44,872 nucleotides of DNA from Arenimonas sp. (GTDB lineage Bacteria > Pseudomonadota > Gammaproteobacteria > Xanthomonadales > Xanthomonadaceae). Shown here one piece after another: positions 1 to 44,872 of the stretch. Positions within the stretch are counted from its first letter, which is position 1, and each line of letters begins with the position of its first letter. The position numbers and the translations under genes are program-made. The notes under the pieces were generated by a model. The model saw nothing but the letters and a program-made list of their open reading frames with translations. It did no database searches and had not been told where the DNA came from. The stretch spans positions 1-44,872 of the forward strand of contig NZ_JALHQI010000019.1 in assembly GCF_022842045.1 (NCBI RefSeq), read 5' to 3'.

Positions 1-862
1 CACGCGCCGGCGCGCCGGCGCCGCCGTCCAGTTCGCGCAGTGCGCTGCCGAAGCCGCAGCGCGTGTAGAGCTCGCGCAGCGCCTCGACGTCACGCGGCCG
101 CAGGGTGAGGTCGGACGGCGCCTGCCCGAGCGGGACGTCGGTCTTGATGGTCACCAGCTGCTGGCTCAGCGGCAGCCGGTCGAGCGCCGCGCGCAGGTTC
201 TCGCCGATCTTGCCGCCGATCTTGTCGGCGCTGGCGATCACCGCCTCGAGCGTGCCGTACTCGCCCAGCCACTTGGCCGCGGTCTTGGGGCCGCACTTGT
301 CCACGCCGGGCACGTTGTCCACGGTGTCGCCCATCAGCGCCAGCAGGTCGATGACCTGGTCGGGCCGCACGCCGAACTTCTCCATCACGCCGGCGTCGTC
401 GAGCACGCTGCCGGTCATGGTGTTGGTGAGCGTGATGCCCGGCCGCACCAGCTGGGCGAAATCCTTGTCGCTGGTGGAAATGGTGACCGGGATGCCGGCG
501 GCGTGGGCCTGCAGGGCCAGCGTGCCGATCACGTCGTCGGCCTCGACGCCCGGCACGCACAGCAGCGGGAAGCCGAGCGCCTGCACGATCTGCTTCATCG
601 GCTCGACCTGGGCGCGCAGGTCCTCGGGCATCGGCGGGCGGTTGGCCTTGTACTGCGGATACATCTCGTCGCGGAAGGTCGGGCCGGAGGCATCGAGCAC
701 GAAGGCGGTGTAGTCGGGGTTCTCCTTCAGCGTGGCGCGCAGCATGTTGACGATGCCGTACAGCGCCCCGGTGGGCGTGCCGTCGGGCGCGGTGAGCGGC
801 GGCAGCGCATGGAAGGCCCGGAACAGGTAGGACGAGCCATCGATCAGGACGAGGCGGGACAT
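1..862 (-). CDS. polA: DNA polymerase I, N-terminal part (cut by window edge)
   Basis: This is the start of DNA polymerase I, the repair and Okazaki-fragment-processing polymerase; only the N-terminal 287 or so codons lie in the window and the gene runs off the left edge. The protein begins MSRLVLIDGSSYLFRAFHAL and shows the whole 5'-3' exonuclease (FEN-like) domain: the metal-binding Asp of VLIDGSSYL, VLDASGPTFR, PGVEADDVIGTLA, STSDKDFAQLV and the helix-hairpin-helix region with MGDTVDNVPGVDKCGPKTAAKWL. The 3'-5' exonuclease and polymerase domains would lie outside. The start codon at 862 is preceded by AGAAAGG, and a possible -10 TAAAAT sits at 895-890. It is divergent from the DUF2782 gene. 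polA next to a DUF2782 gene is also, from memory, the arrangement in Pseudomonas. Confidence 0.95.
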   Translation of the reverse strand, partial: MSRLVLIDGSSYLFRAFHALPPLTAPDGTPTGALYGIVNMLRATLKENPDYTAFVLDASGPTFRDEMYPQYKANRPPMPEDLRAQVEPMKQIVQALGFPLLCVPGVEADDVIGTLALQAHAAGIPVTISTSDKDFAQLVRPGITLTNTMTGSVLDDAGVMEKFGVRPDQVIDLLALMGDTVDNVPGVDKCGPKTAAKWLGEYGTLEAVIASADKIGGKIGENLRAALDRLPLSQQLVTIKTDVPLGQAPSDLTLRPRDVEALRELYTRCGFGSALRELDGGAGAPAR

Positions 863-962
863 GGCGGGGCCTTTCTGGACGAGGCCCCGATTTTAAGCCC
901 CGCGGGCCTTGAGCGCCCGCGCCGCATTTGCCATCCTCGAAGGCCCGCGCGAGGACACCCCC

Positions 963-1280
963 ATGGCCATCCTGCTTCCCCTGCTGCTGGCCCTGTCGGC
1001 CCAGGCCGAACCGGCCCGCGACGAGGCCCCCATCCCCGAGAAGGTGCAGGCACCCGCACGCGCCGACGACGAGCTGCCCGAGGTCGCGATCCGGGTCGAG
1101 CGCAACGGCGACCGGGTCGAGGAGTACCGCCAGAACGGCGTGCTGTACATGGTCAAGGTCACGCCGGAGCGCGGCCCGCCGTACTACCTGATGGATACCG
1201 ACGGCAACGGCCGCTTCAACCGCGACGAGCGCGATCCGCGCATCCAGCCCGTGCACTGGGTCATCTACGAATGGGATTGA
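963..1280 (+). CDS. DUF2782 family small secreted protein
   Basis: This 105-residue protein begins with a short hydrophobic signal-like stretch (MAILLPLLLALSAQAEP), so it is probably exported. The mature part is charged and holds the family pattern VAIRVERNGDRVEEYRQNG, then YMVKVTPERGPPYYLMDTDGNG. This matches the DUF2782 family, which has no known function. The ATG at 963 is chosen because the signal peptide starts there and a GAGGA lies about nine bases upstream; the frame stays open a further 18 codons without a recognisable start context. Its last ten bases overlap the next gene. It is divergent from polA. The family assignment is good; the function is unknown. Confidence 0.8.
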   Translation: MAILLPLLLALSAQAEPARDEAPIPEKVQAPARADDELPEVAIRVERNGDRVEEYRQNGVLYMVKVTPERGPPYYLMDTDGNGRFNRDERDPRIQPVHWVIYEWD

Positions 1281-1792
1281 ACCGGGTGGCGATGCTGCTG
1301 CGCGCCGTGGATGCCGTCAATGAAGCCGCGGGCCGGCTGGCCGGCGTGCTCGCGGTCGCGCTGGTGGCGCTGGTGTTCGGGCTGGTGCTGGCCCGCTACG
1401 CCTTCAACGCGGGCTCGGTGGCGGCGCAGGAGGCGGTACTGTGGCTGCACGCGTCCCTGTTCCTGCTCGGCCTCGGGTACACGCTGCGGCACGACGGACA
1501 CGTGCGGGTGGATGTGTTCTCGCAGCGCTGGTCGGCGAAGGCGCGCGCCCGGGTGACGCTGGCGGCGACGCTGGCGCTGCTGCTGCCGTTCTGCGTGTTC
1601 ATGCTGGCGATCAGTTGGGATTACGTGGCCGCCAGCTGGTCGGCGCGCGAAGGCTCGCGTGACCCGGGCGGCCTGCCCGGCTGGTACCTGCTCAAGTCGC
1701 TGCTGCCGCTGTCGGCGGCGCTGCTGTTCCTGCAGGGCGTGGCGCTGGCGCTGCGTTCGCTGCCGGCGGCTTTCGCGCGCGAGGCCGGATGA
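1271..1792 (+). CDS. dctQ: TRAP transporter small permease subunit (DctQ type)
   Basis: This 173-residue protein has four predicted membrane helices, with the charged loop VRVDVFSQRWSAKARA typical of the small (Q) subunit of tripartite ATP-independent periplasmic transporters. The subunit docks onto the large M subunit to make the sodium-coupled importer. The ATG at 1271 overlaps the end of the DUF2782 gene; a second ATG at 1292 gives a version seven residues shorter and cannot be excluded. Its stop overlaps the start of the large permease gene by four bases, so the two are surely cotranslated. The likely binding protein lies at 3236-4330 on the other strand. Substrate cannot be told from this subunit. 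Confidence 0.87.
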   Translation: MGLNRVAMLLRAVDAVNEAAGRLAGVLAVALVALVFGLVLARYAFNAGSVAAQEAVLWLHASLFLLGLGYTLRHDGHVRVDVFSQRWSAKARARVTLAATLALLLPFCVFMLAISWDYVAASWSAREGSRDPGGLPGWYLLKSLLPLSAALLFLQGVALALRSLPAAFAREAG

Positions 1793-3171
1793 GCCTGCAC
1801 GACCAGCAGATCCTGATGCTCGTGTTGCTGCTGCTGGGCCTGTTCGCGGGCCTGGCCAGCGGCTTCCCGGTGGCCTTCGTGCTTGGCGGCGTGGCGCTGC
1901 TGGCGGCGGGCGCGGGCCTGCTGGCGGGCAGCTTCGACCCCAGCTTCCTCGAGGCCTTCCCGAACCGCGTGTTCGGCGTGATGACCAACGAGACGCTGGT
2001 GGCGGTGCCGCTGTTCGTGTTCATGGGCGTGATGCTGGAGAAATCCCGCATCGCGGAGTCGCTGCTCGAGGCCGTGGCCTCGCTGTTCGGGCAGAAGCGC
2101 GGCGGCCTGGTGGTGGCGGTGCTGCTGGTCGGCGCGCTGCTGGCGGCGTCCACCGGCATCGTCGGTGCGACGGTGGTGGCGATGGGCCTGATCTCCCTGC
2201 CGACCATGCTGCGCCACGGCTATTGCCCGCGCCTGGCCAGCGGCGCGATCTGCGCCTCGGGCACGCTGGGCCAGATCGTCCCGCCCTCGATCGTGCTGGT
2301 ACTGCTGGGCGACCAGCTGGGCAATGCCTACCAGCAGGCGCAGCTCAAGCAGGGCATCTTCGCGCCGGAGTCGATTTCGGTCGGCGACCTGTTCGCCGGC
2401 GCGCTGGTGCCGGGCTTGGGGCTGGTCGGGCTCTACCTCGCGTACGCACTGTGGGTGGCCTGGCGGCAGCCGGCGCGCGCGCCCGCCATCACCTCGCTCG
2501 CGCCGCGCGGCAAGCTGGCGCTGGCGAAGGCGATCCTGCCGGCGCTGTCGCTGATCCTGCTGGTGCTGGGTTCGATCCTGGGCGGCTTCGCCACGGCCAC
2601 CGAAGCGGCCGCGGTGGGCGCGGTCGGCGCAACGGTGTTCGCGGCGATATACGGGCAGCTCGGCTGGGCGCGCCTGCGCGAGGTGTCGGAGCAGACGGTG
2701 AAGGTCACCGCGATGGTGTTCGCAATCCTGCTGGGTGCGGCGCTGTTCTCGCTGGTCTTCCGCGGCTATGGCGGCGACGACCTGGTGCACGAGGCGCTCA
2801 CCGCGCTGCCGGGCGGCAAGTGGGGCGCGGTGGTGGCGGTGATGCTGCTGATGTTCGTGCTCGGCTTCGTGCTCGACTTCATCGAGATCGTGTTCGTGGT
2901 GGTGCCCATCGTCGGGCCGGTGCTGCTGGCGCTGGGCGTGGACCCGGTGTGGCTGGGCGTGATGATGGCCATCAACCTGCAGACCTCGTTCCTGACGCCG
3001 CCCTTCGGCTTCGCGTTGTTCTACCTGCGCGGCGTGGCGCCCCCGGGGCTGGCCACCGGCGACATCTACCGCGGCGTGCTCCCCTTCATCGGGCTGCAGC
3101 TGCTGATGCTGGCGCTGGTGGCCGCGTTCCCCGCCCTGGCGACGGCGCTGCCGGACTGGCTCTACCGCTGA
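1789..3171 (+). CDS. dctM: TRAP transporter large permease subunit (DctM type)
   Basis: This 460-residue, very hydrophobic protein has about twelve membrane helices and clear DctM features: LASGFPVAFVLGGVAL near the N-terminus, NETLVAVPLFVFMGVMLEKS, ASTGIVGATVVAMGLISLPTML, ASGTLGQIVPPSIVLVLLGD, TATEAAAVGAVGA, and near the C-terminus MMAINLQTSFLTPPFGFALFYLRG. It is the sodium-coupled transport channel of a TRAP importer. The length is slightly above the usual 425-430 residues. The ATG overlaps the stop of the small subunit (ATGA). The substrate-binding protein is not downstream in the same direction as usual but follows convergently after 64 bases. Confidence 0.96.
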   Translation: MSLHDQQILMLVLLLLGLFAGLASGFPVAFVLGGVALLAAGAGLLAGSFDPSFLEAFPNRVFGVMTNETLVAVPLFVFMGVMLEKSRIAESLLEAVASLFGQKRGGLVVAVLLVGALLAASTGIVGATVVAMGLISLPTMLRHGYCPRLASGAICASGTLGQIVPPSIVLVLLGDQLGNAYQQAQLKQGIFAPESISVGDLFAGALVPGLGLVGLYLAYALWVAWRQPARAPAITSLAPRGKLALAKAILPALSLILLVLGSILGGFATATEAAAVGAVGATVFAAIYGQLGWARLREVSEQTVKVTAMVFAILLGAALFSLVFRGYGGDDLVHEALTALPGGKWGAVVAVMLLMFVLGFVLDFIEIVFVVVPIVGPVLLALGVDPVWLGVMMAINLQTSFLTPPFGFALFYLRGVAPPGLATGDIYRGVLPFIGLQLLMLALVAAFPALATALPDWLYR

Positions 3172-3235
3172 TCAGGGCGTTGCCTGGCCGGGCAGCGGCG
3201 GCAGGTGGCGCCCAGCGCCGCGGTATCCCGCAAGG

Positions 3236-4330
3236 TCAGCCGCGGGTGGCGTAGTAGGCCTCTTCCGACACCGCATGCCAGGCCTTGGCCTGGGCGCGGA
3301 AGGCCTGCATGGAGTCGAGCGCGCGGCGCGCCAGCGGATCGGCCGCGGCGGTTTCCTCCAGCACCTTGTCCGAGGCGCGGCGCAGCGCCAGCAGCACGTC
3401 GTCGGGCAGCTGGCGCAATTCGACGCCATGTTCGCGCACCAGCACGTCCAGCGCCTGCTGGTTGCGCGCGGTGTACTCGGCCAGCATCGCGTCGTTCACA
3501 GCGCGGCAGCACAGCGCGACGATCTCGCGCAGGTCCGGCGGCAGCGTCTCGTAGGCGGCCTGGTTGACCATGCACTCCAGCGTCGGGCCCGGCTCCTGCC
3601 AACCCGGGTAGTAGCAGTACTTCGCGGCGCGGTGCAGGCCAAAGGCCAGGTCGTTGTACGGCCCCACCCACTCGGCGGCGTCGATGGCGCCGGACTGCAG
3701 CGAGCTGAAGATCTCGGCGCCCGGCAGGTTGACCGGCGTCGCGCCCACGCGCGCCATCACCTCGCCGCCCAGGCCGGGGATGCGCATTTTCAGGCCCTGG
3801 AGGTCGGCCAGCGCGGCCAGCGGCTTGCGGAACCAGCCCGCCATCTGCACGCCGGTGTTGCCCGCCGGGAACGGCACCAGGCCGAAGGGCGCGTAAAGCT
3901 CGCGCCAGAGTTCGAGCCCGCCGCCCTCGTAAAGCCAGCCGTTCATTTCCTGGGCATTGAGGCCGAAGGGCACCGCGCAGAAGAACGGCGCCGCGGCGGC
4001 CTTGCCCTTCCAGTAGTAGCTGGCCGAGTGGCCCATCTCGGCCGTGCCGCGGCTGACCGCATCGAACACTTCGAAGGCCGGCACCAGTTCGCCGGCGCCG
4101 TAGACTTTCACCGTGAGGCGGCCGCCGCTGGTGGCGGTGATCATCTCGGCCAGGCGCGCGGCGCCGGTGCCCAGGCCCGGGAAATTCGTCGGCCAGGAGG
4201 TGACCATCTTCCAGACGAACTTTTCGGTGGGCGCCGCACCGGCTTCGCCCGCCGGCTTGGCACCGCAGGCCGCCAGCCCGGTCGCCACCGCGGCCACGCC
4301 GGCACCGCGCAGGAGTTCACGTCGCTTCAT
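3236..4330 (-). CDS. dctP: TRAP transporter substrate-binding protein (DctP/TakP type), Tat-exported lipoprotein
   Basis: The 364-residue protein begins MKRRELLRGAG and continues to a lipobox-like LAAC, so it looks like a twin-arginine-exported lipoprotein. The body has DctP-family hallmarks: WKMVTSWPTNFPGLGTGAARLAEMI, GGRLTVKVYGAGELVPAFEVFDAVSRGTAEMGHSASYYW, PGLGGEVMARVGATPVNLPGAEIFSSLQSGAIDAAEWVGP. The pattern is closest to what I recall of the TakP-like subgroup that binds small 2-oxo or hydroxy carboxylates; the substrate is an inference. The start at 4330 is chosen over an ATG ten codons upstream because the Tat signal begins there, with AAGGA just upstream and a possible -10 CATACT further up. 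It converges on the dctM gene, an unusual TRAP layout. Confidence 0.9.
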   Translation of the reverse strand: MKRRELLRGAGVAAVATGLAACGAKPAGEAGAAPTEKFVWKMVTSWPTNFPGLGTGAARLAEMITATSGGRLTVKVYGAGELVPAFEVFDAVSRGTAEMGHSASYYWKGKAAAAPFFCAVPFGLNAQEMNGWLYEGGGLELWRELYAPFGLVPFPAGNTGVQMAGWFRKPLAALADLQGLKMRIPGLGGEVMARVGATPVNLPGAEIFSSLQSGAIDAAEWVGPYNDLAFGLHRAAKYCYYPGWQEPGPTLECMVNQAAYETLPPDLREIVALCCRAVNDAMLAEYTARNQQALDVLVREHGVELRQLPDDVLLALRRASDKVLEETAAADPLARRALDSMQAFRAQAKAWHAVSEEAYYATRG

Positions 4331-4381
4331 GGTTCCAGTCCTTTCCCGACAAGGCGCCAAGTATGCCCCAGCCCCCCCGGC

Positions 4382-6556
4382 TCAGGCTGGGGTGAGGTTG
4401 GCGTAGCCGAGGACCAGCCACTTGGCGCCGCCGCGCTCGAAGTTGACCTGCACGCGGGCGTGCGGACCGCTGCCCTCGGCGTCCATCACCGTGCCCTCGC
4501 CGAAGCTGGGGTGGGTGACGCGCTGGCCCAGGCGCAGCGAGGGACCGGACGCCACGTCCAGCGCCGCCGCGCGCGGCGGGCCGTAGGACGGGCGGCTGAC
4601 GCTGACCTTGGGCCGCACCTCGCGCACCAGCGCCGGCGGGATCTCGCGCAGGAAGCGCGAGGGCGTGCCGTACATCTCCATGCCGTGCAGGCGCCGCGAT
4701 TCGGCGTAGGTGAGCACCAGCTTCTGGCGCGCGCGCGTGAGGCCGACGTAGGCCAGGCGGCGCTCTTCCTCCAGCCGCCCGCTTTCCTCGATGGACTTGC
4801 CGCTCGGGAACAGGCCCTCCTCCATGCCGACCAGGAACACCTGCGGGAACTCCAGGCCCTTGGCGCTGTGCAGCGTCATCAGCTGCACGCCGTCCTCGCC
4901 GGCCTCGGCCTGGCCTTCGCCGGCCTCGAGCGAGGCGTAGCTGAGGAAGGCGACCAGCTCGCTCATCTCGGCGCTGGCGTCGTCATCGCGGCGTTCGAAG
5001 CGGCTGGCGACCGAGACCAGTTCGTCCAGGTTCTCGGTGCGCGAGTCGAGCTGGCCCTTCGACTCCTGCGCGTAGTGCGCGCGCAGGCCGGAGGTAGCGA
5101 TGACGTGGTCGAACACCTCGTGCAGCGGCTGGTCGGCGGTGTCGGCCTGCAGCGCCTCCACCAGGTCGGCGAAGGCGCGCAGCGCGTTGCGGGCGCGGCC
5201 CGGCAGCGCGCCGCCCTCCGACAGCGCCACGGCGGCCTGCCAGAGTGGGACGGCCTGCTCGCGCGCGTGGCGCCGCACTTCGTCCAGCGTCTTGCCGCCA
5301 ATGCCGCGCGGCGGCGTGTTCACCGCGCGCTCGAACGCCGCATCGTCGCTGCGGTTGGCCATCAGGCGCAGATAGGCCAGCGCGTCCTTGATTTCCATGC
5401 GCTCGAAGAAGCGCTGGCCGCCGTACACGCGGTAAGGCAGGCCGGCCTGCACCAGCTGTTCTTCGATCGCGCGCGACTGGGCGTTGGAGCGGTACAGCAC
5501 GGCGTTGTCGCCGGCGCTGCCGCCGTCGCGGATCCAGGCCTGGATGCGCTCGATGACGAAGCGCGCCTCGTCCACCTCGTTGTAGGCGGCGAACAGGTCG
5601 ATCGGCTCGCCCTCGCCGTCGGCCGTCCAGAGCTGCTTGCCGAGGCGGTCGGGGTTGTGGGTGATCACGGCGTTGGCGGCGGCCAGGATGTTGCCGGTGG
5701 AACGGTAGTTCTGCTCGAGCTTGAGCGTGCGTGCGCCCGGGTAGTCGCGCAGGAAGCGCTGCACGTTCTCGACCTTGGCGCCGCGCCAGCCGTAGATGGC
5801 CTGGTCGTCGTCGCCGACCACGAACACTTCGCCGGTGTCGCCGGCCAGCACGCGCACGAAGGCGTACTGGATCGAGTTCGTATCCTGGAACTCGTCCACC
5901 AGCAGGTGGCGGAAGCGCTGCTGGTAGTGGTGCAGCAGCACGGGGTGCTCGAGCCAGAGCTCGTGCGCGCGCAGCAGCAACTCGGCGAAGTCCACCAGGC
6001 CCGCGCGCTGGCAGCGGGCCTCGTAGGCTTCGTAGACCTTGAGCATGGTCTGGCCGTAGAAGTCGCCGCCGGCCGGCTGGATGTGTTTCGGGCGCCGGCC
6101 CTCGTCCTTCTGCGCGTTGATCCACCAGGCCATCTGCCGCGGCGGGAAGCGGCCCTCGTCGAGCTCGAGGTCGGCGCTGATGCGCTTGAGCAGGCGCACC
6201 TGGTCGTCCTGGTCGAGCACCTGGAAGGATTCGGGCAGGCCGGCCTCCTGCCAGTGCAGGCGCAGCAACCGGTGCGCCAGGCCGTGGAAGGTGCCGATCC
6301 ACATGCCGCGGGCCCCGTTGCGCAGCAGCGCCTCGACCCGGCCGCGCATCTCGGCGGCGGCCTTGTTGGTGAAGGTGACGGCGAGGATGCCGTGCGCCGG
6401 CACGCCCACGACCTCGTTCAACCAGCCGATGCGGTGGGTGAGCACACGGGTCTTTCCCGAACCGGCACCGGCCAGCACCAGGGCATGGCCCGGCGGCGCG
6501 GAGACGACCTCGCGCTGGGCCGGGTTCAGTTCATCGAGCAGGTGGGAGACATCCAT
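4382..6556 (-). CDS. uvrD: DNA helicase II (UvrD)
   Basis: This 724-residue SF1A helicase unwinds DNA 3'-5' in nucleotide-excision and mismatch repair. The N-terminus (MDVSHLLDELNPAQREVVSAPPG) lines up with E. coli UvrD from residue 1. Visible motifs are Walker A GAGSGKT near residue 31, TFTNKAAAEMRGR, LLVDEFQDTNSIQYAF (Walker B), VGDDDQAIYGWRGA (motif III), LEQNYRST (motif IV), VQLMTLHSAKGLEFPQVFLVGMEEGLFP (motif V) and RLAYVGLTRARQKL (motif VI). The C-terminal tail has the Tudor-like RVTHPSFGEGTVMDAEG segment used for RNA polymerase contact in UvrD/PcrA. Length matches the family. No Shine-Dalgarno is seen; TAGAAT lies six bases before the ATG, suggesting a leaderless message. Confidence 0.97.
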   Translation of the reverse strand: MDVSHLLDELNPAQREVVSAPPGHALVLAGAGSGKTRVLTHRIGWLNEVVGVPAHGILAVTFTNKAAAEMRGRVEALLRNGARGMWIGTFHGLAHRLLRLHWQEAGLPESFQVLDQDDQVRLLKRISADLELDEGRFPPRQMAWWINAQKDEGRRPKHIQPAGGDFYGQTMLKVYEAYEARCQRAGLVDFAELLLRAHELWLEHPVLLHHYQQRFRHLLVDEFQDTNSIQYAFVRVLAGDTGEVFVVGDDDQAIYGWRGAKVENVQRFLRDYPGARTLKLEQNYRSTGNILAAANAVITHNPDRLGKQLWTADGEGEPIDLFAAYNEVDEARFVIERIQAWIRDGGSAGDNAVLYRSNAQSRAIEEQLVQAGLPYRVYGGQRFFERMEIKDALAYLRLMANRSDDAAFERAVNTPPRGIGGKTLDEVRRHAREQAVPLWQAAVALSEGGALPGRARNALRAFADLVEALQADTADQPLHEVFDHVIATSGLRAHYAQESKGQLDSRTENLDELVSVASRFERRDDDASAEMSELVAFLSYASLEAGEGQAEAGEDGVQLMTLHSAKGLEFPQVFLVGMEEGLFPSGKSIEESGRLEEERRLAYVGLTRARQKLVLTYAESRRLHGMEMYGTPSRFLREIPPALVREVRPKVSVSRPSYGPPRAAALDVASGPSLRLGQRVTHPSFGEGTVMDAEGSGPHARVQVNFERGGAKWLVLGYANLTPA

Positions 6557-6562
6557 GGCGCC

Positions 6563-6568
6563 ATTCTA
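6563..6568 (-). promoter_or_regulatory. Predicted -10 element for a leaderless uvrD transcript
   Basis: On the minus strand TAGAAT is followed by six bases (GGCGCC) and then the uvrD ATG at 6556. Five of six bases match TATAAT. Transcription normally starts about seven bases after the -10, that is on or next to the A of the ATG. No good -35 is visible at 17 bases. Confidence 0.5.
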
Positions 6569-6585
6569 CCGGCGCCGCCGGAGGT

Positions 6586-7149
6586 TCAGTGCTTCTTGCT
6601 GACGGACACCGACTGCGCCATGAGCTTGTCGGTCCAGGCGATGCCGATCGCCGACAGGATGAAGATGGTGTGGATGATGGTCTGCCACATCACGCCCGCC
6701 TCGGTGAACTTGGAACCCGGGGCACCCAGGTCGCCGATGGCGATGAAGGTCTTGAGCAGGTGGATCGAGGAGATGCCGATGATGGCCATCGCCAGCTTCA
6801 CCTTGAGCACGGAAGCGTTCACGTGGCTCAGCCACTCGGGCTGGTCCGGGTGGCCCTGCAGGTTCAGGCGCGAGACGAAGGTCTCGTAGCCGCCGACGAT
6901 CACCATCACCAACAGGTTGGAGATCATCACCACGTCGATCAGGCCCAGCACCAGCAGCATGATCAGCTGCTCGGTGAGGCTGTTGGCGCCTGCAATCAGG
7001 TGCCACAGCTCCTTCATGAACAGGAACACGTAGACGCACTGGGCCAGGATCAGGCCCAGGTACAGCGGCAGCTGCAGCCAGCGCGACGCGAAGATCAGGG
7101 TGGAAAGCGGGCCGAGCTTCGGCGCCGCGCTGGATCCAGGCTGGTTCAT
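6586..7149 (-). CDS. yqhA: UPF0114 family membrane protein (YqhA-like)
   Basis: This 187-residue protein has four predicted membrane helices and the UPF0114/TIGR00645 signature: [18 protein letters not shown] at the N-terminus, [26 protein letters not shown] in the middle and [21 protein letters not shown] after it. It is an inner-membrane protein of unknown function, and length and topology fit the family. It starts twelve bases after the small membrane protein gene at 7162, so the two are probably cotranscribed, and a GGACG precedes the ATG. The name yqhA is by family resemblance only. Confidence 0.87.
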
Positions 7150-7161
7150 GGGTTCGTCCGT

Positions 7162-7380
7162 TTACTTCTTGCTGGCCACGCCGACCACGACCGCGATGGC
7201 GCCCGCGCCAAGCAGGATCCAGCCGAGGTTGATGGGCGGGGTCTTGGTGTCGGTCTTGCTGATCTCGATCGGGCCGATGTCGGCGACCTTCTCGGTGCTC
7301 TGGAACTTGAACACGCCGCCGGCGATGAGGCCGCCGATGACGAGCAGGATGACGCCGATGACGATGGCGGGCATGCGCAT
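7162..7380 (-). CDS. Small two-helix membrane protein, unknown function
   Basis: A 72-residue protein begins MRMPAIVIGVILLVIGGLIAG, has a short charged loop (KVADIGPIEISKTDTKTPPIN) and ends with a second helix LGWILLGAGAIAVVVGVASKK. The pattern resembles small DUF3185-type proteins, but I am not sure of the family. The ATG at 7380 is chosen because GGAG lies nine to twelve bases upstream and the first helix starts at once; an ATG two codons downstream is possible. The upstream 88 bases contain two GC-rich inverted repeats (GGCGCT-TGGC-AGCGCC and GCCCGG-TCC-CCGGGC) without T-runs. It probably forms a two-gene unit with the UPF0114 gene. Confidence 0.72.
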   Translation of the reverse strand: MRMPAIVIGVILLVIGGLIAGGVFKFQSTEKVADIGPIEISKTDTKTPPINLGWILLGAGAIAVVVGVASKK

Positions 7381-7468
7381 GGTTCTACTCCAGGGTTGGC
7401 CCGGGGACCGGGCACGCGAAGGGTAGAGGCAACGCGGGGCGCTGCCAAGCGCCGCCGCCCGCCGCCGT

Positions 7469-8512
7469 TCAGTCCAGCGCCACCCCGGGCAGGGACAGTA
7501 CGTAGTCGGCACCCATCAGGGCCGAGGGCGTGTAATAGCCCCCCTTCGGCGCCGGGCCGGCCAGCAGCCGGGCGACGATGCCCAGGGCCGCGGTGACGGT
7601 GATCTCGTAGCCGTTGGGCGTGCGCATCCGGCGCTTGACCTCGTTGCCGGCGGCATCGCGGGCCTCGCCCCAGACCACGCAGCCGGTCTTGCCGCGGGTG
7701 GCATCGGACGGGCCGCGAACGCGCTTCTCCACCTGCTTCTTGAGCAGCGACTGCACCGGGCCCAGGCCCAGCAGCGGGCCCAGCAGGCGCAGGCGGCGCA
7801 GCTTCTTGGCCGTGTCGGGCGGAACGCCCATGTAGACCTCGACGTTGCCGATGCCGGTGGACACGTAGGCGGTGTAGACGTCGCCCCAGGGAATGGTCAT
7901 GGCGAAGCGCTGCTCGCCGTCGCGCTCGAAGGTGCGGGTCTTCCAGGCCAGCGGCACCCGCGTCATCTCGCCGTTGATGCGCGCGCGGCCGCCCTTGCCC
8001 AGGCCCTCCACGCTGGTCTTGGCGGTGCCGGGGCTGGGGCCGCCGCCGGCCTCGAAGGCCAGCACCAGCGAGTCGGCCGTCGGCAGTTCGCGCTTGAGCT
8101 GGGCCGCCAGGCAGTCGGTGGGCACCACGTCGAAGCCCGAGCCCGGCAACACCACGATGCCCCTGTCGCGGGCGCGGGCATCCTGCGCGTGGCAGTGCGC
8201 GAACACGTCGATCTCGCCGGTGATGTCGAGGTAGTGCGCACCCGCGTCCAGGCACGCCTCGAGCATCGGCGCGCAGGTGGCCGAAAACGGGCCGGCGCAG
8301 TGCATCACCAGGCCGATGCCGTTGAGCCCGCAGCGCAGCGCCTGTTCGTTGTCGAGCGCGAAGGCGCGCACCGGCAGGCCGTGCTTCTTCGCCAGCGGCT
8401 CCAGCGACGCCGCGCTGCGGCCCGCGAGCACCGGGCGCAGGCCGCGCTTGACCGCCTCCTCGACCATCATGCGGCCGGTGTAGCCGTTGGCGCCGTAGAT
8501 CATCCAGTCCAT
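7469..8512 (-). CDS. Saccharopine dehydrogenase-like NAD(P)-binding reductase
   Basis: The 347-residue protein starts MDWMIYGANGYTGRMMVEEA, a Rossmann dinucleotide-binding motif (GANGYTG) as in the saccharopine dehydrogenase NADP-binding family. It continues with VLAGRS and VMHCAGPFSATCAPMLEACLDAGAHYLDITGEIDVF, conserved in bacterial members often annotated as trans-acting enoyl reductase family or saccharopine dehydrogenase-like. Length is typical. The true substrate is unknown; lysine metabolism is not implied. The ATG at 8512 lies one base after the stop of the upstream SDR gene (8514), so the two genes are translationally coupled and may act on the same lipid-like or small carbonyl substrate. 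Confidence 0.85.
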   Translation of the reverse strand: MDWMIYGANGYTGRMMVEEAVKRGLRPVLAGRSAASLEPLAKKHGLPVRAFALDNEQALRCGLNGIGLVMHCAGPFSATCAPMLEACLDAGAHYLDITGEIDVFAHCHAQDARARDRGIVVLPGSGFDVVPTDCLAAQLKRELPTADSLVLAFEAGGGPSPGTAKTSVEGLGKGGRARINGEMTRVPLAWKTRTFERDGEQRFAMTIPWGDVYTAYVSTGIGNVEVYMGVPPDTAKKLRRLRLLGPLLGLGPVQSLLKKQVEKRVRGPSDATRGKTGCVVWGEARDAAGNEVKRRMRTPNGYEITVTAALGIVARLLAGPAPKGGYYTPSALMGADYVLSLPGVALD

Positions 8513-8513
8513 G

Positions 8514-9311
8514 TCAGTGCCCCGCCGCGCGCGACTTGACCATCTTGAGCAGCTGGCGGAAGTAGGTTTCCGGCAGCCAGCGCTTCAGCCGCCAGCGCAT
8601 CGGCTCGCGCTTGGTGGGCAGCACCAGGAACTCGCCGCGCCCGAGCGCCGCGAACACGTGGTCGGCGACCGAGTCGAGCGTGTCGGGCGAGGTGTCCATC
8701 ATCCGCGCCGCGAAGTCCTTGAGCTTGGGGTTGCCCTGCCAGCTCTCGAGCAGGTTGGTGCGGAAGAAGGCCGGGCACAGGACGCTGACGGCGACGCCCT
8801 TGTCGTGCACCTCGGCGCGCAGCTGTTCGGACAGCGCGACCACCGCAGCCTTCGACACGCCGTAGCTCATGATGCTGGGCGCGCCCGCGAGGCCGGCGAA
8901 GCTGGCGGTGTTGACCACGTGGCCGCGGCCGGCGGCGATCATGCCCGGCAGGAACAGGCGGCAGCCGCGCACCACGCTGAGCACGTTGACGTCGAGCACG
9001 GTGCGCCACTCGGCCATCGTGGTCTCGACCATGGCGCCGCCGGTGGCCATGCCGGCATTGTTCACCAGCACGTCCAGGCCGCCCCACTCGCGGGCGACGG
9101 TTTCGTGCACCTGCTCCATCGCCTCGTCGCTGGCGACGTTGGCGGCCATGGTCAGGTGGCCACTGCCGGGCAGCGCGGCGCGGGTGAGTTCGGCGCGCGC
9201 GGCGTCGATGTCGACGCAGGCGACGCGGTCGCCGGCCCTGGCGTAACGCATCGCCAGCGCCTGCCCCAGCCCGCTGCCCGCTCCCGTGATCAGTACCCGA
9301 CGCTGCGACAT
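8514..9311 (-). CDS. SDR family NAD(P)-dependent oxidoreductase
   Basis: This 265-residue classical short-chain dehydrogenase shows the cofactor motif GAGSGLG near residue 10, the NNAG motif (LVNNAGMATGG), the active-site Ser in NTASFAG and the catalytic YGVSK (YxxxK). The C-terminal end (KREPMRWRLKRWLPETYFRQLLKM) is basic and amphipathic, a feature of SDRs thought to sit at membranes. GGGGGAA precedes the ATG. It is the first gene of a two-gene unit with the saccharopine-dehydrogenase-like gene and is divergent from another SDR gene at 9412. The substrate is unknown. Confidence 0.92.
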   Translation of the reverse strand: MSQRRVLITGAGSGLGQALAMRYARAGDRVACVDIDAARAELTRAALPGSGHLTMAANVASDEAMEQVHETVAREWGGLDVLVNNAGMATGGAMVETTMAEWRTVLDVNVLSVVRGCRLFLPGMIAAGRGHVVNTASFAGLAGAPSIMSYGVSKAAVVALSEQLRAEVHDKGVAVSVLCPAFFRTNLLESWQGNPKLKDFAARMMDTSPDTLDSVADHVFAALGRGEFLVLPTKREPMRWRLKRWLPETYFRQLLKMVKSRAAGH

Positions 9312-9411
9312 GGATCGTTCCCCCGGTGTGAGCCAGGCCTCGACGGGGCCTGTGCTAGATTCGGGAGCATACCAAGCCGTACGTCAATCACACGTTCCCG
9401 TGGAGTCCACC

Positions 9412-10173
9412 GTGTCCGATCCGCTTTTCGACCTCTCCGGCAAGACGGCCCTAGTCAGCGGCGCGTCCCGCGGCATCGGCGAGGCCATTGCCCACCTGCT
9501 GGCGGCGCACGGCGCCCACGTCATCTGCACCAGCCGCAAGCTCGAGGGCTGCGAGGCGGTGGCCAGCCAGATCCGCGCCGCGGGCGGCTCGGCCGAGGCG
9601 CATGCGGTGCACGTCGGCGACCCGGCCGCGATCGAAGGCCTGTTCGGGCAGCTCGACGCAGCCGGCCGCGCCGTGGACGTGCTGGTGAACAACGCCGCCG
9701 CCAACCCCTACTTCGGCCCGGCCATCGACATGACGCTGGACGCCTACGAGAAGACCGTGGAGGTGAACCTGCGCGGCTACTTCTGGACCACCGTGCAGGC
9801 CGCGCGCCGCATGAAGGGCCGCGGCGGCAGCATCGTCAACATCGCCTCGGTGAACGCCGAGCGCGCCGCGCCGGGGCAGCTGGTGTACTCGATGACCAAG
9901 GCCGGCATCGTCAACATGACCGAAGGCTTCGCCAAGGAACTGGCGCCGCTGGGCGTGCGCGTGAACGCGGTGCTGCCGGGCCTGACCGACACCAAGTTCG
10001 CTTCGACGCTCACCGGCAACCCCAAGATCATGGCGATGATGCTGCAGCTGATCCCGCTGGGCCGGATGGCGCAGCCGGGCGAGATCGCGCCGGCGGTGCT
10101 GTTCCTTGCCTCACCGGCATCCTCCTACCTCACCGGCGTTTCGCTGCCGGTGGATGGCGGCTACCTGGCCTGA
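9412..10173 (+). CDS. SDR family oxidoreductase, GTG start
   Basis: The 253-residue SDR has all classical motifs: ALVSGASRGIGEAIA (cofactor loop), DVLVNNAAANPYFG, the active-site Ser in NIASVNAE, YSMTK (YxxxK) and the C-terminal FLASPASSYLTGVSLPVDGGYLA typical of complex-type SDRs related to 3-oxoacyl reductases. The frame is open further upstream, but the GTG at 9412 fits best: a GGAG lies six bases before it and the Rossmann fold starts soon after. A GTG four codons upstream is an alternative. The 100 bases between it and the divergent SDR contain no convincing promoter. The next gene, a glutathione transferase, starts nine bases after its stop, so they are likely cotranscribed. Confidence 0.93.
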   Translation: MSDPLFDLSGKTALVSGASRGIGEAIAHLLAAHGAHVICTSRKLEGCEAVASQIRAAGGSAEAHAVHVGDPAAIEGLFGQLDAAGRAVDVLVNNAAANPYFGPAIDMTLDAYEKTVEVNLRGYFWTTVQAARRMKGRGGSIVNIASVNAERAAPGQLVYSMTKAGIVNMTEGFAKELAPLGVRVNAVLPGLTDTKFASTLTGNPKIMAMMLQLIPLGRMAQPGEIAPAVLFLASPASSYLTGVSLPVDGGYLA

Positions 10174-10182
10174 GGTGCGGAC

Positions 10183-10869
10183 GTGATCGACCTTTACTAT
10201 TGGCCGACGCCGAACGGCCACAAGATCACCCTCTTCCTTGAGGAAGCCGGCCTGCCCTACCGCATCGTGCCGGTGGACATCGGGGCCGGCGACCAGTTCA
10301 AGCCGGAATTCCTGGCGATCTCCCCCAACAACCGCATGCCGGCGATCGTGGACCACGCGCCGGCCGACGGCGGCGAGCCGATCAGCGTGTTCGAGTCCGG
10401 TGCCATCCTGCAGTACCTGGCGGATAAATGCGGCCAGCTCCTGCCCCCCGCGGTGCGCGAGCGCAAGGCCGTGCTGGAGTGGCTGTCGTGGCAGCTGGGC
10501 GGCTTCGGGCCGATGCTGGGGCAGAACCACCACTTCACCCGCTACGCGCCCGAGAAGGTGCCTTACGCCATCGAGCGCTACCAGCGCGAGACCGCGCGGC
10601 TGTACGGCGTGCTGGACCGCCATCTCGCCGGGCGCGGGTTCATCGCCGGCGACGCACTGTCGATCGCGGACCTGGCCTGCCACCCGTGGGCGAACGCGCA
10701 TGCCTGGCACCACGTCGACCTGGCCGACTACCCCGAGGTTCGGCGCTGGCATGCCGCGCTGGCGGCGCGGCCCGCATTCGTGCGCGCCTATGCGCTCGAA
10801 CAAACCTACAAGCGTCCCGCCGACATGACCGACGAGATGCGTCGCAACCTGTTTGGGCGCCCCGCCTGA
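10183..10869 (+). CDS. Glutathione S-transferase, Nu-class (YfcG/YghU-like), GTG start
   Basis: This 228-residue protein has an N-terminal thioredoxin-fold domain and a helical C-terminal domain. The opening IDLYYWPTPNGHKITLFLEEAGLPY carries the Thr and Asn positions (PTPNGHK) of Nu-class enzymes such as YfcG, which bind two glutathiones and act mainly as disulfide reductases. NRMPAIVDH and VFESGAILQYLA form the glutathione gamma-glutamyl site, and GDALSIADLACHPW is the usual N-capping motif of the C-terminal domain. The GTG at 10183 is the only sensible start, with a GAGG upstream. It follows the SDR by nine bases, so a shared role in detoxification or redox repair is possible. Confidence 0.92.
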   Translation: MIDLYYWPTPNGHKITLFLEEAGLPYRIVPVDIGAGDQFKPEFLAISPNNRMPAIVDHAPADGGEPISVFESGAILQYLADKCGQLLPPAVRERKAVLEWLSWQLGGFGPMLGQNHHFTRYAPEKVPYAIERYQRETARLYGVLDRHLAGRGFIAGDALSIADLACHPWANAHAWHHVDLADYPEVRRWHAALAARPAFVRAYALEQTYKRPADMTDEMRRNLFGRPA

Positions 10870-10894
10870 ACCCCTGACCGCTCCGGAGCCCACC

Positions 10895-14025
<3,131 letters not shown>

Positions 14026-14045
14026 CCGCCTCCTACAGGGTGGCG

Positions 14046-14825
14046 TCAGCGCGACAGCTGGACGATCGCAGGCGCATGGTCGCTCGGGCGCTCCCAGGTG
14101 CGCGGTTCCCTGTCGATGCTGGCGCCCACGCAACGTTCGCGCAGGGCGTCGCTGACCAGGCACAAGTCGATGCGCAGGCCCAGGTTTCGGCGGAAGCCGG
14201 CGGCGCGGTAGTCCCACCAGCTGAACACGCCACCGTCCTCGTTGTGCAGGCGGTAGCTGTCGTGCAGGCCCAGCGCCAGCAGCCGCTGCAGCGCGGCGCG
14301 CTCGGCGGTGGAAGTGAGGATGCTGGCGTCGTTCCACACCGCCGGGTCGTGCACGTCGCGGTCGTCAGGGGCGATGTTGAAGTCGCCGAGCACGACCATC
14401 CGCGGGTGCGCCTTCATCTCTTCGGCCAGCCAGCCGTGCACGGCGTCGAGCCAGCGCAGCTTGTAGTCGTACTTGTCGGTGCCCACGTCCTGGCCGTTCA
14501 CCACGTACAGGTTGACGATGCGCAGACCGCCGACGGTGGCGGCGATCACGCGCTTCTGCTCGTCCTCGAACCCCGGGATGCCCACCTGCACGTCGGTCGC
14601 CGGCTCGCGCGAGACGATGGCGACGCCGTTGTAGGTCTTCTGGCCGGCGAACACGCTGCGGTAGCCCAGCGCCGCCAGCGCGTCGTCGGGGAAGCGGGCG
14701 TCCTCGAGCTTGGTCTCCTGCAGCGCGACGATGTCGGGCGCGCGCAGCTTCAGCCATTCCTCCAGGTGCGGGAGGCGGACGTTGAGGGAGTTGACGTTCC
14801 AGCTGGCGATCGTGGTCGTATCCAT
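14046..14825 (-). CDS. xthA: Exodeoxyribonuclease III
   Basis: This 259-residue AP endonuclease/3'-exonuclease repairs abasic sites. Motifs of the family are in order: IASWNVNSLNVRL (metal Asn), DIVALQETKLED (catalytic Glu), YNGVAIVSR, IVNLYVVNGQ, MVVLGDFNIAPDDRDVHD (catalytic Asp/Asn), FSWWDYRAAGFRRNLGLRIDLCLVSD and the terminal PSDHAPAIVQL (catalytic Asp/His). Length matches. No Shine-Dalgarno is present; TAGCAT lies six bases before the ATG, suggesting a leaderless message. It marks the left border of the cyanophycin-type uptake locus: the dipeptidase gene ends 46 bases upstream in the same direction. Confidence 0.95.
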   Translation of the reverse strand: MDTTTIASWNVNSLNVRLPHLEEWLKLRAPDIVALQETKLEDARFPDDALAALGYRSVFAGQKTYNGVAIVSREPATDVQVGIPGFEDEQKRVIAATVGGLRIVNLYVVNGQDVGTDKYDYKLRWLDAVHGWLAEEMKAHPRMVVLGDFNIAPDDRDVHDPAVWNDASILTSTAERAALQRLLALGLHDSYRLHNEDGGVFSWWDYRAAGFRRNLGLRIDLCLVSDALRERCVGASIDREPRTWERPSDHAPAIVQLSR

Positions 14826-14831
14826 GCGCGA

Positions 14832-14837
14832 ATGCTA
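14832..14837 (-). promoter_or_regulatory. Predicted -10 element for a leaderless xthA transcript
   Basis: TAGCAT on the minus strand, then six bases (TCGCGC), then the xthA ATG at 14825. It keeps the key TA and final T of the -10 consensus. No -35 is evident. Confidence 0.4.
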
Positions 14838-14870
14838 ACGGTTCGCGCCGCACCCAGCCACGGCGGGGAC

Positions 14871-16019
14871 TCACCCGCCCGTGCGCAGCCGTCCGCCGGC
14901 GACCACGGCCTCGATCGCAAGGGTCCGCGGCGACAGCAGCAGCAGGTCGGCGTCCATGCCCACGGCCAGCCGGCCCTTGCGTCCGAGGCCCCAGATCGCT
15001 GCCGGCGTTGCGGTCAAGGCGGGCAGCACCGCCTCGAGCGCCATGCCGGACTGCTGCACCGCGGACACCAGCGACGCATGCAGGCTGGCCATCGACGCCA
15101 CCTCCAGTCCGAGCAGCCTTCCTTCCGCGTCGAAATGCGGCAGGCTGGCCTGGCCATCGGAACTGAGGCTGATGCGCGCCACCGGATGGCCTGCCCGCAG
15201 CAATTCCACCAGCGCCTCCGCCGCCGGCACTTCGCCCGCCGCCAGCAGGTCCTCGCTGGTGCTGGTGGTGAGGTCGATGCTGCCGCCCCGGGCCAGCCAC
15301 GCCGCCGATTGGTCGAGCAAGGCGCGGTTCCGGTTGAGATGGGTCGGATGCCACTGCGAAGCGGGCACCGCATGCCGGGTGGTGACGTCGTGCAGCAGGG
15401 CCAGGCCCTCCGCGCTGTCGCCAACGTGCACGAGCACCGTGCCGCGCTTGCCGGCGAGCAGGCCGCCCACGCGCGCATCGGCGGCGATTCGCGCCAGCTC
15501 GTCGACATTGGGCTGCGAGCCGCGATGGTCGGCGATGGCGATCTCGCCGACGCCAAGGAAGTCGGGCACCAGCACCAGGTCGTCGCGGACGCTGCCGGTC
15601 AGCGTGCGAACGGGCACCCGGTAGCTGCCGGTCAACGCATAGGCGCTCAGTCCGTGCGCGCCCAGCGCGCGGCAGGAGGCCAGCAGATCGGCGTGGCTGC
15701 GCGTCACGTCGTCGGTGCCCAGCGCACCCACCAGCGTGGTGACGCCCGCCGCGATCGCATCCGCCGGCTGCAGCGCCGGCGTGCGCGTGCCGAAGCCGCC
15801 TTCGCCGCCGCCGCCGCTGACGTGCACCAGCGAGTCCACGAAGCCGGGCACGGCCAGCCGGCCGGCCGCATCAAGCTCGACGACTTCCAGCCCCCGGCCC
15901 GGCTCGATCCGCGGCGCGATCGCGACGATGCGCCCGCCCGCCAGCAGCAGGTCGGCCATGCCCCGGTCCTCGGGCACGTACATCCGCGCGTTGCGCACCA
16001 GCAAGACCGGATCAGGCAT
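14871..16019 (-). CDS. iadA: Isoaspartyl dipeptidase (IadA-like amidohydrolase) with altered metal site
   Basis: The 382-residue protein aligns end to end with E. coli isoaspartyl dipeptidase as I recall it (YVPEDRG, GGGGEGGFGTRTP, LTGSY, TGSVRDD, ADHRGSQPN, VHVGDS, PTHLNRN, LSSDG). It should cleave beta-aspartyl dipeptides in the cytoplasm. Substrate-site residues are kept: Glu73, Tyr133, Arg166, Arg230, Asp288. Two metal-site residues are not. The HxH motif reads L64-V-H66, so the first His is Leu, and the Lys that is normally carboxylated to bridge two metals is Glu159. His198 and His227 remain. This resembles the one-metal arrangement (Glu plus two His) of E. coli NagA. It overlaps the upstream transporter gene by eight bases and is the last gene of the receptor operon. 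Its context suggests beta-Asp-Arg as substrate. Confidence 0.9.
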   Translation of the reverse strand: MPDPVLLVRNARMYVPEDRGMADLLLAGGRIVAIAPRIEPGRGLEVVELDAAGRLAVPGFVDSLVHVSGGGGEGGFGTRTPALQPADAIAAGVTTLVGALGTDDVTRSHADLLASCRALGAHGLSAYALTGSYRVPVRTLTGSVRDDLVLVPDFLGVGEIAIADHRGSQPNVDELARIAADARVGGLLAGKRGTVLVHVGDSAEGLALLHDVTTRHAVPASQWHPTHLNRNRALLDQSAAWLARGGSIDLTTSTSEDLLAAGEVPAAEALVELLRAGHPVARISLSSDGQASLPHFDAEGRLLGLEVASMASLHASLVSAVQQSGMALEAVLPALTATPAAIWGLGRKGRLAVGMDADLLLLSPRTLAIEAVVAGGRLRTGG

Positions 16020-17421
16020 ATCCCACTCCCAGGGCCAGGGCGACGGTGGCCGCCGCCATGGCCATGAACAAAACGAAAAGCCGCCAGATCATGCGCAGCC
16101 ACTCACCCCAGCCAATCCCGGCAACGCCGATGGCGCCCATCATCACCGCCGAGGTCGGCACCACCAGGTTGGTCAGGCCGTCGCCCAGCTGGAAGGCGAG
16201 CACCGCCACCTGGCGCGGCACCTGCAGCAGGTCGCCCAGGCCCGCCATCAGCGGCATGGTGATCGCGGCCTGCGCCGACCCGGACGTGACGAAGAAATTG
16301 AAGACCGACTGGAACACCAGCATGCCCTGCGCCGCGGCCCAGGTCGGCCAGCCCTCCAGCAGGTGGCCGATGCCGTAGAGCAACGTGTTGAGGACGGAGG
16401 GCTGGTGCGGATCGGCGCCGCCCAGCAGCCACAGCATGCCCTTGGCCGCGGCGATCACCAGCGCCACCGGCACCAGCTGCTTCACGCCGTCGGTGAAGGT
16501 TTCAGCCAGCGTGTTGGCATCCATGCGCCGGTCGAGCCAGGCGACGACCGCCGCGAACAGGCCGAGCGCGAAGAACTGCGCCGACAGCTCCGGCAGGTAA
16601 TACTGGCGCTCGGTGACGCCCCAGACGATCCAGGCCACGGTGGCCACGAGCCCCAGCAGGATCACGCGGTCTGCCCAGCCCAGCGCGACGCGCGAGACCT
16701 CCACCGGCGCGTCCGCGCGCGGCCGCCGGTAGCGGCGGGCGTACCAGATCGTGAACGCCAGGCCGGTCGCGGTGAACACCGCCCACATGCCGATGCGGAA
16801 GCCCGCGCCCGACAGCGGCGGCAAGCCGGCGATGCCCTGCGCCACCAGCACGCTGAAGGGATTCATCCAGGACGTGGCGAAGCCGACCTGGCTGGCGAGG
16901 TAGGTGGCCATCACCGCGCATTCGCGCGGCAGGCCCAGGCGATCCACCAGCGGCAGCAGCAGCACGATGAAGGCGATGGTTTCCTCGCCCATGCCGAAAA
17001 CGGCGCCGCCGAGCGAAAACGCCACGAACAGGCTGCCCAGCAACCAGGCCGGACGATCGCCCGTGAGCGAGACCAGCTTCATCAGGCCGCGGTCGACCGC
17101 GCCGGTGGCGCTGACCACCGCGAAGGAGCCGCCGACGATGAGGATGAGGGCGATGACGCCGACCGCGGCGCCGTTGCGCCCGCCCGACACCAGGCCTTCG
17201 AAGAGGAAGTTCAAAAAACCGCGCCCATCCTCGGTGCCGAACAGGACCGAGGTGGGCGCGCCGGGGACCCACGAGAACCGCTCCAGCGCCACCGGGGCAC
17301 CGGGCTCGAACACGCCGGCCGGCACCCAGGGCACCACCAGCGCCGCCAGCAAGGCGATAGCCAGCAGCACCAGGAAGGTATTGACGCCCTTGCCGGACGA
17401 CGCGGGAGCGGGTGTGGTCAA
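16012..17421 (-). CDS. YfcC/DcuC-family inner-membrane transporter, probable TTG start
   Basis: The protein of about 469 residues has 11-12 predicted membrane helices and the layout of the YfcC family (PF03606, C4-dicarboxylate anaerobic carrier-like): a first helix NTFLVLLAIALLAALVVPWVPAG, then GGSFAVVSATGAVDRGL, FGMGEETIAFIVLLLPLV, SQVGFATSWMNPFSVLVAQGIAGLPP, and near the end FNFFVTSGSAQAAITMPLMAGLGDLL and QLGDGLTNLVVPTSAVMMGAIGVAGI. Members are secondary carriers for dicarboxylates, amino acids or peptides. The frame has no ATG or GTG near the true N-terminus; the TTG at 17421, five bases after the receptor stop, is the best start. It overlaps the dipeptidase gene by eight bases. In this operon it would carry beta-aspartyl dipeptides across the inner membrane (inference). 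Confidence 0.85.
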   Translation of the reverse strand: MTTPAPASSGKGVNTFLVLLAIALLAALVVPWVPAGVFEPGAPVALERFSWVPGAPTSVLFGTEDGRGFLNFLFEGLVSGGRNGAAVGVIALILIVGGSFAVVSATGAVDRGLMKLVSLTGDRPAWLLGSLFVAFSLGGAVFGMGEETIAFIVLLLPLVDRLGLPRECAVMATYLASQVGFATSWMNPFSVLVAQGIAGLPPLSGAGFRIGMWAVFTATGLAFTIWYARRYRRPRADAPVEVSRVALGWADRVILLGLVATVAWIVWGVTERQYYLPELSAQFFALGLFAAVVAWLDRRMDANTLAETFTDGVKQLVPVALVIAAAKGMLWLLGGADPHQPSVLNTLLYGIGHLLEGWPTWAAAQGMLVFQSVFNFFVTSGSAQAAITMPLMAGLGDLLQVPRQVAVLAFQLGDGLTNLVVPTSAVMMGAIGVAGIGWGEWLRMIWRLFVLFMAMAAATVALALGVGYA

Positions 17422-17425
17422 AGGC

Positions 17426-20185
17426 TCAATACCGGTAGACGTAGTCGAGGGTGATGAAGCGGCCGAGCGAGTTGTGGTTGTAGTCGTCGAAGTTGCTGGC
17501 CGAACCCAGCGCCCGCGGCGGATCGCGGTCGGCCAGGTTGCGCACCACCAGGCCCAGCGACTGGCGATCGTCGAGGTCCCAGCCGACGCTGGCGTTGAGC
17601 GTAGTCCAGGACCCGATGCGGCGCCCGGCCGGCACGTTCGAGAGCTCGTCGTCATCATAGAAGCCATCGACGTGGTTCGCCCAGAAGCGCGCACTCCAGT
17701 TGCCGCCGCTCCAGGAAATGCCGGCGTTCACCAGCCACTCCGGGTAGCGGAACTCGCCCACGCGTTCGAACAGGCGCACGCCATCGTTGCAGGCACCGGC
17801 GCCGCGCCGGGTGCTGGTGTCGCCCGGCGAGCAGGATTCGCTGCGCTCGAACGAGCGGGTCCAGGTGGCGTCGACGTAGGCGCCGAACTGGCCGGAGGCG
17901 CCTTCGGCGAAGCGATGGTCCAGGCTGATGTCGACGCCGTCGGTGCGCTGCTGGCCGATGTTGATCAGCTGCAGCTGCACGTCCTCGATCGGGTCGCCGA
18001 TGGCGCCGCCGCGGGTGACGATGCCGATCACACCCGGCGGCAGGTCGCCGCGGTCATAGACCAGGCTGGGGTCGGCCAGCGCCTGGCGGAAGAGCTCGAG
18101 CGGGTCGATGTCCACCAGGTCGCGCTGGTCGAAGTTCCAGTAGTCCACCGTCAGCGTGGTGCGGTCGCCGAGGCTGAACACGCTGCCCAGGTACCAGGCG
18201 GTCGAGGTTTCGGCCTCGAGCGCGGGGTTGCCGTAGATCTCCGAGAGGTAACCGTCGTCGCCTTCGAAGCCGCCGCAGAACGTATCGAAGAACTCGCTGC
18301 CCGCCGAGCACGGCAGCGCACCCGAGCTGAGCGAGGTGCCGGCGCCGACCTGGGCCAGCGAGGGCGCGCGGAAGGAGGTGTTCCAGCCGCCGCGGAACAG
18401 CACGGCGTCGCTCACCCGCCAGCGCAGGCCGATGGCCGGGTTCACGTCGCCGCCGAAGTCGTCGTAATGGTCGTAGCGCGCCGCCAGCCGCACGTCGAAG
18501 GTCGCGGTGACCGGCAGGTTGGTTTCGGCATACATCGCCCACTGCGTGCGCGCCGCCTCGACGGCGGTCGAACCGAAGCCATACACCGGCACTTCGCCGG
18601 TATCGCGATCGATCTCGGCCAGCGGAGACGGCTCGTCGGTGATCTTCTCGCGGCGGGCCTCGGCGCCGAAGGCCCAGGCGATGTCGCCGCCGGGCAGGCT
18701 GCCGAAGCTGCCGGCGACCTTGCCGTCCCAGGCGTAGAGCGTGGAGGTGCCGTCGCGCGGCACGCGCTCGCGAACCAGGTCGAGCACCTGCTGCGAATTG
18801 CCGGCTTGCGCGTTGAACGGGTCGTACCACAACCCACCGGCGCCCGGACTGCAGTTGGTGGCACCGTCGGCACACAGTTCGCCGAGCAGGCCGGCGCGGA
18901 TGCGCGCCACGTTGTAGATGCCGGCGATCGCCTCCTGGCGCGATTCGCTGCGCGAGGCCGAGACGGTGGTTTCCCAGTCCCAGTTACCGGCGACGCCGCG
19001 CAGGCCGTTGAGCAGGCGCCAGCTGCGCGTGGTGACCTCGAGCGTGCGCGCGTCGGGGAAGCGGCCGATGCCCACCAGCGCCGTGGTGTCGAAGCCCTGG
19101 TCGATGAAGCGCTGGCGCAGCTCCGCCGGCATGCCCGGGTGGTCGAAGGCGATGAGCTCTTCGGTCCACGGCGCCGGTGAAGAGTCGGCGCGCGATTCAT
19201 TGCGCTGCAGCGCCAGCTCGGCGAAATACTCCAGCCCCCCGTCGAACTCCACCGACAGCGTGCCGTAGCCGCCGAGGGTCTTGAGCTGCGGGTCGGTGGC
19301 GGTGAACGCGTTGCGGTTGACCTCGCAGTACTCGCCGAACCGTCCGACGCCGAACTGGTCCGCGGGGCAGGCGGCCTCGACGATGTCGTCCTGGGCGAAG
19401 TCGAGGTCGTTGAAGCTCGGGTAGATGCCCTGCTGCGACGGCCGCGGCTCGACCGCCGAGATCGCGCGGTCGCGGTCGTACAGGGCATTGCGCTGGAAGG
19501 CATCGACGATCAGCATGCCGCGCACGCGGTCGCGGGCGAAGCCGGCCACGAGGTTCGCGTTCATGCGGCCCTCGTCGGTGCTGCGGGTCGAATCGCCGTA
19601 GCTCGCCGACAGGCGCACGCCCTCGAAGTCGCGCCTGAGGATCAGGTTGACCACGCCGGCGACCGCGTCGGCGCCGTAGATCGCGGACGCGCCGGTGGTC
19701 AGGATCTCGACGCGCTCGATCGCGGCCATCGGGATCGCGTTGATGTCGACGAAGTTCTCGGAGCCGTTCGCGAACGACGAAGCCGCCACGCGGCGGCCGT
19801 TGACCAGGGTCAGCGTGGACGAGGTGCCCAGGCCGCGCAGCGATGCGCCGGCGGTGCCCGCGGGCGCATCGGCCTGCAGCGCGCCGGAATTGGCGGTACT
19901 GAAGTTGCCGGTGCCGCCGCCGGTCTCGGAGACCTGCTTGAGCAGGTCGCCGACACTGGTGGCGCCGAAGGCCTTGATGTCCTCGGCGTCGATCACGATC
20001 ACCGGCTGCGCTTCCTGCAGGTCGATGCCGCGCAGGTTGGAGCCGGTGACGTTGACGGCATCGAGGCGCACGGCCTCGTCGCCGGCCGGCGGCGCCTCGG
20101 CTTCGGCCTGGGACTGGGCGACCGCGACTGGCGCGGCCAGGACCATCGCCACGGCGACGGCGAGCGGTTTGAGCATGGATTTCAT
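17426..20185 (-). CDS. TonB-dependent outer-membrane receptor, putative (iso)aspartyl-peptide or cyanophycin-product uptake
   Basis: The 919-residue protein has a signal peptide (MKSMLKPLAVAVAMVLAAPVAVA), a possible TonB box (VRLDAVNVTGSNL), and a plug domain with IKAFGATSVGDLLKQ, GASLRGLGTSSTLTLVNGRR, PMAAIERVEILTTGASAIYGADAVAGVVNLIL. The 22-stranded barrel domain follows, with FRGGWNTSFRAPSLAQVG and NPALEAETSTAWYLG, and ends in the aromatic DYVYRY expected for outer-membrane insertion. It resembles the large Xanthomonadales receptors with two Cys-containing extracellular loops (AACPADQF, LPCSAGSEFFDTFCGG). The ATG at 20185 follows GGGGGAA. The next two genes (transporter, dipeptidase) follow four bases on and with overlap, so they form one operon. 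The ligand is inferred from neighbours. Confidence 0.93.
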   Translation of the reverse strand: MKSMLKPLAVAVAMVLAAPVAVAQSQAEAEAPPAGDEAVRLDAVNVTGSNLRGIDLQEAQPVIVIDAEDIKAFGATSVGDLLKQVSETGGGTGNFSTANSGALQADAPAGTAGASLRGLGTSSTLTLVNGRRVAASSFANGSENFVDINAIPMAAIERVEILTTGASAIYGADAVAGVVNLILRRDFEGVRLSASYGDSTRSTDEGRMNANLVAGFARDRVRGMLIVDAFQRNALYDRDRAISAVEPRPSQQGIYPSFNDLDFAQDDIVEAACPADQFGVGRFGEYCEVNRNAFTATDPQLKTLGGYGTLSVEFDGGLEYFAELALQRNESRADSSPAPWTEELIAFDHPGMPAELRQRFIDQGFDTTALVGIGRFPDARTLEVTTRSWRLLNGLRGVAGNWDWETTVSASRSESRQEAIAGIYNVARIRAGLLGELCADGATNCSPGAGGLWYDPFNAQAGNSQQVLDLVRERVPRDGTSTLYAWDGKVAGSFGSLPGGDIAWAFGAEARREKITDEPSPLAEIDRDTGEVPVYGFGSTAVEAARTQWAMYAETNLPVTATFDVRLAARYDHYDDFGGDVNPAIGLRWRVSDAVLFRGGWNTSFRAPSLAQVGAGTSLSSGALPCSAGSEFFDTFCGGFEGDDGYLSEIYGNPALEAETSTAWYLGSVFSLGDRTTLTVDYWNFDQRDLVDIDPLELFRQALADPSLVYDRGDLPPGVIGIVTRGGAIGDPIEDVQLQLINIGQQRTDGVDISLDHRFAEGASGQFGAYVDATWTRSFERSESCSPGDTSTRRGAGACNDGVRLFERVGEFRYPEWLVNAGISWSGGNWSARFWANHVDGFYDDDELSNVPAGRRIGSWTTLNASVGWDLDDRQSLGLVVRNLADRDPPRALGSASNFDDYNHNSLGRFITLDYVYRY

Positions 20186-20251
20186 GGTGTTCCCCCGGAC
20201 GGCCGCGGGCGCGCCCGGTGGCGCGGTTGGCGGCGCTGGCTTGGATGTTTT

Positions 20252-20291
20252 CGCCGTCGACGACGGCGGCTCACCGACCCAGGCAGGTCGG
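20252..20291 (-). promoter_or_regulatory. Two inverted repeats in the receptor-gene leader
   Basis: Two short hairpins lie between the 23-codon ORF and the receptor start. One is CCGACC/GGTCGG with a six-base loop (20274-20291). The other is a seven-base-pair stem around GCCGTC/GACGGC with a three-base loop (20252-20268). Neither is followed by a T-run on the minus strand, so they are not obvious terminators; they could be leader structures or protein sites, or simply GC-rich chance. Confidence 0.3.
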
Positions 20292-20311
20292 CGTGGGGCC
20301 CGGGGATGGCC

Positions 20312-20383
20312 CTACTCGTCCCACCACTCGCTGAGGTAGTAGGTCCGGCAGATATGGCGGATGTGGGCGTGCGTCTTCGGCAT
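20312..20383 (-). CDS. Possible 23-residue leader peptide ORF upstream of the TonB receptor gene
   Basis: On the minus strand an ATG at 20383 opens a 23-codon ORF ending in TAG. The peptide begins MPKTHAHIRHICR and ends YYLSEWWDE, so it is rich in His, Arg and aromatic residues and does not look like random GC-rich codon use. It sits 126 bases before the receptor ATG, on the same strand, just after a predicted promoter, and is followed by two hairpins. An AAGAG about nine bases upstream is a weak ribosome site. It could be a regulatory leader peptide, a small protein, or chance. I do not recognise a family. Confidence 0.35.
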   Translation of the reverse strand: MPKTHAHIRHICRTYYLSEWWDE

Positions 20384-20408
20384 GTCACCAACTCTTGCTG
20401 CGGGGCAA

Positions 20409-20438
20409 GGTTTACTCCCGGCCACGCGCCCGCGTCAA
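20409..20438 (-). promoter_or_regulatory. Predicted promoter for the receptor-transporter-dipeptidase operon
   Basis: On the minus strand TTGACG (20438-20433, five of six matches to the -35 consensus) is followed after 18 bases by TAAACC (20414-20409, weak -10). The start point would fall near 20402, giving a leader of about 215 bases that includes the 23-codon ORF. The -35 overlaps the palindrome at 20436-20447. Confidence 0.35.
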
Positions 20439-20447
20439 GTGCACTTG
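20436..20447. promoter_or_regulatory. Perfect 12-bp palindrome, candidate operator between divergent genes
   Basis: CAAGTGCACTTG is its own reverse complement. It shares bases with the predicted minus-strand -35 (20433-20438) and the predicted plus-strand -35 (20445-20450), so one bound regulator could control both directions. The core AGTGCACT fits the GTnnAC pattern of FadR-type GntR regulators, among others. No regulator gene lies next to it. Confidence 0.45.
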
Positions 20448-20473
20448 CCCGGCCAGCGGCCAGACACTAGGGT
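20445..20473 (+). promoter_or_regulatory. Predicted leaderless promoter of the cyanophycinase gene
   Basis: TTGCCC (20445-20450), a 17-base spacer and TAGGGT (20468-20473) are followed by six bases and the ATG at 20480. The spacing is ideal for sigma-70, but the -10 is weak apart from TA and final T. TAGGGT could instead be read as a poor ribosome site (AGGG). Confidence 0.4.
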
Positions 20474-20479
20474 CGGCGC

Positions 20480-22234
20480 ATGCCCAGACTCCTTCCCCTG
20501 CTGCTGTTGCTGGCGTCCCCGCACGCCCTGGCCACGCCGCCGCGCGCGAGCGAACTCTTCCTTGCCGGCGGCTCCCTGCGCACCTGCTCCGACCTCGCGC
20601 CCCAGGCCTGCCGCAGCCCGCGCACCGACCCCACGCGGCGCCAGCCCGCGCGCTATCTCGTCGACGACGAGTCGATCGCGCGCGCGCTCGACCCCCTGCT
20701 TTGGCGGGCCAGCGCCGGTGCGCCACCGGCCTCCGCGCTGGCGCCGATGCTCGCAAGCGCCGCGCGCGACGCCGACTGGAGCCGCGACCAGCTTGAAGAT
20801 CACTTCAGCGCCTACTGTCCACGCGCGACCTGCGATGGCGTCGCCTTCGGCTCGCCCTGGCAGCGCCTGCTGGACGACGAACAGGCTGCCCTGCTGAGCG
20901 CGCTCGAACGGCCGCAGCGCCACGGGGACGGCCGGGCGCGTGAACGCGCCGACCTGGCCGACAGCCGCGAACAGGCGGGCGTGGCGATCCTGCGCGCCTT
21001 CGTCGCCGCCGCGGCCGCGCGTGCCGACGGGCGGCCGCCGCGGATCGCCGTGGTCACCGCCTCGGCGGTGGATCCCTTCGACCCGGTGGACTTCTACCTC
21101 GATGCCTTCCGCGAGCTCGGCGCCGACGCCGTGTGGTGGCCCGTGGACGCCGCCCTGAAAGCCGCGGTTTCCAGCGGCGACTGCGACGCGCTGGAGTCGC
21201 TGCGCCGCGAGCACCTGCAGCTGGCGGACCGCGACCGGATCTACCCGGACCTGGCCGAACAGCAGCGCCAGGCCTGCCTGGACCCGGAAGCAACGGCCGC
21301 ACTGCCGGGCCAGGTGCAGGGCATGTTCTTCGCCGGTGGCGACCAGTGGCGTCACCGCGCGGCCTTCTTCGATGCCGCCGATCGCCCCAACGCCTGGCTT
21401 GTTTCGCTGCGCGCTTCGCATGCCAGCGGCGCGCTGGTGGTGGGCGGCACCAGCGCGGGTACGGCGGTGCAGGGCGGCGCGGCGATGCTGAGCAACGGCA
21501 CCAGTGCCCTGGCGCTGCGCGAAGGTGCCCGCGCCCGCGCCCCGATGGCGCCGGGCTGTGCGCGCGCCGGCCGCTGCGCCGACGGACTGGACGAAGACAC
21601 GCTGACCTACTGGGATCGCGGCGGCCTGGGCCTGCTGCCCGGCTGGACGATGGACACGCACTTCTCGGAACGCGCCCGCGAACTGCGGCTGCTGGCGCTG
21701 ATGCATGCCGCCAAGGTCGACCATGCGCTCGGCGTTGACGAGACCAGCGCCATCCGCGTGGTGAAGCAGGACGGCGCCCTGCGCTTTGAGGCGCTTGGTG
21801 CGCAAGGCGGCTGGCTGTTCGAGCGGCAGCCGGAAACCCCGGACGGGGCCATGGCCGCGCGCGTCCACTACCTCGCGCCGGGCGCGGAATTCTCGCTCGA
21901 GGCAGCCGGGCTGAAGCCGCTCGCGCCCCTCGGCAACGTCGTGTCGGACGCCGCAGCGCCGCGCGGCGCGGCCACTCGGCAAGCGGCCGAGGCGAACGCC
22001 GCGTCGGGGCACGATGCCCTCGCCCCGGAGAGCCTGCGTGCAGCCGCCCGTGTCGCCGCGGACTGCAGCCGCACACTTCGACCGCTGTCGGCCGGCGACG
22101 GCACGGCGACGCTCGCCTGCACCGACGCCACCTTCGCCTGGCCCGCACCGGGCACCGGATCCCGGACCACGCGCGGCGTGGGCAACCTGCTGCTGCGCTA
22201 CGCCCCGGGCGCGGAGGAAGAGCGTTCGCGCTGA
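20480..22234 (+). CDS. Secreted cyanophycinase-like serine peptidase (S51 family)
   Basis: The 584-residue protein has a signal peptide (MPRLLPLLLLLASPHALA) and S51/cyanophycinase features: ELFLAGGSLRTC at the mature N-terminus, PRIAVVTASAVDPFDPVDFY, GMFFAGGDQWRH, nucleophile Ser325 in GGTSAGTAVQGG, His394 in MDTHFSERARELRLL and Glu421 in LGVDETSAI. These are the Ser-His-Glu positions of cyanophycinases, which cut the Arg-Asp polymer cyanophycin into beta-Asp-Arg dipeptides. It is much longer than cytoplasmic enzymes (about 270 residues) and than secreted CphE (about 420, from memory). The extra length is mainly an insertion around residues 36-185 and a C-terminal region after residue 430. 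It is divergent from the receptor operon, which supplies uptake and the final dipeptide cleavage. Another S51 peptidase specificity (Asp dipeptides) is the main alternative. Confidence 0.85.
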   Translation: MPRLLPLLLLLASPHALATPPRASELFLAGGSLRTCSDLAPQACRSPRTDPTRRQPARYLVDDESIARALDPLLWRASAGAPPASALAPMLASAARDADWSRDQLEDHFSAYCPRATCDGVAFGSPWQRLLDDEQAALLSALERPQRHGDGRARERADLADSREQAGVAILRAFVAAAAARADGRPPRIAVVTASAVDPFDPVDFYLDAFRELGADAVWWPVDAALKAAVSSGDCDALESLRREHLQLADRDRIYPDLAEQQRQACLDPEATAALPGQVQGMFFAGGDQWRHRAAFFDAADRPNAWLVSLRASHASGALVVGGTSAGTAVQGGAAMLSNGTSALALREGARARAPMAPGCARAGRCADGLDEDTLTYWDRGGLGLLPGWTMDTHFSERARELRLLALMHAAKVDHALGVDETSAIRVVKQDGALRFEALGAQGGWLFERQPETPDGAMAARVHYLAPGAEFSLEAAGLKPLAPLGNVVSDAAAPRGAATRQAAEANAASGHDALAPESLRAAARVAADCSRTLRPLSAGDGTATLACTDATFAWPAPGTGSRTTRGVGNLLLRYAPGAEEERSR

Positions 22235-22383
22235 TGGCGCCCGACGCGGCCCTGGCCGCCCGGCTAGAGGATCTGCACGAGCTGCTCGGCACGGCGTTCT
22301 ACTACGTGGTCGGCCTGCACGTCGCGGCGGCGCTCTACCACCACTTCGTCCGCCGCGACGACACCCTGCGCCGCATGGCCTGA
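22234..22383 (+). pseudogene. C-terminal remnant of a cytochrome b561-type protein
   Basis: A 49-codon ORF overlaps the cyanophycinase stop (ATGA). Its sequence, LEDLHELLGTAFYYVVGLHV followed by AAALYHHFVRRDDTLRRM, matches the last transmembrane helix and tail of bacterial cytochrome b561, including the heme-ligand-type His and the HHFVRRD motif. The first three helices are missing, so it cannot be a working cytochrome and is probably a gene scar. A GGAGG lies 16 bases upstream of its ATG, too far for efficient initiation. It may mark where the cyanophycin-type locus was inserted. A functional single-helix peptide cannot be ruled out. Confidence 0.6.
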
Positions 22384-22446
22384 GCGTTGCCATCGCGCCC
22401 CGGCTCGGCCAGAGTGGCGGCTCGCTTCCCGCCACCGGACCCGCGC

Positions 22447-23463
22447 ATGCCCTGGGTAGACCTTCGCAGCGACACCGTGACCCGCCCCACCGATGCGATG
22501 CGCGAGGCCGGGCTGCGCGCGCCGGTCGGCGACGACGTGATGGGTGACGACCCGAGCGTGAACGCACTGCAGGACCGGCTCTCGGGCGAACTCGGCTTCG
22601 AAGCCGGCCTGTTCGTGCCCAGCGGAACCCAGAGCAACCTGCTGGCGCTGATGGCGCACTGCGAGCGCGGCGACGAATACCTGGTGGGCATGGACGCGCA
22701 CACCTACAAGTACGAAGGCGGCGGCGCCGCCGTGCTGGGCTCGATCCAGCCGCAGCCCATCGTCAACGCGCCCGACGGCACGCTGCCGCTGGATGCCGTG
22801 GCCGCCGCGATCAAGCCCGCCGGCGATCCCCATTTCGCGCGCACGCGGCTGCTGGCGCTGGAGAACACCTGGCACGGCCGCGTGCTGCCCCTGCCCTACC
22901 TCGCGCAGGCGCGCGACCTGGCCAAGGCCCACGGCCTGGGCTACCACCTCGATGGCGCGCGGCTCTACAACGCGGCGGTCGCCGGCGGCACCAGCGCGGC
23001 GCACATCGCCTCGCATTTCGATTCCGTGTCGGTGTGCCTGTCGAAGGGCCTGGGCGCGCCGGTGGGCTCGGTGCTGCTGGGCACGCACGCACTGATCGAC
23101 AAGGCGCGCCGCTGGCGCAAGGTGCTGGGCGGCGGCTGGCGCCAGGCCGGGCAGCTGGCGGCGATGGCTTCGCATGCGCTCGACCACCACGTCGCGCGCC
23201 TGGCCGACGACCACCGCCGCGCCGCGCAGCTGGCCGACGCGCTGGCGGCGCTGCCCGGCGTGCAGGTGGAGACGCCGCAGACCAACCTGGTCTTCATCAC
23301 CGTGCCCGATGGCCGGCAGGCCGCGCTGGCCGCGCATCTTCGCGACGAGGGCGTGCTGGTTTCGGTAGGTCGCGGCCCGCGCATCCGACTGGTGACCCAC
23401 CTGGACGTGGATGACGCCGGGCTGGCCTGCGCGATCGCGGCCTTCCGAGGCTTCTTCGGGTGA
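22447..23463 (+). CDS. ltaE: Low-specificity L-threonine aldolase
   Basis: This 338-residue PLP enzyme splits L-threonine and L-allo-threonine into glycine and acetaldehyde. Features are VDLRSDTVTRPTDAMREAG at the N-terminus, VGDDVMGDDPSVNALQ, FVPSGTQSNLLALMAHC, the tripeptide region LENTWHGRVLP, the PLP-binding Asp in YHLDGARLYNAAVA, and the Schiff-base Lys in VCLSKGLGAPVGS. Length is typical. The ATG at 22447 starts directly at the conserved N-terminus; the frame is open 20 codons further upstream but without similarity. It stands alone after the cytochrome b561 remnant. Confidence 0.95.
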   Translation: MPWVDLRSDTVTRPTDAMREAGLRAPVGDDVMGDDPSVNALQDRLSGELGFEAGLFVPSGTQSNLLALMAHCERGDEYLVGMDAHTYKYEGGGAAVLGSIQPQPIVNAPDGTLPLDAVAAAIKPAGDPHFARTRLLALENTWHGRVLPLPYLAQARDLAKAHGLGYHLDGARLYNAAVAGGTSAAHIASHFDSVSVCLSKGLGAPVGSVLLGTHALIDKARRWRKVLGGGWRQAGQLAAMASHALDHHVARLADDHRRAAQLADALAALPGVQVETPQTNLVFITVPDGRQAALAAHLRDEGVLVSVGRGPRIRLVTHLDVDDAGLACAIAAFRGFFG

Positions 23464-23482
23464 TGGTGCGCGCCGGGCGGGG

Positions 23483-23488
23483 CATAAT
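23483..23488 (+). promoter_or_regulatory. Predicted -10 element for a leaderless methyltransferase transcript
   Basis: CATAAT (five of six matches to TATAAT) followed by six bases (CGGGCC) and the ATG at 23495. No Shine-Dalgarno precedes the start. No clear -35. Confidence 0.45.
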
Positions 23489-23494
23489 CGGGCC

Positions 23495-24127
23495 ATGAGC
23501 CTTCCCGACTGCCACCTCGACCTCGGCTGCGGCACGCAGCCGCGCAATCCCTACGGCCGCGGCACGCTGTATGGCGTGGACATCCGCGCCCCCGAAGGCC
23601 CGGTGGACTACGAGCACCGCGTCGCCAACCTGGTGCTGCAGCCGATTCCGTTCGCGGACGACAGCCTGGGGTCGGTCTCGGCCTTCGACTACCTCGAGCA
23701 CGTGCCCCGCCTGTTCCCGGACGGGAAGGGCGGCACCTGCTTCCCCTTCGTGCGGCTCATGGACGAGATCTGGCGCGTGCTCGCGCCGGGGGGGCGGCTG
23801 TATGCGCTCACGCCGGCCTATCCGCACCCGGAGGCCTTCGTCGACCCGACCCACGTCAACATCATCACCGACGAAAGCCATACCTACTTCTGCGGCGAAT
23901 CGCCGCTGGGGCGGATGTACGGCTTCCAGGGCCGCTTCCGCGCGCTCCGGGTGGTGCGCACCGAACGCGCCAGTGCCTACAGCGCGCTGGCCAACTCGCC
24001 GCAGAACCACGGCCCCGCGAAGCGCATCGCCCGCAGCCTTCGCCGCTGGGTCCGCTTCCTGCGCGGCAAGCGCGCGCAGCTCTCCCCCGCCTGGCTCCTC
24101 TGGGAACTCGAGGCCATCAAGCCCTGA
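23495..24127 (+). CDS. Class I SAM-dependent methyltransferase
   Basis: This 210-residue protein has the SAM-binding motif I at the N-terminus (CHLDLGCGTQPRNPYG), an acidic strand end (LYGVDIRAPEGPVDYEH), FDYLEHVPRLFPDG as motif-IV-like region, and DEIWRVLAPGGRLYALTPAYPH, typical of methyltransferase type 11/23 folds. The C-terminus is basic (RIARSLRRWVRFLRGKRAQL). The methyl acceptor is unknown; such proteins often act on small molecules or polysaccharide precursors. The ATG at 23495 is favoured over upstream codons because the -10-like CATAAT lies six bases before it. It converges on the MFS gene with 25 bases between them. Confidence 0.85.
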   Translation: MSLPDCHLDLGCGTQPRNPYGRGTLYGVDIRAPEGPVDYEHRVANLVLQPIPFADDSLGSVSAFDYLEHVPRLFPDGKGGTCFPFVRLMDEIWRVLAPGGRLYALTPAYPHPEAFVDPTHVNIITDESHTYFCGESPLGRMYGFQGRFRALRVVRTERASAYSALANSPQNHGPAKRIARSLRRWVRFLRGKRAQLSPAWLLWELEAIKP

Positions 24128-24152
24128 GCCATTCCCTTGTGGGAGGGGGCGC

Positions 24153-25583
24153 TCACGTGTTCGGCCGCTGCGCGGCCTTGGGTTCGGTGACTTCGTGACC
24201 GGGTTCCGCGCGGCCGGCCATTTCGGCGCCCGCGTCGCGCGGCAGGCGGAACATCACCCAGGCCGACAGCGCCGAGATGGTGCCCACGGTCAGGAAAGCC
24301 CAGCCGAAGTTGCCCGCGTCGGCGTAGTCGTTGCCGGTGAGCGCACCCGCGATCTGCAGCGCATAGCCGCCGATCGCCACGCCCAGCGCCAGCGAAAGCT
24401 GCTGCATCATGCCCGACAGGCTGCTGGCCTGGCCCATGCGCGCCGGGTCCACTTCGGCGTAGCTGATGGCGTTGAGGCTGGTGAACTGCAGCGAGCGGAA
24501 GCAGCCCGACACCAGCAGCACCGCCATGATCACCCAGTGCGCGGTGTCGGCGCGGAACAGGCCGAAGCCCGCCAGCATCGCCGAGGCCAGCAGCGCGTTC
24601 ACCCACAGCACGCGCCGGAAACCGAAGCGCTTGAGTACGCTGGCCGCGATCGTCTTCATGAACATCGCGCCGACCGCCGACACGAAGGTGAGCAGGCCCG
24701 AGGCCAGCGGCGTCAGTCCGAAGCCAAGCTGCAGCATCAGCGGCAGCAGGAAGGGCGTGGCGCCGATGCCGATGCGGAACAGCATGCCGCCCATCACGCC
24801 GGCGCGGAACGTCGGCAACTTCAGCAGGCGCAGGTCGATCAGGGGATGCGGGTGGCGCAGCGCGTGCCAGACATAGCCAGCCATTCCGCCGAGCCCGAGC
24901 AGCAGGCAGCCCACCGCCACCGGCGTCGACACCATGTGCCGCCCGAGGCTGGAGAACCCGAACAGCGCCAGCGCCAGGCCCAGCCCCGACAGCGCGAAGC
25001 CGGTCCAGTCCAGCGGCTTCACCGGCTCGCGCAGGTCGGGCACGAAGCGCCAGGCCAGGAACAGGCCGAGCAAGCCCATCGGGATGTTCACCAGGAAGAT
25101 CCAGCGCCAGTCGCTGTAGGTCGCGATCAGGCCACCGAGCGGCGGGCCGATGATCGGCGCCACCAGCGCCGGAATCGTGAGCCAGCTCAGCGCCTGCACC
25201 AGCTCGCTCTTGGGCACCGTGCGCAGCAGCACCAGACGCCCCACCGGCACCATCAGCGCACCGCCCATGCCCTGCAGGAAGCGCGCCGCCACCATCTGCT
25301 CCAGCGTGCCGCTGGCCGCGCAAGCCAGTGACCCCAGCAGGAACACCGCGATCGCCGCCATGAAGGTGCTGCGCGCCCCGAACCGGTCCGCCACCCACCC
25401 ACTGACCGGGATGAACACCGCCAGCGCCAGCAGGTAGGCCGTGAGCGCGAGCTTTAGCGCGATCGGCTCGGTGCCGAGGTCTTGCGCGATCACCGGCAGC
25501 GACGTCGCGATCGCCGTCGAGTCCATGTTCTCGATGAACAACGCACACGCGACGATCAGCGCCAGCCGACGACCGGGGTTCAT
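24153..25583 (-). CDS. MFS multidrug transporter, DHA2/EmrB type (14 helices)
   Basis: The 476-residue membrane protein belongs to the drug:H+ antiporter-2 branch of the major facilitator superfamily. It shows IENMDSTAIATSLPVIAQDLG in the first helix (EmrB-type D1 motif), motif A-like GWVADRFGARSTFM, motif B ARFLQGMGGALMVPVGRL, motif C GPPLGGLIATYSDWRWIFLVNIPMGLLGL and about 14 helices. It would export hydrophobic toxic compounds; the substrate is unknown. The ATG at 25583 starts the first helix region. It follows prlC by 19 bases in the same direction, so read-through is likely. No regulator or membrane-fusion partner is adjacent. Confidence 0.92.
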   Translation of the reverse strand: MNPGRRLALIVACALFIENMDSTAIATSLPVIAQDLGTEPIALKLALTAYLLALAVFIPVSGWVADRFGARSTFMAAIAVFLLGSLACAASGTLEQMVAARFLQGMGGALMVPVGRLVLLRTVPKSELVQALSWLTIPALVAPIIGPPLGGLIATYSDWRWIFLVNIPMGLLGLFLAWRFVPDLREPVKPLDWTGFALSGLGLALALFGFSSLGRHMVSTPVAVGCLLLGLGGMAGYVWHALRHPHPLIDLRLLKLPTFRAGVMGGMLFRIGIGATPFLLPLMLQLGFGLTPLASGLLTFVSAVGAMFMKTIAASVLKRFGFRRVLWVNALLASAMLAGFGLFRADTAHWVIMAVLLVSGCFRSLQFTSLNAISYAEVDPARMGQASSLSGMMQQLSLALGVAIGGYALQIAGALTGNDYADAGNFGWAFLTVGTISALSAWVMFRLPRDAGAEMAGRAEPGHEVTEPKAAQRPNT

Positions 25584-25602
25584 CTTCGTCGCTTTCGTCG
25601 TA

Positions 25603-27645
25603 TCAGGCCGCCAAACCGTAGGAGCGGAGCAGGGCGTCGGGCTGGGGTTCGCGGCCGCGGAAGGCGACGAAGCTTTCCAGCGCCGGGCGCGAGCCGCCGA
25701 CCGCGAGGATCTCGCGCCGGTAGCGGGCGCCGGTGTCGGCGTCGAAGACGCCGGCTTCCTCGAAGGCCGCGAACGCATCGGCGCTCAGCACCTCGGCCCA
25801 CAGGTAGCTGTAGTAGCCGGCCGCGTAGCCGCCCGAGAAGATGTGGGTGAAGGCGTGCGGGCCGCGGTGCCAGGCCGGCGGCGGCAGCACGGCGACTTCG
25901 TCGCGCACTTCGTTGATGAGTTCGAGCGCGCGCGCGCCGCGCGCCGGGTCGAACTCCAGGTGCAGGCGGAAATCGAACAGCGCGAACTCCAGCTGCCGCA
26001 CTAGGAACAGGCCGGCGTGGAAGTGGCGCGCCTGCAGCATCTTCGCGTACAGGTCGTCGGGCAGGCGCTCGCCGGTCTGCCAGTGGCGCGCGAACATATC
26101 CAGCGCCTCGCGCTGCCAGGCGAAGTTCTCCATGAACTGGCTGGGCAGCTCGACCGCATCCCACTCGACGCCGCTGATGCCGCCGATGCTGGGCCAGTCC
26201 ACCTCGGTGAGCAGGTGGTGGATGCCGTGGCCGAACTCGTGGAAGAGCGTGATCACGTCGTCGTGGGTCAGCAGCGCGGGCTTGTCGGGCGCCGGCGGTG
26301 CGAAGTTGCAGGTGAGGTAGGCCACCGGCTTGAACAGCGACTCGCCGTCGTCCATGCGCGAGCGGCACACGTCCATCCAGGCGCCGCCACGCTTGCCGGC
26401 GCGGGCGTAGTGGTCGAGGTAGACGCCGGCGCGCACGGTGCCGTCGTGGTCCACCACGTCGAAGTAGTGCACGTCGGGGTGCCAGGCATCCACGCCGTGG
26501 CGTTCGACCAGCCTCACGCCGAACACGCGCTCGGCCACGGTGAACAGGCCCTGCATCACCGCCGGCAGCGGGAAGTAGGGCTTGAGGTCTTCCTCGCTGA
26601 AGGCGAAGCGGCGCTCGCGCAGCTTCTCGGCGGAATACGCGACATCCCAGGGCTGCAGGTCGGCGATGCCGAGCTCGGTGGCCGCGAACGCGCGCAGGTC
26701 CTCGAGCTCGCGCGCCGCGACCGGCCTGGCCTTCGCGGCCAGTTCGCGCAGGAAGCCGAGCACGCGCTGCGGCGTGCCGGCCATCTTGTCGGCCAGCGAC
26801 AGGTGCGCGCTGGACTCGAAGCCGAGCAGGCCGGCGGCTTCGTGCCGCAGCGCCATGATCTTCTCGATGCGCTCGCTGTTGTCGCGCGTGCCGGCCTGCG
26901 GGCCCTGGTCGGAGGCGCGGGTGTTGTAGGCGGTGTAGAGCTGCTCGCGCAGCGCGCGGTCGTCGGCGAAGGTGAGGATGGCCTGCACCACCGGGCCCTT
27001 CAGCGTGGCGAGGTAGCCGTCGACGCGCTTGTCCTTCGCCATCGTGCGCAGCATCTCGCGCGCGGATTCCGGCAGGCCGGCGAGCTCGGCGTCGGTCACC
27101 GGGCGCGTCCAGGCATCGGTGGCGTCGAGCACGGCCTCCTCGAATTCGGTTTCCAGCTTGCTCAGCTGGGTCTGGATGTCCTTGAAGCGCGAGCGCGCGG
27201 GCTCCTCCAGCGCCACGCCCGAGAGCCGGAAGCCGCGCAGGCTGTCCTCGACCACGGTGCGGCGGGCGCGGTCCATCGCGTCGAAGCCGGGGGCCTCGCG
27301 CACCGCTTTCACCGCCTCGTAGAGATCGCGGTTCTGGCCGAGCTCGGTGCCGTGCTCGGTGAGTTTCTCCAGCGCGGCCGAGTACGCGGCGCGCAGTTCG
27401 GGCGAATCCTTGACGCCGTGCAGGTGCGACACGGGCGCGAAGCAGCGGCCGAGGCGCTCTTCCCAGCGCTCGAGCGGCGCCATCAGGCGGGCGAAGTCGC
27501 GGGCCTGCGGGTCGGCGACCAGGCGCGCCACTTCGGCGCGGAAGCCGGCGAGCACTTCGTCGATGGCCGGGTTCACGTGGTCCGGCGTGATGGCGGAGAA
27601 GGCGGGCAGTTCGCCGGCGGCGAGGAGGGGGTTTTCAGTGTTCAT
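25603..27645 (-). CDS. prlC: Oligopeptidase A (M3 family)
   Basis: This 680-residue zinc metallopeptidase degrades short peptides, including cleaved signal peptides, in the cytoplasm. The N-terminus (NPLLAAGELPAFSAITPDHVNPAIDEVLAG) matches PrlC. The zinc motif is HEFGH with His469, Glu470 and His473 in ITLFHEFGHGIHHLL, followed by the third-ligand region GVEWDAVELPSQFMENF. Length equals E. coli PrlC. The ATG at 27645 is chosen over one 12 codons upstream because the conserved N-terminus starts there. It lies upstream of the MFS gene and downstream of the I42 inhibitor gene, all on the minus strand. Confidence 0.96.
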   Translation of the reverse strand: MNTENPLLAAGELPAFSAITPDHVNPAIDEVLAGFRAEVARLVADPQARDFARLMAPLERWEERLGRCFAPVSHLHGVKDSPELRAAYSAALEKLTEHGTELGQNRDLYEAVKAVREAPGFDAMDRARRTVVEDSLRGFRLSGVALEEPARSRFKDIQTQLSKLETEFEEAVLDATDAWTRPVTDAELAGLPESAREMLRTMAKDKRVDGYLATLKGPVVQAILTFADDRALREQLYTAYNTRASDQGPQAGTRDNSERIEKIMALRHEAAGLLGFESSAHLSLADKMAGTPQRVLGFLRELAAKARPVAARELEDLRAFAATELGIADLQPWDVAYSAEKLRERRFAFSEEDLKPYFPLPAVMQGLFTVAERVFGVRLVERHGVDAWHPDVHYFDVVDHDGTVRAGVYLDHYARAGKRGGAWMDVCRSRMDDGESLFKPVAYLTCNFAPPAPDKPALLTHDDVITLFHEFGHGIHHLLTEVDWPSIGGISGVEWDAVELPSQFMENFAWQREALDMFARHWQTGERLPDDLYAKMLQARHFHAGLFLVRQLEFALFDFRLHLEFDPARGARALELINEVRDEVAVLPPPAWHRGPHAFTHIFSGGYAAGYYSYLWAEVLSADAFAAFEEAGVFDADTGARYRREILAVGGSRPALESFVAFRGREPQPDALLRSYGLAA

Positions 27646-27684
27646 GCGTTTCCAGATGGCGTTGCGGGCCGTGGATTCCAAGCC

Positions 27685-28227
27685 TCAGCCGGCGGGCGTG
27701 ACGGTCACATCGAGGTTGAAGCTGTCCAGCGCCGAGGACTCGGGCTGCCAGGCGCGGCCGTAGAAAAGATAGAGGAAGGCGCGGCCGGGCGCGGCGGCGC
27801 GGAAGCAGTAGCGGGCCGTGCTGCCGGTGCCGACCGGCGGGGCGGGCTCGCCGGCCTTCACCAGCGGTTCGCGCACCAGGCCTTCGCAGGGCACGGAATC
27901 GAGCACGGCGCCGAAGGCGTCGCGGCGCTGCCACTCGCTGCCGGTGCTGTAGTTGGCATCCAGGTCCACGCGCAGCACGGCACCGACCGGCAGCGTCAGG
28001 CGGCGGCCGCTGTCGGCGGCGAACAGGCGCAGCGGCGAGGCGGCGGTGGCCGTGGCCAAGGGAACAACGGCGTCTTCGGTCCCGGGATTCGCGTCGGACC
28101 CGACGACGGAAACTGCCGGGCTGACGGCCGGCGTCGCGGCGACCGGCGCGACCGGGCTCGCCGCCGAAACCGCGGCCGCCACGAGCGCCGCCAGCGCCCC
28201 GCCCGGACCCGTGAGTCGCGCGTTCAT
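27685..28227 (-). CDS. Chagasin-type (I42 family) protease inhibitor, exported
   Basis: The 180-residue protein has a signal peptide (LTGPGGALAALVAAAVSAASP) and a Pro/Ala/Val-rich spacer to about residue 70. A beta-rich domain follows with chagasin landmarks: VGAVLRVDLDANYSTGSEW (the NPTTGxxW-type loop), and GSTARYCFRAAAPGRAFLYLFYGRAWQPE (the RPWE-type third loop), ending FNLDVTV. I42 proteins inhibit papain-like cysteine peptidases. The loop-1 sequence NYSTG departs from the usual NPTTG. The start overlaps the aldehyde dehydrogenase stop by four bases, an odd partner. A transglutaminase-like cysteine protein is encoded about 2.5 kb away, though a link is speculative. Confidence 0.75.
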   Translation of the reverse strand: MNARLTGPGGALAALVAAAVSAASPVAPVAATPAVSPAVSVVGSDANPGTEDAVVPLATATAASPLRLFAADSGRRLTLPVGAVLRVDLDANYSTGSEWQRRDAFGAVLDSVPCEGLVREPLVKAGEPAPPVGTGSTARYCFRAAAPGRAFLYLFYGRAWQPESSALDSFNLDVTVTPAG

Positions 28228-29642
28228 CGCGTGAACAGCTTCACGACGAAATCGGCCAGCTTGCCGAACGGCGGGTCGAATACCGACATGCCGTTGAGGC
28301 GGGACTGGTACAGCACCGGCATGGATTTACTGAAGGCCAGGAAGCCCGCATGCCCGTGATACTCACCCATGCCGCTGGGCCCGACGCCGCCGACCGGCAG
28401 CGAGTGCTGGCCGAACTGGATCAGGCAGTCGTTCACGCAGACGCCGCCCGCGACCACGGCGTCGAGCGTGCGCTGCAGCCGCGCCCGGTCGCGGTCGAAG
28501 GGATAGAAGGCCAGCGGGCGGTCGCGGCCGTTGATGTAGGCGATGGCGGCATCGTGGTCGTCGTAGGACTTCACCGGCAGCAGCGGGCCGAAGATTTCCT
28601 CCTGCATCACCTTGGCCTCGTCCGGCGGGTCGAGCAGCACGGTGGGCGGGATGACCTCGACGCCCGGGGGCGGCGGCTCGCTGTCGGGGCGGTACTGGAT
28701 CACCGACACGCCGCGGTCGCGGGCGTCGTCGATCCAGTCGCGCAGGCGGTCGGCCTGGCGGTGGTTCACCACCGCGGTGTAGTCGGGGTTGGCGGCCAGC
28801 GTCGGGTAGCGGCGGCGCACGCTGGCCAGGTAGGCGCGCACGAACTCGTCGCGCTGGGCGCGGGGCACCAGCACGTAGTCGGGCGCCACGCAGGTCTGGC
28901 CGGCGTTGAAGCACTTGCCGGCGGCGATGCGGTCGGCGGCCTGTTCGATCGGGTAGCCCGGGGCCACCAGCGCGGGCGACTTGCCGCCCAGTTCGAGCGT
29001 GAGCGGCGTCAGGTGGTCGGCGGCCGCGGCCATCACGGCCCGGCCCACCGTGGTCGAGCCGGTGAACACCAGGTGTTCGAAGGGCAGCCGGGTGAAGGCC
29101 GCGCCGATCGCGGCGTCGCCCTGCACCACCGCCACGCGCTCGGACGGGAAGGCCTCGGCCAGCAGGCGGGCCAGCAGCGCCGAGGTGCGCGGGGTGTGCT
29201 CGGACGGCTTCACCAGCACGTGGTTGCCGGCGGCGATGGCGTCGGCCAGCGGGATCAGGGCCAGCTGGATCGGGTAGTTCCAGGGCGCGACGATGCCGAC
29301 CACGCCCAGCGGCATGCGACGGATCTCGCCGCGGGCGGGCAGGAAGGCCAGGTTCAGGCCGCGGCGCTCGGGGCGCATCCAGGCGCGCAGCTTGCTCCGC
29401 AGGTACTTGATCTCGTCCAGCGTGACCATGACGTCCGCGGCCAGGGTCTCGTGCCGGGAGCGGCGGCCGAAGTCGGCCGAGACGGTTTTCACCAGTTCGT
29501 CCCGGTGCGCGCGGATCACCTCGCCCAGCCGGGCCAGGTCGTCCATGCGCTGCCGGTAGGACGGCGGCTGGCGGCGGTGGGCGGCGCGGACCTGCTCGAG
29601 CAGGGGCCGCAGGTCGTGGTCGGGGTGCGCGGGGGTATCCAT
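28224..29642 (-). CDS. Aldehyde dehydrogenase, coniferyl-aldehyde-dehydrogenase type
   Basis: This 472-residue NAD(P)-dependent enzyme oxidises aldehydes to acids. It has the cofactor and active-site motifs PLGVVGIVAPWNYPIQLALIP, VFTGSTTVGRAVM, catalytic Glu in LELGGKSPALV and catalytic Cys in NAGQTCVAPDYVLV. Features of the ALDH class-3-like/coniferyl group include EIKYLRSKLRAWMRPERR and the tail GPSGMGEYHGHAGFLAFSKSMPVLYQ ending in a hydrophobic KLADFVVKLF segment. The aldehyde is unknown. TAAACT lies six bases before the ATG, so the message may be leaderless. It is divergent from the gamma-carbonic anhydrase gene and overlaps the I42 inhibitor gene. Confidence 0.93.
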   Translation of the reverse strand: MDTPAHPDHDLRPLLEQVRAAHRRQPPSYRQRMDDLARLGEVIRAHRDELVKTVSADFGRRSRHETLAADVMVTLDEIKYLRSKLRAWMRPERRGLNLAFLPARGEIRRMPLGVVGIVAPWNYPIQLALIPLADAIAAGNHVLVKPSEHTPRTSALLARLLAEAFPSERVAVVQGDAAIGAAFTRLPFEHLVFTGSTTVGRAVMAAAADHLTPLTLELGGKSPALVAPGYPIEQAADRIAAGKCFNAGQTCVAPDYVLVPRAQRDEFVRAYLASVRRRYPTLAANPDYTAVVNHRQADRLRDWIDDARDRGVSVIQYRPDSEPPPPGVEVIPPTVLLDPPDEAKVMQEEIFGPLLPVKSYDDHDAAIAYINGRDRPLAFYPFDRDRARLQRTLDAVVAGGVCVNDCLIQFGQHSLPVGGVGPSGMGEYHGHAGFLAFSKSMPVLYQSRLNGMSVFDPPFGKLADFVVKLFTR

Positions 29643-29648
29643 GGCCCC

Positions 29649-29654
29649 AGTTTA
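29649..29654 (-). promoter_or_regulatory. Predicted -10 element for a leaderless aldehyde dehydrogenase transcript
   Basis: On the minus strand TAAACT, six bases (GGGGCC), then the ATG at 29642. No Shine-Dalgarno is available in that spacer. Confidence 0.4.
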
Positions 29655-29688
29655 TGCCCTTCACGGCGGGGCGGTGCGAAGGGATGGT

Positions 29689-29694
29689 TAGAAT
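29689..29694 (+). promoter_or_regulatory. Predicted -10 element for a leaderless gamma-carbonic anhydrase transcript
   Basis: TAGAAT (five of six matches), six bases (GCCGGC), then the ATG at 29701. The hexamer is the same as that before uvrD. Confidence 0.5.
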
Positions 29695-29700
29695 GCCGGC

Positions 29701-30228
29701 ATGCACATCCGACCCTTCCGGGGCATCGTCCCCACCCTCGGCGCCCGCGCCTACGTCGACCCCGCCGCCTGCGTCATCGGCGACGTCCACCTGGGCGAGG
29801 ACAGCTCGGTCTGGCCCGGCTGCGTGGTGCGCGGCGACGTCAACCACATCCGCATCGGCGCCCGCACCAACATCCAGGACGGAACCATCGTCCACGTCAC
29901 CCATGAGGGCCCCTACACCCGCCCGGGCGGCTGGCCGACCCTGATCGGCGACGACGTCACCATCGGCCACGGCGCCATCATCCACGCCTGCACCCTCGGC
30001 AACGCGGTGCTGATCGGCATGGGCGCCACGGTGCTCGACGGCGCGGTGGTCGAGCAGCACGGCTTCGTCGGCGCCGGCGCCGTGGTGCCGCCCGGCAAGA
30101 CCGTGCGCAGCGGCGAACTCTGGCTCGGCAACCCCGCCAAGCCCGTGCGCCAGCTCAGCGACAAGGAAATCGAGCAGCTCTACTACAGCGCCAAGCACTA
30201 CGTCCGCCTGAAAGACGAGTACCTCTGA
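29701..30228 (+). CDS. Gamma-carbonic anhydrase family protein (YrdA-like)
   Basis: This 175-residue left-handed beta-helix protein shows the hexapeptide repeats of the family: YVDPAACVIGDVHLGEDSSVWPGCVVRGD, IRIGARTNIQDGTIVHV, TIGHGAIIHACTLGNAVLIGMGATVLDGAVV, and a C-terminal helix LSDKEIEQLYYSAKHYVRLKDEYL. Metal-ligand histidines are seen in IVHV and in GHGAIIHAC. Most bacterial YrdA-type members have no confirmed carbonic anhydrase activity. The gene has no Shine-Dalgarno but TAGAAT six bases before its ATG. It is divergent from the aldehyde dehydrogenase, and the small secreted-protein gene follows after 31 bases. Confidence 0.94.
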   Translation: MHIRPFRGIVPTLGARAYVDPAACVIGDVHLGEDSSVWPGCVVRGDVNHIRIGARTNIQDGTIVHVTHEGPYTRPGGWPTLIGDDVTIGHGAIIHACTLGNAVLIGMGATVLDGAVVEQHGFVGAGAVVPPGKTVRSGELWLGNPAKPVRQLSDKEIEQLYYSAKHYVRLKDEYL

Positions 30229-30259
30229 CCCCTTGTCCCACCCCACCAGGATGCCCACG

Positions 30260-30643
30260 ATGCGCCAGTCACTCCGCAACTGCCTCGCCCTCTCGCTCGG
30301 CTTGCTGCTGGCTTCGGGCGCCGTGCTTGCCAAGCCCTCGAACAAGTGGCGCCTGGAGTTCAGCGGCGCGGCGGAATCGCCGGGCGAGATCGTGCTGCGC
30401 GTGCAGCCCGTCGGCGGCGAGCCGGTGGACGTGACGGTGGCCATCGAAGGCAACGACGGTGAGAACCGCGTCGCCGGCAAAGTGCGCGATGCACTCAAGG
30501 CCGCACTGAAGGCCGACTACCGCATCGACCGCGACGACGGCGAGGACGTGCTGGTCAAGCGCCGCTGGGGCCGCCCGCCGTTCGAGGTGAGCCTGGCCAG
30601 CAGCACGGTGAAGGACGTGCGGATCAACTTCGACCGCGAGTGA
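30260..30643 (+). CDS. Small secreted protein of unknown function
   Basis: A 127-residue protein has a signal peptide (MRQSLRNCLALSLGLLLASGAVLA) and a mature part starting KPSNKWRLEFSG. It contains EIVLRVQPVGGEPVDVTVAIEG, a charged helix VAGKVRDALKAALKADYRIDRDDGEDVLVK and a strand-like end FEVSLASSTVKDVRINFDRE. I do not recognise a family. The ATG at 30260 has AGG nine bases upstream; an ATG three codons earlier is possible. It is probably cotranscribed with the carbonic anhydrase gene and converges on the transglutaminase-like gene with seven bases between stops. Confidence 0.72.
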   Translation: MRQSLRNCLALSLGLLLASGAVLAKPSNKWRLEFSGAAESPGEIVLRVQPVGGEPVDVTVAIEGNDGENRVAGKVRDALKAALKADYRIDRDDGEDVLVKRRWGRPPFEVSLASSTVKDVRINFDRE

Positions 30644-30650
30644 TCGAGCC

Positions 30651-31469
30651 TCACTCGCGGCGGAAACCGGAGCGTCGCTGCCAGCGGTCGCCAGTGTAAT
30701 CGGTGGTCAAGGGCGTTCCGGCGTTCACCCAATAGCTCTCGCGGTTGAACATCGCCTCGGGCCGGTAATCGGGCAACTGGCTGGCCAGCGGCAGCGCGCG
30801 GCCGGGGCGCTTGTGCGTGGCTTCGAGCAGGTAGGTGCGGGTGCCGTCCATCACCACGACCCAGGCGTGGCCCTCCTCGCGTAGCTTGCCCAGCACCACG
30901 CGCGCGTCCAGGCCCAGTCCGATCAGCCAGTCGGCCAGGGCGATCGCGTGGTCCTCGCAGTCGCCCTGCGGGTAGAAGAAAGCCTCGCGCGAGGTCTGCC
31001 AGAGCTCGGGCATGCCCGGGTACTGGTCGTGGTCGTAGGCGTACTTCTTCTGCTGCGCCAGCGACACCAGCGGCACCCAGGCATCCACGCCCTCGAACGG
31101 CACGTAGCCCACCAGGTAGGCGTTGGCGAAATGGTGGCGTCGGTCCAGGCCCGGCGCGACCGTGGTGACGGTCTCGCCGCCGAACAGCCAGCCGAAGGAC
31201 ATCCAGGTTTCCGCGTGACCCGCCTCGCGCAACGCCTGGGCCACCTGCCCTTCGTGCACGCGGTAGCCATTGACCAGCTCGATGGCGCGGGTTTCCGGCG
31301 GCGCGGCGAAGTCCTCGCCAGGCGTGGCGGGGCCAGCAAAGCCGGGCAGCGCGTCCGCCGCAGGCGATGCACTACCCTCGGGCGATCCGTCGCAGGCCCG
31401 CAGCGACATCATCGCCAGGCCGATGAACAGCAGCCACAGCCAGGATGAATTCTCGCCGCCGCGAATCAT
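30651..31469 (-). CDS. Transglutaminase-like cysteine protein, membrane-anchored
   Basis: The 272-residue protein has an N-terminal hydrophobic segment (SSWLWLLFIGLAMMSLRACDG), either a membrane anchor or an atypical lipoprotein signal ending at the Cys. The C-terminal half has a transglutaminase-like catalytic triad: Cys in YPQGDCEDHAIALADWLIGLGLDAR, His in EEGHAWVVV and an acidic residue in YLLEATHKRPGR. This matches bacterial transglutaminase-like cysteine peptidases acting in the periplasm; substrates are unknown. Its ATG overlaps the stop of the DUF350 gene by four bases, so the pair is cotranslated. Confidence 0.82.
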   Translation of the reverse strand: MIRGGENSSWLWLLFIGLAMMSLRACDGSPEGSASPAADALPGFAGPATPGEDFAAPPETRAIELVNGYRVHEGQVAQALREAGHAETWMSFGWLFGGETVTTVAPGLDRRHHFANAYLVGYVPFEGVDAWVPLVSLAQQKKYAYDHDQYPGMPELWQTSREAFFYPQGDCEDHAIALADWLIGLGLDARVVLGKLREEGHAWVVVMDGTRTYLLEATHKRPGRALPLASQLPDYRPEAMFNRESYWVNAGTPLTTDYTGDRWQRRSGFRRE

Positions 31470-31696
31470 CCGCGCAGGCCGAACACCGTCACGATGGCCA
31501 CGAACAGCAGGATGGTGGACGCGAAGATCGCCACCGCCAGGTTGCCCTTCTGCAGCTCCTGCTCGATGTCGATGTGCTTGAGCAGCTTGCGGTCGATGAA
31601 CTGCAGGCCCAGCACCGCCACCACCAGCGCGATCAGCGTCTGGATGATGTTCAGGCCCAGATTGAAAAAGGTGGCAATCAGGAAATCAGTGGTCAT
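31466..31696 (-). CDS. DUF350 family small membrane protein
   Basis: This 76-residue protein has two membrane helices (FNLGLNIIQTLIALVVAVLGLQF and NLAVAIFASTILLFVAIVTVFGL) separated by a short polar loop, IDRKLLKHIDIEQELQKG. The loop plus the GNLAVAIFASTILL start of helix two are typical of single-unit DUF350 (YjfL-like) proteins, whose function is unknown. The ATG at 31696 begins the conserved domain; the frame is open far upstream, but that stretch is antisense to aroE coding. It overlaps the transglutaminase-like gene. Confidence 0.85.
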   Translation of the reverse strand: MTTDFLIATFFNLGLNIIQTLIALVVAVLGLQFIDRKLLKHIDIEQELQKGNLAVAIFASTILLFVAIVTVFGLRG

Positions 31697-31728
31697 GGAA
31701 AGTTCCGGCGGAAGAACGGGGTCTCGTT

Positions 31729-32571
31729 TTAGTCGGCGGTGTGGAGGGCGTCGGCGTGGGCGCGGAGTTCGGCGTAGACCTCGTCGGTCTCCGGGCGGTG
31801 GCCGTGCCAGAGCGCGAAGCTTTCGGCGGCCTGTTCGACCAGCATGCCGAGGCCGTCGATGCGCGGCTCGCAGCCGGCGGCCTGGGCCCAGGCCAGGAAC
31901 GGAATGGCGGCCTCGCCGTAGCTCAGGTCCACGGCGAGCGCGCGCGCCTCGGCCAGGCGGAAGGGCAGCTTGAACCCGGCGTCGCTGCGGCCGGCCGAGG
32001 TGGCGTTGACGATCATGTCGTAGTTGCCGAGGTTGGGCAGGTCCGAGAGGTAGCGCGTGTGCACGCGGTCGGGTTGGCCCAGGGCATCGGCCAGCGCGTC
32101 GGCCTTCTCGGGCGTGCGGTTGACGATCCACAGCTCCTGGATGCCGGCATCGAGCAGGGCCGGTGCCACGCCGCGGGCGGCGCCGCCGGCGCCGAGCAGC
32201 AACACGCGGCGCGCACGCAGGTCCTGGCCGTGGCGGCCGGTGAGGTCGCGCACCAGGCCTTCGCCGTCGGTGTTGTCGCCGTGCCACTGCAGGCCGACGC
32301 GGGTGAGCGTGTTCACCGCACCGGCGCGGCGGGCACGCTCGCTGAGCTGGCTGCACAGGGCGACGGCGCGCTCCTTGTGCGGCAGCGTGACGTTGGCGCC
32401 GCGGCCGCCCACGGTGGCGAAGGCGCTGATGGCGCTGGCGAAATCAGCCGGGCTGGCATCGATGGCGACGTACTCCATCGCGATGCCCTGCTGCTTCGCG
32501 AACGCGGCGTGGATGCGCGGCGACAGCGAGTGCGCCACGGGGTGTCCGAAGACGGCGTAATGCGCGGTCAT
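31729..32571 (-). CDS. aroE: Shikimate dehydrogenase
   Basis: This 280-residue NADP enzyme reduces 3-dehydroshikimate to shikimate in aromatic amino acid synthesis. Motifs are [16 protein letters not shown] at the N-terminus, the catalytic Lys in [18 protein letters not shown], the catalytic Asp in GDNTDGEG, the cofactor loop [15 protein letters not shown] with the NADP-type NRT, and near the C-terminus [19 protein letters not shown]. Length is typical. A strong AAGGAGGAA site precedes the ATG at 32571, which falls one base after the hemB stop, so the two genes are one unit. Confidence 0.96.
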
Positions 32572-32572
32572 G

Positions 32573-33655
<1,083 letters not shown>

Positions 33656-33814
33656 CTATATTTTGCCCATCAGCAGCAGGACGATGATGATGATGACCAC
33701 CAGGCCGAGGCCGCCGGTGGGTCCATAACCCCAGTTCTTGCTGTGGGACCAGTTGGGCAGGACGCCGATCAAGAGCAGGATGAGGATGATGAGGAGGATG
33801 GTGCCGACGGTCAT
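33656..33814 (-). CDS. DUF3309 family small membrane peptide
   Basis: A 52-residue protein begins MTVGTILLIILILLLIG and ends with a second helix in VVIIIIVLLLMGKI; the linker has LPNWSHSKNWGYGPTGGLG. This is the DUF3309 pattern (LPxWPHSxxWGYGPSGGLG), a two-helix peptide found in many proteobacteria with no known role. A GGAG lies six bases before the ATG at 33814. It stands alone upstream of hemB on the same strand, 93 bases away. Confidence 0.85.
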   Translation of the reverse strand: MTVGTILLIILILLLIGVLPNWSHSKNWGYGPTGGLGLVVIIIIVLLLMGKI

Positions 33815-33937
33815 GGGAGGCTCCGGGGTCGAGGGGGAACGGTCGGCGCGTCGCGCGCGCCGCCGCTACCGCAGCATGGGCGCCGCCGGCAGCCGGCTCC
33901 GTGCGGCATCGCACACAGCCGACGGCGGCCTTTGCCC

Positions 33938-34776
33938 GTGACGGCCGCGTCGCCCCTCCGCGCCCGCGTGCCGCGCCAGGTGCGCGCCTGCCTCTGGCTG
34001 CTCGGGGGGCTGGCCGCCGCCTGCTGGCTGTCCCTGCTGCTGCCCGGCCACGACCCGCACCAGCCGGACTGGAACGCGCTGTCGTCGCCGCCTTCGCTGG
34101 CCAGCGGCCATTGGTTCGGCACCGACGCGATCGGCCGCGACATCCTGGCGCGCACGCTGGCCGGCGGCCGGCTATCGCTGACGGTGGGCGCACTGGCCAC
34201 GTTGATGGCGCTGGCGATCGGCCTGGCCTACGGCGCCATAGCCGGGTACGCCGGCGGCCGTGTCGAGCGGGCCATGGTGCGCGTGCTGGACCTGATGTCG
34301 GCCCTGCCCTTCCTGCTGATCGTGATCCTGCTGCTGGCGCTGTTCGGGCGCTCGCTGTGGCTGCTGCTGGCGGCGATTGGCGGCTATGTCTGGATCGATC
34401 TCGCCCGCGTGGTGCGCGCCGAGGCCGCACGCCTGCGCGAGGCGCCCTTCGTGCTGGCGGCGCGCGCGGCCGGCGCGCGCTTCGACCAGGTGCTGCGCTG
34501 GCACCTGCTGCCCAACCTGATGCCGCTGGCGCTGGTGTACCTGGGCCTGATCCTGCCGCAGGCCATCCTGGTCGAGAGCTTTCTGGGCTTCCTGGGCCTG
34601 GGCGTGGATGAACCCGCGGCCAGTTGGGGCAGCCTGCTGCACGAGGGCAGCCAGGAACTCGACACCGCGCCGTGGTCGCTGCTGTTCCCGGCCGGCTTCC
34701 TGGTGGCGACGCTGGCCAGCTTCCAGTTCCTTGGCGACGGATTGCGCGACTGGCTGGACGTGCGCGGGGCCCCGGC

Positions 34777-34780
<4 letters not shown>
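33938..34780 (+). CDS. ABC transporter permease, OppC/DppC/YejE type, GTG start
   Basis: The 280-residue permease has an N-terminal helix (CLWLLGGLAAACWLSLLLPG), the OppC-type HWFGTDAIGRDILARTLAGGRLSLTVGALAT, several helices and the EAA loop VLAARAAGARFDQVLRWHLLPNLMPLALVYLGLILPQAILVE, which binds the ATPase. It would be one of two channel subunits of a peptide or nickel-type importer. The GTG at 33938 is the only start fitting the OppC N-terminus; no good ribosome site is visible. The partner permease (OppB type) and a binding protein are not in this window. Its stop overlaps the ATPase gene by four bases. Confidence 0.88.
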
Positions 34781-36279
<1,499 letters not shown>

Positions 36280-36290
36280 AGATCGGCTGA

Positions 36291-36296
36291 TACACT
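36291..36296 (+). promoter_or_regulatory. Possible -10 element of the GAF-GGDEF-EAL gene
   Basis: TACACT lies 34 bases before the ATG at 36331, after the upstream stop, and a purine-rich GGGGAGGGGATGG lies between. The -10 call is weak. Confidence 0.3.
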
Positions 36297-36330
36297 CCCG
36301 CCGTTCCCCCGGGGAGGGGATGGAAACCCG

Positions 36331-38958
36331 ATGCCGCAAACGCCACTAGCGCCCAACTTCGCGCCCACCGCCCTGCCGGCGGCGACGCGCGGCGACGACA
36401 CCGCCGCCCTGGCCGCCGAGGTCCAGCGCCTGCGGGTGGACGTCGAGCGGCTGGGCCGGGCCGAGCGGCTGCAGCGCGCCCTGTTCGCCATTTCCGACCT
36501 GGCCAGCTCCGACGAGGATACGGCCACGGTGCTGCGCGGCCTGCACGAAATCGTCGGCCGGCTGATGTACGCCGAGAACTTCTACATCGTCCGCTACTCG
36601 CCCGAAACCGAGGCGATGCGCTTCATCTACTTCGCCGACAGCCTCGACCCGGTCTGCCCCGACCCGGAGGAGGAGTTCACCGCCGAGAAGATGGCCAACA
36701 GCCTCACCCTGGCCCTGATCCGGCACGGCAAGCCGATGCTCGGCCCGTCCTGCGACGTGCGCGCGCAGCTCGACGTGCCGCGCGACGATGCCCTGGGCCC
36801 GGAAAGCGAGGACTGGCTGGGCGTGCCCATGGTGGACGACGGCGTGGTGCGCGGCGCGGTGGTGGTGCAGAGCTACGATCCCGACTCGCGGTACACCGAG
36901 GACGATCGGGCCCTGCTCGGCTACGTCGCCCAGCACATCCTCACCGCGCTCGCCCGGCGCGAGGCGCAGGAAGAGCTTGAGCGCCGCGTCGAACAGCGCA
37001 CCCGCGAGCTGCGCGAGCAGGTCACCGAGCGCGAACGCAGCGAGAGGCTGCAGGCGGCGCTGTTCCGCATTGCCGAACAGGCCGGTCGCCGCGACAGCAT
37101 CGAGGTGTTCTACGCCGAGGTGCACGGCATCGTCAGCGACCTGCTCGACGCCCGCAACTTCTTCATCGCCCTGCTCACCGACGACCGGCAGGAGCTCGAC
37201 TTCCCCTACTCGGTGGACGAACGCGACCAGAAGCGCCCGCGCCGGCGCGTGGCCCGCGGCCTTACCGAATACGTGCTCACCACCGGCGCGCCGCTGCTGG
37301 CCGACCGCGAGCAGGTGCGGGCGCTGGTGGCGCGGGGCGAAGTGATGTCCTTCGGCACGCCTTCGGTGTGCTGGCTGGGCGTGCCGCTGCACCTCGACGG
37401 CAAGGCCGCCGGCGTGATCGCGGTGCAGAGCTACACGCCCGATTACCTCTACACCCGGCGCGACCAGGAGCTGCTGAGCTTCGTGTCCTTCCACATCGCC
37501 CAGGCGCTCGACCGCCGCCGCGCCAACGAATCGCTGCGCCTGGCCTACGCCGAGCTGGAGCAGCGCGTGGCCTCGCGCACCAGCGAACTGGCCGACGCCA
37601 ACCGCGAGCTGCTCGACCAGATCTCGGTGCGCGAGCGCATGGAGCTCAAGCTCAAGCACGAGGCCCTGCACGACACCCTCACCGGCCTGCCCAACCGCAG
37701 CCACCTGCTGGGCCGGATGGGCCAGGCGCTGTCGCGCTACCGGGCCGACCCGCGGCAGCTGTTCGCGGTGCTGTTCCTCGACCTCGACCGCTTCAAGGTG
37801 GTGAACGACTCGGTCGGCCACCTGGTCGGCGACGAGCTGCTGAAGGAGGCCGCGCGCCGCATCGGCGGCTGCGTGCGCGACCCGGACATGGTGGCGCGCC
37901 TGGGCGGCGACGAGTTCGCGATCGTGCTCGACTTCATCCACACCGCCGACGACGCGGTGGCGGTGGCCGAGCGCGTGATCGTGGCCCTGGCCGAGCCGAT
38001 GCGCATCGCCGGCAAGGAGCTCTACACCTCGGCCAGCATCGGCATCGCCCTGGTGGACGGCCGCTACCGCCGCCCGGAAGAGCTGCTGCGCGACGCCGAC
38101 GTAGCCATGTACCGCGCCAAGGCCACCGGCCGGCAGCGCTACGCGATCTTCGACGAACACCTGCACGAGGCCGCGCTGAAGCTGCTGGAGCTGGAGGGCG
38201 ACCTGCGCCGCGCACTGGCGCGGCAGGAGTTCGAGCCCTACTACCAGCCGATCGTGAACCTGGCCGATGGCGGCCTGGTCGGCTTCGAGGCGCTGATGCG
38301 CTGGCACCACCCGGCGCGCGGCCTGAGCTCGCCCGGCGACTTCATCGCCATCGCCGAGGAAACCGGCAGCCTCGAGCACATGGACTGGCAGATCTACGAC
38401 CTGGTCTGCCGCGACACCAAGCGCCTGTCCACGCGCAACGCCTACACCACGCTCAACGTCTCGCCGCGCCACCTGCGCGCGCCCGGCTTCGACCAGCGCC
38501 TGCTGGAGCTGATGTCGCGCCACGGCGTGAAGCCCGGCCGCCTGCGCCTGGAGGTCACCGAAGGCGCCCTGCTCGAGCAGCCCGAGGAAGTGAACGCCTG
38601 CCTGGGCCGCCTGCGCGAGGCCGGGGTGCTCACCCTGCTCGATGACTTCGGCACCGGCTATTCCTCGCTCAGCTACCTGCACCGCTTCCCGCTGCACGGC
38701 CTGAAGATCGACCGCAGCTTCGTGGCCGAACTGCGCAGCGGCGAGAGCGGCGGCAGCACCGCGATCGTGCGCGCCATCCGGCTGCTGGCCGATTCGCTGG
38801 GGCTGGAGGTCATCGCCGAAGGCATCGAGACCGAACAGCAGCGCTACCAGCTGCGCCTGCTGGGCCTGAGCCTGGGCCAGGGCTACTTCTTCGCGCAGCC
38901 TGCCTCGGCCGGCGACATCCTCGCCCAGTACGGCATGGCCGAAGGCGCCCCGGGCTAG
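36331..38958 (+). CDS. GAF-GAF-GGDEF-EAL c-di-GMP signalling protein
   Basis: The 875-residue cytoplasmic protein has a short coiled segment (28-50), GAF 1 (about 55-210), a coiled coil (212-245), GAF 2 (about 250-395), a second coiled coil (400-440), a GGDEF domain (about 445-610) and an EAL domain (about 620-870). Both output domains look active. GGDEF is at 525-529 with the inhibitory I-site RDPD at 516-519, five residues before it. EAL at 653-655 (FEALMRW) is followed by LNVSP, EVTEGALL, LDDFGTGYSSL, KIDRSF and AEGIET. It should make and/or break c-di-GMP in response to ligands of the GAF domains. Its stop overlaps the convergent epimerase gene by four bases. Confidence 0.95.
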   Translation: MPQTPLAPNFAPTALPAATRGDDTAALAAEVQRLRVDVERLGRAERLQRALFAISDLASSDEDTATVLRGLHEIVGRLMYAENFYIVRYSPETEAMRFIYFADSLDPVCPDPEEEFTAEKMANSLTLALIRHGKPMLGPSCDVRAQLDVPRDDALGPESEDWLGVPMVDDGVVRGAVVVQSYDPDSRYTEDDRALLGYVAQHILTALARREAQEELERRVEQRTRELREQVTERERSERLQAALFRIAEQAGRRDSIEVFYAEVHGIVSDLLDARNFFIALLTDDRQELDFPYSVDERDQKRPRRRVARGLTEYVLTTGAPLLADREQVRALVARGEVMSFGTPSVCWLGVPLHLDGKAAGVIAVQSYTPDYLYTRRDQELLSFVSFHIAQALDRRRANESLRLAYAELEQRVASRTSELADANRELLDQISVRERMELKLKHEALHDTLTGLPNRSHLLGRMGQALSRYRADPRQLFAVLFLDLDRFKVVNDSVGHLVGDELLKEAARRIGGCVRDPDMVARLGGDEFAIVLDFIHTADDAVAVAERVIVALAEPMRIAGKELYTSASIGIALVDGRYRRPEELLRDADVAMYRAKATGRQRYAIFDEHLHEAALKLLELEGDLRRALARQEFEPYYQPIVNLADGGLVGFEALMRWHHPARGLSSPGDFIAIAEETGSLEHMDWQIYDLVCRDTKRLSTRNAYTTLNVSPRHLRAPGFDQRLLELMSRHGVKPGRLRLEVTEGALLEQPEEVNACLGRLREAGVLTLLDDFGTGYSSLSYLHRFPLHGLKIDRSFVAELRSGESGGSTAIVRAIRLLADSLGLEVIAEGIETEQQRYQLRLLGLSLGQGYFFAQPASAGDILAQYGMAEGAPG

Positions 38959-39929
38959 CCCGACAGCAGGCCTTCGGCGCGCAGCCACGCGATGGTGTCG
39001 GCCAGCAGCGCCGGCAACGGCGTGCTGCGATAGCCGAGTTCGCGTTCTGCCTTGCCGGAATCGACCTTGAGGTGATGGCAGGTGAACGCGACCGCGGCCG
39101 GCGTGAGGTCGGGCCGCTTGCGGGTGATGCGCGAGGCCAGGTCCAGCGTGCGGGCCAGGCCGCGCAGCAGCCAGGCCGGCATCGGTTTCGTCGGCGCGGG
39201 CTTGCCGAGCTGGCGGCCGATCTCGGTGACCAGCGCCTGAAAGCTGGCGTGCTCGCCGCCGACCAGCCAGGTCTCGTCGCGCGCGGGCTGGCGCCACGCC
39301 CGCACCTGCGCCCGCGCGATCTCGCGCACGTCGGCGAAGGCGCCCGAACCCGGCGGCGCACCCGGCAGCTTGCCGGCGTCCACCAGGCGGATCAGGTTCG
39401 ACCAGTTGTTGCGGTCGCCGGGGCCGAGGATGTGCGAGGGCTGGAAGATCAGGAAAGGCAGGCCGGACTCGCGCACCAGGCGCTCGGCGGCGTACTTGGT
39501 GCGCTCGTAGTTGATCCAGGAGTCGGCGCCGCGCTGGTGGACGTCTTCGCGCAAGGTCTCGTGCACGAGGTGCGAGTAGGCCGACACGCTGGAGGTGTGC
39601 ACTACGGTGGTGACACCCGCGGCGCGCGCGGCTTCGAGCAGGCGCGCGGTGCCGCCGACATTGGTTTCGGTTTGCGCGGCGTCGCCCGGGCCCCAGTTGT
39701 TGGTGTCGGCGGCGGCGTGGAACACCGCCGAGACACCGTCCATCGCAGCGGCCAGCGACGCGGCATCGCCCAGTTCGCCGCGCACCGGCACCGCACCCGC
39801 CGCGGCTACCGCGGCATCGCCGCCGGCGCTGCGCGACAGGCCGCGCGCCTCGGCGCCTTCGGCCGCCAGTTCGCGCAGCAGGTGTTGGCCAAGGAAGCCG
39901 GTGGCGCCGGTGACAAGGACGGCGGCCAT
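38955..39929 (-). CDS. NAD-dependent epimerase/dehydratase (extended SDR)
   Basis: The 324-residue extended SDR has an N-terminal Rossmann motif (VLVTGATGFLGQHLLREL), AVFHAAADTNNWG, NVGGTARLLEAARAAGVTTVVHTSSVSAY with the active-site Ser, and YERTKYAAERLV (YxxxK). This resembles the 3-beta-hydroxysteroid dehydrogenase/dihydroflavonol reductase-like branch more than sugar epimerases. The substrate is unknown. It starts four bases after the stop of the unrecognised gene at 39934, so the two form an operon and may share a pathway. Its 3' end overlaps the GGDEF-EAL gene stop. Confidence 0.9.
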   Translation of the reverse strand: MAAVLVTGATGFLGQHLLRELAAEGAEARGLSRSAGGDAAVAAAGAVPVRGELGDAASLAAAMDGVSAVFHAAADTNNWGPGDAAQTETNVGGTARLLEAARAAGVTTVVHTSSVSAYSHLVHETLREDVHQRGADSWINYERTKYAAERLVRESGLPFLIFQPSHILGPGDRNNWSNLIRLVDAGKLPGAPPGSGAFADVREIARAQVRAWRQPARDETWLVGGEHASFQALVTEIGRQLGKPAPTKPMPAWLLRGLARTLDLASRITRKRPDLTPAAVAFTCHHLKVDSGKAERELGYRSTPLPALLADTIAWLRAEGLLSG

Positions 39930-39933
39930 GCGG

Positions 39934-40737
39934 TCAGTCCGGCTGCGGTTCGGTATGGACCGTGTCGCGCGCGTTCCAGTACCAGTAGAAGAATCCCTTG
40001 CGCGCCTGCAGCAAGGTGTCGGTGAGCAGGCTTTCCTGGCTCAGGCTGCCCCAGCACGCCCGCGCGGAATTGCGGTTGTTGTGCAGGTCGATGCACTCGG
40101 CGTCGGGGTGGGCGGGCTTGGGCGGGATGTAGAGCGCGCTGCCGCGCGGCACCCACAGGTCGGCCAGGCAGATCTTGCCCAACCGCGGCCAGTAGCGGCC
40201 CACCGACGTGACCAGCGGCAGGTGCGGGTCGACCGAGGCGAAGACGTGGGGAAAGTCGTGGTGCTCGAGGTCGGTGCAGACCACGCTGAGCAGCCGGTTG
40301 CCCGTGTCCTGGTAGGGCGACCAGTGCCCGGCGAACACCCCGTACTCGTACTGGATCTGAGAAAGTTTCAGCACCGGGCTTTCCAGGCGCACCGCCTCCC
40401 CCGGCTCCACCAGGGTGATGCCGAAGGCCGCGGCGACGTCGCGCGTCGCCCACATCGGCGTATACACGACCTGGTCGGCAACGAACCCGAGCTGGGTCTC
40501 GATGCCGTAGGGCGGCGTCTTCTTGACGCCTTTTACCCGGGAAACCACGTGCGGATGGCCCATCTCGACGCGCGGGTCGGTGGGCGCGGCCTCGATCAGC
40601 CGGGCCCGGCGCGGCGGTGCCTTGGCGTACCGTGGCCGGCCACCGTCGTTGAAGAAGTACGGGGTCCGCGCCAGGTCGATGGCCGCCTCGCTCTTCTCCC
40701 GGATGAAAACCGGTGTCGCGAACTTCATTTCCGCCAT
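39934..40737 (-). CDS. Unrecognised conserved-looking cytoplasmic protein
   Basis: This 267-residue protein has no signal peptide and no membrane helix. It is rich in aromatic and Pro residues, with stretches such as RTPYFFNDGGRPRYAKAPPR, PHVVSRVKGVKKTPPYGIE, VYTPMWATRDVAAAFGI, VFAGHWSPYQDTGNR and VPRGSALYIPPKPAHPDA. A His/Asp-containing segment CTDLEHHDFPHVF and LHNNRNSARACWG could hold a ligand site. I do not recognise the family; a beta-rich enzyme of the acetoacetate-decarboxylase size class is only a guess. It precedes the epimerase gene by four bases, and GGGCGGGGG precedes its ATG. Codon use looks like that of its neighbours. Confidence 0.8.
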   Translation of the reverse strand: MAEMKFATPVFIREKSEAAIDLARTPYFFNDGGRPRYAKAPPRRARLIEAAPTDPRVEMGHPHVVSRVKGVKKTPPYGIETQLGFVADQVVYTPMWATRDVAAAFGITLVEPGEAVRLESPVLKLSQIQYEYGVFAGHWSPYQDTGNRLLSVVCTDLEHHDFPHVFASVDPHLPLVTSVGRYWPRLGKICLADLWVPRGSALYIPPKPAHPDAECIDLHNNRNSARACWGSLSQESLLTDTLLQARKGFFYWYWNARDTVHTEPQPD

Positions 40738-40768
40738 GGCACCCCCGCCCTCTCTGCGCTTACAGGCA

Positions 40769-40776
40769 ACTATACT
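40769..40776. promoter_or_regulatory. Overlapping bidirectional -10 elements
   Basis: Plus-strand TATACT (40771-40776) lies six bases before the PAS-GGDEF ATG at 40783. Minus-strand TATAGT (40774-40769) points toward the gene starting at 40737. The two hexamers share four bases, so one site can load polymerase in either direction. The whole intergenic space is 45 bases. No -35 consensus is clear on either side. Confidence 0.5.
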
Positions 40777-40782
40777 GGCCCG

Positions 40783-42411
40783 ATGCCCGCCAGCCCCACC
40801 CCGCCCGACCAACTCCTTCGGCTGTTGCCGGACGTCGTCGTCCAGACCGACGCGCAGTGGCGTGTGACCTTCCTCAACCCGGCCTGGCAGGCCATCACCG
40901 GGCACCCGCTGGCCTCATCGCTGGGCCAGTCCCTGCTCGACTTCGTGCACCCCGACGACCGCGGCACCCTGCGCTCGGGCATGCCGGTGTTCCGCCTGCG
41001 CTTCGCCGACGGCGATTTCCGCTGGGTGCGGCTGCAGCTGCAGGCCGACGTGGACGACAAGGACCGCGTGCTCAGCCGCCAGGGCCTGCTGGTCGAGATC
41101 ACCGAGGTCACCGAGCAGGTGCTGGTCGAGGTGCGCCAGCGCTTCCTGCGCCTGCTCGAGACCATCGACGGCGTGGTGTGGGAAGCCGAACGCGGCGTGG
41201 GCAACACCTTCCTCAGCCCGCAGGTGGAACGCTTGTTCGGCTACACGGTCGAGGAGTGGCGCTCCGACCCGGGGTTCTGGCGCGCGCGCGTGCATCCCGA
41301 CGACCTGGCCGAGGCGCTGGCCATCGACGATGCGGCCTACCACGCCACCCACAGCTACGCGTACGAGATGAATTACCGCCTGACCGCCAAGTGCGGCAAG
41401 GTCGTCTGGGTGCGCGACCTGTGCCGGGCGATCGTCGAGCCGGGCCGGCCCAACCGCATGATCGGCCTGATGATCGACGTCAGCCAGCAAAAGCAGACCG
41501 AGCTGGCGCTGGTGCAGTCCGACGACCGCTACGCGCTGGCCACGCGCGGTTCCAACGACGGCATCTGGGACTGGAACCTGAAGCAGGACGTGCTGCACGC
41601 CTCGCAGCGCTTCCACGAGATCCTCGGGCTGGCGGGCCCCGGCGACCATCATGACGATGGCTGGCGGTTCCTGGAGTCGCTGATCGACCCGGACGACCGC
41701 GAGCGCGTGCAGGCGGCCTACCAGCGGCACCTGCAGGGCATCAGCCCGAACTTCTCGGTCGACTTCCGCGCGCTGCATGCGTCCGGGCGCCCGGTGTGGG
41801 TCAACTGGCGCGGCGTCGCGCAGTTCGAGCAGGGCGTGCCGGTGCGCATGGCGGGCTCGTTGAGCGACCTCGCCGAGCGCGGCAGCTCCTACGATTTCCT
41901 GACCAACCTCCCCGGGCGACCGCTGTTCCGTGATCGCCTGGAGCATGCCATCGCGCTGCAGAAGGGCGCGGCGCCGGGCGATGCGACGACCTTCGCGGTG
42001 CTGCTGCTCGACCTGGACCAGTTCAAGGCGATCAACGACACGCTGGGCCACCACGCCGGCGACCAGTTGCTGCAGCAGGTCGCCCGCCGGCTGGAGGCCA
42101 GCGTGCGGCCCTCGGACCTGGTGGCGCGCATGAGCGGCGACGAATTCAACGTGCTGCTTGAATCGGTGGACCAGGCCACGGCCAATGCGCGGGTGCAGCA
42201 GCTCGCCGCCGCGCTCGCGGCGCCCTACCGGCTCGACGGGCAGGAGGTCACCGTGGGTGCCAGCATCGGCGTGGTCGCCAGCCAGCCGGGGCTGGCCAGC
42301 ACCGACGACTACCTGCGCGCCGCCGACGCCGCCATGTACAAGGCCAAGAGCGAGCGCATGGGCGTGTGCCTGTTCAAGCCCGATCGGATGGGTCCGCGCC
42401 GGGTGGGATGA
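40783..42411 (+). CDS. PAS-PAS-PAS-GGDEF diguanylate cyclase
   Basis: The 542-residue protein has three PAS domains (about 10-115, 118-235 with a PAC-like end, 245-365) and a C-terminal GGDEF domain (about 370-535). The signature is SGDEF at 451-455, an accepted active variant, and the I-site RPSD (442-445) lies five residues before it. PAS landmarks are FLNPAWQAITGHP, HPDDR, FLSPQVERLFGYTVEEW, VHPDDLAEAL and IWDWNLKQD. No membrane helix is seen, so it is a cytoplasmic sensor that makes c-di-GMP. TATACT six bases before the ATG and no Shine-Dalgarno suggest a leaderless message. The 3' end overlaps the convergent sulfotransferase-like gene by 38 bases. Confidence 0.94.
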   Translation: MPASPTPPDQLLRLLPDVVVQTDAQWRVTFLNPAWQAITGHPLASSLGQSLLDFVHPDDRGTLRSGMPVFRLRFADGDFRWVRLQLQADVDDKDRVLSRQGLLVEITEVTEQVLVEVRQRFLRLLETIDGVVWEAERGVGNTFLSPQVERLFGYTVEEWRSDPGFWRARVHPDDLAEALAIDDAAYHATHSYAYEMNYRLTAKCGKVVWVRDLCRAIVEPGRPNRMIGLMIDVSQQKQTELALVQSDDRYALATRGSNDGIWDWNLKQDVLHASQRFHEILGLAGPGDHHDDGWRFLESLIDPDDRERVQAAYQRHLQGISPNFSVDFRALHASGRPVWVNWRGVAQFEQGVPVRMAGSLSDLAERGSSYDFLTNLPGRPLFRDRLEHAIALQKGAAPGDATTFAVLLLDLDQFKAINDTLGHHAGDQLLQQVARRLEASVRPSDLVARMSGDEFNVLLESVDQATANARVQQLAAALAAPYRLDGQEVTVGASIGVVASQPGLASTDDYLRAADAAMYKAKSERMGVCLFKPDRMGPRRVG

Positions 42412-43633
42412 ACGCCGCCGGCCGGCCTTCGGCCCGGCCGTGCTGCTCGAAGTGCTGGCGCGGATCGGTGCCCGCGCGCAGCACGTCCGGATGCATCAGC
42501 AGGTAGTGGACCGGGTCGAAGGCATCGGCCGTGCGCGCCAGGCCGGCGCTGTAGTCGAGCAGCCCGCGATGCAGGGCGGCGTCCTCGATGCGGGCATTGA
42601 AGTGCTCGCGCAGCGCGCGCAGCGCCACCTCCAACTCATCGGCACCCAGCCGTTCCGGCGCGGCTTGCGCGGGCGTTGCCGCGGACGCTTCGTCACCGGG
42701 TGCGAACAGGATCGCCTTCACCTGATCCATCACCGGCCCCGGCAGCTCGTCGAGCTGGCGCGCGAAGTCGGCGGCGAACGCCGCGAACGCCGATGCGCGG
42801 TCCGCGGGGAAGCGGGCGCCTTGGCGCTCCGGCCACCGGCGCGCGAAGGCATCACTGACCGCGCGGCCCAGGGCCTCATCGGCGAACACCGCATTGATCG
42901 CCCGCAGCACGCCGAGCTCTTCGACGGCGAGGCTGCGGTTGGCCACCGTGTCGGGCACCTTCGCGGCCAGCGCTTCGTCCTCGCCGACCAGGCCGAGGAA
43001 GTGGCGCAGCAGGTCGGCGTGCCGGTAGCGGAAAACGGTGGTGTCCACGCCGAACCGATCGAGGTTGCGGAAGTACCAGAGGAAATCGCGGGCGTGCCCC
43101 CGCAGCCATTCGGCATCGAAGTCCGCGGCCAGCGCGTGCGCCTTCACCAGCTGCAGGTACACCGAATAGCTCCACGGCCGGAACGGACGCACCGCGACCA
43201 GCAGCCGGACCGACCGGGCGTGGTCCCGCAGCACCTCGCGCAGCCGCGAGAACTTCTCCACGTCGGCATAGCAGAGGTCTTCGCTGGAGATCAGCAGGTT
43301 CGGTGCGCGGCCGGCGTTGGCCGCCACCAGCTCGCCGACCAGGGACTGCAGGCGCCCGGTGGGCGTCGGTGCCGGGTTGGTGAAGATCAGCTCGCGCGCC
43401 AGGGCCGTGCCGTTGCCGGCCCCCGCCGCGGGATCCGGGCAGGGGTAGCCGACGCGCGCCAGCAGGCCAGCCCGGGACAGGCTGCGCAGGCCTTCCTGGA
43501 TCGCACTGGTGCCGGTCTTGGGCAGGCCGGCATGGAGGAAGATCGTGTCGAGCAAGCCGGGTACCGGTCGGTGGGCGAAGGCCACGAGGATACGGGATGC
43601 GCGTCCGGGGCGGTGCCCGGACCCGGCGCGCAT
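42374..43633 (-). CDS. Sulfotransferase-like protein with C-terminal DPxxYLxxHPDV module
   Basis: This protein of up to 419 residues has a sulfotransferase-type P-loop (IFLHAGLPKTGTSAIQEGLRSL) that would bind PAPS, LLISSEDLCYADVEKFSRL, and a 3'-phosphate-type region VRLLVAVRPFRPWSYSVYLQ. The C-terminal 45 residues, FDPVHYLLMHPDVLRAGTDP then RQHFEQHGRAEGRPAAF, match a short module often appended to bacterial glycosyltransferases and surface-polysaccharide enzymes. The start is uncertain. ATG 43633 is given, but a TTG at 43555 or GTG at 43585 would place the P-loop near the N-terminus as usual. The acceptor may be a surface glycan. It starts 19 bases after the secreted-protein gene, same strand. 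Confidence 0.78.
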   Translation of the reverse strand: MRAGSGHRPGRASRILVAFAHRPVPGLLDTIFLHAGLPKTGTSAIQEGLRSLSRAGLLARVGYPCPDPAAGAGNGTALARELIFTNPAPTPTGRLQSLVGELVAANAGRAPNLLISSEDLCYADVEKFSRLREVLRDHARSVRLLVAVRPFRPWSYSVYLQLVKAHALAADFDAEWLRGHARDFLWYFRNLDRFGVDTTVFRYRHADLLRHFLGLVGEDEALAAKVPDTVANRSLAVEELGVLRAINAVFADEALGRAVSDAFARRWPERQGARFPADRASAFAAFAADFARQLDELPGPVMDQVKAILFAPGDEASAATPAQAAPERLGADELEVALRALREHFNARIEDAALHRGLLDYSAGLARTADAFDPVHYLLMHPDVLRAGTDPRQHFEQHGRAEGRPAAFIPPGADPSDRA

Positions 43634-43652
43634 CCGCGACCCCGGCGCCGCC

Positions 43653-44792
43653 TCAGCGACCCGGGATGCGGCAGCAGATGCTGCCGCCGAAAACCTGCTG
43701 CGTGGACGCCGTCGTGTTCTGCCAGGCGCAGAACGTCGCCAGGCCGACCGTGTTGCTGTTCACGCCGCTGCCCCGGCTGTAGACGCCCGAGGCGTTCGTG
43801 TAGCAGTAAGGCATGACCTGGCTGTACCCGGCGGGGCAAAGCGGGTTGTTGATGAAGGTGGCGGTATTGGCCGCGACGGTGAACGTGCTGATGGCGGTCT
43901 CGGTGCACTGCAGGTTCGTGGCCTGTGGCGGCGAGAAGTAGCCGACGACGTCGATGACGTAGTTGGCTTGCGCGAAGGTGTAGACCACGAAATCGGTGAT
44001 CGTGAGTGGGTTGGGCACGCCCACCACCACCGAATTGTTGACGACCGCGCCCGCGGTGTAGTTGATGCTGGCGGCCAGGGGGCGGGCCTCGCCGGATTTG
44101 TGCACCGTGGCGAAGCCGGCGCCCGATGGCGCCACGGCGGTGACGTTCAGCACCAGCGCGCTGGCGCCCACCGCCGCCACGTTGCAATTGGTGGCACTGC
44201 CGCCCTGGCTGGTGAAGTTGGCCCCGGCGTCGACGGCCACGCCCAGGAAAGACCGGCTGCTGTTGGCGGCGATCGGACCACCGGCCACGCGCGTGTCGGC
44301 GATGCGGCAGGGAGTGACCGCGGTGAACACGAGGTCGCCGGTGGTGGAGCCCAGCGCCTGCGTGCCGATGGCCTTGGCTTCCTGGGCGGAAAGGTCCGCG
44401 GGCGCCATCGCATAGCGGTCAATCACCGCGGCGTCGGACAGGCGGTGGCCGGTGCCGGTGAGTTCGGCCACTGCACCTTCGAAGGTGTCGCGCAGAAGCG
44501 CGTTGCGCAGGTTCGTGGGATCGGCGGCGATGAAGGTCGGCACCATGCGTTGCGCCCAGTCGCGCACCGGCACGTCGTACACGCGCTGCACGTAGCCGCC
44601 CCACTTGAGCACGAATTGCCGGGTCAGCGCGCCGCGCTCGGCGGGCGCCAGCGCGTCGGCTTCGACGAAGACAGCGGCGGGCGACGCCGGGGCGGCCAGG
44701 GCCGGCTTGGTCGCGGCCACGGAGACGATCCCGGCGGCCAGCGGCAGCATCGCCAGGCGGGAAACCAGGGAGGAATGCTTCACAAAGGGCAT
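43653..44792 (-). CDS. Secreted surface-type protein with a TPCRxxDTR domain and Cys-rich C-terminus
   Basis: The 379-residue protein has a signal peptide (SRLAMLPLAAGIVSVAATKPALA), an alpha-helical N-terminal part (about 30-150), then a beta-rich domain starting LVFTAVTPCRIADTRVAGG and ending YVIDVVGYFSPP. Such TPCRxxDTR-to-IDVxGYF domains recur in exported proteins of actinobacteria, acidobacteria and some proteobacteria, and have no firm function. The last 90 residues contain seven Cys (LQCTET, NPLCPAG, MPYCYTN, ATFCAW, GSICCR), likely disulfide-bonded. The ATG at 44792 is chosen because GGAG lies eight bases upstream and the signal peptide follows. The sulfotransferase-like gene is next downstream. 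The last 80 bases of the window hold only its upstream region. Confidence 0.78.
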   Translation of the reverse strand: MPFVKHSSLVSRLAMLPLAAGIVSVAATKPALAAPASPAAVFVEADALAPAERGALTRQFVLKWGGYVQRVYDVPVRDWAQRMVPTFIAADPTNLRNALLRDTFEGAVAELTGTGHRLSDAAVIDRYAMAPADLSAQEAKAIGTQALGSTTGDLVFTAVTPCRIADTRVAGGPIAANSSRSFLGVAVDAGANFTSQGGSATNCNVAAVGASALVLNVTAVAPSGAGFATVHKSGEARPLAASINYTAGAVVNNSVVVGVPNPLTITDFVVYTFAQANYVIDVVGYFSPPQATNLQCTETAISTFTVAANTATFINNPLCPAGYSQVMPYCYTNASGVYSRGSGVNSNTVGLATFCAWQNTTASTQQVFGGSICCRIPGR

Positions 44793-44872
44793 GACGGGGC
44801 TCCGGTGGGTTGGGCGGCGGTTCGCGATGTAAAGCACGCTGAATCACCCGGGACTCGGCCAGCCCACCCGCC

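Follow-up and report, generated by a model that had tools for sequence, protein, structure and literature searches.

A stretch of 44,872 nt from Arenimonas sp. (the window, meaning the whole of the DNA that was analysed) carries a gene for a secreted S51 peptidase divergent from genes for a TonB-dependent receptor, a carrier and an isoaspartyl dipeptidase. We asked whether these four genes form a route for using cyanophycin, as originally predicted, and how such a route might be switched.

Layout, conservation and precedents of the locus

On re-reading, the genes lay at the coordinates and on the strands that the original prediction had given. The S51 gene (20480-22234, plus strand) encodes a long, cyanophycinase-like protein of 584 aa, and the other three genes are on the minus strand: that of the receptor (17426-20185; 919 aa; PF00593, 2e-40, and PF07715, 8.2e-20), which is the first large gene of the operon, that of a YfcC/DcuC-type inner-membrane carrier (16012-17421; 469 aa) and that of an IadA-like dipeptidase of the LxH subfamily (14871-16019; 382 aa). 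A predicted 4-base gap between the receptor stop and the TTG start of the carrier gene and a predicted 8-base overlap of the carrier and dipeptidase genes (ATGCCTGA) were both present in the sequence. In profile searches the carrier matched PF03606 (332.9 bits, 3.5e-99) and scored 498 bits for NF008611 (YfcC), whose cut-off is 500, while the dipeptidase exceeded the TIGR01975 cut-off (402.8 vs. 331.25 bits). The predicted families held by profile for receptor, carrier (PF03606) and dipeptidase, and through catalytic triad and predicted fold for the S51 protein. Base composition gave no sign of recent horizontal import, as the G+C content of the 2-kb blocks of the module (0.695-0.738) was inside the range of the window (0.684-0.750).

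Conservation was assessed at loci picked by S51 similarity alone, using the best 80 of at least 342 relatives. At 54 of these 80 loci all three partner genes (receptor, carrier and dipeptidase) were no more than 9 kb from the S51 gene; at least one partner was this close at 66 loci and the receptor gene at 62, and 47 loci had exactly the gene order and orientation of the window. None of the three partners was found at 14 of the 80 loci; some of these were cut by contig ends, and 10 kb was present on both sides at L082, L086, L106, L116 and L150. Among the same best 80, the module occurred in Gammaproteobacteria and one member of Bdellovibrionota, with order and gene set held in Lysobacteraceae, Shewanella, Idiomarina, Colwellia, Ferrimonas and one Pseudobacteriovorax MAG. 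These results indicate that the four-gene module is real and widespread and that its adjacency is not a matter of chance, the outcome that would have told against the original prediction.

The prediction had also called for a search for cphA. None over the cut-off was found in the window's own genome (3.08 Mb, 94.89% complete), and cphA was present in 7 of 49 module genomes (the 54 full-module loci minus L097, L129, L144, L146 and L140); in the sections of PMC10206079 used here, 658 of 739 genomes with cyanophycinase are reported to have cphA1 as well. With a putative cyanophycinase, an isoaspartyl dipeptidase and a transporter clustered without cphA, the locus has the predicted make-up of a cyanophycin utilization locus, and scavenging of cyanophycin by the module appears likely.

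The general idea of a cyanophycin scavenging locus has been published before. According to PMC10206079, Ben Hania et al. 2017 described one in strain L21-Spi-D4, a scavenger in which cyanophycinase, iadA and a transporter are clustered as they are here; judged by the citing description, our locus differs in its TonB receptor, YfcC-type carrier, long S51 protein, LxH dipeptidase and leader micro-ORF. In Citromicrobium JLT1363 a TonB receptor adjoins a cyanophycinase, again as here, and was proposed for cyanophycin uptake, while the text searched of that paper (PMC3400609) contains no dipeptidase and describes no carrier or leader. The original claim that neither receptor nor carrier had been described in this role was overstated for the TonB receptor, which like the scavenging locus had already been proposed (PMC3400609, PMC10206079). 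For the carrier, literature searches returned nothing on YfcC in a cyanophycin role, and this half of the uptake route may be new.

The S51 protein and its likely substrate

The S51 protein scored 62.9 bits against the cyanophycinase profile TIGR02069, and because this is below the cut-off of 126.6 it is not filed as an equivalog of that family; Pfam S51 (PF03575) did not match it. Among 50 homologues, TIGR02069 was matched at E ≤ 0.001 by all 50 and Pfam S51 by 36. The predicted triad Ser325/His394/Glu421 was invariant across the 50 aligned homologues, as were the pocket residues Gln289, Asp392, Thr393, Arg398, Arg400 and Arg403. All of these pocket residues except Thr393 aligned, in order, with Gln101, Asp172, Arg178, Arg180 and Arg183 of CphB, named as critical in the text consulted of PMC3235067. 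The AF2 model (mean pLDDT 91.5) found its best PDB matches in the cyanophycinases 7uqw and 3en0 (E 8.5e-13 to 1.6e-12), with PepE structures ranking lower. The original S51 label was therefore sustained by fold and by a Ser-His-Glu triad in GxSxG, which place the protein as a cyanophycinase-like member of S51, and was not matched by the Pfam or TIGR02069 profiles at their cut-offs.

By eye, the N-terminus resembles a Sec signal peptide, and six Cys are invariant in the 50 homologues, as would suit export of the protein. The same genome encodes GspD of a type II system. CphE of Pseudomonas, an extracellular cyanophycinase, shares the Sec signal, the triad, the Thr before the catalytic His (Thr393 here) and the pocket residues, but has about 420 aa, whereas the window protein has extra N- and C-terminal regions and lies under the TIGR02069 cut-off (PMC3235067, same text). 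Triad, pocket residues and predicted fold together point to a putative cyanophycinase, an assignment that we consider likely. The pocket residues are no proof of activity, because the same GGDQ and DQHF..R.R..R residues are retained in a PDB entry titled pseudo-CphB, a reportedly inactive protein.

That pseudo-CphB has this motif would also suit a different reading, in which the module takes up some other beta-aspartyl or Asp-rich peptide, for example isoaspartyl dipeptides that arise when proteins are damaged, and the S51 protein has a function other than that of a cyanophycinase. The sections used of two papers lend it further weight, with promiscuous IadA enzymes beside cyanophycin genes (PMC10206079) and other activities within S51, such as MccG and PepE (PMC9239234). 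The invariant pocket of the 50 homologues and the lower rank of PepE structures argue against it, however, as does a leader (see below) that links the operon in six genomes to a second, distinct secreted protein of TIGR02069/PF03575; we regard this reading as unlikely and keep cyanophycin as the probable substrate.

A dipeptidase clade with an altered zinc site

Codon 64 of the dipeptidase gene (15828-15830, minus strand) is CTG, which by alignment puts Leu in place of the first zinc-ligand His and gives the enzyme LxH instead of HxH. This His was Leu in 60 of 61 IadAs aligned from the loci picked by S51 similarity (the best 80 of at least 342) and was kept in 15 of 17 IadAs examined elsewhere, with one place in G010:C140 left out. 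After removal of three duplicate rows, a tree placed a single branch with 100/100 support between an LxH clade and 16 HxH rows, and Leu64 was found in all 63 clade rows, which rules out a sequencing error. The clade has 12 subfamily-specific columns, several of them in loops near the side-chain opening. IadAs in the PDB were HxH in all five alignments viewed (of nine), and CpsIadA, considered as a solved member of the clade, was rejected as such since it is HxH. We know of no earlier description of the LxH clade.

Compared with the type I isoaspartyl dipeptidases LmIadA and CpsIadA, the window enzyme shares the Glu that replaces a carboxylated Lys and the other named active-site residues but differs, with its whole clade, in LxH against their HxH (PMC10206079, PMC5517026, as far as the portions used describe them). 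The equivalents of codon 64, His68 in EcIadA and His64 in LmIadA, bind zinc (PMC10206079, same portion), and with Leu replacing this ligand throughout the clade (63 of 63 rows) the protein might be a dead or re-purposed paralogue, the dipeptide being split by other means. Yet all other named catalytic and binding positions are intact (H66, E73, T102, Y133, E159, H198, H227, R230 and D288 in 63/63 rows), the only ZN1 ligands named in the text seen on CpsIadA are the second His, Glu166 and Asp293 (PMC5517026), and the LxH enzyme is the sole IadA over the cut-off in its own genome. We consider a dead or re-purposed paralogue quite improbable and favour a dipeptidase that would act within the module. 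The clade is relevant to a published conclusion, namely that cyanophycin clusters contain IadAs without specialisation, the enzymes assayed being, in the sections used of PMC10206079, one HxH IadA and one IaaA, neither from the LxH clade. Separately, the zinc-ligand change could lower or alter the activity of the LxH dipeptidase.

The leader micro-ORF and a putative attenuator

Upstream of the receptor gene lies a micro-ORF of 23 aa (MPKTHAHIRHICRTYYLSEWWDE, stop TAG; 20312-20383, minus strand). Its C-terminal motif, YLSEW(W/F)(D/N)E followed by the stop, was found at 62 of 63 loci with a receptor match (among the best 80 of at least 342, leaving out 18 of the 80 without such a match within 9 kb); L152 had none. 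Reading 81 sequences (1,536,434 bp) in six frames gave a single occurrence of the motif in 67 of them and no further match. Genome searches that did not depend on the long S51 query found the pattern in 47 of 50 genomes with the module or a long S51 gene (control 0), 15 of 398 genomes of the order (control 1) and 2 of 369 genomes of the class (control 1); the peptide is not encoded at one of the 15 order matches (G484), and the other 14 adjoin module or S51 genes. Leader and module rows are related by descent, so that none of these counts represents independent events. The leader matched no Pfam or NCBIfam family over the cut-off and no PDB chain. To our knowledge it has no earlier description, leader peptides having been outside the scope of our literature searches. 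Neither this leader nor the changed metal site in the dipeptidase had been noted in the original prediction.

Conservation was concentrated in the last 8-9 residues and extended to the stop codon, the amino acids being fixed while Leu used 5 codons and Ser 6. Stops were TAG in 43, TAA in 19 and TGA in none of the 62 leaders, with corresponding counts of 31, 116 and 80 among 227 neighbouring genes, and the penultimate codon (-2) ended in C in 60 of 61 compared to 28.8 expected; the neighbour-gene and penultimate-codon counts leave out the window. The near-constant C would fit a stretch that acts as RNA or DNA, such as an operator or riboswitch, with an incidental reading frame. But Leu, Ser and Glu vary synonymously under constant amino acids, a Trp/Phe exchange at -3 keeps the aromatic residue through different codons, and no Rfam family reached threshold at 19900-20700 (one match was sub-threshold), which removed a riboswitch or known RNA as a candidate; we hold an RNA or DNA element to be very unlikely.

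Second copies of the leader were found in six genomes, in 6 of 6 cases upstream of a secreted PPC-S51 protein (5 checked by HMM), which is different from the window protein and is tied by the leader to the operon; in G797 the leader is upstream of PPC-S51 and YfcC. Every unit has a copy of its own, in each case directly upstream of it and on its coding strand. This placement speaks against a functional small protein acting in trans with no cis attenuator, which strong amino-acid conservation alone might suggest, as do the concentration of that conservation in the last residues before a biased stop and a penultimate codon constrained beyond amino-acid need; we think such a protein unlikely. A short ORF just upstream with a conserved C-terminus has the form of an arrest-type leader, and we interpret it as a putative nascent-peptide attenuator that is probably the switch of the operon.

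The 126 nt from leader stop to receptor start (20186-20311, minus strand) may be a zone of Rho-dependent attenuation. A simple scan found no intrinsic terminator between leader and receptor gene in the window and one at 3 of 62 loci, which ruled out intrinsic-terminator attenuation. C exceeded G in the 80 nt past the leader stop at 55 of 62 loci, an excess that is only suggestive of a Rho site, and a Shine-Dalgarno-like 4-mer preceded the leader at only 15 of 62. The C-rich spacer, the stop-codon bias and the rarity of intrinsic terminators are indirect signs of ligand-dependent stalling and Rho dependence. Control by ArgR was rejected: when 56 divergent spacers were scanned for a 14-base palindrome, the best scores averaged 7.1 vs. 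6.9 in shuffled sequences, with exact boxes in 2 of 56, both from Ferrimonas.

We consider it probable that the locus is a module for cyanophycin utilization that carries an attenuator of its own; its activities, uptake route, stalling, ligand and sign of regulation are inferred as follows. The exported S51 peptidase would release beta-Asp-Arg dipeptides from cyanophycin, either extracellularly or in the periplasm. The TonB receptor would import cyanophycin fragments or dipeptides across the outer membrane, the YfcC-type carrier would move dipeptides across the inner membrane and the LxH dipeptidase would yield aspartate and arginine. The receptor-carrier-dipeptidase operon would be switched by the 23-24-aa leader peptide: when arginine, beta-Asp-Arg or something similar signals that cyanophycin is being broken down, nascent YLSEW(W/F)(D/N)E would block release by RF1 at UAG/UAA, and the stalled ribosome would prevent termination by Rho within the 80-320 nt upstream of the receptor gene. 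In a bolder reading, to which we give somewhat less than an even chance, the micro-ORF founds a new arrest-peptide family that senses arginine or beta-Asp-Arg at RF1 termination and controls at least two unrelated cyanophycin units, namely the receptor-carrier-dipeptidase unit and the PPC-S51 peptidase, with the LxH dipeptidase as the matching enzyme, specialised on beta-Asp-Arg; the leader would then be a bacterial parallel to the fungal arginine attenuator peptide in its logic and, perhaps through convergence, in its sequence.

TnaC and SpeFL likewise have leader ORFs on the scale of 24 aa that are conserved towards the C-terminus, with Rho-linked regulation of the gene that follows, and the fungal peptide has the same scale and a conserved C-terminal part; as far as the profile and PDB searches above show, the leader is unrelated in sequence, and its resemblance to YLS(D/E)..W of the fungal peptide may be chance. 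Few metabolite-sensing leader peptides are known in bacteria, their shortness making them difficult to detect. The present leader is fixed in several families of Gammaproteobacteria and in one MAG of Bdellovibrionota and would be tied to a defined nutrient, and its motif could be used to tag cyanophycin regulons in genome sequences.

A divergent four-gene module and its insertion site

The gene for an S51 peptidase (20480–22234, + strand) is divergent from genes for a TonB-dependent receptor (TBDR; 17426–20185, −), a YfcC-type carrier (16012–17421, −, starting with TTG at 17421) and an IadA-like dipeptidase (14871–16019, −), and the genes, strands, 4-base gap and 8-base overlap were all as described in the original prediction. 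Nine aligned S51 proteins served as the query for a scan of 84,980 species genomes, and the best 80 of 342 relatives were used. At least one partner gene lay within 9 kb of S51 in 66 of these 80 loci and none in 14, several of the latter cut by contig ends; TBDR, carrier and IadA were all present in 54, such that the predicted co-occurrence of the four families held across genomes. The order IadA–carrier–TBDR divergent from S51 was found in 47 of the 80 loci, and five had all four genes co-directional with S51 last.

In the own-genus sample, the full set occurred in 3 of 27 genomes (G000, G002 and G010). Genes for exodeoxyribonuclease III (14046–14825) and threonine aldolase (22387–23463) flank the module, and thirteen congeners were fetched at the former. 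The two flanking genes directly adjoined each other in nine congeners (L190–L198), while no aldolase match was found on the fetched stretch in the other four. DNA similarity to the window ended near 14848–14860 and restarted at 22227–22232 in eight of the nine module-free congeners, and resumed farther in for the ninth (L198); two short similarities of 23 and 38 bases inside the module may be chance. Adjacent flanks and breaks in similarity at the module edges indicate that the module is gained or lost as one block at a single site. The aldolase is GntG-family and PLP-dependent (NF041359, 445 bits; cut-off 230) and probably unrelated to the module, and a DPP IV-like S9 peptidase (11728–14025) and a SoxH-related metallo-hydrolase (10853–11809) are encoded upstream of the flank. 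Four small Arenimonas-like genomes (L082, L083, L084 and L087) encode a long S51 protein 39–41% identical to that of the window, with no partner genes on the fetched stretch.

No cyanophycin synthetase exceeded the cut-off in the genome containing the window (top match 74.6 bits, far under 850), consistent with the suggestion of scavenging and not storage. cphA was over the cut-off in 7 of 49 genomes from 50 full-module loci, with a partial match (621.7 bits) in an eighth, G067; excerpts of PMC10206079 give cphA1 in 658 of 739 genomes having a recognizable cyanophycinase. G002 (the same assembly as G061, reached through L073) has both types: contig 22 carries cphA, an IadA with the usual first zinc-ligand His (HxH) and a short S51 protein, and contig 44 carries the module. 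The scavenging idea is already known, since excerpts of the PMC10206079 Discussion, citing Ben Hania 2017, describe scavenger clusters of cyanophycinase, iadA and transporters, and those of PMC3400609 propose uptake via a TonB receptor beside cyanophycinase. Of the uptake half, thought possibly new, the receptor–carrier pair arranged in exactly this widely conserved order was not met in the literature searched, nor were the dipeptidase clade and leader described below, although leader peptides fell outside that search's questions. The original observation stands, and its interpretation is partly supported.

Peptidase and dipeptidase

TBDR, carrier and dipeptidase were assigned to their families by profile matches, and the S51 protein is a distant family member (TIGR02069, 62.9 bits vs. 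a cut-off of 126.6) with no match in a Pfam search. Among 50 aligned S51 homologues from the 80 loci, the window protein included, Ser325, His394, Glu421, Gln289, Asp392, Thr393, Arg398, Arg400 and Arg403 were invariant, as were six cysteines, and in an alignment to PDB 3en0 invariant residues fell on CphB positions named as critical in excerpts of PMC3235067. The predicted structure (mean pLDDT 91.5) returned cyanophycinase entries as its first nine Foldseek matches (3en0, 7uqw and 7uqv), with dipeptidase E entries next. Residues and modelled fold thus agree with cyanophycinase, yet 7uqv, titled pseudo-CphB and reportedly inactive, retains the same motif residues, so cyanophycinase activity is only likely. 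In L097, a Natronospira MAG, the S51 N-terminus resembles a lipoprotein signal by eye.

The zinc ligands of LmIadA given in excerpts of PMC10206079 are H64, H66, E159, H198 and H227; the window dipeptidase has Leu64 (LxH) and keeps the others at identical numbering. Of 61 IadAs situated within 9 kb of S51 at the loci of these best 80 of 342 relatives, 60 had Leu64; the sole exception was L097, whose nearest IadA is HxH and flanks S51 on the opposite side. Outside the module, 15 of 17 IadAs examined in relatives had His and two had Leu (G038 and G050), which indicates that the LxH clade extends beyond the module. These two (L059 and L060, respectively) are solitary, with no S51, TBDR or carrier matches nearby and no leader pattern in the genome. 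In an unrooted tree of 79 IadA rows, one branch with 100/100 support separated 63 LxH from 16 HxH rows, and nine further functional positions were conserved in all 63 LxH rows. Twelve columns distinguish the groups, including 253/254, 262/263 and 291/292, near the two loops that, in excerpts of PMC10206079, surround the opening for the substrate's non-Asp moiety. Glu263 (60/63 LxH rows; Ala in 14/16 HxH rows) could bind the substrate's arginine side chain. Zinc may still be bound without the first His, by analogy with ZN1 of CpsIadA, for which excerpts of PMC5517026 name only the second His, Glu166 and Asp293.

A leader micro-ORF upstream of module genes

The part of the module most deserving experiment is a leader of 23 codons (MPKTHAHIRHICRTYYLSEWWDE; 20312–20383, − strand) in the 294-base spacer between S51 and TBDR, on the TBDR strand, whose TAG stop (20312) lies 126 nt upstream of the TBDR start. 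ORFs ending LSE(W/F)(W/F)(D/N)E-stop were found 79–320 nt upstream of the estimated TBDR start in 62 of 63 loci (the window and 62 fetched loci with a TBDR match within 9 kb), with L152 the only one lacking it, and 53 of the 62 were 23 or 24 amino acids long when the ATG nearest 24 was chosen. In a six-frame scan of 1,536,434 bp (the window plus 80 loci), the motif appeared in 67 sequences, a single time in each: 62 before TBDR, three before the carrier (L121, L132 and L135), one before IadA (L117) and one before PPC-S51, another secreted S51 peptidase (L108). The 14 motif-free sequences comprised 13 of the 14 loci without partner genes and L152.

Genomes were searched with a 24-base degenerate pattern covering the last seven residues and stop, using the pattern read backwards as control. 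Matches occurred in 2 of 369 genomes sampled from the class (control 1), 15 of 398 from the order (control 1) and 47 of 50 reached through loci (control 0), the three exceptions being the Idiomarina of L106, L110 and L116, whose long S51 gene is partnerless. The order-sample match in G484 did not encode the peptide, and the remaining 14 and class match G456 adjoin module genes. Second copies in six genomes (G077, G836, G105, G107, G109 and G845) all lay upstream of a PPC-S51 gene on the same strand; five of these proteins exceeded Pfam cut-offs for PPC and S51 and scored below that of TIGR02069 (61.6–73.1 bits), and the sixth gene was truncated by a contig end. The G797 leader lies upstream of PPC-S51 and carrier genes at the same exodeoxyribonuclease/aldolase site as the module. 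These second copies, the G797 arrangement and the module-adjacent copies indicate that the leader stands ahead of different kinds of transcription unit sharing one theme. Of the evidence here, this pattern best supports the idea that the leader responds to a signal of cyanophycin breakdown.

Leader sequences ran Y (61/62) L S E W (F or W) (D or N) E from −8 to the stop. All 62 share the Leu, Ser, Glu and Trp, with third codon positions varying. Stops were 43 TAG, 19 TAA and 0 TGA, compared to 31, 116 and 80 in 227 neighboring genes (Fisher P = 5 × 10−17 for TAG and 1 × 10−10 for TGA, ignoring kinship of rows); RF1 recognizes UAG and UAA. Codon −2 ended in C in 60 of 61 leaders vs. 28.8 expected from the same loci. 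C exceeded G in the spacer after the stop in 55/62 and upstream of the leader frame in 23/62, and intrinsic terminators were found in 3/62 spacers. TnaC and SpeFL devices work by blocking release at the leader stop in a ligand-dependent way, which hides a Rho site. Similarly, this leader is short, conserved up to a stop of preferred type and followed by a C-rich spacer with few intrinsic terminators, features that fit a device in which a ligand would block peptide release at the leader stop and the held ribosome would hide a Rho site; ligand, sign and Rho are what we infer from this analogy. Shine-Dalgarno-like 4-mers preceded only 15 of 62 leaders, which may speak for inefficient translation or an atypical start. 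Four leader peptides had no Pfam or NCBIfam match over cut-off (weak PF18341 match, 16.1 of 27 bits) and that of the window had none among PDB chains, though such short queries hardly score. Exact matches to an ArgR-box consensus were absent from the other 54 spacers scanned and present in the S51/TBDR spacers of two Ferrimonas loci, L131 and L143 (TGAATAATCATTCA and TGAATAAGTATTCA).
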